From the IMG/VR virus record IMGVR_UViG_3300020122_000144, positions 1-54,876 of that record: a DNA stretch of 54,876 bases; one strand, written 5' to 3'. The DNA is from a virus. Both the position numbers and the translations under genes were made by a program. Position 1 is the first letter of the stretch, and the number at the start of each line of letters is the position of its first letter. A model generated the notes under the pieces. That model did not search any database. It was not told the origin of the DNA and was given only the letters and a program-made list of their open reading frames with translations. Shown here piece by piece: positions 1-54,876 of this stretch.

Positions 1-127
1 AGTTCCTCGGCGGCCTCCTTCGTCCAGTCGCGACGGTCCGTGGCGATGTCGAGCGTCCCGTACTGCTGACGCCCGAGGACGAGGCGTTGCGTGATGTGAA
101 GGATGACGGCGTGTTCGTCGGGGCCGA
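1..127. repeat. Terminal direct repeat, left copy
   Basis: These 127 bases are identical to 54750-54876. The length equals a k-mer size common in short-read assembly, so this most likely marks a circularised contig and not a biological terminal repeat. Genes in it are counted twice if the window is read as linear. Confidence 0.95.
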
Positions 128-167
128 GCTCGGAGAGGAGGGCTTGGATCTTGTCGGCGGGGGTCAT
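1..167 (-). CDS. MazG-like nucleotide pyrophosphohydrolase, N-terminal part (split by contig ends)
   Basis: The ATG is at 167; the gene runs off the left edge and continues at 54749 down to a TGA at 54698 once the circle is closed, giving 72 residues. The protein carries GRQQYGTLDIATD at 32-44, followed by RRDWTKEAAEELADLVVYL. This resembles the helical core of small phage MazG-like (all-alpha NTP pyrophosphohydrolase) proteins, in which acidic residues hold Mg2+ and hydrolyse (d)NTPs to NMPs. It is shorter than typical MazG domains, so activity is uncertain. The start overlaps the stop of the gene at 164-484's upstream neighbour arrangement by ATGA, so it is translated as part of the leftward operon. 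Confidence 0.6.
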   Translation of the reverse strand, partial: MTPADKIQALLSELGPDEHAVILHITQRLVLGRQQYGTLDIATDRRDWTKEAAEE

Positions 168-484
168 GGGTCACCCGCGACGAAGATGGCGCCGTCTTTG
201 TCCGTGTAGCTGCGCAGGCCGGCACGCTTCATCGTCTGCCCGATGAGTGCGATCCGCTCGGCCTCGTCGCGCATGGCCGCGGTGCGTTCCACGATCCACG
301 TCGACTGCCGCTCCAGGCTCTCGACGAAATATTTGAAGATGGCGCGACCCATGGGCGGCAGGTGCTCCTGCAACGCGCGCATGTCGTAGTGCGTGAGCCC
401 CATCGGGCCGCGCCTCGCCAACTCTTCCCACAGGAACGCGGTGCTCTCGTGCGGGCGCGCTCCGGCCTCGCGATACGGGCTCAC
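164..484 (-). CDS. Hypothetical protein, 106 aa
   Basis: GTG start at 484, chosen because it overlaps the upstream stop (GTGA). The product is mostly helical with a charged middle and no recognised motif. It ends by overlapping the ATG of the MazG-like gene at 167. Function unknown; its place in the leftward operon beyond the replication genes suggests a nucleotide or host-takeover accessory role, which is only inference. Confidence 0.6.
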   Translation of the reverse strand: MSPYREAGARPHESTAFLWEELARRGPMGLTHYDMRALQEHLPPMGRAIFKYFVESLERQSTWIVERTAAMRDEAERIALIGQTMKRAGLRSYTDKDGAIFVAGDP

Positions 485-609
485 CTCCGCCCCTCCCACC
501 ACGTCAGCGCGCGTTCGAGCACGACGTAGGCGACGAGCGTGGCCGTTGTGAGCATCACGACCGAGGACCACCAGGGGGCGCGGTCGAGCATGGTGAGGAA
601 GCGGATCAT
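481..609 (-). CDS. Small membrane protein, 42 aa
   Basis: Begins MIRFLTMLDRAPWW and has one predicted transmembrane helix (residues about 14-33, SSVVMLTTATLVAYVVLERA) followed by a short basic tail. Both ends overlap neighbours by four bases, supporting real translation. It lies far from the lysis cluster, so a holin role is possible but not supported by context. Confidence 0.5.
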   Translation of the reverse strand: MIRFLTMLDRAPWWSSVVMLTTATLVAYVVLERALTWWEGRR

Positions 610-803
610 GTGAAGCCTCGTGGGGGAGAAACGGCCCACGGCCCCGTCTCCGGATCGTCGGTCGCACGCTCGACGGCGCGATCCACGTCGACCGTCGCCC
701 TCGCGTGAAGCTCGACCCACGCGTCAGCGACGATGCCGGCGGGGACGCCGTAGCGAACGACGGCGCGGAGTACCCAACTGGGCCACGCGTAGAGGGATCT
801 CAT
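606..803 (-). CDS. Hypothetical protein, 65 aa
   Basis: Small protein rich in W, R and A, with a short hydrophobic N-terminal half (AWPSWVLRAVVRYGVPAG) and a charged C-terminal half. It overlaps both neighbours by four bases. No family recognised. Confidence 0.5.
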   Translation of the reverse strand: MRSLYAWPSWVLRAVVRYGVPAGIVADAWVELHARATVDVDRAVERATDDPETGPWAVSPPRGFT

Positions 804-1597
804 TTGGGCGCCTTCTCGATCGTGCCGATGATGGCGCGCGCCCGGAGCAGCGCACGGTCAGCCCACCCGTTTTCGTTGCGGTCCCAGGCCGTATCGAGGA
901 GCCGACGGTCCCACTGCCGGATCTCCGCGACGTTGACGCCCGCGACCGCGACGGTCTCCGAGCGACCAAGCGCAGTGTTCCAGCGCGTCTCCGTGAACCG
1001 CACCACGTTGTCGGCGATGCTCGCGATGAACGAGCAGACGTCGGGGTCGGTGTCGAAGATGGCCCGAGCGACGACTCCCTCGTTTGGGAGAACCTTCACC
1101 GGCTCCCGGAACATCGGCGGCGCGGCGTACTCGGAGACCTCGCGGTATTCGATGAGGTCCTCTCCGTTGCGGACGGTGTGGCCGTACTCCTCGAACGTGA
1201 CCTGCAGGTACCGGCCGCCAAAGCCGCCGTGCGCAGCAACGATGTGATGACGGCCGCCTGAGCACTCCTCGATGCGCTCAAACCCAAGACGGTCCACGAG
1301 GAGCATACGGAAGCGCCTGCGGGGTGCCGCGGTGCCGTTGCGCTTCGTCAGCGTGGGCTTCACGGCCGCCACGTCCGGCATGTCCAGCAGCCGCAGCGCA
1401 TCGTCGCGCGAGATGAGCGGGTCCATCCCGTCCGGCGGGTTGAGCAGATCCTGCACGTGCGCGAGCTTCGCGGCGAGGGAGGCGCCCTGGTTTTTGCTCG
1501 CGCACTTCGCGCAGGGACAGCGGAGCGCATGAGCGAGGTCATAGCGCCCGGTGCATCGGTCGCAGCTACAGCCGGGGACGTGGAAGTCTGACCCCAT
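800..1597 (-). CDS. Cysteine-motif hypothetical protein, 265 aa
   Basis: The ATG at 1597 gives MGSDFHVPGCSCDRC and overlaps the upstream stop (TGATG). The first 35 residues hold three close cysteine groups (CSCDRC, then RCPCAKC), a likely zinc-binding element. Residues about 60-100 look helical, and the rest is mixed alpha/beta with no motif I recognise. It is the largest unknown of the leftward block beyond the replication genes. Confidence 0.65.
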   Translation of the reverse strand: MGSDFHVPGCSCDRCTGRYDLAHALRCPCAKCASKNQGASLAAKLAHVQDLLNPPDGMDPLISRDDALRLLDMPDVAAVKPTLTKRNGTAAPRRRFRMLLVDRLGFERIEECSGGRHHIVAAHGGFGGRYLQVTFEEYGHTVRNGEDLIEYREVSEYAAPPMFREPVKVLPNEGVVARAIFDTDPDVCSFIASIADNVVRFTETRWNTALGRSETVAVAGVNVAEIRQWDRRLLDTAWDRNENGWADRALLRARAIIGTIEKAPK

Positions 1598-1827
1598 CAC
1601 GCCGCCATCCTCTTCACGCCCGGCAGCATCTCCGCATCCCACCGCCGCATCAGCAGCGCCGGCTTACGGCCGTAGCCAGCAATGACCGCGTTGTCGGCGA
1701 CGCGCACGATGATGCACGGGGCCTTGTGGGCCTTCGCGATCCCCACGGCGTCAGGGCCGCGCGGAGCGACCAGCTCCGCGGCTGCGCCGATGAGGGTGAG
1801 GGAGGTGTCGAAGATTTCGTAGTTCAC
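1597..1827 (-). CDS. Hypothetical protein, 76 aa
   Basis: GTG start at 1827 overlapping the upstream stop by GTGA. The sequence alternates hydrophobic stretches (TLIGAAAELVAP; APCIIVRVADNAVIAGYG) suggesting a small beta-rich fold. The 3' end overlaps the next ATG at 1597. No family recognised. Confidence 0.5.
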   Translation of the reverse strand: MNYEIFDTSLTLIGAAAELVAPRGPDAVGIAKAHKAPCIIVRVADNAVIAGYGRKPALLMRRWDAEMLPGVKRMAA

Positions 1828-2120
1828 AGCGCCACCGCCGCCCTGAACACGTGCTCGTCATGAGGATCGGCGCCGCACCGCGGGGCAAAAAAAGGTGCGG
1901 CGTGCTTGGTGCAGAGATCGCGCGGACCGTTAGGGGTAGGCACCGCGAGACGGGTCGCGGCGGGGATGCGCGGAACCATGCCCTGCCTGCTGAGAGGCAG
2001 GGTGTAGGCGCAAAAGACACAGCCGAAGACCCCTCGTCCGTTCAGCGGCGTTTTATTTTTTCGTGAGTGAGAACGCGACGCTACGGGCGCTGCGTGGATA
2101 CGTTCAGTGGTCGTCGTCAT
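1824..2120 (-). CDS. Hypothetical protein, 98 aa
   Basis: ATG at 2120 (MTTTTERIHAAPV). It contains GCVFCAYTLP and later cysteine/histidine residues, a possible zinc-binding pattern, and is otherwise low-complexity and basic. It is the first gene after the terminator at 2181-2230, so a promoter is expected in 2121-2180; a half operator (TGACAA, 2153-2158) is there but I see no clear -10 box. Confidence 0.45.
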   Translation of the reverse strand: MTTTTERIHAAPVASRSHSRKNKTPLNGRGVFGCVFCAYTLPLSRQGMVPRIPAATRLAVPTPNGPRDLCTKHAAPFFAPRCGADPHDEHVFRAAVAL

Positions 2121-2180
2121 GGTCGGCTGATGTCTCCCCAAGATGCTCACAAGTGACAAATGCTCAGTGGTTACGCGTGC

Positions 2181-2230
2181 AAAAAGCCCGACCGGGTTGC
2201 GTGCATGCTGCACGCGACGCACGATCGGGC
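2181..2230 (-). terminator. Rho-independent terminator for the leftward HTH/GIY-YIG operon
   Basis: Read on the minus strand, an outer stem GCCCGA/TCGGGC (2225-2230 with 2186-2191) encloses an inner perfect stem GCGTGCA/TGCACGC, followed at once by TTTTT (2185-2181). It starts eight bases after the stop of the gene at 2238-2588, so that two-gene operon is a separate transcription unit from the leftward genes below 2120. Confidence 0.8.
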
Positions 2231-2237
2231 GATGCTG

Positions 2238-2588
2238 TTAGCTGGAGCGGAGGAGCGGCGCGGTGGCGAACTGACTCACGAACCAGAGAAGGTCTTCGCT
2301 CGGGTCGAACCACTCGCGACCAAGGGACCTCCTTGTCGAGCGCCGCGTGTCAGCGAACCACTCGTGAAGCTCGCGCTCCAAGCGCATGGTGCTGCGGATG
2401 ACGCCGAGGGTCCGCAGCGGTTCCTTCACCGACGAGGCGAGCGCATCGAGGCGACCGTAGAGGTTCGTCGTGAATCCGATCTTGACGGCGCCGTCAGAAG
2501 GTCGCTGGACGAAGTAGACGAAGCCGTCGTGGGCATACGCACGGTTCCCGAGATTCGCTCGCCCAAACCGGATTGGTTGCCACGTCAC
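2238..2588 (-). CDS. GIY-YIG superfamily nuclease, T5orf172/Mug113-type
   Basis: 116 residues. The pattern FVYFVQ, a spacer, then KIGFT (residues about 23-40) matches the two GIY-YIG strands of the T5orf172/Mug113 branch. It is followed by NLYGRL (catalytic Arg), RELHEWF (catalytic Glu) and GREWF. Members are single-domain, presumed Mg-dependent nucleases, often in phages. It lies three bases downstream of the HTH gene at 2592-2849 under the leftward operator-controlled promoter and is followed by a terminator, so it should be made early or on derepression. A homing role is possible but there is no DNA-binding domain; host DNA degradation or recombination are alternatives. Confidence 0.8.
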   Translation of the reverse strand: MTWQPIRFGRANLGNRAYAHDGFVYFVQRPSDGAVKIGFTTNLYGRLDALASSVKEPLRTLGVIRSTMRLERELHEWFADTRRSTRRSLGREWFDPSEDLLWFVSQFATAPLLRSS

Positions 2589-2591
2589 CGC

Positions 2592-2849
2592 TCAACCCCT
2601 CGCCACGCGAGAGACGTCTTCCTCGGTGACGGCCTGCCGTGGTCCGGTGGCGTCGGCGTCGACCCACTCGGCGGCAGGCATCGCGACTTCCGACCGCTCG
2701 ATGGCGAAAGCCTGCTCGAGCGACGGTGTCCGAGTGCCGGCAATCCAGCGACACACAAGCGTGTGATCGGCGCCGATCTCCTTCGCAAGACGGAGCTGCG
2801 TCCAGCCGATCTCGGTCAACCGCGCACTCAATCGTTGGCCAGGGCTCAT
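2592..2849 (-). CDS. Cro-like XRE-family helix-turn-helix regulator
   Basis: 85 residues. An XRE-type HTH occupies residues about 15-50: WTQLRLAKEIGADHTLVCRW and then GTRTPS, the usual loop before helix 4. The acidic tail is too short for a peptidase domain. It is the first gene of the leftward operon, its ATG nine bases beyond the -10 box of the leftward promoter. By position and size it is a Cro-like counterpart to the repressor encoded divergently at 2943-3461. Which operator it prefers cannot be read from the sequence. Confidence 0.8.
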   Translation of the reverse strand: MSPGQRLSARLTEIGWTQLRLAKEIGADHTLVCRWIAGTRTPSLEQAFAIERSEVAMPAAEWVDADATGPRQAVTEEDVSRVARG

Positions 2850-2853
2850 CTGT

Positions 2854-2886
2854 GGGCAATATTGCCCGCTGACAAGGAATTGTCAA
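2854..2886 (-). promoter_or_regulatory. Leftward early promoter with operator (PL-like)
   Basis: On the minus strand: -35 TTGACA (2886-2881, perfect), a 17-base spacer, and -10 AATATT (2863-2858, 4 of 6). A perfect palindrome TGACAA-GGAA-TTGTCA (2870-2885, + strand) covers the -35 and spacer. A second perfect palindrome GGGCAATATTGCCC (2854-2867) covers the -10. The arrangement closely matches the rightward promoter at 3784-3812. Confidence 0.75.
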
Positions 2887-2942
2887 ATGGCAAGAATGAC
2901 GCGGCGTGTGATTCTCGTGTTGTCCCGTGGCAATCTTTGGGT

Positions 2943-3461
2943 GTGAAGACGCTTGGTCAGCGGCTTAGGTCCGCCATGAGCGAGGCCGGCATCGAATCGG
3001 CAGAGCTTTGCCGTCGCGCTAAGGCACTCGGCGGCAGCGTCGATGCGCCGCGGATTACTCGACTATTGAAGGACGAGCGCACGGAGTTTCCGACAGTTCC
3101 GCTGCTTTTGCCAGTTGCCGAAGCGCTTGGCGTCAACGTGCGCTGGCTGTGGGATGGGGAGGGCGAGCGCTACACGAAGCCTCCGCCGGGTCGCGTCGCT
3201 CTTGAGGAAGCCTTCCGCACGATTGTCTGGCCAACGCCGACCGTCGTAGAGGCCGCCGACGTAGCAACGAGGCGAGCTCGTGCCGAAGCCGACCTTCCCG
3301 CTGGCCGTGAGCGCGTGGTCTCGGTGTGGATGGTTCGACTGCTTCAGCTCTACGCGGAGGCGCTGGCGATGCCTGCAGGGGTTGCCGGCCCATCTGCTCT
3401 TGATGAGCCGAACGGCAAACGTGCGCATGGCCGCCGTCGCTCCGTGCGCCTTCGCCCCTAA
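2943..3461 (+). CDS. CI-like phage repressor (HTH, no peptidase domain)
   Basis: 172 residues from a GTG at 2943 (reads KTLGQRLRSAMSEAG after the start). The N-terminal domain follows the phage-repressor pattern: LGQRLR, a first helix, LCRRAKALGG, then VDAPRITRLLKDE and a final helix ending VNVRWLWDGEGE (residues about 4-78). The C-terminal half (80-172) is Arg/Ala-rich and lacks the S24 Ser-Lys peptidase signature, so induction by RecA-stimulated self-cleavage is not supported. The gene lies between the two matching promoter-operators, the classic place for the immunity repressor. It runs rightward from the 2886-2943 gap, so it may control its own promoter there. No strong Shine-Dalgarno precedes the GTG. 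Confidence 0.75.
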   Translation: MKTLGQRLRSAMSEAGIESAELCRRAKALGGSVDAPRITRLLKDERTEFPTVPLLLPVAEALGVNVRWLWDGEGERYTKPPPGRVALEEAFRTIVWPTPTVVEAADVATRRARAEADLPAGRERVVSVWMVRLLQLYAEALAMPAGVAGPSALDEPNGKRAHGRRRSVRLRP

Positions 3462-3613
3462 CTGGGCGGCCCTCCGGGGTGTCGGGCTGAGTAGTTCGCA
3501 AGGTCGAGCGCGATCTCAAACAGTCGGTGCGTGCGCGCCGGGTGCCACTCGGGCATCGACAAGCACACGAGTATCAGCCAGCAGCCCCGACGTACGCCCT
3601 GCGTTCGATCCAT
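3458..3613 (-). CDS. Small hypothetical protein convergent with repressor, 51 aa
   Basis: ATG at 3613 with AGGAGG eight bases upstream, a good ribosome site. Its stop overlaps the repressor stop by four bases on the opposite strand. The product has a hydrophobic patch (CWLILVCLSM) and a helical C-terminal half (HRLFEIALDLANYSARH). Transcription from the 3.78 kb operator region leftward would be antisense to the repressor, so it may be part of the lysis/lysogeny switch. A GTG at 3733 would add 40 residues. Confidence 0.45.
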   Translation of the reverse strand: MDRTQGVRRGCWLILVCLSMPEWHPARTHRLFEIALDLANYSARHPGGPPS

Positions 3614-3783
3614 TCTCGGCCCCTCCTGCCATCGTGGATCTGCGAGTTTTCCACGATGCGGCGATACGTCGACCCCCGCCGGGAGTACGTGGAACCAATG
3701 AGCGAGGCGGAAATTTATGATGAGTGCGCGCACGAGCTAAGTGCGCGACTTGTCGTTTTTCTGCACGAGCCATAGTTTGCCAA

Positions 3784-3812
3784 TTGACAATTCGTTGTCA
3801 GACGGCAATAGT
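3784..3812 (+). promoter_or_regulatory. Rightward early promoter with operator (PR-like)
   Basis: -35 TTGACA at 3784-3789 (perfect), 17-base spacer, -10 AATAGT at 3807-3812 (4 of 6). The palindrome TGACAA-TTCG-TTGTCA (3785-3800) overlaps the -35. Aligned with the leftward promoter, the 29 bases differ at only four positions, so both should answer to the same repressor. It would drive the rightward operon starting at 3861. Confidence 0.75.
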
Positions 3813-3860
3813 CCCTCTCACGAGACGCCGCGGTGGCGCTCTCCGGGAGGTCGATGCCCG

Positions 3861-3953
3861 ATGCTGGTTCTCAAGCGATTCTGGTCTGCGATTTGCGCGC
3901 GCTGCGCTGGTAACCCCGAGGGTGGTTGTCGTGACTGCGGGGTGCGGCGGTGA
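3861..3953 (+). CDS. Microprotein with cysteine pairs, 30 aa
   Basis: MLVLKRFWSAICARCAG, ending CRDCGVRR. Two CxxC pairs about 13 residues apart form a possible zinc knuckle. It is the first reading frame after the rightward promoter and its stop overlaps the next GTG (GTGA). Small size lowers certainty, but the coupling is the same as throughout the operon. Confidence 0.45.
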   Translation: MLVLKRFWSAICARCAGNPEGGCRDCGVRR

Positions 3954-4231
3954 GCACGCACCTCTACGAGTTCGACGCGCCCGGCGCGGAACTCCACGGC
4001 GAACCGTTCACTATCACCGACACGTCGCGCACTCGCGCCGATGAGCGCGCGGCGTTCCACGTTCGCGACACGTTCTCGCTGTCGACGCGCAAGGACGCGC
4101 GGGCGGTCCACCGCGCGTCGTTCCCGTCGCGCCGGGCGTACCAGCGCTGGGACGAGTCGGGCGAGGCGGTGCCGGCGGAGGAGTCCGGGACGCGGCTGAC
4201 GTCGGCGTCTGCGACGGCGGTGTCGCGGTGA
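3950..4231 (+). CDS. Hypothetical protein, 93 aa
   Basis: GTG start coupled to the preceding stop. Charged, Arg/Ser/Thr-rich, begins STHLYEFDAPG; no recognised domain. First sizeable gene of the early operon, a position where phages often keep host-takeover proteins. Confidence 0.55.
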   Translation: MSTHLYEFDAPGAELHGEPFTITDTSRTRADERAAFHVRDTFSLSTRKDARAVHRASFPSRRAYQRWDESGEAVPAEESGTRLTSASATAVSR

Positions 4232-4392
4232 AGCGCTGCGACTACCCGGTACTCATCGGGTTCGCCTACGACACGTGCGATCGGCCGGCGGTCGTCGAGA
4301 CCGATGACCTCGCCGAGATCCATCACCTCTGCGCGGAGCACGAGGCCGAGGCTCGGACGATGAACGACTTCCGCACGGGGGAGCTGTCATGA
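4228..4392 (+). CDS. Small Cys/His protein, 54 aa
   Basis: GTG start (reads KRCDYPVLIGF next). Contains C at residue 3, C at 17, then HHLCAEHEAEA, a Cys/His spacing compatible with one zinc site. Overlaps by four bases at both ends. Function unknown. Confidence 0.5.
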   Translation: MKRCDYPVLIGFAYDTCDRPAVVETDDLAEIHHLCAEHEAEARTMNDFRTGELS

Positions 4393-4577
4393 CCCTCCGC
4401 ATTCGCTACTCGGCCGCGGTGATGCTCGTCGTCAGCATCGACGCGGACGGCGCGATCTTGTTCTGGCGCTCGGAAGACGCGACTGGCGCGCACGTCGAGC
4501 TGTCGAACTTCGACAAGTGGCGCGCGCTGCCGGTGATGCATCAGGCGATCGCTGGGATGAAGCGAGGCGCGGCATGA
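4389..4577 (+). CDS. Hypothetical protein, 62 aa
   Basis: MTLRIRYSAAVMLVVSIDAD then FWRSEDATGAHVELSNFDKW. Looks like a compact beta-sheet protein. ATGA overlaps at both ends. No family recognised. Confidence 0.5.
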   Translation: MTLRIRYSAAVMLVVSIDADGAILFWRSEDATGAHVELSNFDKWRALPVMHQAIAGMKRGAA

Positions 4578-4801
4578 GCGCCGGTCCCTCCATCATCCGC
4601 GCGATCCCCGCGTCGGTCCTGCACCACGCGGCGACGGCGCTGACGATCGCCCAGGCGCGTATCGACGTGCTCGAGGCGGAGGTGAAAGAGCGCGGGGAGA
4701 TCATCGCGGCTCTGCATGTCGCGCTCGACGACCGCGACGCGAAAATCTCGGAACTCCAAGCCATGGTCGGGCGCGCGTACGCGGATACGGAGCGACCTTG
4801 A
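4574..4801 (+). CDS. Coiled-coil hypothetical protein, 75 aa
   Basis: Residues about 20-70 form an uninterrupted heptad-like helix (ARIDVLEAEVKERGEIIAAL and LDDRDAKISELQAMV), indicating a coiled coil that probably dimerises. Start overlaps the preceding stop; the stop overlaps the next TTG. Confidence 0.55.
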   Translation: MSAGPSIIRAIPASVLHHAATALTIAQARIDVLEAEVKERGEIIAALHVALDDRDAKISELQAMVGRAYADTERP

Positions 4802-5004
4802 CTCTCCACGACATCACCGACGCTCTGATCGACTCCGCCGCCCTCAACGCCATCGCCAAGCGCGCCGGCATCACACTGGCCCAAGCACGAGCTGTCGCGG
4901 GGATGATCGCCGACCTCGACATCAAGCAGCAGATCCGCATGTGCACCACGTGCCAGCACGATCGCATCCGGCAAGCGCAGAGAGAGGCGAGGTACAAGCG
5001 ATGA
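4798..5004 (+). CDS. Hypothetical protein with CxxC, 68 aa
   Basis: TTG start at 4798, selected because it overlaps the upstream TGA and no nearer ATG/GTG fits. Helical N-terminal part (ALNAIAKRAGITLAQARAV) followed by RMCTTCQHDRIRQAQ. Directly precedes and overlaps the exonuclease gene, so it is co-translated with the recombination module. Confidence 0.5.
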   Translation: MTLHDITDALIDSAALNAIAKRAGITLAQARAVAGMIADLDIKQQIRMCTTCQHDRIRQAQREARYKR

Positions 5005-6173
5005 GCGCGCTCAAGACCACGATCAACTTCCTCCCGAGCTGGGCGAACGCGCCGCAGGCGAAGCGTCTCCCCGTCTTCCCCGAGACGAAGTCCACGTCGG
5101 AGCTATCCACGTTCCTCGCGTGTCAGGTCCGGCACTTCTACAGCTACGGCCTGCGTCGCAGGCCGCTGCACGAATCCGCAGCGCTCGGTTTCGGCACGCT
5201 CTGGCACCTCGGCATGGCGGCGTGGTGGAAGCCGGGACAGGACGCGGCGGAGCGCTTTACGTCAGCGGTCGAAGCGATGACGAGCGACGCGGTCGACCCG
5301 TTCATGCTCGTCACGCTGACGGAGCTGATGCGCGGCTACACGGCGCGGTGGTCCGATGCCGGCTACACCGCCGTCGCCATCGAGGTCGAGTATGCGATGC
5401 CGCTCGTCAACCCCGACACTGGCGAGGCGCACCCCACGATCGGCCTCATGGGCATCATCGACAAGGTCGTGGTCGACGCGACCGACAAGCCCCACGTGAT
5501 GGAGCACAAGTCGACGCAGTCGGAGATCGACAGCGGGGCCAGCTACTGGGACGGCGTGCGGACGCTCGACGCGCAGGTCTCCGGCTACCTCGATGGCGCG
5601 CGGTCGCTTGGATACGCGGTCGACGACGTGATCTGGGACGTCGTGCGCAAGCCGACGCTGAAGCCGTACAAGGCGACGCCCGAAGAAGAGCGGAAGTACA
5701 CGCAGGAGAAGTCGCGCGCGTGCAAGGGCTGCAAGAAGAACCCCGGCGTGACGCACGAGGAGATGGTCGACGACGTCGCGGTGTCGTGCGTTGACGGCCG
5801 CATCGTCACCGACGCAGGCGGCAAGCTCTACGCAACCATGCGCGAGAACGACGAGACGCCCACCGAATACGGCGAGCGCATCGGCGCCGACATCGCGGCG
5901 AACCCCGCCAAGTATTTCGCGCGCGGTCCGATCGTTCGGCTCGAGGCCGACGAACTCCGCCACCGCCGCGACACGTGGCACGAGATCCGGCAGATGGCGG
6001 ACGTCGCCGCTGCGGGATGGCGCGTGCACAACCGCTTTGCTTGTCGGGATTTCGGAGGCTGTGATTTTCGCGCGGTCTGCGAGGGCCGCGCTTCGATCGA
6101 CGACGACACGCTGTTCACCAAGAAGACCCCGCGCATGCAGCAGATCGCGCACGGGGAAGGAGAGACACGATGA
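5001..6173 (+). CDS. PD-(D/E)XK exonuclease with Fe-S cluster motif (Cas4/AddB-like)
   Basis: 390 residues. The nuclease core is GIID (Asp154) followed by VMEHKST (Glu168, Lys170), the PD-(D/E)XK signature of RecB/Cas4-type nucleases. Cys41 in STFLACQVRHF and a C-terminal CRDFGGCDFRAVC (Cys348, 354, 360) give the one-plus-three cysteine layout that holds a 4Fe-4S cluster in Cas4 and AddB. A further CKGCKK sits in the middle. It probably resects DNA ends to give single strands for the ATPase encoded next (6170-7087, ATGA overlap) and the SSB-like protein at 7090, making a phage exonuclease/annealase cassette. No helicase domain is fused. Confidence 0.85.
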   Translation: MSALKTTINFLPSWANAPQAKRLPVFPETKSTSELSTFLACQVRHFYSYGLRRRPLHESAALGFGTLWHLGMAAWWKPGQDAAERFTSAVEAMTSDAVDPFMLVTLTELMRGYTARWSDAGYTAVAIEVEYAMPLVNPDTGEAHPTIGLMGIIDKVVVDATDKPHVMEHKSTQSEIDSGASYWDGVRTLDAQVSGYLDGARSLGYAVDDVIWDVVRKPTLKPYKATPEEERKYTQEKSRACKGCKKNPGVTHEEMVDDVAVSCVDGRIVTDAGGKLYATMRENDETPTEYGERIGADIAANPAKYFARGPIVRLEADELRHRRDTWHEIRQMADVAAAGWRVHNRFACRDFGGCDFRAVCEGRASIDDDTLFTKKTPRMQQIAHGEGETR

Positions 6174-7087
6174 CGATTCAGGGAGTGAAACCGACACGAC
6201 GCGAGGCGCCCGTGCGCATCGCCATCCATGGCCCCGGCGGATGTGGCAAGTCCACGTTCGCCGCCGCAGCCCCGAGCCCCATCTTCATCGCGGCGGAGGA
6301 CGGACTGATTAATATTGACGCGCATGCGTTCCCCGAGCCGAAGACGTGGGAGGAGATGCTCGCGCAGCTCGACACGCTGGCGACGGAGCCGCACACCTAC
6401 CGCTCGCTCGCTATCGACTCGCTCGACTGGATCGAGCCCCTTTGTTGGGCGCGCGTGTGCGAGAAGGGCGACGCCAAGGGGCGGAAGCAAGCCAACATCG
6501 AGGCGTTCGGCTACGGCAAGGGATACCTTGCCGCGCTCGACGAGTGGCGCATCTTCCTGTCGAAGCTCGAAGCGGTCCGGCGGCGCGGCCTCGCGGTCAT
6601 CCTGATTGCGCACTCGGTCCGCAAGTCGGTCAAGAACCCCGAGGGCGACGACTACGAGCAGTGGCAGATCAAGATCCACGAGAAGGCCGCGGGGCTCATC
6701 AAGGAATGGGTCGACGTGGTGGCGTTCGCCTCGCATGAGGTGTTGACGCTCGAGAACGACAACGGCCGCGTAAAGGGCATCGCGTCCGGCAAGCGCGTGC
6801 TCAAGACGGCGCCCGCCGCCGGCTACGACGGCAAGACGCGATTCGCGATGCCGGCAGCGATGCCGCTGGACTGGCCGACGTTCGAGGCGGCCGTGCGGGA
6901 AGGCGGCGCGGGCGCACTGGATCGTCTCAAGGGCGAGTTCGCCGCGAAGCTCGTCGAACTCGCGGACGCGGACGTGGAAGAGAAGGCGCGCGCGTTCGTC
7001 GCGAGCCGCGGAGAGACGGTCGCCTCGATGAGCGAGGCCATCGCAACGGTCGAAACCTACATCGCTACGAAGAAGAAGGCAGGCTGA
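6170..7087 (+). CDS. Sak4-like RecA-fold ATPase (AAA_24), probable recombinase
   Basis: 305 residues with Walker A GPGGCGKST at 21-29, a likely Walker B in RSLAIDSLDW (about 78-87), and LAVILIAHSVRK, the sensor strand seen in the AAA_24 family. Sak4 proteins of this family are shortened Rad51/RecA relatives that promote single-strand annealing with an SSB. The flanking Fe-S exonuclease and SSB-like genes fit that role. The C-terminal 80 residues (ALDRLKGEFAAKL onward) are helical, of unknown role. Replicative loader ATPases of the same family are an alternative. Confidence 0.8.
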   Translation: MTIQGVKPTRREAPVRIAIHGPGGCGKSTFAAAAPSPIFIAAEDGLINIDAHAFPEPKTWEEMLAQLDTLATEPHTYRSLAIDSLDWIEPLCWARVCEKGDAKGRKQANIEAFGYGKGYLAALDEWRIFLSKLEAVRRRGLAVILIAHSVRKSVKNPEGDDYEQWQIKIHEKAAGLIKEWVDVVAFASHEVLTLENDNGRVKGIASGKRVLKTAPAAGYDGKTRFAMPAAMPLDWPTFEAAVREGGAGALDRLKGEFAAKLVELADADVEEKARAFVASRGETVASMSEAIATVETYIATKKKAG

Positions 7088-7089
7088 TC

Positions 7090-7596
7090 ATGTTGAACGC
7101 AGGAACGTACAAGGCGCGCGCGACGAAGGCTCTCTTGGCTCAGGTGGGCGCGAACAAGACCCCGGCGATCCAGATCGTCTTCCAGATTCAGGAGGGCGAA
7201 AAGCAGGGCGAGACGATCCGCTGGGACGGCTGGCTCACCACGAACGCGGACCGCACGCTGGAGTCGCTCGACTACTGCGGTTGGACCGGCGACGACATCA
7301 GCGTGTTCGCCAAGGAGGACGCGCCGCTGTGCGGGCTCGACCTGAACGACGTCGAGATCGTCGTCATCATGGAGCCCTACGGTGGCACCGACGAGACAAA
7401 GAAGGGGAAGATGTATCCCAAGGTCGACTGGGTCAACCGCTTCGGTGGTCGGGGGCTCAACGTCGAGAACGCGATGCCCGAGGCGGAGGCCGTGGCGTTC
7501 GCCGCGAAGATGAAGGGGCTCACGCTCGTGCGTCGCGCGAAGAACCCCGTCGCCGCAGCTCCGGCGGTCGCGACCAACGGCGGCAAGGCCTTCTGA
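7090..7596 (+). CDS. SSB-like OB-fold protein (DUF669-type)
   Basis: 168 residues. The N-terminal 75 residues (GTYKARATKALLAQVG, AIQIVFQIQEGE, ETIRWDGWLTT) have the beta-rich pattern of phage single-strand binding proteins that accompany Sak4-type recombinases. A region around 100-115 (EIVVIMEPYGGTDE, KVDWVNRFGG) resembles the conserved part of DUF669-like proteins. The tail is Ala-rich and flexible. Located two bases after the ATPase stop. Not the classical E. coli SSB type, as the acidic DDDIPF-like tip is absent. Confidence 0.65.
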   Translation: MLNAGTYKARATKALLAQVGANKTPAIQIVFQIQEGEKQGETIRWDGWLTTNADRTLESLDYCGWTGDDISVFAKEDAPLCGLDLNDVEIVVIMEPYGGTDETKKGKMYPKVDWVNRFGGRGLNVENAMPEAEAVAFAAKMKGLTLVRRAKNPVAAAPAVATNGGKAF

Positions 7597-7601
7597 TCTC
7601 C

Positions 7602-7657
7602 GCCGAGGGCATCGACCCCCTCGGCCGGCGCCCGGTGGACCGCCGTATCTGTCCACC
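7602..7657 (+). other. Two hairpins in the 7597-7735 gap
   Basis: A perfect 8-bp stem GCCGAGGG/CCCTCGGC (7602-7609 with 7618-7625) and a perfect 7-bp stem GGTGGAC/GTCCACC (7634-7640 with 7651-7657). Neither is followed by a T run, so they may be processing or partial-termination structures separating the recombination genes from the int region. The rest of the gap shows nothing else clear. Confidence 0.45.
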
Positions 7658-7735
7658 ACCTACGCGCAGCAGGATCGCCCCATCTTCCGAACACGGGCCG
7701 GCTTCGACTGCCGGATGCGCGACTGAGAAAACATC

Positions 7736-7912
7736 ATGAACACCGCCACCACAACGCCCGTCGCCTTCGCCAAGCGGGTTCGCATCGCCAACGATCCGCG
7801 CGTCGAAGGTCGCGTGATCGACATCGACCCGAGCGACGGCTGGGTGATGTGGGTCGGCGACGATCACTCGTGCCACATCTCGAAGCCCGACTATCTCGAG
7901 GTCGTCTCGTGA
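7736..7912 (+). CDS. Small hypothetical protein, 58 aa
   Basis: Begins MNTATTTPVAFAKRVRI and contains DPSDGWVMWVGDDHSCHI, suggesting a small beta-barrel (SH3-like) fold. Its TGA overlaps the GTG of the next gene. First gene after the hairpin-bearing gap. Confidence 0.55.
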   Translation: MNTATTTPVAFAKRVRIANDPRVEGRVIDIDPSDGWVMWVGDDHSCHISKPDYLEVVS

Positions 7913-8100
7913 GGTGCCCCACCACCCGAGGCCGCTGGCGCTGCCCGCTGGACCTCGACCACGACGGCGAGTGTGACGCCCGCGACGGCGAGCCCGAGTC
8001 GATGGTGACGCCGCGCGCGGTCAGGCCCGCTGCCGTGGTCCGCGTGGCCGGCGGTCGCTGTCCGACGTGTGATCAGCCGATGCCGGAGAAGACGCCGTGA
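7909..8100 (+). CDS. Small zinc-ribbon-like protein, 63 aa
   Basis: GTG start overlapping the upstream stop. Cysteines occur as C-x8-C-x8-C near the N-terminus (RCPTTRGRWRCPLDLDHDGEC) and as CPTCDQP near the C-terminus. Its stop overlaps the GTG of the excisionase-like gene, so it is co-translated with xis. Function unknown. Confidence 0.5.
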   Translation: MRCPTTRGRWRCPLDLDHDGECDARDGEPESMVTPRAVRPAAVVRVAGGRCPTCDQPMPEKTP

Positions 8101-8465
8101 CCTCCGCCCGCATGCTCTCACCGGAAGAGGTAGCCACCGAGCTCGGCGTCTCCCGGGCGACGGCCTACCGTCTTCTTCCTCAGCTCCGCCCAATCAAGGT
8201 CGGGAGCGTGTGGCGCGTGCAGCGTATCGATCTCGAGAACTGGATCAGAAAGAACCGCGACCAATGCCTCGACTCTTCAAGCGCGACGGAATCTGGTTCG
8301 CTTGGCTCCCCAAGCCCGGCGGAGGCACCCGCCGTCAAACGACGAACTGCACCGACCGGAAAGCGGCCGAGCGTCGCGCGGGCGAACTCGAACGCGAAGC
8401 CCTCGATCCGGCCCACGCAGCCGCGAACAAAGCCACGACCGTCGACGCGTGCAGCGAGTTCGTGA
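8097..8465 (+). CDS. Excisionase-like MerR/AlpA-type HTH protein
   Basis: 122 residues from a GTG at 8097. Residues 7-55 match the short winged-HTH of excisionase-family proteins: LSPEEVATELGVSRATAYRL, then RPIKVGSVWRVQRIDLENWI. Such proteins bend attachment-site DNA and direct the integrase to excise. The remaining 66 residues are Ser/Pro/Lys-rich and disordered, and they overlap the first 202 bases of the integrase gene in another frame. A functional protein may need only the first 55-60 residues. Confidence 0.75.
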   Translation: MTSARMLSPEEVATELGVSRATAYRLLPQLRPIKVGSVWRVQRIDLENWIRKNRDQCLDSSSATESGSLGSPSPAEAPAVKRRTAPTGKRPSVARANSNAKPSIRPTQPRTKPRPSTRAASS

Positions 8466-9556
8466 GCAGCCGCATGCGCCGCGGGCGCGCGGAGGGGACG
8501 CTGCACCACTACCGGACGAAGCTCGGTCACGTCGTGCGGCTCATGCCAGCGCGGCTCGCCGACATCGACGCGGCGGCGTGCGAGCGGTTCATCGAGACGC
8601 GGCTCGCCGAGGGCGCGGCGCAGACGACCGTGAAGAAGGAGATCCGCGCGCTGGGAGCGACGCTCCGTCACGCGCGCCGGTCCGGCCTCTACAGCCGCGA
8701 CGTGGAAGCGACGATCCCCGAACTCGAAGAGACGTACAAGCCCCGCGAGCGCTTCCTCGCGCCGCTGGAGCTCGTCGCCCTGGTCAACGCGCTGCCTCGC
8801 ACACGTGCGGCACATGTCGTCTTCATCGTCGCGACAGGCGCCCGGTGGTCGGAGTCGACACGGGCGCGACTGGACACGGACGTCGACGGCCCGATGGTCT
8901 TCCTCCGCGGCTCGAAGACGAAGAAGGCGCCGCGGACGGTGCCGGTCCCCCCGACGATGCGCGTCGCCCTCGCCTGGTCGCTGGCGCATGCCCCCGGCGA
9001 GCGCTTCGCCGCATGGAGCAACGTCCGCCGAGACCTCGCGAAAGCCTGCGCGACGATCGGCGTGAACCCCGTGACGCCGAACGACCTCCGCCGGACGTTC
9101 GGCACGTGGCTGCGGCAATCCGGCCTCGCGCCCGACCTCATCGGCAACGCCATGGGCCACGCGGACGGGCGGATGGCGGAGCGAATCTACGGGCGCATCG
9201 GCCCCGCGGACCTCGACAAGCTCATCACCGAACGCGGCCCGGCGCTCGCCGTTAGCGTGCAGTCTGCACCTATCCCCGCGACTGGGCTGCTAATGGGTGG
9301 TGACGTGGCCGAATCCAGCGCAATGCCGGCGTTTCCTGAGACTGGCCGCGGGCGCCCGTTGCTGCAAAAAGCCTCGAAAGCAGCAGCTAATCGTAGTGCC
9401 CAGACACGGAATCGAACCGCGGACACGGGGATTTTCAATCCGCGTGGAACGGCAGTAAACGTCGGCGAATCGTCGGATTCTGCGCACACGTGGGCTGCTA
9501 ATGGGCTGACGTTCCGCGCTCGCGCCCGCCGCTGGCTGATGCGGAGCGCGGCATGA
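8264..9556 (+). CDS. int: Tyrosine-family integrase
   Basis: 430 residues from ATG 8264 (MPRLFKRDGIWFAWLPK). An arm-type DNA-binding region is followed by a SAM-like core-binding domain (about 65-150) and the catalytic domain. Catalytic residues: Arg194 in ATGARWSES, Lys in RGSKTKKAPRTVP, NDLRRTF (273-279, Arg276; Asn where His is usual), His299 in GHADG, and nucleophile Tyr309 in AERIYGRI. Typical relatives end 20-40 residues after the Tyr; this frame runs on for 121 residues, and that extension contains the attP core and its flanking repeats. The stop overlaps the ATG of the next gene. Integration would replace the C-terminal tail with host-encoded sequence. Confidence 0.9.
   Translation: MPRLFKRDGIWFAWLPKPGGGTRRQTTNCTDRKAAERRAGELEREALDPAHAAANKATTVDACSEFVSSRMRRGRAEGTLHHYRTKLGHVVRLMPARLADIDAAACERFIETRLAEGAAQTTVKKEIRALGATLRHARRSGLYSRDVEATIPELEETYKPRERFLAPLELVALVNALPRTRAAHVVFIVATGARWSESTRARLDTDVDGPMVFLRGSKTKKAPRTVPVPPTMRVALAWSLAHAPGERFAAWSNVRRDLAKACATIGVNPVTPNDLRRTFGTWLRQSGLAPDLIGNAMGHADGRMAERIYGRIGPADLDKLITERGPALAVSVQSAPIPATGLLMGGDVAESSAMPAFPETGRGRPLLQKASKAAANRSAQTRNRTADTGIFNPRGTAVNVGESSDSAHTWAANGLTFRARARRWLMRSAA
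9283..9505. other. attP: attP region with candidate integrase arm sites
   Basis: The 15-bp sequence TGGGCTGCTAATGGG occurs twice as an exact direct repeat, at 9283-9297 and 9491-9505, flanking the tRNA-like core. A degenerate version (GCAGCTAAT) lies at about 9383-9391. The two copies fall in different reading frames, so they are conserved as DNA. Short direct repeats on both sides of a core are typical of integrase arm-type binding sites. Confidence 0.65.
9397..9441 (-). other. attP core: 3' part of a tRNA-Phe(GAA) gene
   Basis: On the minus strand these 45 bases read as a tRNA from the anticodon stem to position 73: anticodon loop TTGAAAA with anticodon GAA (9436-9434), stem partner TCC, variable loop, a five-pair T arm around TTCGATT, and an acceptor end TGGGCA. 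Against E. coli tRNA-Phe as remembered, 41 of 45 match. The 5' half of the tRNA is absent, so it is not a functional tRNA but the segment that restores the host gene on integration. Confidence 0.85.
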
Positions 9557-9735
9557 TCCCCGCCATCCTCATCTGGCGCGACGGCAGCGAGACGGAGCAG
9601 ATGGTCCCCGAGGGCAAGGACGTCCGCGTGGCGGGGACGTCGTTCACCCGCGTCGGGATGCAGCGGAGCAGGTTTCTCTACGTCGAGAAGGCGGAGCAGT
9701 TGCGTGCGGTGCCTGAGCCGGAGCGTGCGTCGTGA
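9553..9735 (+). CDS. Hypothetical protein, 60 aa
   Basis: MIPAILIWRDGSETEQMVPEG; a small beta-rich protein. The ATG overlaps the integrase stop, but attP lies upstream, so in a prophage this gene loses its link to int and would sit near the left prophage end. No family recognised. Confidence 0.5.
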   Translation: MIPAILIWRDGSETEQMVPEGKDVRVAGTSFTRVGMQRSRFLYVEKAEQLRAVPEPERAS

Positions 9736-10607
9736 GCTGCCACGAGTGCACGTGCCTCCAGTGCTGCAACGCGCGGACGGTTCAACGGACCGCTGAGGCG
9801 ACCCCGGTCGAGCCCGTGCGCAACTGTTGGGCCTGCAACGACCCGTGCTCGTGGTCCGACGCCTCGCAGGTCTTCTGCACGACGTGCCGGCCCGACGAGC
9901 AACGCCGAGAGAGGGCAATTCCCAAGGAGGTGAGCGATGGCGAGCAAGAAAGCGGAAGCGCTGCAACTGGCGGACGGCGAGATCGCGGTGTGGAAGCGTC
10001 GCGCCCTGAAAGCGGAGTCGCGCGAGCACTCGGCCCGTGTGGTTCTGGAAGCGACGATACAGAGGCACGAGGCGATTCTGCGCAGCCTCGTCTGGCACAA
10101 GGACGACCGGAAGACCGTCGAGCAGGCTATCCGGTTGATGCGCGCGGCAGGCTCATAGTCGACGGCGAGTGCATCAGCACGGACCCGAGCAATCGAGCGT
10201 GCGCATGCTGTCTCGCTCGTTGGGCAAAGGCCGAGGCTGGTGATAAGGCGTGCAAAGCCGGGGTCTTCGGCCACTCCGGCGCGTTCGCTGGCGAGGGATG
10301 CGCGGGCTGCGATGCCGAGCACCGGCGCATGATGGACAAGCACGTCGGGCCGATTCTTCCGGGCTCACCCGAGCACGAGGCGAAGCTCATGGAGGCCGAG
10401 CTTCGGACGTTCACGCAGGGCTGGAACGAGGCGGTCGCGTCGTGCTGCACGTGGCTGCGGATGCGCGGCACGATCGACCCGGCCGATCCGAACCTGACGC
10501 GGCTCCGGTATCTCGACGCCGATGCGTTGCACATCGCGCGCGGGCCGCTCGACGAAGAGGCGGGGGACAGCGTGGGCAATGCCCAGGAATCACAGGAGAA
10601 AACATGA
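9732..10607 (+). CDS. Cysteine-rich ORF of 291 aa, possibly two genes in one frame
   Basis: GTG start at 9732 coupled to the previous stop. The first 65 residues are Cys-rich (SCHECTCLQCCN, NCWACNDPC, FCTTCRP) and look like zinc ribbons. Residues about 137-291 also look genuine (RACACCLARW, CAGCDAEHRR, a helical end). The middle (about 70-135) has the Arg/Gly/Ser composition of an out-of-frame shadow, and there the separate gene 9937-10158 is read in another frame. No stop divides the two good parts. Either a genuine long protein fully overlaps the small gene, or a stop/start between two genes has been lost or misread. Confidence 0.5.
   Translation: MSCHECTCLQCCNARTVQRTAEATPVEPVRNCWACNDPCSWSDASQVFCTTCRPDEQRRERAIPKEVSDGEQESGSAATGGRRDRGVEASRPESGVARALGPCGSGSDDTEARGDSAQPRLAQGRPEDRRAGYPVDARGRLIVDGECISTDPSNRACACCLARWAKAEAGDKACKAGVFGHSGAFAGEGCAGCDAEHRRMMDKHVGPILPGSPEHEAKLMEAELRTFTQGWNEAVASCCTWLRMRGTIDPADPNLTRLRYLDADALHIARGPLDEEAGDSVGNAQESQEKT
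9937..10158 (+). CDS. Nested small protein, 73 aa
   Basis: ATG at 9937 is preceded by AAGGAGG ending eight bases upstream, one of the best ribosome sites in the early operon. The product (MASKKAEALQLADGEIAVWK and onward) is a regular amphipathic helix-rich protein, with codons ending mostly in G or C. It lies fully inside the 291-residue frame at 9732-10607. Function unknown. Confidence 0.65.
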   Translation: MASKKAEALQLADGEIAVWKRRALKAESREHSARVVLEATIQRHEAILRSLVWHKDDRKTVEQAIRLMRAAGS

Positions 10608-11221
10608 GCAAGCCGATTCGAGAGTGGGCGCTGGAGACCGTCCCGAGCGACGACATGCTCTGGAAGGGCGGGTGGGGCTCGCAGGTGATGTTCTTCCGCG
10701 ACGACCTCCGATACCTGATGGGTTCGGGACTCGACTACGAGGACGCCAAGGGGCTCGGGCGGGTCATCTCTACGCACACGAGCAAGTCGATCGCGCTCCC
10801 CGTCGTCGAGTACGACCGCAAAGACATCGGGCTGCGCGTCATCCTTCGCGACAACTTCCACGACTGGAAGCTCAGCGTCATCAGCGAGAGGCCGATCACG
10901 TCGTGCTTCGACGGCCTGTTCCACACCACGCCGCCGGTGGAGCCCGAGTACACGGGCGACTACCTGTCGCCCTGCTACTTCGAGGGCTTCCCGCGCGATC
11001 TGGTCTTCGGTTACCTGTCGAAGTCGGACGGTCGCCGCTGGTCTGCGATGCCTAGCGGCCGTCACGGCGTGTGGACGACGCTGTTCCTCATCCTGCGCGA
11101 GTTGGGCGCAGTGAAGCCGCACGTCTGGAATACCAAGGCTGCGCACCGAGCACAGATCGACGCGGACACCGCGAAGCGCATGGCGCGTGCGGCTGCGGAG
11201 AAAGGGTCCGTGGAGCGATGA
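10604..11221 (+). CDS. Hypothetical protein upstream of queC, 205 aa
   Basis: ATG with GGAG seven bases upstream. Mixed alpha/beta protein with many aromatic residues (MLWKGGWGSQVMFF, DWKLSVIS, YLSPCYFEGFPRDLVFGYL) and a helical C-terminus. I do not recognise a family. Its stop overlaps the queC start, so it may work with the 7-deazaguanine genes, but no catalytic motif is evident. Confidence 0.6.
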   Translation: MSKPIREWALETVPSDDMLWKGGWGSQVMFFRDDLRYLMGSGLDYEDAKGLGRVISTHTSKSIALPVVEYDRKDIGLRVILRDNFHDWKLSVISERPITSCFDGLFHTTPPVEPEYTGDYLSPCYFEGFPRDLVFGYLSKSDGRRWSAMPSGRHGVWTTLFLILRELGAVKPHVWNTKAAHRAQIDADTAKRMARAAAEKGSVER

Positions 11222-11952
11222 GCGAATCCAGTCGTAACCCCATGTCGAACCGCGCTGTCGTCGTCCTCTCGGGCGGGCTCGACTCCGTCGCGGCGCTCTG
11301 CTGGGCGCGCGCTCGCTACACGGAGCTCCAGGCGATCACGTTCGAGTACGGGCAGCCAGCGAGAAACCAGGAGGTGCCCGCCGCGCAGCGCTCCGCCGCC
11401 AAGTTGGGCGTCGGCTGGCGCGTCGTTGGGCTGAGCGACGCGCTGCGGCCCGAGAAGCCGGGCGGCATCCTTGGCGGCGTTCAGGACCACGACACGTCTC
11501 GCTTTGGCGGGGTCGATCGCGCCTTCGTGCCCGGTCGCAATGGGCTCTTCGCGCTGGTCGCGCTCTCGCACTCGTGCTCGTGGTGGCCGAACGGAAACGT
11601 CGACATCGTCATGGGCGCCTGCGCCGAGGACCAGGCCGGGTTCCCTGACTGTCGGCCGGCGAACCTCGACAAGCTCGCGATGGGGCTGCGGGCCTGCTTC
11701 GGACGATCCGTCACGGTCCGGCTGCCGTGGGCGGAGTCGACGAAGAGTCAGATCCTCTACGCGGTGAAGCCCGACGCGGAAGCGCTCTGGATCGTCCAGC
11801 GCTCTTACTCCTGCTATCGCGAGGACGGCCCGTGCCTGCGTTGCGGGGCGTGCGTCAAGCGGAAGGCCGCCTTCGACGCCCACCCGGACATCCTCGACCT
11901 TTCTCAGCGGACGCACATGACCGGCGGCGACCCCGCGCGGGCGGTCCGTTGA
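11218..11952 (+). CDS. queC: QueC, 7-cyano-7-deazaguanine (preQ0) synthase
   Basis: 244 residues. The ATP pyrophosphatase (PP-loop) motif SGGLDS is at 18-23, FEYGQ at 42-46, FVPGRN at 103-108, PDCR at 143-146, and the four zinc cysteines are Cys199, 206, 209 and 212 (SCYREDGPCLRCGAC). QueC turns 7-carboxy-7-deazaguanine and ammonia into preQ0 using ATP. No folE, queD or queE is recognisable here, so the precursor would have to come from the host. The next gene, overlapping by TGATG, is DpdA-like, which points to DNA modification instead of tRNA queuosine. All key motifs are intact. Confidence 0.93.
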   Translation: MSESSRNPMSNRAVVVLSGGLDSVAALCWARARYTELQAITFEYGQPARNQEVPAAQRSAAKLGVGWRVVGLSDALRPEKPGGILGGVQDHDTSRFGGVDRAFVPGRNGLFALVALSHSCSWWPNGNVDIVMGACAEDQAGFPDCRPANLDKLAMGLRACFGRSVTVRLPWAESTKSQILYAVKPDAEALWIVQRSYSCYREDGPCLRCGACVKRKAAFDAHPDILDLSQRTHMTGGDPARAVR

Positions 11953-12593
11953 TGATGTTCATCGGCTCCACGCGCGCGAAGCGCCTCGTTGACCGTTCGA
12001 TCGCGAACGGATGGGGACGCCTGTTCTGCTGCGAGAAGCCGGCACCGCGGCCCGGCGAACCGTGGGCACTCGACAACGGGGCGTTCCCTGCGTGGTTCCA
12101 CAAGAGGCCGTGGAGCGCTGCCGCGTTCCTGCGAAGCGTTGAACAATCAGCCGGGCTGCACCCGCCGACAATGGCCGTCCTCCCCGACAAGGTCGCCGAG
12201 GGCCACGCCTCGCTTGAGTGGTCGCTGCGGTGGCTCGCGCTCAACATCCTTCCGGCTTTCCCCTGGTACCTCGCGGTGCAGGACGGGATGGCGTTCGATG
12301 ACGTCGAGCGGGCGCTACCCGAGGTCGCCGGCCTGTTTCTCGGCGGCACCGACGCCTTCAAGGCCACGGCGCCCGCGTGGCGCGCGCTCGCGCACAAGCA
12401 CGGCAAGAAGTTCCACTACGCCCGCGTGAGCACGCAGAACCGGCTGCGTGCCGCCATCGACTGCGGCGCCGACTCCGCCGACTCCGCGCAGATGCTCTGG
12501 AGCACGAAGTACGACGGCAACCACTGGGATCGGTTCGAGCGCTGGTGGCGAGACAACATGGCGCAAGAACCGCTCTTCAAGAGGACAGCATGA
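11952..12593 (+). CDS. dpdA: DpdA-like DNA guanine transglycosylase
   Basis: 213 residues; TGATG overlap with queC (a second ATG follows at 11955). The sequence follows the TGT/DpdA barrel: LDNGAF at 40-45 (where TGT has DSGGF), VLPDKV at 76-81, VQDG at 109-112, LFLGGTDAFK at 128-137, HYARVST at 155-161, and GADSADS at 172-178, matching the strand that carries the nucleophilic Asp in tRNA-guanine transglycosylases. DpdA enzymes swap guanine in DNA for preQ0, protecting phage DNA from restriction. This is a compact, single-domain version, lacking the C-terminal zinc site of tRNA enzymes. Adjacent queC supports the assignment; which deazaguanine is installed is inference. Confidence 0.8.
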   Translation: MMFIGSTRAKRLVDRSIANGWGRLFCCEKPAPRPGEPWALDNGAFPAWFHKRPWSAAAFLRSVEQSAGLHPPTMAVLPDKVAEGHASLEWSLRWLALNILPAFPWYLAVQDGMAFDDVERALPEVAGLFLGGTDAFKATAPAWRALAHKHGKKFHYARVSTQNRLRAAIDCGADSADSAQMLWSTKYDGNHWDRFERWWRDNMAQEPLFKRTA

Positions 12594-12988
12594 GCAACGA
12601 GAAGAAAGATTCAACGCCGATGCCGGGCGCCGCTCGCGAGACCCCGCCGCCGTTCGGTGCAGGGTTCACGTGCGAATACTGCGGCTGCGCCAAGGCCGAT
12701 CACGCGGTGCCTTGCCCGGTGCCGTGTCCGTCGTTGAGTTTGCGCGGGCAGTCGCCTCGCGCTGCGGATAGCTCGGGCTCCGCTCCGAAACGCGGTGACA
12801 TCTACGTTTCGGTCTCCGAGCACGACAAGGGGCGTCGCTACGAAGTCCGGCACGTGAACGCCATCATCTTCGTGCCGCTCGACAGCGGCGACGGAGCCGA
12901 TGCGCTCTCGGCAGAGACGTTCGCAGCGAACTTCAAGCGGGCCGAGGCGGGGCCGTTCACATCGCAAGAAGAAGGACCGAAACGATGA
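12590..12988 (+). CDS. Hypothetical protein with CxxC, 132 aa
   Basis: N-terminal disordered segment, then TCEYCGCAKADH (a CxxCxC-His group), a Pro/Ser linker, and a beta-rich C-terminal half (GDIYVSVSEHD, RRYEVRHVNAIIFVPLD). Coupled to dpdA by ATGA. Function unknown. Confidence 0.55.
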   Translation: MSNEKKDSTPMPGAARETPPPFGAGFTCEYCGCAKADHAVPCPVPCPSLSLRGQSPRAADSSGSAPKRGDIYVSVSEHDKGRRYEVRHVNAIIFVPLDSGDGADALSAETFAANFKRAEAGPFTSQEEGPKR

Positions 12989-13068
12989 GCCCGTGTCCCT
13001 ACTGTCACCGGGTGCGCAGCGAATGCTCGTGCCGCCACTGCGCTGCGCTCACGAAAGGCAAACCCTGA
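12985..13068 (+). CDS. Zinc-knuckle microprotein, 27 aa
   Basis: MSPCPYCHRVRSECSCRHC followed by AALTKGKP. CxxC, then CSCxxC: enough ligands for one zinc ion. ATG overlaps the upstream stop and the TGA shares a base with the next ATG. Among the shortest coupled genes here. Confidence 0.45.
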   Translation: MSPCPYCHRVRSECSCRHCAALTKGKP

Positions 13069-13349
13069 TGGCGCGGCAACCGACTAGCGACTGCGACCCG
13101 GGCATCTACGAGAACGGTCGAACGGTCTGCGTTCTCGCGGGCACATCCACCGCGATCGAGGCGGTCGTGGTGCGCGTGCGCGAGGAGATGAAGATCGCTC
13201 TCGACTGGCACTACGTCGGTGGGCGCGCGTGCGTGCTCACGACGGAGCCAGAGGGGCTCGACGCCGGCATCTACGAGGCGATCAAGATGGCGTTGCCCAT
13301 CATGCTTTCAGCCTCGCCTTCTGGACCCGCAGCCTCGGGGGACCGATGA
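13068..13349 (+). CDS. Hypothetical protein, 93 aa
   Basis: Two-layer alpha/beta pattern: STAIEAVVVRVREEMKIALDW, YVGGRACVLTTEPEG, then a helix. TGATG start coupling. No recognised family. Confidence 0.55.
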   Translation: MARQPTSDCDPGIYENGRTVCVLAGTSTAIEAVVVRVREEMKIALDWHYVGGRACVLTTEPEGLDAGIYEAIKMALPIMLSASPSGPAASGDR

Positions 13350-13606
13350 CGGCGGTAGCACATCCGGTTCTCGCCGGGCTCGCCGGCTGGCATCGCTGGA
13401 GCAATTGGGCTGCGCACTTCTACGTGAACGGCGCGCACCTTTGCTCCGCGCACCACGGGACGTTCATGGGTGGTCATCGGGAGCCGCGCCGACCGGACCC
13501 CGCCGAGGTCGCGCCGACCGGCATTCCCTACGGGAAGGTCTGTCAGCGCTGCCTCAAGCTGAAAAGCGCAACGCCGGCACCACGCGCAGCCGAGGAGAAG
13601 AAATGA
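13346..13606 (+). CDS. Hypothetical His/Cys protein, 86 aa
   Basis: Tryptophan- and histidine-rich N-terminal half (LAGWHRWSNWAAHFY, HLCSAHHGTF) and KVCQRCLKLK near the end, so a mixed Cys/His metal site is plausible. ATGA coupling both ends. Confidence 0.5.
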   Translation: MTAVAHPVLAGLAGWHRWSNWAAHFYVNGAHLCSAHHGTFMGGHREPRRPDPAEVAPTGIPYGKVCQRCLKLKSATPAPRAAEEKK

Positions 13607-13839
13607 CGAAGCGACGCATCACGTCCAGCGAACTGCTCACGCTCGCCGACACCATCTGCAAGCTGAGCGGCGAGTCCGGTCACGTCTCGCAGTACGGCGC
13701 GATCACCGAGAAGCTGAATTCGGCGCTCGTCGATGTGCTGTCCGCCGCGCAATCCGCAGCCTTCCAAGAGGCTCGCGAGGCACACAATAAGGCGACGATG
13801 GCCGCCGAGGCGGCGCCGTCCGAGGGCGCCGACCGATGA
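13603..13839 (+). CDS. Helical hypothetical protein, 78 aa
   Basis: All-helical composition (SELLTLADTICKLSGE, EKLNSALVDVLSAAQSAAF). ATG six bases after a GGAG. No family recognised. Confidence 0.55.
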   Translation: MTKRRITSSELLTLADTICKLSGESGHVSQYGAITEKLNSALVDVLSAAQSAAFQEAREAHNKATMAAEAAPSEGADR

Positions 13840-14033
13840 GCCCCGAAGAGGCGGCGGACTCGTCGACGTGGATCTACTGCGAGCATGGTCTCGCGTCGCA
13901 GTGCGAGGAGCCTCACTGCGCGGGCGCAGACGCATACGAGCGCGAGCTTGGCGAACGGCTTCGTGCCGCTCGTTCCAGCGAGCACAAGTCCCCCGCCTCG
14001 GCGGGCAACGATTCAGGAAAGGGCAACGGATAG
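13836..14033 (+). CDS. Small Cys/His protein, 65 aa
   Basis: TWIYCEHGLASQCEEPHCAG (C-x2-H, C-x4-HC) resembles a zinc-binding turn found in many phage small proteins, followed by a basic helix and a disordered Ser/Gly tail. Confidence 0.5.
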   Translation: MSPEEAADSSTWIYCEHGLASQCEEPHCAGADAYERELGERLRAARSSEHKSPASAGNDSGKGNG

Positions 14034-14037
14034 AAGA

Positions 14038-14364
14038 ATGGCAAAGAAACTCTACACCGTGACGATCGAGGCCGAGGTGGTCGTAGTCGCCGAGTCCCCC
14101 GAGGAAGCGCAGGAAGAGGCCGAGCAGGCCGTCATCGACACCGAGCTCCACTTCCATGCGGTGCCGATGCACTCGCTCCCGGCCGGCTGGAGCCGCGAGT
14201 CGATACCGTTCGGCGTCGGGGTCGACGAGGACGAGGACAGGACCACTCAGGGGTGGATCGACGTCGGCGCCGCGCCCGAGTTCACGCGCCTCAATGCCGA
14301 GATGAAGGCCCGTGCCGAGAAGCGGGGATCGCTGACCGGGTCCGTTGCGCAGGAGCCGAAATGA
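14038..14364 (+). CDS. Hypothetical protein, 108 aa
   Basis: N-terminal ferredoxin-like pattern: KLYTVTIEAEVVVVAESPEEAQEEAEQ, the beta strand plus ESPEEA helix common in small phage and bacterial regulators, then an acidic loop DEDEDR and a helical end. Function unknown. Confidence 0.55.
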   Translation: MAKKLYTVTIEAEVVVVAESPEEAQEEAEQAVIDTELHFHAVPMHSLPAGWSRESIPFGVGVDEDEDRTTQGWIDVGAAPEFTRLNAEMKARAEKRGSLTGSVAQEPK

Positions 14365-14636
14365 CCGCAAAAGATGAGCGCTTCGCGGCGATCAAGGCCG
14401 CGATGATGCCCCAGATCGACATGGCGTTGAACATGTGGCTCACGCAGCTCAGCGCCACGATGGACGCCGCGTCGGCTGCTGAGGTCGACCGGTGCATCAG
14501 CATCGTCGAGTCGTGCACCATGCTGAAGAAGCCGGAGTGGAACGCGGGGCTCCGCTTCGCGATCGACAGGCTTCGCGAGTGGAAGAAGGAAGCCGCTGCG
14601 GAGAACGGACGCAAGGAAGGGGGCACCGATGGCTGA
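14361..14636 (+). CDS. Helical hypothetical protein, 91 aa
   Basis: Helical throughout (MMPQIDMALNMWLTQLSATM, LRFAIDRLREWKKEAA). ATGA start; its last eight bases overlap the next gene. No recognised family. Confidence 0.55.
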   Translation: MTAKDERFAAIKAAMMPQIDMALNMWLTQLSATMDAASAAEVDRCISIVESCTMLKKPEWNAGLRFAIDRLREWKKEAAAENGRKEGGTDG

Positions 14637-14910
14637 CGGCACCTATCGCGTCATGCAGTCCGAGGACGGCACCCGCACGCTCTACCTCTTCCCGCCCGAC
14701 GGCTCGTCCTATCGTTCGATCTCGAGCGGCAGCGACGAGCCCGAGGAGGAGAGCGACGAGTCCGGGCCCATTCGTACGGTGTGCGTCACCCTCAATTCGG
14801 GCACCGCGCCCCAGGTCCTGGAGTGGTCGCCGTCTGTCTTCGACACCCTGCTCGACGGGCTCGGGGCGGCGCAGCGGCAGAGCAAAGAACGAGGAGATTC
14901 CAATGGGTGA
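14629..14910 (+). CDS. Acidic hypothetical protein, 93 aa
   Basis: Beta strands (TYRVMQSEDGTRTLYLF, IRTVCVTLN) around an acidic loop (DEPEEESDESG), ending in a helix. Eight-base overlap with the preceding gene. Unknown. Confidence 0.5.
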   Translation: MADGTYRVMQSEDGTRTLYLFPPDGSSYRSISSGSDEPEEESDESGPIRTVCVTLNSGTAPQVLEWSPSVFDTLLDGLGAAQRQSKERGDSNG

Positions 14911-15367
14911 CGCAGCGGTCTACGAATTCTCATCGCGACAGACGCAGACGGTGTGCTGCACATGCGGGGTGCTGTTTTGCATGCCCGAGTCGCTCATCAA
15001 GAACCGTCGAGAGGACGGCACCACGTTCTATTGCCCAAACGGGCACACGATGACGTTCGGGAACGCGATCAAGCGGGAGGCCGACAAGCTCCGCGAAGAA
15101 CTGGCCGCTCAGGCGCGGTGGCTGGAGGCCTCACGCGCGGACGTCGTACGCCAACGCGAGCGCCGCGAAGCCGCGGAGCGACAGGCTGCGGCGGCGCGCG
15201 GGCAGGTCACGAAGCTCAAGAACCGCGTCGGCAACGGCGTGTGCCCCTGCTGCAATCGGACGTTCACGAACCTCCAGCGCCACATGCACACGAAGCACCC
15301 CGGCTTCGCGAACGAGGGGGCCGACGTTCCTGGGACCACCGACGCCCCGCCCAAGGAGAAGACGTAA
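14903..15367 (+). CDS. Zinc-finger protein with coiled coil, 154 aa
   Basis: ATG after GAGGAG. N-terminal ribbon CCTCGVLFC then YCPNGH (about 17-50), a long charged helix (about 60-105), and a C2H2 finger CPCCNRTFTNLQRHMHTKH (about 115-133). This ribbon-helix-finger layout recurs in phage early proteins of unknown role; DNA or RNA binding is likely. Confidence 0.6.
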   Translation: MGDAAVYEFSSRQTQTVCCTCGVLFCMPESLIKNRREDGTTFYCPNGHTMTFGNAIKREADKLREELAAQARWLEASRADVVRQRERREAAERQAAAARGQVTKLKNRVGNGVCPCCNRTFTNLQRHMHTKHPGFANEGADVPGTTDAPPKEKT

Positions 15368-15549
15368 TGCCGATCACGAAGACGCCGTACGACGGCTACA
15401 CGCAGTGCGAAGACTGCTCGGGACGCATCCCGCCGGACTGCTCGTGCAACTGCATGGTGGGCCGACTGCGGAAGCGCGTCGATGGTCTGGAGATGGCAGT
15501 CCAGCGGCTCGAAAGCATCGTGCTTCGGGGCGAGGAGGGTGCGCCATGA
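15367..15549 (+). CDS. Small cysteine-rich protein, 60 aa
   Basis: QCEDCSGRIPPDCSCNC gives a four- to five-cysteine zinc site at residues 14-29, followed by a helix (RLRKRVDGLEMAVQRLESI) likely to dimerise. Coupled to both neighbours. Confidence 0.5.
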   Translation: MPITKTPYDGYTQCEDCSGRIPPDCSCNCMVGRLRKRVDGLEMAVQRLESIVLRGEEGAP

Positions 15550-15752
15550 AGTGCACCGAACCCGACTGTCACTTTTGCAGGCGAGACGCGAAGGCCGCTG
15601 AGCGCGACGCGGCTGTCGCGGAAGCTGAACGGCTGCGCGGGATACTGAGGCGCATCGGGGAATGGGACCAGCTCAATCCGCCGCGACCAGGAAGCGATTT
15701 CCCATGGCTTCGCGAGCTGGTGGACGATGCCCTGAAAGGCGGGTCCTCATGA
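15546..15752 (+). CDS. Small cysteine-rich protein, 68 aa
   Basis: MKCTEPDCHFCRRDAKAAER: C-x4-C-x2-C at the N-terminus, then a charged helix and DFPWLRELVDDAL. Unknown function; coupling by ATGA. Confidence 0.5.
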   Translation: MKCTEPDCHFCRRDAKAAERDAAVAEAERLRGILRRIGEWDQLNPPRPGSDFPWLRELVDDALKGGSS

Positions 15753-16021
15753 ACGCGTCGCCTCTTCCCCACGGCTACTCCAGTGACTTCGTGGCGTCGT
15801 ACCCGTACGTCGTGCGCGAGCGCAGCCACGGGCCGAACTACCAGCGGTCCTATCTCGCCGATCCGTGCCTCGTGCCGGACGGCGTGAAGTGGACCAACTC
15901 GCAGCGCAAGGCGTTGCACATCTACCTCCAGGCGGCTCGCGGCTTCGCGGAGAAGTACGACGCCGTCGTCGTGAAGATCGTGCCGCGGACTACTCCTCCC
16001 CAGCCAAAGGGCGAGCCGTGA
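15749..16021 (+). CDS. Hypothetical protein, 90 aa
   Basis: Tyr/Ser-rich N-terminal half (PHGYSSDFVASYPYVV) and a helical middle (SQRKALHIYLQAARGFAEKY) followed by VVVKIVPRTTPP. No family recognised. Confidence 0.55.
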   Translation: MNASPLPHGYSSDFVASYPYVVRERSHGPNYQRSYLADPCLVPDGVKWTNSQRKALHIYLQAARGFAEKYDAVVVKIVPRTTPPQPKGEP

Positions 16022-16203
16022 AGAAGAAGAACCGCAAGCTCCCACCGTTCGAGGCGATGTACCCGACGCAGCACGCGCGCCACGCAGCCGATCGCGAGTT
16101 CGACAAGCTGCCGCTCTCGACGTCGCTGGGCGAGGCGATCCGCGTGTGGGACTGGCACTACCTCAACGCGGGCGGCAGCGTCGTCGGGGCGGGTCCGACG
16201 TGA
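16018..16203 (+). CDS. Hypothetical protein, 61 aa
   Basis: GTG start overlapping the preceding stop. Basic N-terminus (KKKNRKLPPFEAMYP) and a short amphipathic helix. Unknown. Confidence 0.5.
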   Translation: MKKKNRKLPPFEAMYPTQHARHAADREFDKLPLSTSLGEAIRVWDWHYLNAGGSVVGAGPT

Positions 16204-16439
16204 GCGATCCTTGCACCTGCGACTGGCAAGCGCCGCACGGCGACCCGTGCCGAACCACGAGCTACGTGCGACCGGAGCCGTACGGTCGCGAGTACCGCGC
16301 AGGCGCCGCGGCGGCGTTCGGGCTCATGGGGATGGCGTTCGCGATCCGAAAGCGCGAAGCTCAGAAGGGGAACGCGGAGATCATGACCTTCTACAACGAG
16401 CACGGTTCCTTGCGTGACAGGAGCGATCCCCATGGCTGA
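16200..16439 (+). CDS. Hypothetical protein, 79 aa
   Basis: GTG start. CTCDWQAPHGDPC at the N-terminus is a likely metal site, followed by an Ala-rich helix (AGAAAAFGLMGMAFAIRK). That helix is too interrupted by charge to be a confident membrane segment. Confidence 0.45.
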   Translation: MSDPCTCDWQAPHGDPCRTTSYVRPEPYGREYRAGAAAAFGLMGMAFAIRKREAQKGNAEIMTFYNEHGSLRDRSDPHG

Positions 16440-16683
16440 CCCCACGATGCGCGAACTGGCCTTCATCGGGCTGCTCGACGAGATGTCCTACGAGCGTGCG
16501 GTGGCCCAGCTTGGCTCTGGTACCGAAGCGCTGCGGACGGCGTTCAACTGCACGCTCAACGGGTGGGTGAGCCGAGGGCAGCTCACGGCCGAGGGGCGCG
16601 CCTTCATCACGAAGCCGATCAAGACGACGGCCTGGGATATCAAGGTGCTTCCGGCCTCGCCGGATGGGGGCCAGGAAAAGTGA
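16432..16683 (+). CDS. Hypothetical protein, 83 aa
   Basis: ATG 16432 chosen over an upstream GTG at 16414 because GGAG precedes it by eight bases. Helical first half (MRELAFIGLLDEMSYERAVAQ). Unknown. Confidence 0.5.
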   Translation: MADPTMRELAFIGLLDEMSYERAVAQLGSGTEALRTAFNCTLNGWVSRGQLTAEGRAFITKPIKTTAWDIKVLPASPDGGQEK

Positions 16684-16859
16684 GAGTCCAGATCGTCGAG
16701 TTCGAGCTTGCGGACGGACGCAAAATCGCCGCCGTGGTGCCGGCGTTCATGGATGCCGGCGAGGCGCTCGCTCGCATCGTCAACATCAAGGCGTTTCCAC
16801 CATTCGAGGACGAGACCATGCGTCAGCAGGTGTTCGACCAGAGCGCGGCGGATACGTGA
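16680..16859 (+). CDS. Hypothetical protein, 59 aa
   Basis: GTG start in a GTGA overlap. VQIVEFELADGRKIAAVVPAF followed by a helix, a ferredoxin-like half fold. Unknown. Confidence 0.5.
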   Translation: MRVQIVEFELADGRKIAAVVPAFMDAGEALARIVNIKAFPPFEDETMRQQVFDQSAADT

Positions 16860-17101
16860 GGCGCAGCCCCGAGGGTCGAGCGGTGACACTCATCGAGATC
16901 GAGCCGAGCTACCCAGGCGAGCCATGCCAGACGATCCGGGCCACGCTCGTCAAGACAGCGGGGAAGCTCGCGCACGTGCGGCACGATCCGGGCGGGATGT
17001 TCACTCGCGCGACACCGTGGACGATGCCGGTCGACCGCAAGACGGGCCGCCCGGTCGGTGACTGGGCGTGGCGCGTGATCGACGGGGACTTGCCGCTATG
17101 A
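16856..17101 (+). CDS. Hypothetical protein, 81 aa
   Basis: GTG start coupled to the previous stop; a second in-frame GTG at about 16883 (TLIEIEPSYPGE) is an alternative. Beta-rich (QTIRATLVKTAGKLAHVRHD). Unknown. Confidence 0.45.
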   Translation: MRRSPEGRAVTLIEIEPSYPGEPCQTIRATLVKTAGKLAHVRHDPGGMFTRATPWTMPVDRKTGRPVGDWAWRVIDGDLPL

Positions 17102-17910
17102 CGGAGGCGGTCCACGATTGGGAAAAGCAGGGCCTTACGTCGCCGCAGCACTGCGGGAGTTGCGGCCTCAGTCGCGAGCTGGCCGGGGCGTGGTGGCAGT
17201 ACACGCGCGGCGGTCAGTTCTTCGGCGTTGTTTCGCCCGCGCCGCCGTGCGACCCCGCGTGGCCCCGTTCGTTCTGGATGGCGAGACCCGAAAGGAACAC
17301 CATGACCGAACCGAAGACCGACTCCCAGCGCGCCCATGAGTGGCTGAATCGCTGGTACGAAAACGAGGTCCCCGCAGCCTCGCCGAACCTGCACGGGCCG
17401 CTGGTGCAGCTCCTGGCAGAAGTGCGGGGGCATGAGCAAGACCTTCTGGCGAAAGCCCAATACCGAAGGGGCCACGCGAACGGCGCACGCGCCGCGGGCA
17501 TCGTTCGCACATGCGAGCTACACGCCCTCACGCGGGCACAGCACTGCGACGAGCTGGAGAAGGCGATGATCGCCGTCCCGCAAGAGTTCGTCGAGGGCGA
17601 GGGCGAGACGCCATCGGGCGCCGTGCAGCGCCTAGCGGACGCGTATCAGGTGCTCACGCAGGGGCGAACGATTCTTCAGGGGCCAGAGAAGGTCACTGTC
17701 GGCTGGGTCGTGCGGGCCGGTGGGCGATTGCACCACGGTGCCTACCTCACGCCGAGAGGGCACCACTACACGTGGGCCGGACGCAGCCGGGCGATGGTGT
17801 TCGCGAACCGAGGCGTGGCCCTGGACGCGATGCGCGACGTCAGCGCGGCTCGCGCGTCGAGCCTTGGCGGGTGGCGGTTCGTCCGCCTCGTCAGGACGCA
17901 GGTTTTTTGA
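17098..17910 (+). CDS. Hypothetical protein, 270 aa
   Basis: The N-terminal 70 residues include HCGSCGLSREL and a Trp-rich strand region. The middle (about 69-190) is helical (QRAHEWLNRWYENEV, LDEL-like charged helices), and the end is beta-rich (KVTVGWVVRAGGRLHHGAYL). An internal ATG at 17302 has AAAGGA upstream, so a shorter 202-residue product is possible. No family recognised. Confidence 0.55.
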   Translation: MTEAVHDWEKQGLTSPQHCGSCGLSRELAGAWWQYTRGGQFFGVVSPAPPCDPAWPRSFWMARPERNTMTEPKTDSQRAHEWLNRWYENEVPAASPNLHGPLVQLLAEVRGHEQDLLAKAQYRRGHANGARAAGIVRTCELHALTRAQHCDELEKAMIAVPQEFVEGEGETPSGAVQRLADAYQVLTQGRTILQGPEKVTVGWVVRAGGRLHHGAYLTPRGHHYTWAGRSRAMVFANRGVALDAMRDVSAARASSLGGWRFVRLVRTQVF

Positions 17911-18080
17911 TGCCCGACGAGAAGCCGGTCCCCCGAGACGCGCGACGCGTCCCGAACGTCGAAGGCAGCGACCGTGAGCCGTGCAGTGCGTGCTACCGAT
18001 ACGCCCTCGTGATGATCGAGTCTCGAAACAGGGTGGCGCTCTGCGCTGAGTGCCTAGCCGCGATGGCTCGACTAGAATGA
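17910..18080 (+). CDS. Small zinc-finger-like protein, 56 aa
   Basis: PCSACYRYAL, 14 residues, then ALCAECLAAM: two CxxC pairs in a spacing typical of a small zinc ribbon. TGATG start. Confidence 0.5.
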   Translation: MPDEKPVPRDARRVPNVEGSDREPCSACYRYALVMIESRNRVALCAECLAAMARLE

Positions 18081-18298
18081 CGTGCGGAGTACATCGGCAC
18101 TGCGCCGACGAGGCGCCTGGGCGTTGCCCATGGTGCGAGATCAGCAGACTGCGAGCGGCCAGCACTGCGATGGTCCGTCTACTGACAGAGATTCGTGAGC
18201 TGGAGGCGTCGAATACGGCAGACGATTTCATCTACTGCATGGGCGAGAAGGTACGGCGCATCGACGAAGTGCTCCGGACGTTTCGCGCCGCGGATTGA
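18077..18298 (+). CDS. Small Cys/His protein, last gene of the rightward operon
   Basis: 73 residues. TCGVHRHCADEAPGRCPWC supplies a zinc site at residues 2-20, followed by a helix (MVRLLTEIRELEASN). Ends 13 bases before the convergent lysozyme stop. I see no clear terminator hairpin with a T run between the two operons. Confidence 0.5.
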   Translation: MTCGVHRHCADEAPGRCPWCEISRLRAASTAMVRLLTEIRELEASNTADDFIYCMGEKVRRIDEVLRTFRAAD

Positions 18299-18311
18299 TA
18301 CGGCGCAGCCC

Positions 18312-19052
18312 TCACGCCTCGAACGGCGGGTCATCGCCCTCGGCGTAATCGAGCCGGTGAATCGTCGGCTCGCTGCCTGGGTCGTCGAGCGCGGGGACGG
18401 TCACGGCGTCAGCCACGCCAAGCAGCGTCTTCCACTCGAGGAGGTCCGGATCGAGGTGGAACGCCTCGATGCGCTGGGCGTTCCGCATCAGCAGCTTGTT
18501 CGCGACGTTCCGCGGCACCAACCCCGCGTTGTGCGCGCCCTCGGGCGTCCACTCGTTCATGTGGATTTGCGCCGCGGCCTCGAGAAAGTCGCGGGCGTTC
18601 ACGGCCTGGAACAGCCTTGGGAAATGCGCGTTCGCCCCGCATGCCCACGCCAGCGAGTGCAGCGCGAGTTGCGCGCAGGCGTTGTAGCTCTCCCACTCCG
18701 GCAGCCGCGCGAGCAGGATGCGGTCGTTGCTGTCCAGCTTGGCGAACGCGAGCGCGTTCATGCCCTCGCGCGTCAGGCGCAGGTCCGTAAGTTTCGCGGC
18801 CACGGTCCAGCCGCCGTGCATGGCCGCAGCATTGTCCTTGAGCAGCTCCCACGCGCAAATCTTCTCGGTCGCGGTCGCTGGGACGCCGCCCGCATGCATG
18901 AACGGCAGCTGCACCATCTCCTCGCGCGTGAAGATGGCGTCACCCCACGCGACCGTCACGATTCCGCGGATGTCGGTGTAAGGGCATGGCACCCCAGGGC
19001 CCTCGAGCGGGCCGGTGAAGTCCAAGAACCCGGCGTGGACGGAGGCTCTCAC
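18312..19052 (-). CDS. Endolysin, GH24-like lysozyme
   Basis: 246 residues from a GTG at 19052, which overlaps the upstream stop (GTGA). The N-terminal segment PLEGPGVPCPYTDIRGIVTV carries Glu17, Asp27 and Thr33. The E-x9-D-x5-T order matches the catalytic triad of T4-type lysozymes with one extra residue between Glu and Asp, and VAWGD fits the glycine loop that follows. It would cut peptidoglycan glycan strands at lysis. The C-terminal 150 residues are helical and longer than in T4 lysozyme. No signal peptide is seen, so release depends on the holin. Sits at the end of the lysis cluster. Confidence 0.7.
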   Translation of the reverse strand: MRASVHAGFLDFTGPLEGPGVPCPYTDIRGIVTVAWGDAIFTREEMVQLPFMHAGGVPATATEKICAWELLKDNAAAMHGGWTVAAKLTDLRLTREGMNALAFAKLDSNDRILLARLPEWESYNACAQLALHSLAWACGANAHFPRLFQAVNARDFLEAAAQIHMNEWTPEGAHNAGLVPRNVANKLLMRNAQRIEAFHLDPDLLEWKTLLGVADAVTVPALDDPGSEPTIHRLDYAEGDDPPFEA

Positions 19053-19267
19053 GGCTTGTCGACCTTGATGTCTTCCAACACGTCGACCTCGAGATCCGTA
19101 ATTCTGCGGTCGTAGTCCCTGAGGAACTGCTTCTGCTGGTCGACGGGGATGAGCTGCACCCCTGCGTCGAAGAGCTGGCGAGCGACGGCGATCGCATCGG
19201 TCACGTTGCCCTCGGCGACGTCGACCCCGAGGCGAATCAGGGCAAATCCGGTGTCCGCGATACTCAT
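19049..19267 (-). CDS. Hypothetical protein in lysis cluster, 72 aa
   Basis: MSIADTGFALIRLGVDVAEG, then DAIAVARQLFDAGVQLIPVD and an acidic end. Amphipathic helices without a clear membrane segment. Overlaps both lipoprotein and lysozyme genes by four bases. Role unknown. Confidence 0.5.
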   Translation of the reverse strand: MSIADTGFALIRLGVDVAEGNVTDAIAVARQLFDAGVQLIPVDQQKQFLRDYDRRITDLEVDVLEDIKVDKP

Positions 19268-19551
19268 TTCGAGCCGTCCCTTCCCGCGTCGTTGTCGTTC
19301 GCAAAGTTGAGCGTGCGCCCGGCCTCGGGCACTCCCGCATCGACCGTCCAGGCGGCCTTCACGCGGTCGCGGCACTTGTCGATGCTCGCGCGGTCGGTGT
19401 ACTGGTCGACGCACGCGGATTGCTGGGCCTTGTAGCTGAGATTGGCGGCCTCCTGCGGGCTGACGGCGTCGACGAGCGCGCACCCGTGGATTGCGCCGAT
19501 GACGAACAGGGCCGCGAACAGGGCGAGGCCGTAGGCGATGAGCTTGCGCAT
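19264..19551 (-). CDS. Small lipoprotein, possible outer-membrane spanin subunit
   Basis: 95 residues; ATG at 19551 overlaps the holin stop. Signal sequence MRKLIAYGLALFAALFVIG and lipobox AIHGC suggest cleavage before Cys and lipid anchoring. The mature part has three more cysteines and an acidic tail. Its place between holin and lysozyme fits an o-spanin, but it is longer than usual and lacks Pro-richness, and no clear partner i-spanin is seen. Another envelope role is possible. Confidence 0.6.
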   Translation of the reverse strand: MRKLIAYGLALFAALFVIGAIHGCALVDAVSPQEAANLSYKAQQSACVDQYTDRASIDKCRDRVKAAWTVDAGVPEAGRTLNFANDNDAGRDGSK

Positions 19552-19757
19552 CACCAGTGCCTCCATGCGTGCGGGGCGCCACCGACCCAGCCGACCTCTG
19601 CCAGGAACCCGAAGAGCAGCAGCAGGCAGAGCAGCGCGTACGCCACGTTAGCCCACGGCTGCGCGACGCCGAACGCCGCGAGCAGCGCGCGCGCAACCAT
19701 GCAAACGACGCCAGCGATGACGCAGAAGATGATGAGGGCGATGAGGACTGAAATCAT
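19551..19757 (-). CDS. Holin candidate, two transmembrane segments
   Basis: 68 residues with two hydrophobic helices: SVLIALIIFCVIAGVVCMVA (2-22) and VAYALLCLLLLFGFLAEVGW (about 38-57), separated by a short polar loop. This is the layout of small class II holins. Next to the lysozyme gene. Overlaps both neighbours. Confidence 0.7.
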   Translation of the reverse strand: MISVLIALIIFCVIAGVVCMVARALLAAFGVAQPWANVAYALLCLLLLFGFLAEVGWVGGAPHAWRHW

Positions 19758-20377
19758 TTGGTCACCGTGATCGAGGTGGAGGTGGGCGCCGGCGGTTGCG
19801 CGGCGCGAGTCGTGACGTAGTTGGTCGCCGCGGTGATGAGGACGAGGGCCAGTGCCGCAAGCGCCATGAGGAGCCCGCGGACCGTGGGGCTCTTCTCTGC
19901 GAGCTTCTGCAGACCCTTGACGCCTTCGACGATGGCGCTCACCTGAGCCTTATTCGCGGTCTCGACGAGTTCCTTGACCTCCGCCTTCGTCGCGGTGCCG
20001 GCAGAGAGCGCCGCTACGTCGTCTTTGGTGGCGGCCTTCGATGCGAGGTCGTGGGTCTCGGCGATCTTGCGGTCGCGCTCAGCGTCCTTGATGATTTGCT
20101 CGGCCTGCCTAGCCTGAATCTCCAGGTTCAACTGCGACGGGTGCTCGTCGATGAGCGCATGCACGCGGTCCGTTGTGAGTGGCGCGGGCGGCGGATTCGT
20201 CGGCGACTCGAGACGCGCAAGCCGGCCCTCGATGCCTGCGACGCGAAGGTTCATACCCTTCCCGTCCTCAACGAGCGTGCTCACGCTGGTCGCCATCCCG
20301 TTGACAACCTTGGACAGTTCAACCGCCCACAGCGGGACGGCCGGAATCTCCACGGTCGGCTTCTCGTCGGTGCTCAT
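19754..20377 (-). CDS. Coiled-coil protein with C-terminal membrane anchor, 207 aa
   Basis: A Pro-rich segment around residues 60-70, then a long charged helix (QARQAEQIIKDAERDRKIAE to about 155), then one transmembrane helix (RGLLMALAALALVLITAATN, about 168-188) and a Thr/Pro-rich end. The anchor is C-terminal, opposite to a standard i-spanin. First membrane-related gene of the lysis cluster; might be an antiholin/holin variant or a virion-associated membrane protein. Confidence 0.55.
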   Translation of the reverse strand: MSTDEKPTVEIPAVPLWAVELSKVVNGMATSVSTLVEDGKGMNLRVAGIEGRLARLESPTNPPPAPLTTDRVHALIDEHPSQLNLEIQARQAEQIIKDAERDRKIAETHDLASKAATKDDVAALSAGTATKAEVKELVETANKAQVSAIVEGVKGLQKLAEKSPTVRGLLMALAALALVLITAATNYVTTRAAQPPAPTSTSITVTK

Positions 20378-20613
20378 GTCGCCGCCGTGTTGGCGAGTTG
20401 CGCGCGCGCTGCGGTCAAGTCGGTGAGCACCTTGGCGTCGACGGCTCCCTGCGCGATGGCGAGGATCGCAGCGGACTGAGGCGCCGTCAGCGTTACCGAA
20501 ATGATGCCCCCGAGCTTCGTTGGTACGCCGTTGAGATCGAGCACGTCGTAGGCCACGTCGGCCTTGCTCGAACCGTTGTTGTAGAACGTGACCGTCTGGA
20601 TCTTGTTTGCCAT
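20374..20613 (-). CDS. Hypothetical protein, 79 aa
   Basis: MANKIQTVTFYNNGSSKADV then a beta-rich middle and helical end. Nine bases downstream of the large fibre gene, so possibly a fibre chaperone or a tip protein. No family recognised. Confidence 0.55.
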   Translation of the reverse strand: MANKIQTVTFYNNGSSKADVAYDVLDLNGVPTKLGGIISVTLTAPQSAAILAIAQGAVDAKVLTDLTAARAQLANTAAT

Positions 20614-20621
20614 TGATGTCC

Positions 20622-22952
20622 TCAGGCCACGGTGAACGCGGCGGTAAGCTGTTTGACTGCGGACGTGGCGAACTGGAACACCGCGCCGGTGCCCGCGGCG
20701 AGTGTTGCTGCTGCGGCCACTGCGTTGACGTCCTGTACGGCGAGCGTCCCGCTGCCGGCGTTCCATATGTACTTCGTGTACCCGGTCGCGTCCGTGGCAG
20801 CGGGCAGCTTGATGATGTTCGATCCGGTGCCGGTCACCTTGATCGTGTAGTTCTTGTATTCTGCATTCGATAGCGTATCGGTCGCTCCTGCGCCGCTCTG
20901 CGCGTGCACCGTCATGCCGTGGGCGCCATACACACTGGCGGTCGCGAAGCCGGACCCGCCGGTGATGGGATACGTCGACTCCGTGAAGCCGGTTGCGCCA
21001 CGGACGGCGAACTTTGCCGCGCCAGCGTTGCCGAGCGCTACATCGTGCGATGTTGCGACGTAGCAAAAGATATGGTTGACGGGCTGTAGTCCGGAGCTGT
21101 TGAGGCCAAACCATAGGTTGTCAGAGGCGTCCGTCTCGGCGAGGCACAGCGGCGCCGTGCCGCCAGCGTTCTCCATCTTGATGCTGCCAACGGACGGCAG
21201 GCGGAGGTGGCCCGTCGTTGCAGGTGTGGCGCCGATACTGAGGAACGACGCTCCCGCGAGAACGTTGCTCGCCTGTTGCAGCGCCGTGCCGCTCGACGTG
21301 ACAACGCCGTTCGCGGTCGTGAGGCCGGTGCTGGCGTTGGTGCCGCCGTTCGCGAGAGGCAGCACGCCGGTGACGTCCGCCGTCGCGAGGTTGACGGCCG
21401 CCGCTGCCCCGTCTTCGACGCCTGCAGTGACATGCCGGAAGCCCGTCCCGGTCGGCACGCCGCCGCCGCTGCCTGCGCCCGTCGCTCTGACGAACGGCAC
21501 GCCAGCAAACGTCACGCCGGTAGCCGCAAACAGCAGGCGGCATGTGGTGCCCGTCAGCAGTACGGGGGCGCCGCCGACGCCGTTAGACACGGTCATCGAA
21601 TACGGAGTCGTGTTCTCGACGTACTTGTAATAGGCGCCGTTGGTTCCGGGCAGCGGGTACGTGACCGTATGGCCCGCCGTCCAGGCTCCCGTGGTAAAGG
21701 TGTTGAAGTCGAGCGCGTACTGGCCGACAGCCACCGTGTAGCTGGCGTCGGCTGCGAAGGTGAATCCCTGCTCGCCGTGAACGCTGTACGGGCTGGAGCT
21801 CGCCAGTTCACCAATGATCCGGCTGCCCACTTGCACCACGCCGCTAGCGCTGAGGGCTCCCGTCGTTGCAACCGCCTGCGCGCCGAAGTCTGGAGACACC
21901 TTCGTACCGGCGATGGCGGCTGCGGTGTTTACGTCGGCATTCACGAGCAGCGACGCGGCGGACACCCATGCGCCCGCGGAGACTTTCGCAAGCCCGGTGG
22001 ACGTGGGAGAGTTCATACTCGCGAGAGGCTGCGTCACCCATGCCGCGCCGTTCCACGAGACTGTCGCGCCAAGCGTCGTATCGAAATACGTCTCACCGAC
22101 GAAAGGCAGCGTGGGTCGCGCGGCCGTGATGCCGGAGCTCGGCAGTGACGCCCGCACGGGCTCCGTCCGCGTCTCTGCGAAGGTGCCGGTAAAGAGCGAC
22201 TGCGCGACGACGGCGATCGACCCGTCATGGATCACGGCGAGCACGGCGGACCCGGGACCACTCACCCACGTGCCGACCATCGGGTATCCGCCGTCGTGGG
22301 AGACGCGCTCGAAGAAGATCCTGCAGGTCTTGGCCGCAACAATTGTGATGACGGGAACGGTCGGGGCGAGAGTGTTGTCGAGCTCGCCATCGCTCTTGAT
22401 GAAGATGTCGGTGTCCACGACGACGTGAATCATCGCAACGACCGCGCCGGCCAAGGCGCCGACGCTTCCGAAGCCGGTAAGCAAGAACGGCGCACCGAGG
22501 TCGAAGACCAACGGAAACACCGCCGTGGGCGCTCCGACCACGTTCAGAATGCTGATCTGAGCGACGTTGCGGAGTCGGCCACCGTCTGCGATCGTCAGCG
22601 TGGCGCCGTAGACCGGATCGATCCCGAGGAAGTTCGTACGGCCAGAGCATTCGGTGTTCGCGGTACCCGGGACGATGCACGCAGCAATCGAGTCGTCGAC
22701 GTATACGGTGCACACGCCCGCAAGAGCCGTGATGAACGTCTCGACCTCGGGCCACGTGGCAACGGCGTTACCGGCCGACGCGACGCCGGGGCGGAAGATG
22801 ATGGTGGACACGGGCAGGATCGCCGCAGACAGTTGGGCCGCTGTGACCTTGCGAGAAATAGGAACGCCGCTCATGTCCACGGTCTCGAAGAGATCCGTGG
22901 AGTGCACGCCGGTTGTCGTCGCCGGCAGATCGGTAATGCGCTTGTCCGTCAT
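20622..22952 (-). CDS. Tail fibre/spike protein, 776 aa
   Basis: Starts MTDKRITDLPATTTGVHSTD, a phrase typical of the virion-binding N-terminus of phage fibres. The middle is beta-strand-rich and low in charge, with fibre-like repeats such as GVLPLANGGTNASTGLTTA (about 535) and collagen-poor Gly/Ser/Thr stretches. The C-terminal 150 residues contain variable-looking beta segments, the expected receptor-binding end. No enzymatic motif is evident. It is the last large structural gene before lysis genes. Confidence 0.75.
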   Translation of the reverse strand: MTDKRITDLPATTTGVHSTDLFETVDMSGVPISRKVTAAQLSAAILPVSTIIFRPGVASAGNAVATWPEVETFITALAGVCTVYVDDSIAACIVPGTANTECSGRTNFLGIDPVYGATLTIADGGRLRNVAQISILNVVGAPTAVFPLVFDLGAPFLLTGFGSVGALAGAVVAMIHVVVDTDIFIKSDGELDNTLAPTVPVITIVAAKTCRIFFERVSHDGGYPMVGTWVSGPGSAVLAVIHDGSIAVVAQSLFTGTFAETRTEPVRASLPSSGITAARPTLPFVGETYFDTTLGATVSWNGAAWVTQPLASMNSPTSTGLAKVSAGAWVSAASLLVNADVNTAAAIAGTKVSPDFGAQAVATTGALSASGVVQVGSRIIGELASSSPYSVHGEQGFTFAADASYTVAVGQYALDFNTFTTGAWTAGHTVTYPLPGTNGAYYKYVENTTPYSMTVSNGVGGAPVLLTGTTCRLLFAATGVTFAGVPFVRATGAGSGGGVPTGTGFRHVTAGVEDGAAAAVNLATADVTGVLPLANGGTNASTGLTTANGVVTSSGTALQQASNVLAGASFLSIGATPATTGHLRLPSVGSIKMENAGGTAPLCLAETDASDNLWFGLNSSGLQPVNHIFCYVATSHDVALGNAGAAKFAVRGATGFTESTYPITGGSGFATASVYGAHGMTVHAQSGAGATDTLSNAEYKNYTIKVTGTGSNIIKLPAATDATGYTKYIWNAGSGTLAVQDVNAVAAAATLAAGTGAVFQFATSAVKQLTAAFTVA

Positions 22953-23137
22953 TGGCTAACGAGTCTCCGTTCGCCGGCCTCGGTAATGCGGACCTCGAAC
23001 AGCTCCGTAATTCGGTAAGAGCCGGTGTTCCCGAATGGCGGCTCGAAGTCGCCAGCCACGACGAAACTGCGCGCAAGCTTCGTGGGGATGACCATCGCGC
23101 GCGGCGCGTGGAGCGGAACGATAATCGTGCGGCTCAT
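22949..23137 (-). CDS. Small hypothetical tail-region protein, 62 aa
   Basis: MSRTIIVPLHAPRAMVIPTK, then SFVVAGDFEPPFGNTGSYRI. Small beta-rich protein; overlaps both neighbours by four bases (ATGA), supporting translation. Confidence 0.55.
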   Translation of the reverse strand: MSRTIIVPLHAPRAMVIPTKLARSFVVAGDFEPPFGNTGSYRITELFEVRITEAGERRLVSQ

Positions 23138-23559
23138 CGGGTGGCCGTCGCGGCGATGTTGAAGGTTCCTCGAGCGAGGATCGACGTCTCGCCGCTGGCC
23201 CAGTCGACGAGCAGATCGTAATAGGCCGTGATGGCAACACCCGCGTTGACCGCGAGTAGCTGTGCACGGGTAATCGTGATCGTGACGCCGTTGTTGTAGG
23301 CAGGCGCCGCCGGTCCTGGAGTGGTGGTGCCCGCGACCCACGCGAGACCTGCGCCGATGGTGAGCGACAGGAGTTGCGTCGTCGTGGCGTCCGACGTGGG
23401 CCGCACCATCATGCGCGCGGTGGCGTTGGTGAAGTCGACAGGAACGAGATCGTTCACGTCCTTCGACCCGCTTGCCGGCGGGCTGAAGTAGAGAAACGTC
23501 TCGCTAAAGTCGACACCTTGCAGCGCCTCCAGTCGCGTATTTGAGGCCGGTCCCGACAT
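23134..23559 (-). CDS. Tail appendage or baseplate-like protein, 141 aa
   Basis: ATG at 23559 overlaps the upstream stop. Beta-sandwich-like composition (TATARMMVRPTSDATTTQLL, VTITITRAQLLAVNAG, TAYYDLLVDWASGE) resembling small phage structural proteins with an Ig-like fold. Located among fibre genes. Confidence 0.55.
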   Translation of the reverse strand: MSGPASNTRLEALQGVDFSETFLYFSPPASGSKDVNDLVPVDFTNATARMMVRPTSDATTTQLLSLTIGAGLAWVAGTTTPGPAAPAYNNGVTITITRAQLLAVNAGVAITAYYDLLVDWASGETSILARGTFNIAATATR

Positions 23560-24020
23560 CAGGCGTCGTCGTTCGAGGACTGGTAGAGACGCATGGTGCC
23601 GTTGCTGGCGCCGACGAAGCCGAGGAAGAGATCCGCGCCCTCCTGCAGCAAGAAGCGCTGCGGGGTCTTCGCGTAGATGACCCACGCGGTCATCGGCGCC
23701 GGCGTGTATACGCCGTTGAGGAGGGTTCCGACCGTCGCTATGTACGGGACGTTGCCGCCCGTCACGAGCGCAGCAGTGCTGCCGAAGATCACCCCAAGGT
23801 CGACGTCACTCTCGATGGTGACGAAGTTCTTGGTCAGGCTCTTCGGGTTGTCGTGCGTCGTGTAGTTGAACACCGCCTGCGAGACGCCCGTCGCGAGGGA
23901 GAAGTAACTGGCGGTGGCGGAGACGGAGACGGCGAGGACTTGGCCTTGCGGTCCCGATGCGGATGACGCGCGAGGGGCGGAGAGAAATGCCGACTTGCGA
24001 TTTGCGACAGGGAATGCCAT
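23559..24020 (-). CDS. Structural protein, 153 aa, with structured leader
   Basis: Low-charge beta-rich protein (GQVLAVSVSATASYFSLATG, VTIESDVDLGVIFGSTAAL), likely a virion surface or appendage protein. The start codon follows directly on a long-range RNA stem (24021-24083), so translation may be controlled by folding. No clear unpaired Shine-Dalgarno is present. Confidence 0.55.
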   Translation of the reverse strand: MAFPVANRKSAFLSAPRASSASGPQGQVLAVSVSATASYFSLATGVSQAVFNYTTHDNPKSLTKNFVTIESDVDLGVIFGSTAALVTGGNVPYIATVGTLLNGVYTPAPMTAWVIYAKTPQRFLLQEGADLFLGFVGASNGTMRLYQSSNDDA

Positions 24021-24083
24021 TGAAACCGTGACCCCTTGTTTCCAGCCAGGCGTTACCTGGCATTTGAGGGGGCCCCGGTTTCA
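24021..24083 (-). promoter_or_regulatory. Structured mRNA leader of the 24020 gene
   Basis: Three nested stems on the minus-strand transcript: TGAAACCG/CGGTTTCA (24083-24076 with 24028-24021), ending at the base before ATG; AGGGG/CCCCT (+ strand 67-71 with 32-36 of 24000); and GCCAGG/CCTGGC (+ strand 24045-24050 with 24056-24061). The AGGGG that could serve as ribosome site is paired. Confidence 0.6.
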
Positions 24084-24115
24084 GTGGGGGCCGTAATTGC
24101 GAGCGTAGAGATTGA

Positions 24116-24799
24116 CTATGCGGCCAGCCTGAACGTGGGACAGATGAGGCCTAGGACACCCCACTCGCGCTTGCTGCAGTTGCACGACTTGCAGAGCGGA
24201 ACGATGTTGTCAGCTTCGTGGCGACCGCCACGCGAGAGCGCGATGACGTGGTCCATGGTGAGCGTCTCGTCAGAGCGTAGGCAGTGCCCGCATGCGTGAT
24301 TGAACCGGTCAAGGATCGCGAGCCACTCCGCGGCCGTCACGCGACCCGTCGTGATCTTCTGGACGCGACGATTTTCCGAGACGACGCGCTTGCGTTCCGG
24401 ATGCGCCCGGTTCCAGGCGAGCGACTTGGCCATGTTCGCTGCGGGATCAGCGTCGTATTTACGTTTCTTGGCTGCCGCAACTGCCGCCCTGTTGGCGAGC
24501 TGCCAAGCGCGCAGGTAGTCTCGCCGCTGGTCACGATTGGCCGACTGCCACGTTCGCATGTACTCGTCGCGACGGCCTTTGTTCTCGACCTGCCAGGCGC
24601 GCGCCCTCCCCTTGCTGTATTCGCGATTGGCGCGGTACCAATCGCGGCTGATGGCGTTGAGCTGGGCGCGGCTCTCCGGTGCGAGAAGAGCCCTTTTCGC
24701 GTTGACCCTATGCGACTTGCATGACCCGCAAAGAAGCCCGTACGAACGACACGAATTGTCGTTGGTCAGTTCGACCGAGCAGTCTTTGCAGGTGCGCAT
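24116..24799 (-). CDS. HNH endonuclease inserted among tail genes
   Basis: 227 residues from ATG 24799. N-terminal zinc ribbon CKDCSVEL with LLCGSCKSHR, then several repeats of a RxWQxANR-type helix (AWQVENKGRRD, TWQSANRDQRRD, AWQLANRAAV), probably DNA-binding. The C-terminal HNH nuclease reads CGHCLRS, LTMDHVIALSRGG, NIVPLCKSCNCSK. This matches freestanding phage HNH homing endonucleases. It separates the fibre gene at 24813 from the gene at 23559 and follows the fibre gene's coding strand. A perfect palindrome TTACCA-GT-TGGTAA (24812-24825) precedes it. Confidence 0.85.
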   Translation of the reverse strand: MRTCKDCSVELTNDNSCRSYGLLCGSCKSHRVNAKRALLAPESRAQLNAISRDWYRANREYSKGRARAWQVENKGRRDEYMRTWQSANRDQRRDYLRAWQLANRAAVAAAKKRKYDADPAANMAKSLAWNRAHPERKRVVSENRRVQKITTGRVTAAEWLAILDRFNHACGHCLRSDETLTMDHVIALSRGGRHEADNIVPLCKSCNCSKREWGVLGLICPTFRLAA

Positions 24800-24812
24800 T
24801 TTGATTACCAGT

Positions 24813-25544
24813 TTACCAGTTGGTAACCAGGACATCAACCGTACTTGAATTCGCCGTATCGATCGTTCCCGCCGCGACGCGCGCGATGACGATGAGCGCC
24901 GCTGCGCCGGACTTGCCGATGGTGCGGCCCGCCGAGTTGGAGCCATAGGCGAGCGTCGACGTCAGCGTGCCGCCGGGCGTGTTCATCATGCACTGGACGC
25001 CGCTTCGGGTCGCTGACCACAGGAACAGGCCCTCCGTCGAGCCGAGCGTGTACGTGCCCGACGCGAGGGTGATGATGTTCTTGCAGACGCGAGGATAAAA
25101 CACCGGATCGTTGGTGCCGACAACGAAGCCGCCGGTGGTGGTCGCCATCGCCTTCCACGTCGAGCCAGCCCACAGTGTGCCCTCGGAAACCTCGACGGTG
25201 CAGCCGTTCTGCCCGGTCGTGCCGAAGGCCATCGAGGACAGGCGCGTGAGCGGCGCAACGCCGACCGCGACCGTGCCGACGACGTAGAGCCCGCAGTCGG
25301 CCGCGGTCGTCTGCGCCGCGAGGAGCACGATGTCACCGGCGATGTACGTGACGCCGTCCTGCGCGGTGCCGCCGGTCACGCCGACGAACGCGGTCAGAGA
25401 CTGGGTCGCGTAGCAGGCGCCGCGCGCCTTGAAAGCGGTCTGCCCGGGGGCCTGCCAAGCGGGGTAGCCGTCCGCGGCCGTGCGGAGGACGTCGCCAACG
25501 TTACCCGAGTTGATGGATCGCTCCGGCTGATTACCATTCGGCAT
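24813..25544 (-). CDS. Tail fibre/appendage protein, 243 aa
   Basis: Starts MPNGNQPERSINSGNVGDVL then RTAADGYPAWQAPGQTAFKA, a pattern common in phage fibre N-termini. The rest is Thr/Gly/Ala-rich beta structure with little charge. Shine-Dalgarno CAGGAG lies seven bases before the ATG but is paired in the conserved leader at 25548-25644. The gene is first in the fibre/lysis block. Confidence 0.6.
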   Translation of the reverse strand: MPNGNQPERSINSGNVGDVLRTAADGYPAWQAPGQTAFKARGACYATQSLTAFVGVTGGTAQDGVTYIAGDIVLLAAQTTAADCGLYVVGTVAVGVAPLTRLSSMAFGTTGQNGCTVEVSEGTLWAGSTWKAMATTTGGFVVGTNDPVFYPRVCKNIITLASGTYTLGSTEGLFLWSATRSGVQCMMNTPGGTLTSTLAYGSNSAGRTIGKSGAAALIVIARVAAGTIDTANSSTVDVLVTNW

Positions 25545-25547
25545 GTG

Positions 25548-25644
25548 AGACTCCTGAAGCCGCGGTGAGCGGCGGAATAAATCGTTCGGACTCGCCGGCC
25601 TGGTTTCAGGAGCCGGAATCTCGAAGGCGATTTTTCAGGGGCCT
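25548..25644 (-). promoter_or_regulatory. Conserved structured leader RNA, copy 2 (fibre gene)
   Basis: Transcript stems: P1 AGGCCCCTGA with TCAGGAGTCT (+ 25635-25644 with 25548-25557; one G-U, one mismatch); P2 AAATCG/CGATTT (+ 25628-25633 with 25579-25584); P3 CCGG-CCTG/CAGG-CCGG (+ 25595-25616); P4 GCCGC/GCGGC (+ 25559-25563 with 25569-25573). P1 ends three bases before ATG and hides the AGGAG. Same layout as the capsid leader at 38479-38584. Confidence 0.75.
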
Positions 25645-25661
25645 ACGATCAGCAGACGTAA

Positions 25662-28412
25662 CTAGCGTGGATACTTCATAGCATTGAGAGAGGTCGTGTC
25701 AGCCATCTTGAGTGGCTTGTGCGGCGCTTTTCCGTGGGGCTCAGGAGACAGGAAAGAAGCCTGCATCAACTTCTGAGTCCCGGGGTCCATCTGTGGAATC
25801 CCAAGGAAGGTTTTGAGCGGCGCCTGCATGTGAGTCGGTACGGGCTTGGTGCGTGCGTCGAGCTCGGCGCGGAGTGCCTTGGACTGCTTGGCGTAGATCG
25901 CCGGATTCGCAGCCTGCAACGTCTCGACGTGCTGCGGGGTGATCGTCCCGTCCGCGACGAGCTGCAGCGCATGCTCGGGATGCGTCGCGATGTCGAACTT
26001 GCGATTGAACTGTGATTTCTGCTGGTCGTTCGGCTGCCATGCGTCCATGTCGACCCGCGGCGTCAGGCTGTCCGACCTCGGCGCCGGTGGCTGCGGGACC
26101 GCCTGCATCAGGTGTTGAATCGTGCGCATCGCGGCCGTCTGGAACGACTGCGCGGTGGCGGGCGCGTGGGGAGAGATGGGCGTAGCGGTGCCGGTGACGT
26201 GGGCCTGGAACGCGTCGGGGCTGCCGGCGGCATGGAGCACGGCTGCGCGACGCTTCTCGTAGGTGTCGTGATCGTGCGGCGGGAGGCCTGGCTTCTTGCG
26301 CTCGCCGGTGCCGCCGAGGGCGCGCTTGACGGCTTGTAGGCCATCGTCCATTTTCCCGAGGACGCGATTCTTCATCGCCTCGAGCTCGGCGAGGCGGGCG
26401 AGGGAGAGGCCTGGCTTGGTGACGGAGTCGAGCGCGAGGCCGATGATGCCGCCGACGCCGTGGCCTTTCTCGTCGGCGAGGAGGGCCTTGAGCTGGTTGA
26501 CGTGAGCCACTTCGGTGGACGTCTTGGCGATGGTCGTCGCCATCGAGGCAAGCGCCTTGCGCTCCGTCTTGATCGCAGCCTTGCCGGCGGCATCGAACGT
26601 GTAGTTTTTCTCGACCGCATCGAGGAAGGCTGAGCGACGGGCGATCTTGTCGCCGAACGCTTCGGTGTTGAGATCGCCGGACGGCTTGGTAAGGCCCTTC
26701 ATGAACCCGTCGATCGATGCGTCGTTGGCGCGGTAGATCGGCACGCCCGCTTTGGAGTCGTACGAGACGGTGTATTTGCCGTTGAAGTACTTCGACGTGC
26801 CGAGCATGTCGGTCGTGGCCTGATTCACTTCCTTCTGCGCGACAGCGCCGGCCCCGAAAACGCTCTCGTCTTCGAGAACGAGTCGAATCTTGTCGTAGAG
26901 GGCGTCGAACGCGTGCGCGGCGTCGGTGCGACCGAGCGGGTTCGTTCCGTACGCGGTCTCTTTGCCTACCGACCGCTTGAAGCTGTCGATCGCCATCATC
27001 ACCGACGCCGGCTCGTCCGCGCGCTCGGTCTTGGTAATGAGGTCTTTGACCTGCTTGCGGAGCCTCTTGATGCTCGGCTCGCCTCCACCCTTCGTTGCGT
27101 ACGAGTCGAGTTCGTCGATCGTCTTCGTCGCATCGTCCCAAACACCCGTCGCGGCCTTCTTCACCGGGGCGAGGTTCTCCGCGGGGACGAGCTTCGACAT
27201 CTGTTCGGCCTTGGCCTCGCCAAAGCTGGCATCGTCAACGATACGACTCGCCGCCAAAGACTCATCGAGGCTCTTGACGACCGATCGGGTCGCCTCGCCC
27301 ACCAGTTCATCGTGCTTCGCGAAGCCGTGCGGCCCGCGTTCGGCCCACGCCTTCTCGAGCGTCGCGCGGTGCGCCGGATCGTCGACCTGGCTGATGATGG
27401 TCTTCGCGGCCTGGTCGGTGATGGCGGATTCGCGAGGAAGCTTCGCCGCCCCCTCATCCGCCCCGATCTCCGAGGCCTCGATGAGCCCCTTCGGCGCCTT
27501 CTTCGTCAGCATTCCGCCGACGCCGTGAAGCGCGCCGCCGAGCACGCCGCCGATGAGCGCCCCGTGCATGAACGCGGAGCCCAGCGCCTCGCCAGTGAGA
27601 TCCGGATCGTCTTGGAGGTACTGCTTGCTGGCTTCCTGAGCGACGCCGACCACGCCGCCTTCAACCGCGCCGCGCGCGCCCCCGGCGATAATGCCCTGAG
27701 CGACGCGCCCCGCCGCGGTCTCGGCCTCGTGCCCGACGATGCCCTTGGCGATGCCGCCCGCGAGGTCGCCGACCTTGGCCAGCGCGCGCGTGGGCCCAAG
27801 GATGGCGGTCTCAGCGGCGCCGCGAAGGAGGCCCTTCTCGGCCGCGCGCACGCCGACGCGACCGGCTTCCGCCGCAGCGAGAGCGGGCGTCAGCGTGCCG
27901 GCGGAGAGGACATCAGCGGCGACAGGAGCGATGAAGCCTGCGACGTCGCCAGCCGTCGTGGCGGCGGGGTTGGCCTCGGCGCGGCCGCGGATGCCCTCAC
28001 GGACAGTGGGGCCGCCGATGCCTCCAATGACAGCGTTGGAAGCGCCGAGGGTCGCGGAGTCGAGCGCCGCGGTTCCGAACGCGAGCGCGGCTTGCGGCGT
28101 CGAGCCGTACTTCTGCTGCTGCTCGTGCTCGTGCCACTGCGCGCCGGTGACGGGCTTCGCGCCGTAGTTGGCGATCGCGTCGGGCAGTTCCTCGATGTCG
28201 ACGGTGCCGATCTTGCCGCCCGCCTCGATGGGGACGCGCGTGCCCTTGGCGTACTTGTATTTGCCGGAGAGGATCTGCGCGTGCGAGTCCGCCGCGTCGA
28301 CGACGACAGGCGCGTTGGTCTCCTTGTCGTAGAGCGTGACGCTGCCGGCCGGCACCGCGGAGGGTGTCGGAGCGGGTGCAGGAGCCGGGGGGCCGATGAC
28401 GGGGTCGGCCAC
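25662..28412 (-). CDS. Large internal virion / ejection protein, 916 aa
   Basis: GTG start. N-terminal 30 residues Ala/Pro-rich. Residues about 120-320 are very rich in Gly/Ala and contain several long hydrophobic, non-charged stretches (VAGFIAPVAADVLSAGTLTP, GALIGGVLGGALHGVGGML), as in podovirus internal proteins that form a channel through the cell wall. The rest is helical with charged coiled-coil segments. No transglycosylase motif is evident. First of three consecutive large proteins downstream of the nozzle, the position of podoviral ejection proteins. Confidence 0.65.
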   Translation of the reverse strand: MADPVIGPPAPAPAPTPSAVPAGSVTLYDKETNAPVVVDAADSHAQILSGKYKYAKGTRVPIEAGGKIGTVDIEELPDAIANYGAKPVTGAQWHEHEQQQKYGSTPQAALAFGTAALDSATLGASNAVIGGIGGPTVREGIRGRAEANPAATTAGDVAGFIAPVAADVLSAGTLTPALAAAEAGRVGVRAAEKGLLRGAAETAILGPTRALAKVGDLAGGIAKGIVGHEAETAAGRVAQGIIAGGARGAVEGGVVGVAQEASKQYLQDDPDLTGEALGSAFMHGALIGGVLGGALHGVGGMLTKKAPKGLIEASEIGADEGAAKLPRESAITDQAAKTIISQVDDPAHRATLEKAWAERGPHGFAKHDELVGEATRSVVKSLDESLAASRIVDDASFGEAKAEQMSKLVPAENLAPVKKAATGVWDDATKTIDELDSYATKGGGEPSIKRLRKQVKDLITKTERADEPASVMMAIDSFKRSVGKETAYGTNPLGRTDAAHAFDALYDKIRLVLEDESVFGAGAVAQKEVNQATTDMLGTSKYFNGKYTVSYDSKAGVPIYRANDASIDGFMKGLTKPSGDLNTEAFGDKIARRSAFLDAVEKNYTFDAAGKAAIKTERKALASMATTIAKTSTEVAHVNQLKALLADEKGHGVGGIIGLALDSVTKPGLSLARLAELEAMKNRVLGKMDDGLQAVKRALGGTGERKKPGLPPHDHDTYEKRRAAVLHAAGSPDAFQAHVTGTATPISPHAPATAQSFQTAAMRTIQHLMQAVPQPPAPRSDSLTPRVDMDAWQPNDQQKSQFNRKFDIATHPEHALQLVADGTITPQHVETLQAANPAIYAKQSKALRAELDARTKPVPTHMQAPLKTFLGIPQMDPGTQKLMQASFLSPEPHGKAPHKPLKMADTTSLNAMKYPR

Positions 28413-30224
28413 TTAGGGCGCCATTCCCGGCGGGGGGCCCTTGTTGGGCTCGGGGGCGGTCGCTCCCTGCTCGCGAGCCAGCGCGTTGTAGACGCTGCGT
28501 ACGCCTGCGATCTTCTGCTGCTTCTGCTGCGGGGTGTCGCTCAGGTGGAGTTCAAAGCGCTTCTCGATCTTCTCGATCATGACCTTGTTCGGCTTGCCGT
28601 CCGCGTCCTTCGCAACCTTGCCGACCGCTTGCAGCATCTGCGTGTTGATCGCCTCCAGCTGCTGCTGAGCATCATTTGATGCCGGCGCGACGCGCTGAGG
28701 AAGGTTCGCGAACGCGGCGTCGCTTAGGCCAGACCCGAGGATGACGGGGTGTTTCTGTAGGTTGTCCATCTGCGTGTTGAACTCGTCCGACGCGGTCTGC
28801 GTCTGCTGACGTTCTTGCGCGATCTTGCCGCGCTGCTCCGGAGTCATGTTGCCCCCGGCGCCCTTCACGCCGCCCGCGAACGCGCCCGCGCCGGGCTGCG
28901 GATCGTTACCCGTGTGGAGCTTGTACGACCAGCGGATCGCCTCGTCGGGCGAAACCGTGATCCCCAGCTTGTCCTGCTCCGCGATACGCTGCCGCGCCGC
29001 GGCGTAGACCGCCTTCATGTCGACGCCCCCGCCCCCGTGAGCCTGAGCCATCGGGTTCAGCTTGATCCCGGTCTCGGCCTTCTTCTGGTCGAGCAACGCG
29101 ATCCGCTCGTCGAGCTGCGACTGGATCTCTTTGCCCTTGGCGATCTGCGCCTTGCTCGTCGCGGCCTGCGTCAGCGCCTGCGCGTTCTGCTTGGCCGATT
29201 CGAGCGCGTAGCCGGTCGCCACACGCTCGGCCTCTTCCTGCGACGCCGTCGCGTGCAGCGCCTGGCCATACATCGACTGCATGTCCTGGAGACGCTCGCG
29301 GCCAATCTCGTGGTTCGCCTTCTGCGCAGCGACGTCAGCGACGGCGCGCGCTTCGATGCGGTCCACGACCTGATTCGTCGGCAGGTGCAGCGCGGCCTGC
29401 TGCACGGCGCCCAGCGCTTCAGCGATGGTCCAGGTGATTTGCTGCCCGGTGGACGCGTTGTGCCACATCCGATTCGGGTCGATCTTGTCGTTGGAGAGCT
29501 GCGCCTGGAACGCCTCCATGTGCTTCCGGTACGCCTTCGACTCGTCAGCCGCAGCCTGCGCGCGGAGCTTCGTGTCGACGCCTGCGTCTTCGGTCGCCTT
29601 CGCGATGTCCTGGAGACCCTGGCCGCGCTGGCGCTCGATCTCCGCGTTCGCCTCGGCGGAGTTGCCCACGGCGGTCTTCTGGCCCTCGATGGCGTCGGCC
29701 TCGTGGTCGATCGCGCCGGTGAGCTCGTCTTCGCGCTTCTGCGTCGTAAGCTTCTGCTCGTGCGCCGCGACGGTTCCGCCGCCACCTGCGCCGCCCCAGT
29801 TGATGCCGGGCGCGGGGGATGCCTCAGGACTGCTGCCCGCACGGCCCTTGAGGGAGGCGGTGTCGCCGAACACGGGCGGCGCCGAGGCTGCGGGGTTCGG
29901 ATTGACGTCTGGCGCCGGACCGTACGACTTAATCCGCGCCTGCTTCTGCTCCCACGTCTCGTTCGGCGACGACGGGCCCGCAGCCGACAGAGCCACTTCC
30001 TTGGGCGTGGCGCCGTACTTCGCAGCTTCCGCAGGAGTCACTGGGCCGGCGTTGACGTCGTCGGTGGGCGGAGTTGGTGCAGGGACGGCAACGGGCGGGG
30101 CCACGGGAGCGCCCACCGGCGGAGGCGCGGGGGCCTCCATCGCCGCGCGTGCGGCGGCCAGCGAGCCGTACTGCTGGACGATCTGCGCCTGTTGCCCGGC
30201 GTCGAGCGCGTCGAAGATGCCCAT
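28413..30224 (-). CDS. Internal virion protein, 603 aa
   Basis: Begins MGIFDALDAGQQAQIVQQYG, followed by a Pro/Ala-rich disordered zone to about 140. Residues 150-600 are almost wholly helical with high Gln/Ala/Lys content, typical of elongated internal core proteins. Followed at once by the 916-residue protein gene; starts in a TGATG overlap with the 716-residue gene. Confidence 0.6.
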   Translation of the reverse strand: MGIFDALDAGQQAQIVQQYGSLAAARAAMEAPAPPPVGAPVAPPVAVPAPTPPTDDVNAGPVTPAEAAKYGATPKEVALSAAGPSSPNETWEQKQARIKSYGPAPDVNPNPAASAPPVFGDTASLKGRAGSSPEASPAPGINWGGAGGGGTVAAHEQKLTTQKREDELTGAIDHEADAIEGQKTAVGNSAEANAEIERQRGQGLQDIAKATEDAGVDTKLRAQAAADESKAYRKHMEAFQAQLSNDKIDPNRMWHNASTGQQITWTIAEALGAVQQAALHLPTNQVVDRIEARAVADVAAQKANHEIGRERLQDMQSMYGQALHATASQEEAERVATGYALESAKQNAQALTQAATSKAQIAKGKEIQSQLDERIALLDQKKAETGIKLNPMAQAHGGGGVDMKAVYAAARQRIAEQDKLGITVSPDEAIRWSYKLHTGNDPQPGAGAFAGGVKGAGGNMTPEQRGKIAQERQQTQTASDEFNTQMDNLQKHPVILGSGLSDAAFANLPQRVAPASNDAQQQLEAINTQMLQAVGKVAKDADGKPNKVMIEKIEKRFELHLSDTPQQKQQKIAGVRSVYNALAREQGATAPEPNKGPPPGMAP

Positions 30225-32374
30225 CAGCGACCTCCCCGGTAGAGCGACGCGAGAGAGGGGTCTGCGGGCGGCGGGGTTGGCGGAGTGCCGAACTGGTCGC
30301 GCACCTGGCTGTCGAAGCTGCCCTGCGGAGCGGCCACGTGCGCGACAGGCGCGCCGCGCTGCTGCGCTGGTGCCGCTGCAGGATGACGGCCACGAAGCGC
30401 CTCCACCGGATTGAACCGCGAGAGGCTGTCGTCGAACGGCTCACGGTGCTCCATCTTGGCCATCGAGGCCTGCGCCGCGTCGAAACTTTGCCCCTGCTGC
30501 TGGCGAAGGAGCGTCGCCATGCCGGCGCGGTGCCCCTCGTCCCACGCATCAGCCTTGATGCCGCGTACGGCCTGCGCTTCGGGGCGCGGGGATGCGCGCA
30601 GTTCTGGCGCCGACATCGCGGCGACCTTGCCGACGTTCTCAATCGTCGCGTCGTGCCCCTGGTCCCATGCGCCCTCGGCCGTCACGTCTTTCTTCGCCGC
30701 CATGTCGCTGGTGATGTGCTCGCCGCTTCCCTCCACAACCTTCAACCGCTCATGCAGCCGCGCCATCCCGGCGAGCGCCGCGGAGAGCGTCGGCCCGGAC
30801 TCGATCTGTTTGCCGCGCGGACCCTCTGAAACCATCTGGTGGCCGACCTCGGGAACCGCCTCGAGATCCTGCGCCGAGATGCCGAGGTAGCGGCCGCCGG
30901 TGGGCTCAGAGCGCGGCTCGGCGGCGGGGTCTCGATAGTGGTAGCTGAGAGGGTGGATGCCATCGAGGAAGGCGTCTGCGCGGTTGCCACCCATCGCGCC
31001 GCGCGTCTGCTCGGCGGTCAGGACGTGGCCATCACGCGGCGGCACGATCAGTTCCGGGCCGCGCTCGCCGACGAGATAGGAATGTCCAGCCTGGATGGGG
31101 CCGCCATCGGCTTTCGGTACGGCGTTGGGGTCGAAGCCTCCGCCGGTGCCGGCCTGAGGCGCGTCATTGTTGCTCGTGTCGACGCCGCCGGGCGTGCTGC
31201 CGGGAGCGCCGTAGCCGCTGTCTTGGGACGCGCCCGCGGTGGTTCCGGTTGGGGTGCTGGGAGCCGCGCCGGCTCCGCCGCCGAGGACGCTGCCGAGTAC
31301 GATGCCGCCAGCACCGGCGACCGCGCCGGCCGCCGTGGTGGCGTACTTGTCGAAGCGGCTCGAATCGTACTGGTTCTGATTCTGCGCAAGTGCCGCGGCG
31401 GCGGTCGTCTGCCCCGCCGCGATCCCCACCTGATTACCCTGCGCCTGTAGCTGCGCCTTCTGCACGTCGGTTTCCGCGCCGGTCATGCCGAGCTGATAGC
31501 GATCGTTCTCGGCGCGCTGCTGCGCGTTGAGGTTCGCCTGCGCAACCGAGATGCCTGCGTCCGCGCCCATGAGCGACTGGTCGCCGCCGCGGATCGAGTT
31601 GAACGCCTGGCCCGCCGCCATCGTGTTGTTGAGCTGCTCCTGCGCGCCGTTGATCTGCGCCGTGTTGGAGATGTTGCCGATCGCCGCAGCGGAGTTGTTT
31701 GCCTGGTTCTGCGATGCGAGCGCGAGGCCGCCCGGGCCGCGAGCCGATGACGCGATCGACGACTGATCTGCCAATGCGCGGCCGATGTCCTGCGTCGCGC
31801 GCATACCGGAAATCGACGGCATGCTCCCGTTCGCGCGCGCCTGGAGAAGCTGCGCCATCGACATCGAGTCGCCGCGCGCTTGTGCGTTGGCATTACGGTC
31901 TTCGTTGACCGAGCCGAGAGCGAGCGTCTCACCCTGCCGCCCCTGAGCGTCGGCTCCAAGCTTCGCGTAGCGCGATGCGGCCTCCGACGCGCCGCCGGCC
32001 CAGCCGCCGTACTCGAAATGCGACTGTGCCTGGTCGTAGGCGGCCTTCCTCGCTGCGGCGTCGGCGGCGGCCGCCTTCTCGTTGCGCGCGACCTCGGCTT
32101 CCTTCGCGACCTCAGCGGGAGACAGTGGCCCTGGATTCAGCGTCTCGACGATGCCAGTACCGTTCGCGCCCTCCTGATCGCGGATCGCCTGCTGCTGCTG
32201 CGCATACTGGTCCGGCGGAAGCGTGACTCCACCAGCGTCGCCGTTGGTGGACGGATCGCCGTGTGCCGCGGCGGCGTTCTGCGCCTCCTGCTGCGCGGCC
32301 ATGTTCTTTTGTTCCTGCGTCGAGTGGTCGTCGACAGGAATCTTATTTCCGTCCTGATCATAGTAGTAGGCCAT
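30224..32374 (-). CDS. Internal virion/tape-measure-like protein, 716 aa
   Basis: N-terminal Gln/Ala/Asn-rich helical region (to about 330), Gly/Ala-rich segment with TTAAGAVAGAGGIVLGSVLG (a possible membrane-active stretch, about 340-360), then SYLVGERGPELIVPPRDGHV (about 430), a motif often found near the end of tape-measure proteins of tailed phages. The C-terminal 250 residues are helical and hydrophilic. In this podovirus-like arrangement it probably lies inside the particle and is ejected with DNA. Four bases after the nozzle gene. Confidence 0.6.
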   Translation of the reverse strand: MAYYYDQDGNKIPVDDHSTQEQKNMAAQQEAQNAAAAHGDPSTNGDAGGVTLPPDQYAQQQQAIRDQEGANGTGIVETLNPGPLSPAEVAKEAEVARNEKAAAADAAARKAAYDQAQSHFEYGGWAGGASEAASRYAKLGADAQGRQGETLALGSVNEDRNANAQARGDSMSMAQLLQARANGSMPSISGMRATQDIGRALADQSSIASSARGPGGLALASQNQANNSAAAIGNISNTAQINGAQEQLNNTMAAGQAFNSIRGGDQSLMGADAGISVAQANLNAQQRAENDRYQLGMTGAETDVQKAQLQAQGNQVGIAAGQTTAAAALAQNQNQYDSSRFDKYATTAAGAVAGAGGIVLGSVLGGGAGAAPSTPTGTTAGASQDSGYGAPGSTPGGVDTSNNDAPQAGTGGGFDPNAVPKADGGPIQAGHSYLVGERGPELIVPPRDGHVLTAEQTRGAMGGNRADAFLDGIHPLSYHYRDPAAEPRSEPTGGRYLGISAQDLEAVPEVGHQMVSEGPRGKQIESGPTLSAALAGMARLHERLKVVEGSGEHITSDMAAKKDVTAEGAWDQGHDATIENVGKVAAMSAPELRASPRPEAQAVRGIKADAWDEGHRAGMATLLRQQQGQSFDAAQASMAKMEHREPFDDSLSRFNPVEALRGRHPAAAPAQQRGAPVAHVAAPQGSFDSQVRDQFGTPPTPPPADPSLASLYRGGR

Positions 32375-32378
32375 CTGC

Positions 32379-35300
32379 TTAGCGCCTCAGTGCGGGGTCG
32401 AGTCGAACGGTGCCCTTGATCGGTCCCTGCTTCTCGGCGAGGTCGAGCTGAATACCGAATAGCCCAATGCCCTGCCCACCATCAGACAGATCCGCGGGCG
32501 TCGTGGCGGTGATTCGGAACTTCATGCTCTCGCCACGCGGCTTGATGGCAATTTCGAGCTGTCGTTGCCCGGATGTCTGAGCGAACGTCCACACCGCATT
32601 ATCCAATGCCACATAATCGCCGTAATCGTAAGCGACTTCGACCTTTAGACCCGCGGCGGTGTAGCGCTGGAACAGCAAAGAGACACGGTAGACGCGTTGC
32701 TCATTCTGGAATCCGTTGAACCACCCCGTTTCGATGAGCGGCGTCACGAAGGTATGGTCTGCGTCAAGGTGGGATGTGCGGGTTTCGACGTGGACCACGC
32801 CCGTTGCGTCCATCCACGCGTAGCGGTGCCCGTTTGCCGTGTAGACCATGCGCGCCGACTGCGAAGGGGCGTCGGCCACGCCCGCGAGGCTGCGGCGGCG
32901 GTCGACGCAGATCCAATTCGCTGACGACATGTCGAAAACCAGCGTGCGGCCCGTGCCTGCGGCGAGCCCCAACACAAGGTCTGACGACAGGTCGACGAGA
33001 ACCGTCCCGGAGCTCGACGGGTCCAGGGTCATCGCCGAGACATACGGAAATGCCGAGAGCTGATCTTGGACCGGCTGCCCGATGCGCTGCGTCGTCTGCG
33101 CGCGCGTGAAAAGCTCGATGCCGCGGTCTGAGAGGTAGAACGCGCCGAGCGACGTGACACACGTGATGGACGAGACGGCACCGACATCGACCGCGAGTTT
33201 TCGGGGCAAGCCGAGGCCGCCCGACGCGCCGTTGTCTGAAGGGGCCTCGCCGGCGATCGCGTAGATGTCGCGGCGCTTGGCCGCGAACAGTGTCCCGTCC
33301 ATGACCCACATCGCGTTGATGTCGCCATCGCCGGCTACCGGCTCCTGGAAGACGGGCGAGAACCACACGCCTTCGCCCGACACGTTCTGCCCCGAAGCCC
33401 AGACGTCGGACCCGGATGCGCCGACGAGCATGCCGTTGTAGGCGACGATGCACGACAGCCCCGGAGGCGCGCGGCGGTCTTGCGACGTGGCGTTGACGCC
33501 CGGCTGCTCGTACAGCTTCGCGTTCGCCGCTGCCGTTGCATCGGGCACCGCATCCGCGAAGGTCACCGTCGCCGACGTCGTATCGTTGACGCTAGTTCCG
33601 ATGCGGTAGTAGGGCGCCACGCCACCGTCGAGCGTGCGATACACCGCGACGCGCACCGAGGCCGCCTGATTGCTTGTCGTGTTGATGCGGCTCGAGATTG
33701 TGAGCGGCGCCGTCGAGACGGTGACCGTCTTATTCGTAACGGCTGTGGTGCTCGCGCTTGGCGTGCTGATGCCGGACACGTGCCAGTTGCCGTCCGAGTC
33801 GACCTCTTCGTAGATGCAGACGTACCGCCATCCCGTGACACAGGTGATGCCCGTGCCGCCGGTGCTTGTCGTGGGCAGTGTCGGCCGCATGAGAAAGCAG
33901 GCCTCCGCGACGCGCGTGCCGTCCCAGCAAGACAAGACTCCGCCCGACAGGTAAACGGAGCCGCCGAACGTCGCGGAGTGCCAGCGCGTTGCAGAAGCGA
34001 AGTCGAACTCCGCCAGCGCTGACGCATTCGCGGCGCCTGACCGCGTGATCTCGAGTCCAAAGTACAGTTTAGACGCGACGGCGGTGATTTTGCCCTTGCT
34101 GTAGGCCGACGTCACGGCAAGTCCTGGCGCCACGTTGGCGATCGGGCGCAGCGACGTCACGTCGTCGGTAAGGTCGACGAGGATGCAGACCTTCTGGTCG
34201 TTTCCGCCCGCGCCGCCGTAGGTGGGCACGTAGTAGCGCCCCGCGTACTGCAAGGGTCGTCCGCACGGCACCGCGTTCTGTATCGAAACGCCCGCACCGT
34301 CCCCCGCGGCCGCGCCCGCGGTGGTCTTGAAGCTGCGTGCGATGACGATGTTGCCGCTCGTCGTGTCGTTGATGACGAGACGCCCCTTGCCCGCCGCGCT
34401 GCTCGGTGCGATGCCGAGCGTGACGGGAGTGGTTCCGCACGTCGCCATGAGAACCTTCGTCGCGGTTGTCGCCAGGGTGGTGCCGTTGACGCCGATCAGA
34501 TTGACCGCCGTGGTTTCGTTCCATGCGACCCACAGCGTGTCAGCGATGCTGCCGGCGACGTCGACGGTGCCAGGCAGAACGCTGCTCGTGTTGATCGTGG
34601 TCGTGGCTGCGATGCCCGCGCTCGTGAACGTGAGCAGTGTGGCTTTACTCGTCCCGGCCGAAGTGTTGCGGTACACCAAAGCCACACGGTTGCTGAGGCT
34701 CGTAACGGCGACCGCGTTGCCGGCCTGGAAGTCGGAGGCGAGCGTGCCGATCGATACCCAACCCGCGTTGATGGTCGCGGCGCTCGCGGTGTCGAGATAC
34801 CAGGCCTTGATGGTGCTCCCGGTGAGGTCGGCGACCACGGCGGTGATGATGGTGCCGTAGGAGCCGAGCAACACGGGCCCGATCGTCACCGCCGTCGCGA
34901 GCTGCTCAGGCGCGCGGACAACGGCCCACGAGGTGGCGTTGACGAGCGCGTAAAACGCGTAAGTCGCATTCACCGAGCCGACGACGCGGTAGCCGACCGC
35001 GATGTAGCCGTTGCAGTATTCCTGATCTTCGATGGTCGACGCCGTGCCGAGGCTCGGCAGTTCGATCGTCGCAAGCGAGCACTCCGGCACGCGCCCGCGC
35101 ACAATCCAGCACGCGGACGCAGCGTCGTAGACCTCGATGAAGCCGTCGCAAATGCGCGCCGTCGTCATGTCGGACGTCAGGAGCTTGTATCCAGCGGTCG
35201 GCGTGGTTGCATCAAGGTGAGCGTTGCCGAGCGCCTGGAACCCGAAGCGCGTGCTTGCTTCGCCCTGGTGAAACGGGCGGATGTTCTCGCCGCGCAGGTT

Positions 35301-35387
35301 CTTGGTCCCGAAGTCAACGAGTTCGTCTCGCGACGCCTCGGTGATCGGAAGCAGGGCCGGCGAGCGGACGATATGCGGATTGCCCAT
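32379..35387 (-). CDS. Tail nozzle-like structural protein, 1002 aa
   Basis: ATG at 35387 (MGNPHIVRSPALLPITEASR) overlapping the upstream stop. Almost all beta structure, with a repetitive pattern of short strands and few helices, as expected for the beta-propeller tail-nozzle/stabilisation proteins of podoviruses (position of T7 gp12 or P22 gp10). The neighbours, adaptor upstream and internal proteins downstream, support this. No enzymatic motif. The assignment rests on synteny, size and composition. Confidence 0.6.
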   Translation of the reverse strand: MGNPHIVRSPALLPITEASRDELVDFGTKNLRGENIRPFHQGEASTRFGFQALGNAHLDATTPTAGYKLLTSDMTTARICDGFIEVYDAASACWIVRGRVPECSLATIELPSLGTASTIEDQEYCNGYIAVGYRVVGSVNATYAFYALVNATSWAVVRAPEQLATAVTIGPVLLGSYGTIITAVVADLTGSTIKAWYLDTASAATINAGWVSIGTLASDFQAGNAVAVTSLSNRVALVYRNTSAGTSKATLLTFTSAGIAATTTINTSSVLPGTVDVAGSIADTLWVAWNETTAVNLIGVNGTTLATTATKVLMATCGTTPVTLGIAPSSAAGKGRLVINDTTSGNIVIARSFKTTAGAAAGDGAGVSIQNAVPCGRPLQYAGRYYVPTYGGAGGNDQKVCILVDLTDDVTSLRPIANVAPGLAVTSAYSKGKITAVASKLYFGLEITRSGAANASALAEFDFASATRWHSATFGGSVYLSGGVLSCWDGTRVAEACFLMRPTLPTTSTGGTGITCVTGWRYVCIYEEVDSDGNWHVSGISTPSASTTAVTNKTVTVSTAPLTISSRINTTSNQAASVRVAVYRTLDGGVAPYYRIGTSVNDTTSATVTFADAVPDATAAANAKLYEQPGVNATSQDRRAPPGLSCIVAYNGMLVGASGSDVWASGQNVSGEGVWFSPVFQEPVAGDGDINAMWVMDGTLFAAKRRDIYAIAGEAPSDNGASGGLGLPRKLAVDVGAVSSITCVTSLGAFYLSDRGIELFTRAQTTQRIGQPVQDQLSAFPYVSAMTLDPSSSGTVLVDLSSDLVLGLAAGTGRTLVFDMSSANWICVDRRRSLAGVADAPSQSARMVYTANGHRYAWMDATGVVHVETRTSHLDADHTFVTPLIETGWFNGFQNEQRVYRVSLLFQRYTAAGLKVEVAYDYGDYVALDNAVWTFAQTSGQRQLEIAIKPRGESMKFRITATTPADLSDGGQGIGLFGIQLDLAEKQGPIKGTVRLDPALRR

Positions 35388-35776
35388 CAGCCAGCCGCCT
35401 CGAGACGCAGTGTGACGGTGCCCGCGACGTAGCTGCGAAGGACGAGCGTGTCCGTGGTCGTGAGCGTGACGTCTTCGCGCAGAATCGGCGCAACGTTCGT
35501 CGCGCACTGCCACCCGACGACCCACCACCGCGCGCGGCCGCCGAAATTGTGGTGGAACTGCACGATGTCGCCCGTGACAAGGACCGGAATGTCCTCGAAG
35601 TCGAGCCGCGCGGGGGCGAACCGCCGACGCAGTGCGGCCTCATCGGAGAGCATGCGGCCCAGCAGGCGCGCGAGCTTCGCGGGGTCCTGGACGTCGGCCT
35701 CGGTAACGACTTCGGCGGGCGCGGCGCGGCCGTCAAGCTGCGTGACTTTGCCGTCCGCGGCGATGCGCGCGGCCAT
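35387..35776 (-). CDS. Neck/tail accessory protein, 129 aa
   Basis: ATG at 35776 (MAARIAADGKVTQLDG), two bases after the upstream stop. Helical first half, beta second half (VLVTGDIVQFHHNFGGRARW, LVLRSYVAGTVTLRLE). Lies between adaptor and nozzle, so probably part of the head-tail joint or tail. Confidence 0.55.
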   Translation of the reverse strand: MAARIAADGKVTQLDGRAAPAEVVTEADVQDPAKLARLLGRMLSDEAALRRRFAPARLDFEDIPVLVTGDIVQFHHNFGGRARWWVVGWQCATNVAPILREDVTLTTTDTLVLRSYVAGTVTLRLEAAG

Positions 35777-35777
35777 G

Positions 35778-36473
35778 TCAGTACTCCCAGCCGTCGCCGG
35801 TGTTCTCGACGACGTGCACGCGCTCTGCGCCCTGCATGTCGCGGCGCGGGGCCAGCCCACGGATACGCGCGCGCTGCTGTTCGAGCCGGCGCTCGAGAAT
35901 GGGGATCGTTTCCGCTTCGCCGGCCTTGATCAGGCACTTGATCGCCGCGTCGAGCACGATGAACTCTTCCCAGCCATTTATCGAGTCGATGCTGTCGTCG
36001 GGGTCGGCGAGCACCGGCGCGGTGGGCACGTAGTTGACCGTCACGGCGTACGCGCCCTGCGGAATGGGGATGAACGAGATGTCCGTCCCTTGGATCTGGT
36101 AGAAGATGGGCGACGACAGACCCCATCCGCCCAGCAAAGGCATGCTACGGAACGCGTTGCGCTGCTCTTCCTGGTACGGGTGCGCGCAGATGACCGGCGA
36201 GCCACCCGCGATGGTGACATCGACGGAGATGAGCGACAGAAAGTCGCCCGAAAGCGGGTAGATCTGCGTGCCGTTCGTCGTCGTGATGCGATGGGACGCA
36301 CGCGAATAGGTGCCGTTCCACGTCGTGCCGCGGACCTCGTCGACCCACTCCGCAATCGAGCCGTTAATGAGGTCGGTCAGCTCGAACGGCTTGATGAACG
36401 GCGAACCGCCCTCCAGATTGGACCTCTGGAGGACGCGTTCGCTTAGGGTCGTGAGCGTGACGGGGTAGGCCAC
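35778..36473 (-). CDS. Head-tail adaptor protein, 231 aa
   Basis: Begins MAYPVTLTTLSERVLQRSNL, then FELTDLINGSIAEWVDEVRG. The N-terminal helices followed by a beta insertion (about 60-150) and C-terminal helices (WEEFIVLDAAIKCLIKAGEA, LERRLEQQRARIRGL) match the layout of podovirus adaptor proteins (T7 gp11 type) that bind under the portal. Placed directly before nozzle-region genes. Confidence 0.65.
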   Translation of the reverse strand: MAYPVTLTTLSERVLQRSNLEGGSPFIKPFELTDLINGSIAEWVDEVRGTTWNGTYSRASHRITTTNGTQIYPLSGDFLSLISVDVTIAGGSPVICAHPYQEEQRNAFRSMPLLGGWGLSSPIFYQIQGTDISFIPIPQGAYAVTVNYVPTAPVLADPDDSIDSINGWEEFIVLDAAIKCLIKAGEAETIPILERRLEQQRARIRGLAPRRDMQGAERVHVVENTGDGWEY

Positions 36474-36479
36474 GAGGGA

Positions 36480-36755
36480 TTACTCCTCCGCGGCTTCGTC
36501 CATGGGAGACTCCGCCGCCTCTTCCTCGTCGGTCTCGCCGCTGTCCTCGAGCTCGTCGAGCTTGCCGGCGAGGGTGGAGAGCGAGCAGAACGCCCGCACG
36601 ATGCGTTTCGCATCCTTGGCCTGGAGTGCGTCGGCGAGTGCGTGAGCTGCGTCCTCGGCGGCGGCCCTGACCTCGCCCATGGACTGCTCTGCGCTGTCTT
36701 CTTCGCCGCCGGGCTTCTCGCCCATCATGACGGCTACGGTGGGTTCGGCCTTCAC
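36480..36755 (-). CDS. Acidic helical protein, 91 aa
   Basis: Strongly acidic ends (DELEDSGETDEEEAAESPMD) around a helical middle (AAAEDAAHALADALQAKDAK). Might be a minor scaffold or head-completion protein. ATGA coupling to the preceding gene. Confidence 0.5.
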   Translation of the reverse strand: MKAEPTVAVMMGEKPGGEEDSAEQSMGEVRAAAEDAAHALADALQAKDAKRIVRAFCSLSTLAGKLDELEDSGETDEEEAAESPMDEAAEE

Positions 36756-37165
36756 GGGAGCGTCCCGCCGTTGCGAAGGACCAGGTGAACGTTCACCAGA
36801 TCACCCGCGACCATGTCCGCCGCGGAGTGCGTGCCGGCCACGTTGGTCCACGTGCAGATGGTCGCCGACCACGTCTTCTTGGTAGCGTCCTGCGTCCAGA
36901 GGCTCGCGTCGACCAAGCCGTTGCCCGTGGGCGTGGCGAGGCTTCGCGAGACCGTGCAGCAGACGACCGCGAGGAACGGATCGTTGGTGGCGATTCCGAT
37001 CACGCCCGTACCGGTGTCGGTGAGCGTGAGGTAGGAGCCGATCGCCTTGGTGGTCAGATCGCCTTCGACGAACTGAGGCGCCCCGCTCGCGAGCGTGATC
37101 GAGAAGTTGTATTCGACGTGCTTGACGCCCTGCGTCCGAGTCTCGTGATAGATGCGATCCGACAT
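36752..37165 (-). CDS. Head decoration-like protein, 137 aa
   Basis: ATG 37165 chosen because GGAGATC lies six bases upstream; an upstream ATG at 37204 is in the leader. Beta-rich, low charge (YNFSITLASGAPQF, SYLTLTDTGTGVIGIATNDP). Immediately downstream of the major capsid gene, a usual place for decoration or head-completion proteins; the identity is inferred. Its Shine-Dalgarno can pair with upstream CTCCGC in the leader at 37172-37237. Confidence 0.5.
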   Translation of the reverse strand: MSDRIYHETRTQGVKHVEYNFSITLASGAPQFVEGDLTTKAIGSYLTLTDTGTGVIGIATNDPFLAVVCCTVSRSLATPTGNGLVDASLWTQDATKKTWSATICTWTNVAGTHSAADMVAGDLVNVHLVLRNGGTLP

Positions 37166-37171
37166 GTTGAT

Positions 37172-37237
37172 CTCCGCGAATTCTTTGGGCGTGGTGATTG
37201 GCAATCAGCGGAGCCCCCGTGCAGGCGAGGACTCCGC
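37172..37237 (-). promoter_or_regulatory. Alternative-pairing leader before the 37165 gene
   Basis: In transcript order GCGGAG (37237-37232), CTCCGC (37213-37208), GCGGAG (37177-37172). The middle segment can pair with either, and the last contains the ribosome site GGAG. A palindrome TGATTG-G-CAATCA lies at about 37195-37207. The rest of the gap 37166-37251 shows nothing else. Confidence 0.5.
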
Positions 37238-37251
37238 CGATCGCGCGCGGG

Positions 37252-38475
37252 TCAGAACTCGACGACGCCGTTCTTGGCGGGGTTGGAGCAGTAGGTCGCG
37301 CAGCGGTAGAGTGTCCGAAATTCATACGAGTCCGCGCCCGCGGTGCGCAGCCACGACATCTTGTCGAGGAAGTCGACCTTGGGGATCTGACCCATCGACG
37401 GCATGAGCCACGTCGACATGTCGAGCATGTACGCCGTGCCCTGCGAAAGGAACGGGTCGGTCATGATCTTGATCGTGCCGAACGGCGCGACGTACTCGAT
37501 TGCCGAGAAACCGATCTGCGGGTTCTTGAACGCGGTCTCGGTCGTGATGCGGACGTTCGTCGTGAGGTCCTTCGAGATGTCGGCGAAGTCGAGATCGTTG
37601 ACGAAGAAGTGCGTCGGCTTGCTCTTCAGCCGGTGCAGCATCATGCCGAGCTGGATCATCGACTCCTTCTTCGGAGCGCCCTTACCCTGGTAGGGCACGC
37701 CCGCGAGGCGCACCGGATCGGCCGAGCGCGTGACGCCGTTGAACGACGTCCCGAGGACGGCGGAGCGGAGCGAGCCGGGGACGATCCACGCCGGGATGCC
37801 CTGGAACGCGAGGCCGAAGTCTCCGTCCATGAAGAGGTAATCGGTGTTGACGGGCGACGTGATGCCCGTGTCCCAGTTGCCCGACGCCGTGAGGACGCCG
37901 GTGAAGAGGTCGACCGCGGTGAGCGTGACCGAGCCGACCTTGACGGTGCCGGTCGTGCCGTCCGTGGCGCTCAACTTGATGACCTGGCCGACGCGGAAGT
38001 TGATCGCGTCCGACACGTTGGCCAACGTCTGCACGAGGCCGGTGACAGTCGTGGAGCCGTCGAGCTTGCCGATGGAGCCGCCGCCGTTGTGCCAGAGGGC
38101 TGCGCCGATCTGCTGGCCGATCGCGTCGTACGCGCCTTCGGTCTCGGAGATGACGGCCTTGACGAACGCGCCGCGATCGTTGCCGGTCTTGTCGAGGACT
38201 TCGCCGGAGACGAGCGCGCGGGCGTAGCCGCTGCGCCACGGGCAGGACCACTGCTTGTAGACCGACGCGCCGGACGACGTGAACGCCGTGGTGTCCGTCT
38301 GCGAGACAGCCGACGTGATGGAGGAGCGGATCGCGCCGAGGTACGCGGAGCCGGAGCCGCCGGTGTCCTTGGGCATCACGGCGAGCGCGGGCGACTGGAT
38401 CACCAGCGTCTCGACCTTCTTCGTCGTGTAGTACTGCTTTAGAATCGGCGTCGCCGCCGAGATATCGAATGCCAT
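37252..38475 (-). CDS. Major capsid protein, 407 aa
   Basis: Begins MAFDISAATPILKQYYTTKK. Length and the order of helical N-arm, central SGEVLDKTGNDRGAFVKAVI helix region, beta insertions and C-terminal beta (MLDMSTWLMPSMGQIPKVDF) fit an HK97-fold capsid subunit. It sits downstream of scaffold and portal and upstream of head-tail genes, the canonical place. AGGAG is seven bases from the ATG but is sequestered in the conserved leader 38479-38584, which suggests regulated, high-level translation. No separate protease gene was recognised. Confidence 0.75.
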   Translation of the reverse strand: MAFDISAATPILKQYYTTKKVETLVIQSPALAVMPKDTGGSGSAYLGAIRSSITSAVSQTDTTAFTSSGASVYKQWSCPWRSGYARALVSGEVLDKTGNDRGAFVKAVISETEGAYDAIGQQIGAALWHNGGGSIGKLDGSTTVTGLVQTLANVSDAINFRVGQVIKLSATDGTTGTVKVGSVTLTAVDLFTGVLTASGNWDTGITSPVNTDYLFMDGDFGLAFQGIPAWIVPGSLRSAVLGTSFNGVTRSADPVRLAGVPYQGKGAPKKESMIQLGMMLHRLKSKPTHFFVNDLDFADISKDLTTNVRITTETAFKNPQIGFSAIEYVAPFGTIKIMTDPFLSQGTAYMLDMSTWLMPSMGQIPKVDFLDKMSWLRTAGADSYEFRTLYRCATYCSNPAKNGVVEF

Positions 38476-38478
38476 GCG

Positions 38479-38584
38479 AGGCTCCTGAGCCGCTCCGCGT
38501 TGGCGGGCTGCGGCGGTTGAAATCGATTCGGGCTCGCCGACCTGGAGTCAGGGGTCGGGTGCCGCGGGCGATTTTCAGGAGCCT
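38479..38584 (-). promoter_or_regulatory. Conserved structured leader RNA, copy 1 (capsid gene)
   Basis: Transcript stems: P1 AGGCTCCTGA/TCAGGAGCCT, ten perfect pairs (+ 38575-38584 with 38479-38488); P2 AAATCG/CGATTT (+ 38569-38574 with 38520-38525); P3 CCGA-CCTG/CAGG-TCGG (+ 38537-38558); P4 GCCGC/GCGGC (+ 38489-38493 with 38510-38514). The AGGAG ribosome site is inside P1, three bases before ATG. Confidence 0.75.
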
Positions 38585-38590
38585 GCGCAA

Positions 38591-38618
38591 CGAGACGTCG
38601 TCGTCAGTGGACGTCTCG
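38591..38618. other. Strong hairpin between capsid leader and + strand island
   Basis: Perfect 9-bp inverted repeat CGAGACGTC/GACGTCTCG with a 10-base loop. No T run on either side, so not a standard terminator. The remaining part of 38585-38702 holds the palindromic ATTGGTAATCAGCG motif (about 38632-38646) and a hairpin TTGGAC/GTCCAA at 38682-38700 that includes the GGAGGT ribosome site of the next + gene. Confidence 0.55.
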
Positions 38619-38702
38619 AATGTTGGAATGGTGATTGGTAATCAGCGATGCGTCAACAGGCGCGATGTGCTAGTGGGTTGATTGGACATTGGAGGTCCAA
38701 AC

Positions 38703-38891
38703 ATGGCGGATGAACACATCACATCTGAGCAGCGCGCGGCGGTCGTCGAGGCTATTCACCGACTCGGTGTAAGCGAGGCCGCAAAGCGGCTCGGACTGTC
38801 CAACGAGTCCGTCTTGCGACTGGCCATTGGCGCAGGATCGCAGTCGGGGACAGAGGCGCTAGCTGCCTCTCGAATCGAAAGGTTGGCCTGA
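38703..38891 (+). CDS. Small HTH protein, first gene of the + strand island
   Basis: 62 residues; ATG seven bases after a perfect GGAGGT. VVEAIHRLGVSEAAKRLGLS is an AraC/resolvase-like helix-turn-helix seen in small regulators and next to homing endonucleases. Transcribed against the surrounding capsid operon and coupled to the endonuclease gene by overlap (shared base at 38891). Confidence 0.65.
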   Translation: MADEHITSEQRAAVVEAIHRLGVSEAAKRLGLSNESVLRLAIGAGSQSGTEALAASRIERLA

Positions 38892-39400
38892 TGGGTGTCC
38901 GTGTCGACATGACAGGGCGCACATGCGGGCGGTGGACCGTCACCGGCCCCGGGCCATCTCGCGCAGGGGACGCGTACTGGATGTGCCGGTGCGCCTGCGG
39001 CGTCGAGCGTGCTGTGGTGGGGAAAGATCTGCGGCGCGGCGGATCGGTGTCGTGCGGCTGCTATCAGGCCGAGGCGGTAAGCGCGGCCCTGACCACTCAT
39101 GGCCAGAGCCAGCATTCGCCGGAATATCAGGCGTGGAGAAGTATGCTCGGTCGCTGCTTGCAAAAACGGCGAGGCAGTTATCCGAATTACGGGGGCCGTG
39201 GCATCACCGTTTGCGATGAGTGGAAACTCTCTTTCGAGGCGTTCATCTCGCACATCGGGCCGCGCCCGTCTCCTGGACACAGCGTCGACCGCATCAACAA
39301 CGACGGCAACTATGAGCCGAGCAATGTGCGCTGGGCGACCCGTTCGCAGCAGCAACAAAACCGGCGACCCATCCTCCGCGCCGTGAAGGCGCCCACATGA
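38891..39400 (+). CDS. HNH-type homing endonuclease with zinc-ribbon and SF-E-F region
   Basis: 169 residues. N-terminal zinc ribbon (MCRCACGVERAVV, SVSCGCYQAEA), then PEYQAWRSMLGRC, YGGRGITVCDEWK, SFEAFISHIGPRPSPGHSVD and DRINNDGNYEPSNVRWATRS, ending QQQQNRRP. This is the usual order in the phage HNH/AP2-like endonuclease family, whose members move into intron-free intergenic sites. Inserted between capsid and paralogue genes in reverse orientation. The DRIN-NDGNY-W core is intact, so it should be active. Confidence 0.85.
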   Translation: MGVRVDMTGRTCGRWTVTGPGPSRAGDAYWMCRCACGVERAVVGKDLRRGGSVSCGCYQAEAVSAALTTHGQSQHSPEYQAWRSMLGRCLQKRRGSYPNYGGRGITVCDEWKLSFEAFISHIGPRPSPGHSVDRINNDGNYEPSNVRWATRSQQQQNRRPILRAVKAPT

Positions 39401-39579
39401 CCGACGGCCTCCGCCCGCCCATCCCCTACACGATCCGCTTGGTCGACGCGGCGCACTTCAACGTCGACCGCTGCGTCTCTTGCGGTCGCAAGCTGACGCG
39501 GCGCGTGGACGCGTATGGCCGGGCGTTCTACTGGGAGACCGACCACGAACCGTGGTGCGGCGTGCGGATGCTGCGCTAG
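39397..39579 (+). CDS. Small CxxC protein, last gene of the island
   Basis: 60 residues; ATGA coupled to the endonuclease. CVSCGRKLTRR with a C-terminal HEPWCG supplies a three- to four-ligand zinc site. Ends one base before the convergent stop of the paralogue at 39581. Confidence 0.5.
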   Translation: MTDGLRPPIPYTIRLVDAAHFNVDRCVSCGRKLTRRVDAYGRAFYWETDHEPWCGVRMLR

Positions 39580-39580
39580 C

Positions 39581-40348
39581 TCAGCGCGCGACCATCACGA
39601 GCTCAAACTCAGGGCTCGCCGAGGCGCCCTGAGCCAACGCCCACTGGTGAATCGTGAACGTGCCGCCCGGGGGCACGATGACCGGCGGGCTATTCGCCAC
39701 GCGCTTGGAGTTCTGCGACACCTGCGCCGCCGTGAGGCCCGGGTGACCGAAGTGGTCGCCGCGGCCGAAGTTGATGATGAACTCGTCGCCGACGATGTTC
39801 AGCGCGCCGAGCTGGCCGCGACCGACGACGCGAGCCGAGCCCGAGGCCGCCGCGATGACCGAGACGGTCGCCGAGGACTGGAACTTGATGACCGGAGCCA
39901 CCGAGACCGAGGCGTTGCCGTTCGGGTTGACCGGTACGATCGCGGTCGCGAAGTTGTCGGTCGTGATGGCGCGGTACGTCGGATCGAGCACGCACGCGTA
40001 GTAGTGGACCGTCGACGACGTGGCCGCCGCGCTGGCGATCTGCTTCAGTGAGAGGATGTAGAGCGACTTGCCGCCCATCGGCTCGTTGTTGTAGACGTAG
40101 GTGCTCGGGCCGGTCGCGTTGAACGCCGTCTGCGCGGTCACGCCGGTGAGCCCGGTTCCCACGGTCGGCGACGTTGCGACGAGGAGCGAGCCCTCTTCGG
40201 CGTAGCCGTAGAGATTCCCGTCAGCCTCGGAGATGTTGAGCTCGCCGTAGCGCTTGAGGCGAACGGTCTTCGCGATGTCGCGGTCGTCGGGAAACCCGCT
40301 CGCGAGGACACGAGAAACGAAGCCCTGAATCTGTGCTTTGGCGCCCAT
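39581..40348 (-). CDS. Virion-region paralogue B, 255 aa
   Basis: Shares with its neighbour (40385-41161) MGAKAQIQGF, DDRD, YGE, EEGSLLVAT, PTVGTG, GGKSLY, VNPNGNAS, FGRGD, GHPGLTA and an E-x-VM-x-AR end: a tandem duplication. Low-charge, beta-rich second half. Placed between scaffold and major capsid genes, so it may be a capsid decoration or minor capsid protein; I do not recognise a family. AAGGAA precedes the ATG. Confidence 0.6.
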   Translation of the reverse strand: MGAKAQIQGFVSRVLASGFPDDRDIAKTVRLKRYGELNISEADGNLYGYAEEGSLLVATSPTVGTGLTGVTAQTAFNATGPSTYVYNNEPMGGKSLYILSLKQIASAAATSSTVHYYACVLDPTYRAITTDNFATAIVPVNPNGNASVSVAPVIKFQSSATVSVIAAASGSARVVGRGQLGALNIVGDEFIINFGRGDHFGHPGLTAAQVSQNSKRVANSPPVIVPPGGTFTIHQWALAQGASASPEFELVMVAR

Positions 40349-40384
40349 GATTTTTTCCTTATCTCAACGTTCAGAGCGTTCAGC

Positions 40385-41161
40385 TCAGCGAGCCCACATG
40401 ACGATTTCAGCTTCCGGCTGAATCGCCGCCGTCGTCAGCGCCGGAAACCAGAAGTGACCCGTGAGGCTGCTCTGGGGCGGGATGATGCAGGGCGGGTGAT
40501 TGGTCACCAGGTGACGGCAGGTGGTTTCCACCGCGGTGAGCCCGGGATGCCCCGCGACGTCGCCGCGACCGAAGACCATGGTGTACGCGTCGCCGATGAG
40601 CGGAATGGTCCCCGCGAGCCAGCCCTGCGCGATGCGGCGCGGGCTGACGATCGCCGAGCAAATGCTCGGGGTCGCGCTGTTCTGCATCTTGCACGTGATG
40701 GCGACGGACGTTGCCGAGGCGTTGCCGTTCGGATTGACGACGGACATCTGCTGTCCGCTGTCCGTCGCGAACGAGCGCGCCGCCGTGTCCATGAAGTAGG
40801 CGAACTTCGCGCCCGTCGCCGCAGTCACCGCGGTCGTGACGATCAGCTTGACGTGCGAGAGGTAGAGCGACTTGCCGCCCGCCGGCTCGGGGTTGAAGAT
40901 GTAGAGCTGCGGCGCTGTGTCGACGAACGACTGGCAGCCGTTGCCGGTGATCGACCATGTGAAGCCTGTGCCCACGGTCGGGTTCGTGGCGACGAGGAGC
41001 GAGCCCTCCTCGCAGTAGCCGTACTGGCTGCGGTCGAACTCGGAGACGTTCACCTCGCCGTACTTCTTGAGCCGCAGCGTCTTCGCGACGTCGCGGTCGT
41101 CGACGTAGGGCGCCGGCAGGAGGCGAGAAATGAAGCCCTGGATCTGTGCTTTTGCGCCCAT
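40385..41161 (-). CDS. Virion-region paralogue A, 258 aa
   Basis: First copy in transcription order. Same segments as paralogue B at the ends and core, but the middle (about 65-180) has diverged: here WSITGNGCQSFVDTAPQLY and extra cysteines. CAGGAG lies seven bases before ATG. The duplication suggests two surface forms or hetero-oligomer subunits of one capsid feature. Confidence 0.6.
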   Translation of the reverse strand: MGAKAQIQGFISRLLPAPYVDDRDVAKTLRLKKYGEVNVSEFDRSQYGYCEEGSLLVATNPTVGTGFTWSITGNGCQSFVDTAPQLYIFNPEPAGGKSLYLSHVKLIVTTAVTAATGAKFAYFMDTAARSFATDSGQQMSVVNPNGNASATSVAITCKMQNSATPSICSAIVSPRRIAQGWLAGTIPLIGDAYTMVFGRGDVAGHPGLTAVETTCRHLVTNHPPCIIPPQSSLTGHFWFPALTTAAIQPEAEIVMWAR

Positions 41162-41176
41162 GTCGATCTCCTGAGG

Positions 41177-41479
41177 TCAGCTCTCGCCGCCGTCGTCTTC
41201 GCCGCCGTCGTCTTCGTCTTCGACGTCGAGAGACAGCTCCATGTTGTCCAGCGCCTCGCCGAGGCCCTTGCGGATGCGCACCAGGTTGCGGTTCATCGCC
41301 GTCAGCGCGTCGAGAACGGCCTCGTTGTCGACCGCACGACCATCGAGGTCGGTGACCGACACGCACGTGACCACGACATCGGCTGACGTTCCGTCTTCCT
41401 GAACGACGCCGCGCAGCATAACTAGTTTGCCTAGCTTGCCGGTGCCGTCCGCAAAGAGTGCAGCCTTCGCTTCAGCCAT
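41177..41479 (-). CDS. Acidic-tailed hypothetical protein, 100 aa
   Basis: Beta-rich N-terminal half (LVMLRGVVQEDGTSADVVVT), a helix (LTAMNRNLVRIRKGLGEAL), then a DE/G tail (DVEDEDDGGEDDGGES). Lies in the head gene block. The 93-base gap upstream (41480-41572) holds the TTGGTAATCGG motif and a CGGCA/TGCCG hairpin. Confidence 0.55.
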   Translation of the reverse strand: MAEAKAALFADGTGKLGKLVMLRGVVQEDGTSADVVVTCVSVTDLDGRAVDNEAVLDALTAMNRNLVRIRKGLGEALDNMELSLDVEDEDDGGEDDGGES

Positions 41480-41572
41480 TGAACACCCCTACGGTGCCTT
41501 GGTAATCGGCAGTCGTCAATTGCCGCGCTCGGTCGCTATGTCGAATGGGAAGTGGGTTATCGAGAATGGCAA

Positions 41573-41800
41573 TTAGTTGGCCGCGATTCTCACGCTGTCG
41601 ATGTGTGCGCCGAGACTTGGGGCGGTCCCGTCAGATAGGCGCTTCGTCACGTGCTCCGCCTGAATCCAGCCGTCCTTGTCGGCAAGTCGAGTGAGGCGCC
41701 ACGGGCCGGGTGCGCAGCCGCAGTTCCAGCCGTGACCGAAGCCGATGCACTGGACCTCGATGAGATCGCCGACGCGGACCTTGGTGCGAGGCCGGCTCAC
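41573..41800 (-). CDS. Hypothetical protein, 75 aa
   Basis: GTG start at 41800 coupled to the scaffold stop. SH3-like small beta-barrel pattern (KVRVGDLIEVQCIGFGHGWN, GPWRLTRLADKDGWIQAEHV). Role unknown. Confidence 0.5.
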   Translation of the reverse strand: MSRPRTKVRVGDLIEVQCIGFGHGWNCGCAPGPWRLTRLADKDGWIQAEHVTKRLSDGTAPSLGAHIDSVRIAAN

Positions 41801-42786
41801 GTCGGCTCCGGCAGCGACGCTGCGATGTGCGCGAGCTGCTGCTCTTCGGTGAGCGAATCCCACGCCGCGGGGGCAACGGCGCGCGTCTGCGCTTGCTTGT
41901 TGGTGAGCGTGGCGCCCGAGGGCTTGGCCTTGGCGGGGGCTGCGGGTGCGGCGGGAGCGGCGGCCTTCTCTTTCCTTGTCAGCTTGATGTACATCTCGGC
42001 CGCTTCGGCGATCTGCTCCGTCGTGAGGTGACCCGTCTTGTGGCCCCTATTCTCCATCCGCCGCAGCGCGAGGTGCGCCTTGTCTAGCTGTCCGTCCGTG
42101 GTGAGCTGAGAGAGTTCGGGGTACGACGTCGCATCGTCGGCGACCTTCGCAAAGTTGGCTTCGGCCTGCGCCACGAGCCTTGCCGTCTGCGCCGCCTTCT
42201 GCTCGTTCGCGAGTCGCTGTTCCAGCGCTGCCGCACGCGCATCGGAGGCGTCGAGCCTCTCCTGCAACCGCTGCGTCACCGCCTCGGGCGTGTTCTCCCG
42301 CAGCGCGCGCGCCGCAAGGTCGGCGTCGGTCATGCCGGCGTTGACCTTCAGCGCCTTGTACGGGTCGGCTTTGAACGCGGCCTCGCGCTCCAAGTGCGCG
42401 GCGTTCTCGCGCCGCAGCGCCTCCGCCTCGCGCGCCGAACGCTGCACGGCCTCGCGCTGCTCGGCTAGCGCCGCCTGCTGCGCGGCATACCGCCGCGAGC
42501 CCTCGCGTGCGACCTTCGCGGCCTTCGCGGCTCGCTCGAGCGCCTCGTCGGGGACAGGGGCGACGGGCTCGACGATCGGCTCCTCGGTAGCGGCTTCCTC
42601 CGTCGCCTCCGCAGGCTTCAGCGCCTCCGTGGCCGCCGCCGCATCCTCGTCGATGGTCGTGGCGGTCGGCTCCGGCAAGAGCGCCGACAGTTCCTCGATG
42701 GTGGGCTCCCCTTGCTCGGAGGCCGACTGCGTGATGATGGGCGCGCCCGAGAGGGCGATGGGGGCGGCGGTGGCTTGCTGTGTCAT
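41797..42786 (-). CDS. Scaffolding protein, 329 aa
   Basis: Acidic disordered N-terminus, long charged coiled coil (about 90-215: ALERAAKAAKVAREGSRRYA and LEQRLANEQKAAQTARLVAQ), Ala/Pro/Lys linker and a helical C-terminus (WDSLTEEQQLAHIAASLPEP). This is the standard composition of an internal scaffold that binds coat protein by its C-terminus. It sits five bases after the portal gene, before the capsid genes. No protease motif is fused. Confidence 0.75.
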   Translation of the reverse strand: MTQQATAAPIALSGAPIITQSASEQGEPTIEELSALLPEPTATTIDEDAAAATEALKPAEATEEAATEEPIVEPVAPVPDEALERAAKAAKVAREGSRRYAAQQAALAEQREAVQRSAREAEALRRENAAHLEREAAFKADPYKALKVNAGMTDADLAARALRENTPEAVTQRLQERLDASDARAAALEQRLANEQKAAQTARLVAQAEANFAKVADDATSYPELSQLTTDGQLDKAHLALRRMENRGHKTGHLTTEQIAEAAEMYIKLTRKEKAAAPAAPAAPAKAKPSGATLTNKQAQTRAVAPAAWDSLTEEQQLAHIAASLPEPT

Positions 42787-42791
42787 GATTT

Positions 42792-44684
42792 TCAGGCAGC
42801 TCCTAGAAGATTCTGCGCGGCGCTATGCGCCTGCATACGTGTCACGTCGTTCTGGATGTGCTGGCCCATGCCGGGCTGCTGCGGTGCGGCCGGCGCGGGC
42901 GGAGGCGTCATCGCTTTGATCTGCGCGGTCGCCGAATCCATCCACTGAATCATCTGGTCAAGACGGTCCGCCGGAACCGCGTTGTCGCGCGCCTTCAGAT
43001 AGGACATCTGCATCCACTTCAGAGCGTCCGGGAGATCCATCTGCCCGATCGGGAGTCTGAGCAGCCCCTTCTCGATGATGTTCGTCACGTCGGTCATCGT
43101 GTTGTCGTACGAAGCGTCGGCGTACGACCGCGATGCCTCGTCGTCGGGCATCGCCAGCATGCGGCGCCCCTCGCGCGGATCGATCATCTGCGCGTTCATC
43201 ATGGTCTGCACCTGATCGAGTCGCGCCGCCGGCTCGTCAGCGAGGAAGTTCGTCGGGTACATCGCGAGGACGTATTCCTCCTCGCGCATGTTGACGTCGC
43301 CCCACTTGATCGCGTCCATCATCTTGCCCGGCGCCTTCACCGAGAACTCCGGGTAGTCCTCGGCAATCTCGGCGGCGAGATGGATGATCTGCTGCGCAAT
43401 GCGCATGTACCAATCCTGGTACTCGGCATAGCAAGGCTTGAAGCGGGTGCTGGTCGCCTCCGCGTAGACCAGCAGCGAGCGCCCGGAATTTAGTCCCGGC
43501 GGCTTTTCTCCGGCCGCGTTCATCTGCGGCACGCCGACGAGCTCGAAGGCGCGGCCCCAGAGGCGGTCTAGGTGCGCATAGACGTCGTTGGCGACGGCGT
43601 TGGGTGCGTGGAACGAGGGAGGCGTGCCGCGATACCGAATGATCGACGCCTGCACGTCGTCAATCGCGTTGGTGTTGACGTTGCTGCTCTCCTCGCATAG
43701 CCAATGCCCGACCGCGTACATCTGCGCGCGCTGGATCGAAACCATCATTCGCGACAGCTCGACCTGAATCGGCCCGAGCTCGTCGGCCAACGACTCGCCG
43801 TGGATGCCCTGGATAGGCCGCTCGCGATACAGAATCTCGCAAGGGAAGCGGTGATACGTCCACTCCTCGTCTTCGACGCACTCGTCAACGCCGACCACGG
43901 CGATGACGTGGCGCCCGGCCGTCTCGGAGTCGGGAGGCAAGCTCCACGCCTCGACGACCACGCACCACTCCACGATATTCACTTGGTCGAACGACTCACC
44001 GACGTCATCGAACTCGCCGCCCGTGGCGTGCTCGAGAATTTTCGCGGCCAGCACGGGGTTCTTCTTCATGACCGACGCGGCATACGCGCGCTTGTCCATG
44101 AACTTGACGTGGTAGCCGTTCTGCGGGTGACCGTCCGCGGCCTCCTGATCGTCCCACAGCCACTCCCACGGCAGCGTCCGCTCGATGCCCACGCGCGGCT
44201 TCTTCGGTTCCGTCTTGTCCTTGAAGAACTTCACCACGCCGAACGTGAAGAGCGCCGAGTCGCGGGCGCACTGGTAGGCCTGAATGTGGAGCGACTGGTC
44301 GTAGCATGTGCCGTCGACGAACTTCTCGAGGCGCTTGGCCCTGCGCTGGATGGCGTCGTCGCCGCCGCTCGTGACGAATGAGACCTTGGGCCGGTCCTTC
44401 GTGACCATCGCCACGTAGGTGTTGACGACGCTCTTGACGACGTTGAGTGCGAGGCGTCGGCCGCGGGAAATCTGCCGCTGCCTGTAGAGGCGCGGGCTGA
44501 GGCCCATCATCGGTAGCGAGCCGTACATGCGCGCGGCGCGCAGCATGCCCTCGCGCGTCGTCGCCTGGTCGCGCCAGAGGCGCCCGGCTACGTCGGTCAC
44601 GATGGTCGCGCGCCGGTCCTTATTCTCTTCCGCTTGCCAGCAGACGTCCGCGTTGCCGTTATCGGCGTGGTTGTAGGTGCTCAT
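42792..44684 (-). CDS. Portal protein, 630 aa
   Basis: N-terminal helical region (RRLALNVVKSVVNTYVAMVT), then a mixed alpha/beta wing (LPWEWLWDDQEA, EWCVVVEAWSLPPDSE), a stem-helix region around 330-450 (ELSRMMVSIQRAQMYAVGHW; ISGRSLLVYAEA-type patch) and a helical C-terminus with Pro-rich MTPPPAPAAPQQPG. The order portal then scaffold, behind large terminase, and the size fit podovirus portals. It forms the dodecameric DNA gate and binds terminase. Confidence 0.8.
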   Translation of the reverse strand: MSTYNHADNGNADVCWQAEENKDRRATIVTDVAGRLWRDQATTREGMLRAARMYGSLPMMGLSPRLYRQRQISRGRRLALNVVKSVVNTYVAMVTKDRPKVSFVTSGGDDAIQRRAKRLEKFVDGTCYDQSLHIQAYQCARDSALFTFGVVKFFKDKTEPKKPRVGIERTLPWEWLWDDQEAADGHPQNGYHVKFMDKRAYAASVMKKNPVLAAKILEHATGGEFDDVGESFDQVNIVEWCVVVEAWSLPPDSETAGRHVIAVVGVDECVEDEEWTYHRFPCEILYRERPIQGIHGESLADELGPIQVELSRMMVSIQRAQMYAVGHWLCEESSNVNTNAIDDVQASIIRYRGTPPSFHAPNAVANDVYAHLDRLWGRAFELVGVPQMNAAGEKPPGLNSGRSLLVYAEATSTRFKPCYAEYQDWYMRIAQQIIHLAAEIAEDYPEFSVKAPGKMMDAIKWGDVNMREEEYVLAMYPTNFLADEPAARLDQVQTMMNAQMIDPREGRRMLAMPDDEASRSYADASYDNTMTDVTNIIEKGLLRLPIGQMDLPDALKWMQMSYLKARDNAVPADRLDQMIQWMDSATAQIKAMTPPPAPAAPQQPGMGQHIQNDVTRMQAHSAAQNLLGAA

Positions 44685-44718
44685 TCATGGGAACCTCGGG
44701 CGCAGGGTCGGGGGCAGC

Positions 44719-44937
44719 TCACTCCAGCATCTCCTCGGGAATCCCCTCGGTGCAGGCAAACAGCAGATCGTCGTACTTCTGTTTCTGCGTGCGCGGGACC
44801 TCGGGCTTCGCGTCGGGGTCCTTCGCAACAGCCACCGGCGGAATCGTGATCTCGATGTCGCCAAGCTTGGCTCGGCCCGTGACGCCGGCCTCCTGCATGG
44901 TGGCGATGAACTCGCGGAGTTCGGAGGCGGTAATCAT
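44719..44937 (-). CDS. Hypothetical protein, 72 aa
   Basis: MITASELREFIATMQEAGVT, then GDIEITIPPVAV, a small protein common between terminase and portal genes in many phages; role unknown. ATGA coupled to the terminase stop. Confidence 0.6.
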   Translation of the reverse strand: MITASELREFIATMQEAGVTGRAKLGDIEITIPPVAVAKDPDAKPEVPRTQKQKYDDLLFACTEGIPEEMLE

Positions 44938-46349
44938 GAATAGTCGTCCTCACTAAAGAACTTCGACCCGAACTCGCTCGCCCCGTTCACCGCGCGCCGC
45001 TGCTCTTCCTCATGCCGCGCCCAGATCGCCGCGGTCTCCGCCTGGATCACCAAGTGCGGGTCCGTCACGACTTCAGCCACGGGCGTCTGCAGGAACGACC
45101 ACGCCGCGCGCCACGAATACAGAAGCGCGTCGGTGAGGTGGTTCGCGAACGACGGCGACTCCTTCTGATGCGTCTCGTCGGCCCAGGGCAGCTCGCCGAG
45201 CTCCTTCAGCAGCGCCGCGTTCGCGCGCTCCAAGACCACGAGTTCCCCGCGCTCGATCGCGCCGTTCATGAGCCCGATGTATCCACGCTTGTTGACCTTG
45301 TCCGCCGGCTCGATAGGGATGCCGTGACGCCGCTGGAATTCGATACCGAACGCCGCGCCCATGCCGCCGAGGTCGCCGATGATGCGGGAGAGCGGATAGC
45401 GAGACTGGTATTCCTTCACGCGGTCGGCGCTGTCGGTGACGGTCTTGCCGGCCTCCTTGAACGACTCCACGACATACGTGACCGGATCATTCTTCCGCCA
45501 ACCCAACACGACATACGCGCACGCGTCACGGATGCCGAAGTCGACGCCGAGCAGATACGACCACTCGCCGTTCGGCGGCACCGCAGCCACGCGCGTCACG
45601 ATGCGGTAGACGAGGCCCGAGGAGTCGCGGACCCACACGCCGTCAAGAAGCTGACGCCGGGTCAGTTCGTCGAGCTTCGAGAGCGTCTCGCGGTACGACT
45701 TCGCGTCGACGGAGGGATTGTCGTCGAGCGTCGCGGGGACGAACGGCCGGTCCTCCGACAGCGTTTCGACGAAGCGTCGGTACACCCAGTCGTGACCGAT
45801 GCCGCCGGGGTTTGATGCCGACCGCATGCGCAGCGGACACTGCTGCGTGGTCTTGCGGAGACGGCTGAAGAGGTACAGGTACCAAGCTTCGGGGAACTGC
45901 GTGGTCTCGTCGAAGCCGACGAACTGCCACGCGCCGCCCTGGTAGGCGTCCTTGTCGCGCGCGTTGTCGAAGTAGCCAAAGCTGAGCGTGGCCCCGGAAG
46001 GAAAGTGCCACGTTCGCGTCTCCGCCTTCCACACCGCGCGCGTCGGCCGCAGCCACTCATCGGCGCGCGCCATGATGGCGTCGGAGCGCATCAAGTCCTT
46101 GAACGTGCGACGCAGAATCAGCGCCGCGTAGCTCGGAATGTGGACGTACTGCAGCGCCGCCATGAGCAACGCGTCCGACTTGCCGCCGCCCGTCGCCCCG
46201 CCGTAAAGCGCTTCGGGGCCATCGAGCGACAGGAACGCCATCTGCTTCGGATGGGGGCGGTGCGGACACCACTCCGTCCAACGCTTGCGGCGTTCCTGTT
46301 CTTTCTCGACAGCCGATAGCGTCATCGGCGGTAGCGGGGCGGCGGTCAC
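44934..46349 (-). CDS. terL: Terminase large subunit
   Basis: 471 residues from GTG 46349; ATG 46325 (MTLSAVEKEQERR) is an alternative, neither with a strong ribosome site. ATPase domain: Walker A GGATGGGKS at 50-58, Walker B WQFVGFDETTQF (about 146), coupling motif SNPGG. Nuclease domain: LLGVDFG, IIGDLGGMG and NHLTDALLY carry the metal-binding acidic residues. It powers DNA packaging and cuts concatemers. No intein or frameshift is present. Family-level phylogeny would tell whether packaging is headful or site-specific; the sequence alone does not. Confidence 0.93.
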   Translation of the reverse strand: MTAAPLPPMTLSAVEKEQERRKRWTEWCPHRPHPKQMAFLSLDGPEALYGGATGGGKSDALLMAALQYVHIPSYAALILRRTFKDLMRSDAIMARADEWLRPTRAVWKAETRTWHFPSGATLSFGYFDNARDKDAYQGGAWQFVGFDETTQFPEAWYLYLFSRLRKTTQQCPLRMRSASNPGGIGHDWVYRRFVETLSEDRPFVPATLDDNPSVDAKSYRETLSKLDELTRRQLLDGVWVRDSSGLVYRIVTRVAAVPPNGEWSYLLGVDFGIRDACAYVVLGWRKNDPVTYVVESFKEAGKTVTDSADRVKEYQSRYPLSRIIGDLGGMGAAFGIEFQRRHGIPIEPADKVNKRGYIGLMNGAIERGELVVLERANAALLKELGELPWADETHQKESPSFANHLTDALLYSWRAAWSFLQTPVAEVVTDPHLVIQAETAAIWARHEEEQRRAVNGASEFGSKFFSEDDYS

Positions 46350-46353
46350 GGGG

Positions 46354-46752
46354 TCAGGCGGTGGGCTTGGTGTCGGGGATCGTTGCGAGTGCGGGCGTCG
46401 GGTCGGTGGGCGCCGGCTGCGTCTCGGGTGCCGCGGGGACGACGACCACGGGGGCCGGCGGTGCGGGAGCGGGCTCAGGAGCCGGTGCCGGTGCCGCAAG
46501 GCTCTTCAGCTTGTCGCTGACGCCCGCGAAGCCCGTGAGCTTCGCTGCCGCTGCGAGGCGAGCGCTGATGCCGTTGAGCGCGTCGATCGCCGCCGGCGAG
46601 GTCGTACCGTTGGCGGCGATCTCCACGGCCGCCATGGCCGCTACCGCTGCCGTAAGCTCGGCGCTGAGCAGCGTGGCCTCGGCGTCGAGCGCCGCGGCGA
46701 GGGCGTCGGCGTTGGCCGAGATGGAGGCGATCGCGTCGTCGAGCTTCGTCAT
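46354..46752 (-). CDS. Helical protein with Pro/Ala tail, 132 aa
   Basis: ATG 46752 with AGGAAC seven bases upstream. N-terminal coiled coil (MTKLDDAIASISANADALAA and following) and an extended APAPEPAPAPPAPVVVVP tail. Resembles short structural proteins or fibre-associated linkers of phages; role unknown. Immediately upstream of terL. Confidence 0.55.
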   Translation of the reverse strand: MTKLDDAIASISANADALAAALDAEATLLSAELTAAVAAMAAVEIAANGTTSPAAIDALNGISARLAAAAKLTGFAGVSDKLKSLAAPAPAPEPAPAPPAPVVVVPAAPETQPAPTDPTPALATIPDTKPTA

Positions 46753-46810
46753 AATCTGTTCCTGTCTGGATTCGATGCGTTGGAGAGTGTGGTGGATGGA
46801 GGCGAGCACG

Positions 46811-47251
46811 TCAGCCTTGGGCCGCCGAAGCCGCGTCGATGGCCGCAGCGTCCGCATCCGCGCGGCGCTTCTCTTCGGCCTTGCGCGCGTTGGCGGCGGC
46901 GACGATGGCGGCCTCCTTGGCGGCCAGGTCCGCGCGCGCCTTGGTGTTCAAGGCCTGCGTGGCGAGGTCTTCGAGCGTCGGCCCGAAGCGCTCGACGCCG
47001 TCGCGCGGCACGTACTGGCAGAGGTCGCCCTTCGAGATGCGGACGAGCTGCGTCGCCGTGTCGAACTCGACGGTCACGCCGTGGTCGATGTGGAAGAACT
47101 TGGTGGACGAGACCGCGAGGCCTTTGTCGCCGCCCGCGAGCCGGGGGATTTCCGCTTTGATGTGGACGGACTGGTACTGGATCTTCATGGATTGTTCCTC
47201 GGGGTCGGGAGAGACGGTGGGCGCATTGGTGCGCGGGTACTTGCGAGCCAT
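46811..47251 (-). CDS. Hypothetical protein, 146 aa
   Basis: ATG 47251 overlaps the upstream stop; ATG 47188 (MKIQYQSVHIKAEI) has a better ribosome site (GAGGAAC) and may be the main start, giving 125 residues. Beta-rich core (GVTVEFDTATQLVRISKG) and a charged Ala-rich helical tail. The 58-base gap to the next gene contains that gene's ribosome site. Confidence 0.5.
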   Translation of the reverse strand: MARKYPRTNAPTVSPDPEEQSMKIQYQSVHIKAEIPRLAGGDKGLAVSSTKFFHIDHGVTVEFDTATQLVRISKGDLCQYVPRDGVERFGPTLEDLATQALNTKARADLAAKEAAIVAAANARKAEEKRRADADAAAIDAASAAQG

Positions 47252-47628
47252 CAGCCGACCTTCGCGACGGTGACGACGCCCGGCTTCTGGTCCGCGAGTC
47301 GTGGCCGCTCGACCGCGTCCGCGAAGAGCCCGCTGGTGTCGCCCGCCACGAGCGCCGCCATCTGCTCGTCGGTCGCCGGCACGAACGTGACCGCGTCGTG
47401 GCTGTCAGTGATGCGTACGACGTTCGCCGCCTTCGCCCGCTGCCGAGCCTCGATGCGGGCCACCCGCAGGTTGTTGCGCCGCGTCTTCCGGCACTGGCCG
47501 TGCGTCGGCGTGACGACACGCACGCGCGCCGCCATCTCGATCGCCGTGGCGCGTCGACCGGCGAGGCGCTCCATGGCCTCGGCGACGGTGGGCGGGTTGC
47601 CGTCCACGGTGAGGGTCTCGTCGTCCAT
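47251..47628 (-). CDS. Hypothetical protein, 125 aa
   Basis: ATG 47628 in a TGATG overlap (a GTG one codon earlier is possible). Helical, basic middle (RKTRRNNLRVARIEARQRAK) then FVPATDEQMAALVAGD. Unknown. Confidence 0.5.
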   Translation of the reverse strand: MDDETLTVDGNPPTVAEAMERLAGRRATAIEMAARVRVVTPTHGQCRKTRRNNLRVARIEARQRAKAANVVRITDSHDAVTFVPATDEQMAALVAGDTSGLFADAVERPRLADQKPGVVTVAKVG

Positions 47629-47831
47629 CACGACCCCACCACCATGTCGAGCAGCCGAAGCAAGTCATCATCGCTGATGAGCCCGCCCTCGGGATGGCGC
47701 ACGCCGTCCTCGCCCATCGGCGCGTTCAGTTCCAGCAGTTGAACGAAGCGCGCGCCCATGCACGCCGATAGCAATGGACGGGGCGTCTCGACTTCGATGA
47801 AGTCGGAGCGGTCGGCGGAGTAGATCCTCAC
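47628..47831 (-). CDS. Hypothetical protein, 67 aa
   Basis: GTG 47831 coupled to the upstream stop. RIYSADRSDFIEVETPRPLL then an acidic end (LISDDDLLRLLDMVV). Unknown. Confidence 0.5.
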   Translation of the reverse strand: MRIYSADRSDFIEVETPRPLLSACMGARFVQLLELNAPMGEDGVRHPEGGLISDDDLLRLLDMVVGS

Positions 47832-48040
47832 GGCGCCGCGATCTCCGCCTGCGGAAGCCACGCGGTCCACTTGCCGGGCGTGTGGAACTGCACGAGCACC
47901 GCGGGGCCCTTGGGCTCGCCGCCGATGCCGAAGCCCGCCGCCGCGCTCTCGTAGCTCAGGATCGTGCACGAGCCGTCGCCGGCCCACGTCGCGATCTCTC
48001 CGCCCTGCGTCTTACCGATCCACTTCGCTTGCTGTGCCAT
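47828..48040 (-). CDS. Hypothetical protein, 70 aa
   Basis: MAQQAKWIGKTQGGEIATWA; Gly/Trp-rich small beta protein. GTGA/ATGA coupling. Unknown. Confidence 0.5.
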   Translation of the reverse strand: MAQQAKWIGKTQGGEIATWAGDGSCTILSYESAAAGFGIGGEPKGPAVLVQFHTPGKWTAWLPQAEIAAP

Positions 48041-48445
48041 TCACGTCTCCGATCGTTTCAGGTTCAGAGTCCACCCACGCGGCGCGACGATGCCCGCAGG
48101 CAGCGCGCGCGAGTACTCGGCTACGTCGCGAGCCCACGCGCCCATCAGCGCCTTGGCGGTGCCCTGCCGTCGCCCTGCCGAGCGGACGTAGACGTAGTGC
48201 ACGCAGTCGTCCTCAGTCGCAGCCCAGCCGAGGATGGAGTCGGGCTCGCCGGGGACGTGGGCCACGAGCAGCATCGACCCAGGCCTCGCGAGCAGCGCGC
48301 GGACGTGGGCCGTCGCGGTGCGCATGCGCTCGCCGCGGTGGCCGTGCTTGGTCCAGGAGTCGACGACGAACGCGAGGTCATCGGGCTTGCCGAGACGCAC
48401 GGGCGTCGTGCGCATGCCGCGACTGAGGGTAGCGGCGGCGGTCAC
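48041..48445 (-). CDS. GNAT-family N-acetyltransferase
   Basis: 134 residues from GTG 48445 (GTGA overlap). The first strand and helices (KPDDLAFVVDSWTKHGHRGE), the central strand LLVAHVPGEPDSILGWAATE, then HYVYVRSAGRRQGTAKALM hold the acetyl-CoA pyrophosphate-binding R-R-x-G-T-A loop of GNAT motif A. The substrate cannot be read from sequence. Such genes beside terminase are found in several phages and may acetylate a host protein or a toxin. Confidence 0.7.
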   Translation of the reverse strand: MTAAATLSRGMRTTPVRLGKPDDLAFVVDSWTKHGHRGERMRTATAHVRALLARPGSMLLVAHVPGEPDSILGWAATEDDCVHYVYVRSAGRRQGTAKALMGAWARDVAEYSRALPAGIVAPRGWTLNLKRSET

Positions 48446-48915
48446 TTCTCGCCCGCCTTCCCCGCCGCGAGGATCACGCGGATGGCTTCGAGCTGCTCGT
48501 CGCTGAGGCCGGAGAGGTCCGACTCGACCTTGACGGTGGACGCCGCCGGAGCTGCCGCGCCCGACTTCGTGAGCCAGGTGTCCACGGCGCGGATGGCGAC
48601 GGCGAGGTGACCCGCGGTGTTGCCCTTCGCGTCGGCGGAGTGCTCGGCCTCGTCGGCGATGCGCTCGAGCATCGCGAAGCCCTTGGCCCGGATGCGGTCG
48701 TGGTCGGCCGCGAGCTCGGCGGCGATCTTCTTCTGCGCCAGTGTGCTCAGCTCCGCGACGCGGTGTTCGCTGAGATCCCACTTCTCGCGAAACGCCCGCA
48801 ACGTGACGCCGTGCTTGAACGACCCATCGCGGATCGTCGCGGCGATGGCTTCGGTCCGCTCTTCGGTCTGCGCGTGCGGACCGTAAGGCTTCTTCGGCTG
48901 CTTCAGGGCCGGCAT
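48442..48915 (-). CDS. terS: Terminase small subunit candidate
   Basis: 157 residues from ATG 48915; ATG 48945 would add ten. Helical throughout: a likely HTH (LRAFREKWDLSEHRVAELST, about 40-60), a long coiled-coil middle (AAELAADHDRIRAKGFAMLE) and C-terminal LSGLSDEQLEAIRVILA. This is the layout of small terminases (DNA-binding, oligomerisation, terL contact). It is the first gene of the head operon, though eight genes from terL. Confidence 0.6.
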   Translation of the reverse strand: MPALKQPKKPYGPHAQTEERTEAIAATIRDGSFKHGVTLRAFREKWDLSEHRVAELSTLAQKKIAAELAADHDRIRAKGFAMLERIADEAEHSADAKGNTAGHLAVAIRAVDTWLTKSGAAAPAASTVKVESDLSGLSDEQLEAIRVILAAGKAGEK

Positions 48916-48928
48916 CAGTGGCTCAACA

Positions 48929-48955
48929 TGTGCCAGAAGTGGCACAGTCTGTCAA
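48929..48955 (-). promoter_or_regulatory. Late promoter candidate with palindrome
   Basis: -35 TTGACA (48955-48950, perfect, minus strand). A perfect palindrome TGTGCCA-GAAG-TGGCACA (48929-48946) fills the spacer, the same design as the early promoters but with another operator. The -10 position (CACATG) is poor, so an activator may be needed. It precedes the head operon. Confidence 0.45.
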
Positions 48956-49022
48956 TGGCTCAATGCGGCACACGTCCGTGGCACACGTTGCCTGCGTCAG
49001 CGCGCCTGCGTACCGTGGCGTC

Positions 49023-49463
49023 GTGCGCTGGCTGTTCCTCGTCGCCCTGCTGCCCTCCTGCGCGTTCGGCTCGTCGCCGGTCGTCCTGGACTGGCGCGGA
49101 GCTCCGGAGCGCCTAGGGATGGCTCAGGCGGCCGCGGCGGAGTGGTCTGGGGTCTGCGGCGGCGACATCGTGGTGACCCAGGGCGTCGGCGCGCCGGTCA
49201 ACGAGGTCCCCGCGGCGTTCTTCGCCGATGGGGCGGTAGCGGACGGCATCACCCACACCGCCCACGACCGTCAGCACGAGGTCACGTCGATGACCGTCCG
49301 CGTCTTCTGGGACGAATCCGACGTCATCCGCCACGAGATGGGCCACGCGCTCGGCTACGTCCACGTGCCTCGGGGCATCATGGCGACCAGCGCCGTGGCC
49401 CGCGGCGGGGTGGGACATGTGGTGGCGGGTGACTGCGAGGGGCCGCGGGCGTGGGCGCGGTGA
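49023..49463 (+). CDS. Secreted metzincin-like zinc metalloprotease, lipoprotein
   Basis: 146 residues from GTG 49023. Signal sequence RWLFLVALLPSC with a lipobox ending at Cys13 predicts lipid anchoring. The catalytic site is HEMGHALGYVH (His104, Glu105, His108, His114, Gly111), the full HExxHxxGxxH zincin motif, followed by GIM as a Met-turn (118-120), as in matrixin-type metzincins. Two cysteines may bridge. It is alone on the + strand between two leftward blocks, which fits a cargo (moron) gene expressed from the prophage; its promoter is not obvious. An upstream ATG at 48918 would bury the signal. Confidence 0.7.
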   Translation: MRWLFLVALLPSCAFGSSPVVLDWRGAPERLGMAQAAAAEWSGVCGGDIVVTQGVGAPVNEVPAAFFADGAVADGITHTAHDRQHEVTSMTVRVFWDESDVIRHEMGHALGYVHVPRGIMATSAVARGGVGHVVAGDCEGPRAWAR

Positions 49464-49788
49464 CGTTATGGGACAAGCACAATGTGGGCCAGCCGCCGCG
49501 AACCATTTTGCTGCACAACATCAGTTTTGGCACGCAATCCCCCAGGCCTGATTCCCGGCACTTGGCGTCGCGCTGCACAACCTGACACACCTTCACGATG
49601 CCTTTTACTTAACGGGTGGATCGCGTGCGGGCGCATCGCGCGTGAGTAGGCGCGCTCACGCGCTCGCCACCATCTCCCCTGCTCTTCCTATTCTTACGTA
49701 TTAAGGAATGTTGTGTAGGTTGTGTAGGTTGTGTCTGACCTAGAAAAACCGAGGTCGCGTCCTGCACGACTTGCACACTGCACGCTTT
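49464..49788. other. Intergenic region between convergent genes
   Basis: 325 bases, no gene. Contents: GCTGCACAAC repeated at 49510-49519 and 49572-49581; a perfect 9-bp hairpin GCGCGTGAG/CTCACGCGC (49638-49663); an AT-rich patch (about 49680-49712); 2.7 tandem copies of TTGTGTAGG (about 49713-49737); and four TGCAC units at 49763, 49772, 49779 and 49797. Both flanking genes end here, so it is not their promoter. Terminator, replication origin or small RNA are the options. Confidence 0.5.
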
Positions 49789-52026
49789 TCAGGTCGTGCA
49801 CCCTGGGATCTGGCCACGCGGGTAGTGAACGCGGACGCGGACGCCGCTGCGCGTCTCCTGCCTCGACCACCACCCGAGCCGCCGCATGGCCTTGCCGGCC
49901 CTGGTAGCCTCGCCACGGTCCGCGCGGCCCAAGTCCACCCCAAGGGAGCCGACGAGCACCTCCGCGATTGTGACGCCCGTGGTGCGCCTGGACGGGTCGG
50001 CGAGGTAATCCGCCATTCGTACCACCCACGTATTCTCAACCATGTGGTCTTCGGCAGCGTCCTCGCGGGCAGCGTCCTCGCCAGCCGTCAGCCACCACAC
50101 TTCACCGGCCTTCAGCGCGGCGACCGCCTCCGCCCATAACTGGTCGCGCCACTGGGCCAGGAGCGCCACGTCGACGAGGCTATTGACGTGCACGGGCCAA
50201 AAGCGCCGGCTGCCCGTCTCGTCGTCGATGAAGGCCTTGTTCGTCGTGCCGACGATGACCGAGCTCCGGGGTTGAATCAGCACGCCGCGCCCGAACGGCG
50301 GCCGTACGGAGTCCCTGGCACTGGTCAGGAACGCCTTGACGTCGCTGGAGCTGGTCTTGATCGTGACGCGCTCGATCTCCGCCCACTCGTGCAGCCACGC
50401 CGCATGGATCTGCAAGATGCCGTCCTTGTTGCGGATGTCGACATAGGTGTCCGAGAACCACTCGCCGCCGAGGACGGAGAAGAACGTGGACTTGCGGTAG
50501 CCTTGCTCGCCGACCAGCACGAGCGTCGTGTCGACCTTGCACCCGGGCGCCAAAGCGCGCGCTGCGGCGGAGATGAACCAACAACGCAGCATCCGTTGCG
50601 TGAGCGCATCGTCCGCCGAACCGCCGAGGACTTCGGCAGTCACGCGGGCGATCCTCGCCTCGCCATCCCACGTCAGCCCACCGAGGTAATCTTGGAGTGG
50701 GTGGAAGCTGCGCTCCGATGCGATGAGCAGGATCGCCTGAATGACCGCCTCGTTCGCTGGGGAGAACCCCCACCGACGCTCGATGTCCTCGCGAATGCGC
50801 GCGACGTCAGCGTCTTCGAGAGGACGATCTCCACCACGGTCACGGATGAACGGAGCGATCCGCATCCGGTTGTAGGACAGCCGGCCCTTGAACCCCTCCT
50901 CGTGCCGCAGAATCAGGCACACGTTGCCGAACGTGCTCTTGATGCCGCCCTGCTGCCCCCTAGTGAGCTCCGACATCCACGCGTCGTCGGTTGCCGCGGG
51001 GACCTCGACGGCGGCTTCTGGGGGCCGGCCAGGAGGCACGGTGCGGGGACTCGACGGCGGCGGCACACGAGTCTTGCCCGAACTGCGCACGTGGCGTTCC
51101 GCCTTGCGCAACACCTCGTCTACCTCGCCCCGGGGGAGGCCGCAGGACGTGCCGGCGATGCGGAGTTCGTCGAGCGCGCGATCAAACGCGATACCAGCGC
51201 CCGCGCAGTACTCCAGCACCGTGCATGTCTTTGAGAAAAGAACGCCGTTTCTTTCGCCCTTTCCGCGTCCGGAAATGTCCGCAGCCGCGTTCTCGATGAC
51301 CTTCGCCACGTAGTGATCGTTGAGGTTCACGACGGGGCGCGCGGCCCGCGTCTTCGTGACGGGCTCAGGGACGGGAGCGGCGTCCGCGATGGCGTCGTAC
51401 CAGCGCTGAGGCAGCTCGGCGATCGGAGCCATGACCGCCCACGAGTAGCGCTCGCCAGAGGCGTGGAGCGATGGGCAGACGACGATCTGACCGCCGGCCA
51501 CCTTCACGTCGACGCCCGGGGTGGGCTTCTCGCCCTCGAGCCGGACGCCCGTGCGGTTCTTCATCCGCTTCGGATCTTGGCCCATGCCGAGCGAGTACAC
51601 GCGGTGGTTGTTGCCGCCGCCGGAGCGAGCGGTCAACGTCACGGGCAGCGGGCCCAGGGCGGCCTCGAGCGCCGCCATGCGCGCGGCGTCGTCGGCATCG
51701 ACGGCGAGGACGTAATCGCCGTTCGGCTGCTCCCCCATGGCAATGCCGAGGTTCGCCGGGTCGGGCGCACCACGCGCGTCGAGCGCGTCGCGGAATGCCT
51801 CAACGGTCTCGTACTTCTGCTTCTGCCACGCGGTTGCCGAGGGGTGCTTCCCCGGTTTCTCGCGACGGCACGTGGTGCCCGGTTTTCCACAGGTACACGA
51901 GCCGTCGTCGCGGATGCCGTGCACGATGACCACACGGAGGCCGTGCTCAATGTAGAGCGCAGCGGCGTCGCGGGTCGCGGTGGTGACGGTGGGAAGCCAG
52001 CTGCTCTCTGTATCGGCCGCCTGCAT
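49789..52026 (-). CDS. Primase-polymerase / VirE-type helicase
   Basis: 745 residues; ATG 52026 in a TGATG overlap. The N-terminal Prim-Pol domain carries GKHP with W (about 60-70), LAVDADD (catalytic Asp pair, about 108) and SGGGNNHRVY (about 135). A linker with LPRGEVDEVLRKAERH (primase C-terminal type) leads to a VirE/SF3-like ATPase: LVLVGEQGYRKSTFF (Walker A, with Arg where Gly is usual), LHEWAEIE (Walker B) and VGTTNKAFIDDETGSRRFWP (sensor/Arg finger). It should prime and unwind at the phage origin. Frame ends next to the repeat-bearing intergenic region. Confidence 0.88.
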   Translation of the reverse strand: MQAADTESSWLPTVTTATRDAAALYIEHGLRVVIVHGIRDDGSCTCGKPGTTCRREKPGKHPSATAWQKQKYETVEAFRDALDARGAPDPANLGIAMGEQPNGDYVLAVDADDAARMAALEAALGPLPVTLTARSGGGNNHRVYSLGMGQDPKRMKNRTGVRLEGEKPTPGVDVKVAGGQIVVCPSLHASGERYSWAVMAPIAELPQRWYDAIADAAPVPEPVTKTRAARPVVNLNDHYVAKVIENAAADISGRGKGERNGVLFSKTCTVLEYCAGAGIAFDRALDELRIAGTSCGLPRGEVDEVLRKAERHVRSSGKTRVPPPSSPRTVPPGRPPEAAVEVPAATDDAWMSELTRGQQGGIKSTFGNVCLILRHEEGFKGRLSYNRMRIAPFIRDRGGDRPLEDADVARIREDIERRWGFSPANEAVIQAILLIASERSFHPLQDYLGGLTWDGEARIARVTAEVLGGSADDALTQRMLRCWFISAAARALAPGCKVDTTLVLVGEQGYRKSTFFSVLGGEWFSDTYVDIRNKDGILQIHAAWLHEWAEIERVTIKTSSSDVKAFLTSARDSVRPPFGRGVLIQPRSSVIVGTTNKAFIDDETGSRRFWPVHVNSLVDVALLAQWRDQLWAEAVAALKAGEVWWLTAGEDAAREDAAEDHMVENTWVVRMADYLADPSRRTTGVTIAEVLVGSLGVDLGRADRGEATRAGKAMRRLGWWSRQETRSGVRVRVHYPRGQIPGCTT

Positions 52027-52421
52027 CACGTGAATTTCCTAACGCGAACCAGCGCCGCCCGCGCCTCATCGACCGAGTGCACCGTGTCGACGATGGCCCC
52101 GAAGCGCCGCCAGATGTGATGGCAGTGCTGTTGTTCGTCGGTGGCCTCGAAGCCTGGACACTTCACCTCCATGCAGAGCCAAATGCCAAAGGTCTGCGGC
52201 GGCTCGTGATCGTCACCCCGCACGCGCATACGGAGGATGCCCACGAGGTCGGGGGAGCCGATGCCTAAGCCGTACGGCACGTGGTAGACGCTGCCGTCAT
52301 CGGTCGCGTACTGCGCCTTGCCCACCGAGTTGCGGAGCAAAAGGAAGTCCGACTCCGCGCCCAGCGCCGCCTCGATGTCGGCTTGGATCTTCTTCTCGAG
52401 CACGGGTCGTTGCTTGCTCAC
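52026..52421 (-). CDS. VRR-NUC domain nuclease
   Basis: 131 residues from GTG 52421 (GTGA overlap). GIGSPDLVGIL (Asp), WLCMEVKCPG (Glu-x-Lys) and DEQQHCHHIWRR with a final VDTVHSVDEA are the VRR-NUC (PD-(D/E)XK) core, which acts on branched or flapped DNA. Stand-alone VRR-NUC proteins are common in phage replication blocks. The preceding N-terminal region is not part of this frame. Confidence 0.85.
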   Translation of the reverse strand: MSKQRPVLEKKIQADIEAALGAESDFLLLRNSVGKAQYATDDGSVYHVPYGLGIGSPDLVGILRMRVRGDDHEPPQTFGIWLCMEVKCPGFEATDEQQHCHHIWRRFGAIVDTVHSVDEARAALVRVRKFT

Positions 52422-53728
52422 GCTGCCACCTTCCTCTTCCGGGACTTCTCGAACAAATAGACGGCGACCTTCATCACCCTTGCCTCGTCGGCGCTTGCGT
52501 ACTTGGGGCTGCGACGGAGCCTTTGGGCCAGCGCGAACACCGCGCGCCGATCCCGCTCCGCTTGCGGCACATCGTTGAGCCGCTCGAGCTTCTCGGCGCG
52601 CTTCAGTACCCGCGGAATACGATCCTGCACGGTCGCGGCCGCCCCACACCGCGGGCAGCGCGCACGCGCGCGGAACACGGCTAAGCACTCACGGCACCGG
52701 CGCAGCGCGGTCATGGTCTCGGTCCGGAGGCACGCCGCGCCTTCTAGTTGCCACGTGCGGTCTTCGTCAGGGAGTCCGAGCACGAGCGTCGAGCCGCGGA
52801 GGTCGATGACGGTGGCTCGGGTCTTCCCCGCCATGGTCCGCAGCACGCGCCCCACCATCTGCAGCAGCGTCCCGACGTGCTCGGGAGAGCGGGCGAGGAT
52901 GCATACGTCCGCGCGGTCGCACGACCAGCCCTCCGTGAGTACGAAGCAGTTGGTGATGACGTCGAGCGCGCCGGCCTCGAACGCTTGGAGGGTCGCGTCT
53001 CTCGTCTTCGCCGCTGTCTTCCCGTCGACGCACGCAGCGCGGATGCCGGCGGCGTTGAACTCCTCAGCGAGCACCCGTGCGTGGGCGACGGACGCGCAGA
53101 AGACGACCGCGGCGCGTCCCGGCGTGTGCTGCTGGTAGGCGGCGACCGGGTGCATCGATAGCGCCGCGGTCGGCTCGTTCGTGTACGCGAGCACCTCGGA
53201 CGGCACGAGCAATCCCGCGTCCGTGAGCTGGCGCACGGTGGCGCCCACGACCATTGCCTCGAACATGTCGCCGAGGGGCTTCTGGTCGGCGCGGATCGGC
53301 GTGGCCGTGGCACCGATGTGGATGGCGTGGAGATAGTGAGCGTGGACCGTCCGAAACGACGCCGCCGGGCAGTGGTGCGCCTCGTCCCAGACCACGAGCG
53401 TGGCGTCGGGGCGCGTGCCGCGGGAGATGAGCGTCTGGAGCGACGCGACGACGACGCGGGCCGTGGAGGACGTGTTGACGTCCACGTCTGCGAGGCCGCT
53501 CGCGCGGAGCCGCTCGACGGTCTGGCGCACGAGCTCGCGGCGGTGAACGACGACGAGGACGCGGTGAGCGGGGGAGATGTCGAGGTGCCCGCGGGTGATG
53601 GCGACGATGACGATCGTCTTGCCGAATCCCGTGGGCGCGCAGAGGAGGACCCTGCGTTTGCCGACAGCGACCAGCGCGCGGAGGTCGGCGATGGCTTGGG
53701 CCTGGAAGGGGCGAAGGGTGTAGTTCAC
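52418..53728 (-). CDS. SF2 DNA helicase (DEAH)
   Basis: 436 residues from GTG 53728 (GTGA overlap; a GTG at 53743 adds five). Q-motif-like LRPFQAQAIADL, motif I APTGFGKT (31-38), motif II WDEAHH, motif III GATATP, and motif VI QMVGRVLRT. A zinc finger CRECLAVFRARARCPRCG near residue 350 and a basic tail follow. Similar enzymes act in phage replication or recombination. ATP-dependent unwinding is expected; the partner nuclease is encoded next. Confidence 0.88.
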   Translation of the reverse strand: MNYTLRPFQAQAIADLRALVAVGKRRVLLCAPTGFGKTIVIVAITRGHLDISPAHRVLVVVHRRELVRQTVERLRASGLADVDVNTSSTARVVVASLQTLISRGTRPDATLVVWDEAHHCPAASFRTVHAHYLHAIHIGATATPIRADQKPLGDMFEAMVVGATVRQLTDAGLLVPSEVLAYTNEPTAALSMHPVAAYQQHTPGRAAVVFCASVAHARVLAEEFNAAGIRAACVDGKTAAKTRDATLQAFEAGALDVITNCFVLTEGWSCDRADVCILARSPEHVGTLLQMVGRVLRTMAGKTRATVIDLRGSTLVLGLPDEDRTWQLEGAACLRTETMTALRRCRECLAVFRARARCPRCGAAATVQDRIPRVLKRAEKLERLNDVPQAERDRRAVFALAQRLRRSPKYASADEARVMKVAVYLFEKSRKRKVAA

Positions 53729-54204
53729 GGCGTCCACCGCCACTGGTCGAAGCCGTGGAGTCCATAGCCGAACACCGAAAGCATCAGGTCTTTGGGATAC
53801 GTGGCCGTTGTCCCCTCGAACGTCAGCCGCGGACTCAGGCCGAGCACGACGGCTTTACCCAGGACGTGCTCCGCGAACCAAACGCAGCCGATCGACGCGG
53901 GCGTGAGCATCAAGATCAGCCCGTGACGCTTCGCCGACTCGGCTGCGCACTTCTCCGCCCACGGGTCGATGTCGCCGAACGGCGGATTGAGCCAGAGGAC
54001 GCCATCTGGCCGGTCCTCCGCCCACGGCTGCGCGAGAGAGTTGACCCCCTCGTCGAAGTAGTAACCCCATCCTGCTTTCGCGTTGCCGGTCGTGCATGCG
54101 AGGTCGCACGCGAACGCGCCGAAGCGAACCACGCATGCGTCGATGAACGCTTGCGGCGTGCCGTAATCCTGCTTCGACTTGCCTGGCTTCTGTGCGGGCT
54201 CCAT
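53725..54204 (-). CDS. dam: DNA N6-adenine methyltransferase (phage Dam family)
   Basis: 159 residues. YGTPQAFIDA (14-23), a DLACTTGNAKAGWGYY segment and the catalytic WLNPPFGD (71-78) are the signatures of the short phage N6-adenine methyltransferase family. It probably methylates adenine in phage DNA (often GATC) against restriction. It works alongside the QueC-DpdA pair as a second DNA-modification system. TAG of the next gene lies directly beyond its start. Confidence 0.88.
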   Translation of the reverse strand: MEPAQKPGKSKQDYGTPQAFIDACVVRFGAFACDLACTTGNAKAGWGYYFDEGVNSLAQPWAEDRPDGVLWLNPPFGDIDPWAEKCAAESAKRHGLILMLTPASIGCVWFAEHVLGKAVVLGLSPRLTFEGTTATYPKDLMLSVFGYGLHGFDQWRWTP

Positions 54205-54405
54205 CTACTCCGCCCCCGTCAGCGGCAGCGTCGGCTCAGAGTCCTCGGCGACGACCTCACGAGCCCCGACGCAGATGGGCAAGCGGTCGCCGTCGAGCAG
54301 GATGTAGAGCGGGTCACCGGCGCGCACGACGCGACCACGGGCGCCGCGGAAGGAGGACCAGTGCGCGTAGACGTGGACGCGGTCGTTGACGTAGAGGGGA
54401 GTCAC
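54205..54405 (-). CDS. Hypothetical protein, 66 aa
   Basis: GTG 54405 (GTGA overlap). SH3-like beta pattern (YVNDRVHVYAHWSSFRGARG, PLYILLDGDRLPI). No family recognised. Confidence 0.55.
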   Translation of the reverse strand: MTPLYVNDRVHVYAHWSSFRGARGRVVRAGDPLYILLDGDRLPICVGAREVVAEDSEPTLPLTGAE

Positions 54406-54701
54406 GGCTTTGCCTTCGTGTCTTTGATGGCGACCGCGTACAGCGCGATCATTTTTGCGAGCAGGATTCTTCCGCCGCGCGACATGCCCTCAAAATCGCG
54501 CATGGCGTCGTCGACAAACTCCAGGGGCCACACATCGAGAGGAAAGCGGTCCTTCATTCCGTGACATGTTCGACAGGCCGTAACGACGTCGACCCCTCCG
54601 GCCTCCTGCGGAACTGGCATGTGGTCCATCTCCACGTCGTTCTTGGCGACGAGCGCGCGGCAGTAGAAGCAATGGGCGTGCTCTTTGCGCGGCTTGCTCA
54701 C
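54402..54701 (-). CDS. HNH-family protein, 99 aa
   Basis: GTG 54701. CFYCRALV, EMDHMPVPQEAGG and VTACRTCHGMKD match a compact HNH/zinc nuclease core (C-x2-C, DH, C-x2-C-H). The helical remainder (FVDDAMRDFEGM) is short. Nuclease activity is likely, role unknown; it lies between a methylase block and MazG-like gene. Confidence 0.7.
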   Translation of the reverse strand: MSKPRKEHAHCFYCRALVAKNDVEMDHMPVPQEAGGVDVVTACRTCHGMKDRFPLDVWPLEFVDDAMRDFEGMSRGGRILLAKMIALYAVAIKDTKAKP

Positions 54702-54876
54702 CGCTTCACCGCCAGCGCCTTGATGGCGAGGTACACGACGAGGTCGGCCAGTTCCTCGGCGGCCTCCTTCGTCCAGTCGCGACGGTCCGTGGCGATGTCG
54801 AGCGTCCCGTACTGCTGACGCCCGAGGACGAGGCGTTGCGTGATGTGAAGGATGACGGCGTGTTCGTCGGGGCCGA
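54698..54876 (-). CDS. MazG-like protein, right-edge copy
   Basis: Same gene as 1-167, entering from the right edge; the TGA is at 54698. Only 54698-54749 is unique to this end; the rest is the terminal repeat. Stop overlaps the HNH GTG (GTGA). Confidence 0.6.
   Translation of the reverse strand, partial: GPDEHAVILHITQRLVLGRQQYGTLDIATDRRDWTKEAAEELADLVVYLAIKALAVKR
54750..54876. repeat. Terminal direct repeat, right copy
   Basis: Identical to 1-127. See that entry. Confidence 0.95.

Follow-up and report, generated by a model that had tools for sequence, protein, structure and literature searches.

What does a highly structured RNA do directly in front of the major capsid gene of a phage, and what is to be made of a second copy preceding another virion gene in the same genome? 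The window (the whole stretch of DNA analysed, 54,876 nucleotides) is a virus record from IMG/VR whose ends carry a 127-bp terminal repeat (1-127 and 54750-54876). Its gene set includes an integrase, a repressor-like gene, an exonuclease, a Sak4-like annealing protein, a VapE/Prim-Pol, a large terminase and an SU10-type capsid, and the phage is therefore probably temperate. Virion gene control in DNA phages is mostly viewed as transcriptional. A conserved, transferable leader shutting the ribosome site of a capsid gene would indicate a translational checkpoint ahead of virion production, and would offer a very stable, possibly protein-triggered switch. The two leaders and their genes, compared where needed with two related viral sequences (G001 and G002), are made up as follows:

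37252-38475, minus strand: major capsid gene, SU10-type, 407 aa (Pfam SU10_MCP above cut-off; PHROG 14242, major head protein)
38479-38584, minus strand: capsid leader RNA, whole three-way junction (P1, P2-P3 arm, P4), from the fold and the G001 covariance model
38575-38584, minus strand: P1 5' arm AGGCUCCUGA (anti-Shine-Dalgarno), from the individual fold and hand alignment
38569-38574, minus strand: P2 5' arm AAAUCG, its pairs invariant in 4/4 copies
38529-38568, minus strand: CC bulge (38567-38568) and P3 hairpin with apical UGA loop; three P3 pairs with double-sided changes
38515-38525, minus strand: P2 3' arm CGAUUU (38520-38525) and joint CAACC (38515-38519), the joint kept in 3/4 copies
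38489-38514, minus strand: P4 hairpin GCCGC...GCGGC; replaced in G002 by another hairpin whose pairs differ on both sides
38479-38488, minus strand: P1 3' arm UCAGGAGCCU holding the Shine-Dalgarno AGGAG (38482-38486), 3 nt 5' of ATG; predicted unpaired probability about 0
25548-25644, minus strand: second leader RNA (fibre copy), from the fold and the G001 covariance model
25634-25644, 25579-25633, 25559-25573 and 25548-25558, minus strand: its P1 5' arm, P2-P3, P4 and P1 3' arm, respectively
24813-25544, minus strand: virion appendage gene (decoration- or fibre-like), 243 aa; weak PHROG matches, absent from G001

The initial annotation of this locus had described two leaders sharing their stems in one order, both ending three bases before ATG and hiding AGGAG in P1, and the present analysis agrees on each count. 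Indeed, unconstrained folds of the two copies, both on the minus strand, give the same succession (P1; P2, then the CC bulge, then P3; a 5-nt joint; P4 stacked on the P1 3' arm), the junctions with the start codon read CGC-ATG and CAC-ATG, and AGGAG sits in the P1 3' arm, paired in the fold. The ten perfect pairs claimed for the capsid P1 are all there, and the conserved spacing is seen in the P2-P4 joint, 5 nt long in both copies. P1 and P2 of the capsid copy form a near-continuous helix of 16 pairs; the P1 of the fibre copy carries one C-A mismatch and one G-U. Folded alone, the capsid leader reaches -53.6 kcal/mol (z -5.05; 0 of 200 shuffles fold as well) and the second leader -40.5 kcal/mol (z -3.33; 2 of 200). 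Among 30 gene starts quickly surveyed with a fixed frame of 131 nt, the two leaders had the lowest z values (-4.24 and -2.58). A conserved flank extends slightly beyond each leader, CGC/CGT as far as 38587 and CGT up to 25647.

The initial annotation would have counted as refuted had no more homologues with compensatory changes turned up; the search brought up G001 and G002, so that the claim was not refuted. G001, a close relative found by its capsid protein (87% identity), is a collinear and complete record of 49.8 kb; G002 was found by a DNA pattern, and its capsid is 78% identical over 193 aa. As this pattern was drawn from the conserved 5' end of the leader, the conservation of that end is partly due to the way G002 was selected, whereas G001, found by protein, is unbiased. 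In both, the leader lies directly 5' of the capsid ATG and adopts the same three-way junction (z -3.75 and -4.43), and all four copies fold significantly (z -3.3 to -5.1). Inside the window, local blastn with the capsid leader as query finds the fibre leader at E 1.9e-8, the next match being at 0.018. A covariance model built from G001 alone (334 kb searched) picks up the fibre copy with E 5.8e-11 and the capsid copy with E 2.7e-7, but G002 with no better than E 0.28.

A four-sequence model found no further credible copies in 567 kb of related and chance loci, and capsid relatives of 37% identity or less gave no model match; the element is thus restricted, as far as could be seen, to a narrow clade of uncultivated bacterial viruses. 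No capsid relatives at E 1e-5 are encoded in the records of the cultured-phage or plasmid collections, nor was the leader found in these collections. A scan across bacterial genomes yielded only a 28% capsid relative, and 398 Pseudomonadota genomes gave no leader model match in a search run without a positive control. Several candidates were discarded: the pattern matches L013, L014 and L016 in viral contigs (chance, leader fold absent), 23 of 25 stretches from one pattern scan of viral contigs (without the leader fold), and a model match, L040, lying within dense overlapping reading frames and devoid of a leader-like fold. The contigs of two related portal genes (L064, L065) stop short of the capsid gene.

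Between the window and G001, leader identity is 85% when aligned on structure (70% by plain alignment), as against approximately 50% for the 115 bases 5' of the leader and 73% for fourfold sites of the capsid gene. Likeness between the two window copies starts at CGTAGG and stops at ATG, the upstream stretches being 43% identical, and homology stops precisely at the start codon, 5' of two unrelated genes. With likeness confined to the leader and the upstream sequence diverged, the leader is, judging from these alignments, a sharply bounded module. Such a unit might also act as DNA, i.e. as an operator, recombination or homing site whose inverted-repeat arms are incidental to any RNA; the arms are long, HNH endonuclease genes lie near both copies and an HTH-like ORF adjoins. 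We hold this to be very improbable, however, as in 4/4 copies the unit stops exactly at the start codon, follows the gene's strand and carries the Shine-Dalgarno in one arm, and as P4 of G002 is altered in sequence yet still forms a hairpin at the same place.

Plain aligners misplace the P2 3' arm, and model-based and hand alignments were therefore used. A hand alignment of the four copies, guided by their individual folds, has standard pairing in 123 of 129 base-pair cells, and double-sided changes affect 7 of 34 pairs, all located in P3 and P4; the compensatory P3 change noted initially (A-U in the capsid copy, G-C in the fibre copy) is confirmed there. P4 of G002 is a wholly different hairpin of seven pairs, its position unchanged. 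P1 and P2, almost invariant across the four copies, bring little information on structure for that reason. In the model-made alignment two pairs change on both sides, with no excess over shuffles, and sliding of the partner cuts pairing from 93% to 21-44%. Random placement of the same substitutions keeps fewer pairs (P approx. 0.01 for the window copies, 0.20 for G002), in an alignment that leans to structure. Unpaired bases are kept as well as paired ones, namely the CC bulge, the UGA loop and, in 3/4 copies, the CAACC joint. The summed evidence for a conserved structure, coming from four related sequences, is strong but not final.

Is the ribosome site really closed by this structure? In silico, the Shine-Dalgarno is paired in the folded leader in 4/4 copies: its unpaired probability in context is approximately 0 in the capsid copy, and the sole open base in the other three is the A of GGAG, opposite a C. 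Opening it is predicted to cost 9-15 kcal/mol. The initial proposal of a conserved cis-acting RNA that hides the ribosome site is thus well supported, by the four homologues, by the double-sided changes of P3 and P4, and by the occlusion predicted in every copy. Two further ideas on the locus were considered and rejected. A reading of the leader as hidden N-terminal coding sequence of the capsid protein fails, as the frame in register with ATG is interrupted by a stop in 4/4 copies. Only the fibre copy offers strong strand exchange between the P3 loop (CUCCUGA) and the Shine-Dalgarno, and the pairing is poor in G002; such exchange is therefore not proposed as a common mechanism.

Because the site is predicted to stay shut from 20 to 70 °C, a temperature trigger is unlikely on these models, and an RNA thermometer is improbable accordingly. 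A metabolite riboswitch, considered together with it, is given the same low rank: conserved unpaired bases round the junction would suit a ligand site, but the Rfam riboswitch families are without match and a capsid gene would be an odd target for a metabolite.

From the anatomy of the leader we infer a regulatory role. Our preferred reading, at moderate confidence, is that of a cis-acting translational operator of virion structural genes that a trans factor would open, repression, switching and the switching factor being all putative. The leader mRNA would fold into the three-way junction, and since the closing helix P1 holds the Shine-Dalgarno, ribosomes would be kept from loading on leaky, early or read-through transcripts, e.g. 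in a lysogen. During the lytic phase, a factor acting in trans (a phage protein most likely) would recognise the CC bulge, the P3 UGA loop and the CAACC joint, and would change the leader fold so that the Shine-Dalgarno becomes exposed; the conservation of these unpaired bases suggests recognition by such a factor. We count in favour of the operator the four homologues with one fold, the paired Shine-Dalgarno and its opening cost, the P3 and P4 changes, the bounded unit, the conserved unpaired bases and the temperate gene set. Against it we count the small set of four related sequences, the shuffle result on the model alignment, the near-invariance of P1 and the absence of the second copy from G001. 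A bolder version, advanced only tentatively, would see here a new class of protein-sensing RNA operators in temperate phages, in which a portable three-way-junction leader makes translation of capsid and other virion genes dependent on a phage-encoded signal, either of assembly or of lytic commitment.

The same structure could be a static element, that is, a structured 5' end stabilising the mRNA, or a substrate in which an RNase III-type cut in the P1-P2 helix gives ribosomes access. The folds are very stable and the helix of the capsid copy is near-continuous over its 16 pairs, in keeping with this idea. A typical RNase III site is, however, a two-turn helix, of which P1-P2 falls short, and a pure stabiliser has no need of a Shine-Dalgarno inside P1 in 4/4 copies; we therefore judge a static element quite unlikely.

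The region upstream of the capsid leader comprises the following:

38588-38702, no strand assigned: divergent intergenic stretch, the place to expect a capsid promoter should the leader have a transcript of its own; approximately 50% identical to G001
38703-38891, plus strand: small HTH-like ORF, 62 aa, divergent from the capsid gene, from its translation and a G001 counterpart

As the HTH-like ORF is divergent from the capsid gene in both the window and G001, the capsid leader probably lies near the 5' end of its own transcript. The intergenic stretch of the two genomes has TTGACG in common, and no promoter-like site was found in 37200-39700 by scoring against the sigma-70 consensus only, which may not be that of the host. 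Just 5' of the leader, a perfect 8-bp hairpin (GAGACGUC/GACGUCUC) stands at 38593-38618 on the minus strand; the region of its CACUGA loop resembles the counterpart in G001 and, in part, that in G002. The 62-aa ORF, with no PHROG match, is on its sequence a possible regulator. No match to a phage-encoded CsrA was found in G000 or G001; host CsrA could conceivably act on the leader.

These data also bear on the logic of T4 gene e, soc and I-TevI, under which the structure would act solely on long transcripts that read through from upstream, keeping them silent, and a late promoter located at the leader or within it would give a translated mRNA without the P1 5' arm. This is a known phage solution for late genes (PMC3014915), and read-through is to be expected at the fibre copy, which begins 14 nt past the stop codon of a co-directional gene. 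Yet no promoter-like site appeared in the scored region, removal of the P1 5' arm raises predicted Shine-Dalgarno exposure only to approximately 0.2-0.4 (weak evidence in itself), and the conserved P2-P3-P4 interior would be needless; we regard this route as unlikely here.

The operator reading was initially extended to several structural genes, with a tail fibre gene behind the second copy. For the 243-aa protein, PHROG gives only weak matches, to families of virion structural, head decoration and tail fibre proteins, and the tail fibre label applies only loosely; relatives were not found among viral contigs. Similarly, co-ordination of several genes agrees with the two copies in the window, whereas the complete relative G001 has neither the second leader nor the appendage gene and bears a single copy, before the capsid gene. 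The fibre copy is identical to the G001 capsid leader at 88 of 101 positions and to that of its own genome at 79 of 96; being at least as close to the former, it is not, on these identities, a recent duplicate of the window's capsid copy. This closeness, along with the lack of both gene and copy in G001, indicates that the second copy probably arrived together with its gene. HNH endonuclease genes lie near both leaders (38891-39400, plus strand; 24116-24946, minus strand), and homing-type movement may have helped the module to spread.

Several known systems share features with these leaders. In T4, hairpins in the mRNAs of gene e, soc, 49 and I-TevI sequester the ribosome site and, according to a review, are relieved by late transcripts devoid of the 5' part (PMC3014915). 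Hiding the ribosome site of late phage genes in structure is thus not a new principle, and both cases involve late genes, a Shine-Dalgarno within an RNA helix and an expected block of premature translation. The leaders described here differ in forming a conserved three-way junction that precedes capsid genes and one further virion gene, and no promoter was found within them. Autogenous mRNA leaders of the ribosomal-protein type are translational operators, and likewise are conserved multi-helix 5' leaders, situated beside the start codon of a structural protein produced in large amounts; they act through a binding protein, whereas the partner of the virion leader is only putative. Thermometers such as ROSE and fourU also occlude the Shine-Dalgarno by a helix in the 5' UTR, but the present leader is far too stable, with no predicted opening up to 70 °C. 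The manA and wcaG motifs are structured cyanophage leaders found by comparison before metabolic genes (PMC2864571). Ours too are carried by phages and were found by comparison, but they precede virion genes, and Rfam gives no match to them. Indeed, Rfam 15 yielded no match above gathering threshold in the window, a permissive search giving chance-level matches only, and no transferable three-way-junction leader before a capsid gene was found in the literature (open-licence texts). Within the limits of the libraries searched, the initial statement that no such layout had been described therefore stands.

Further observations concern the rest of the genome. The terminal repeats are exactly 127 bp at the ends of both complete records, the window and G001, and this equal length suggests k-mer overlap from the assembly of a circular molecule, not a terminal repeat of biological origin. 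Two tandem paralogous genes (39581-40348 and 40385-41161; stretches 73-79% identical), with no family match in PHROG or Pfam, are inserted between the capsid gene and the portal block. A QueC-like gene (11071-11952, plus strand) possibly points to 7-deazaguanine DNA modification. Finally, an inverted pair of 39 nt, 85% complementary (2855-2893 and 3777-3815; cores TTGACAA/TTGTCAA), flanks the end of the repressor-like gene (2160-3461) and provides candidate operators.
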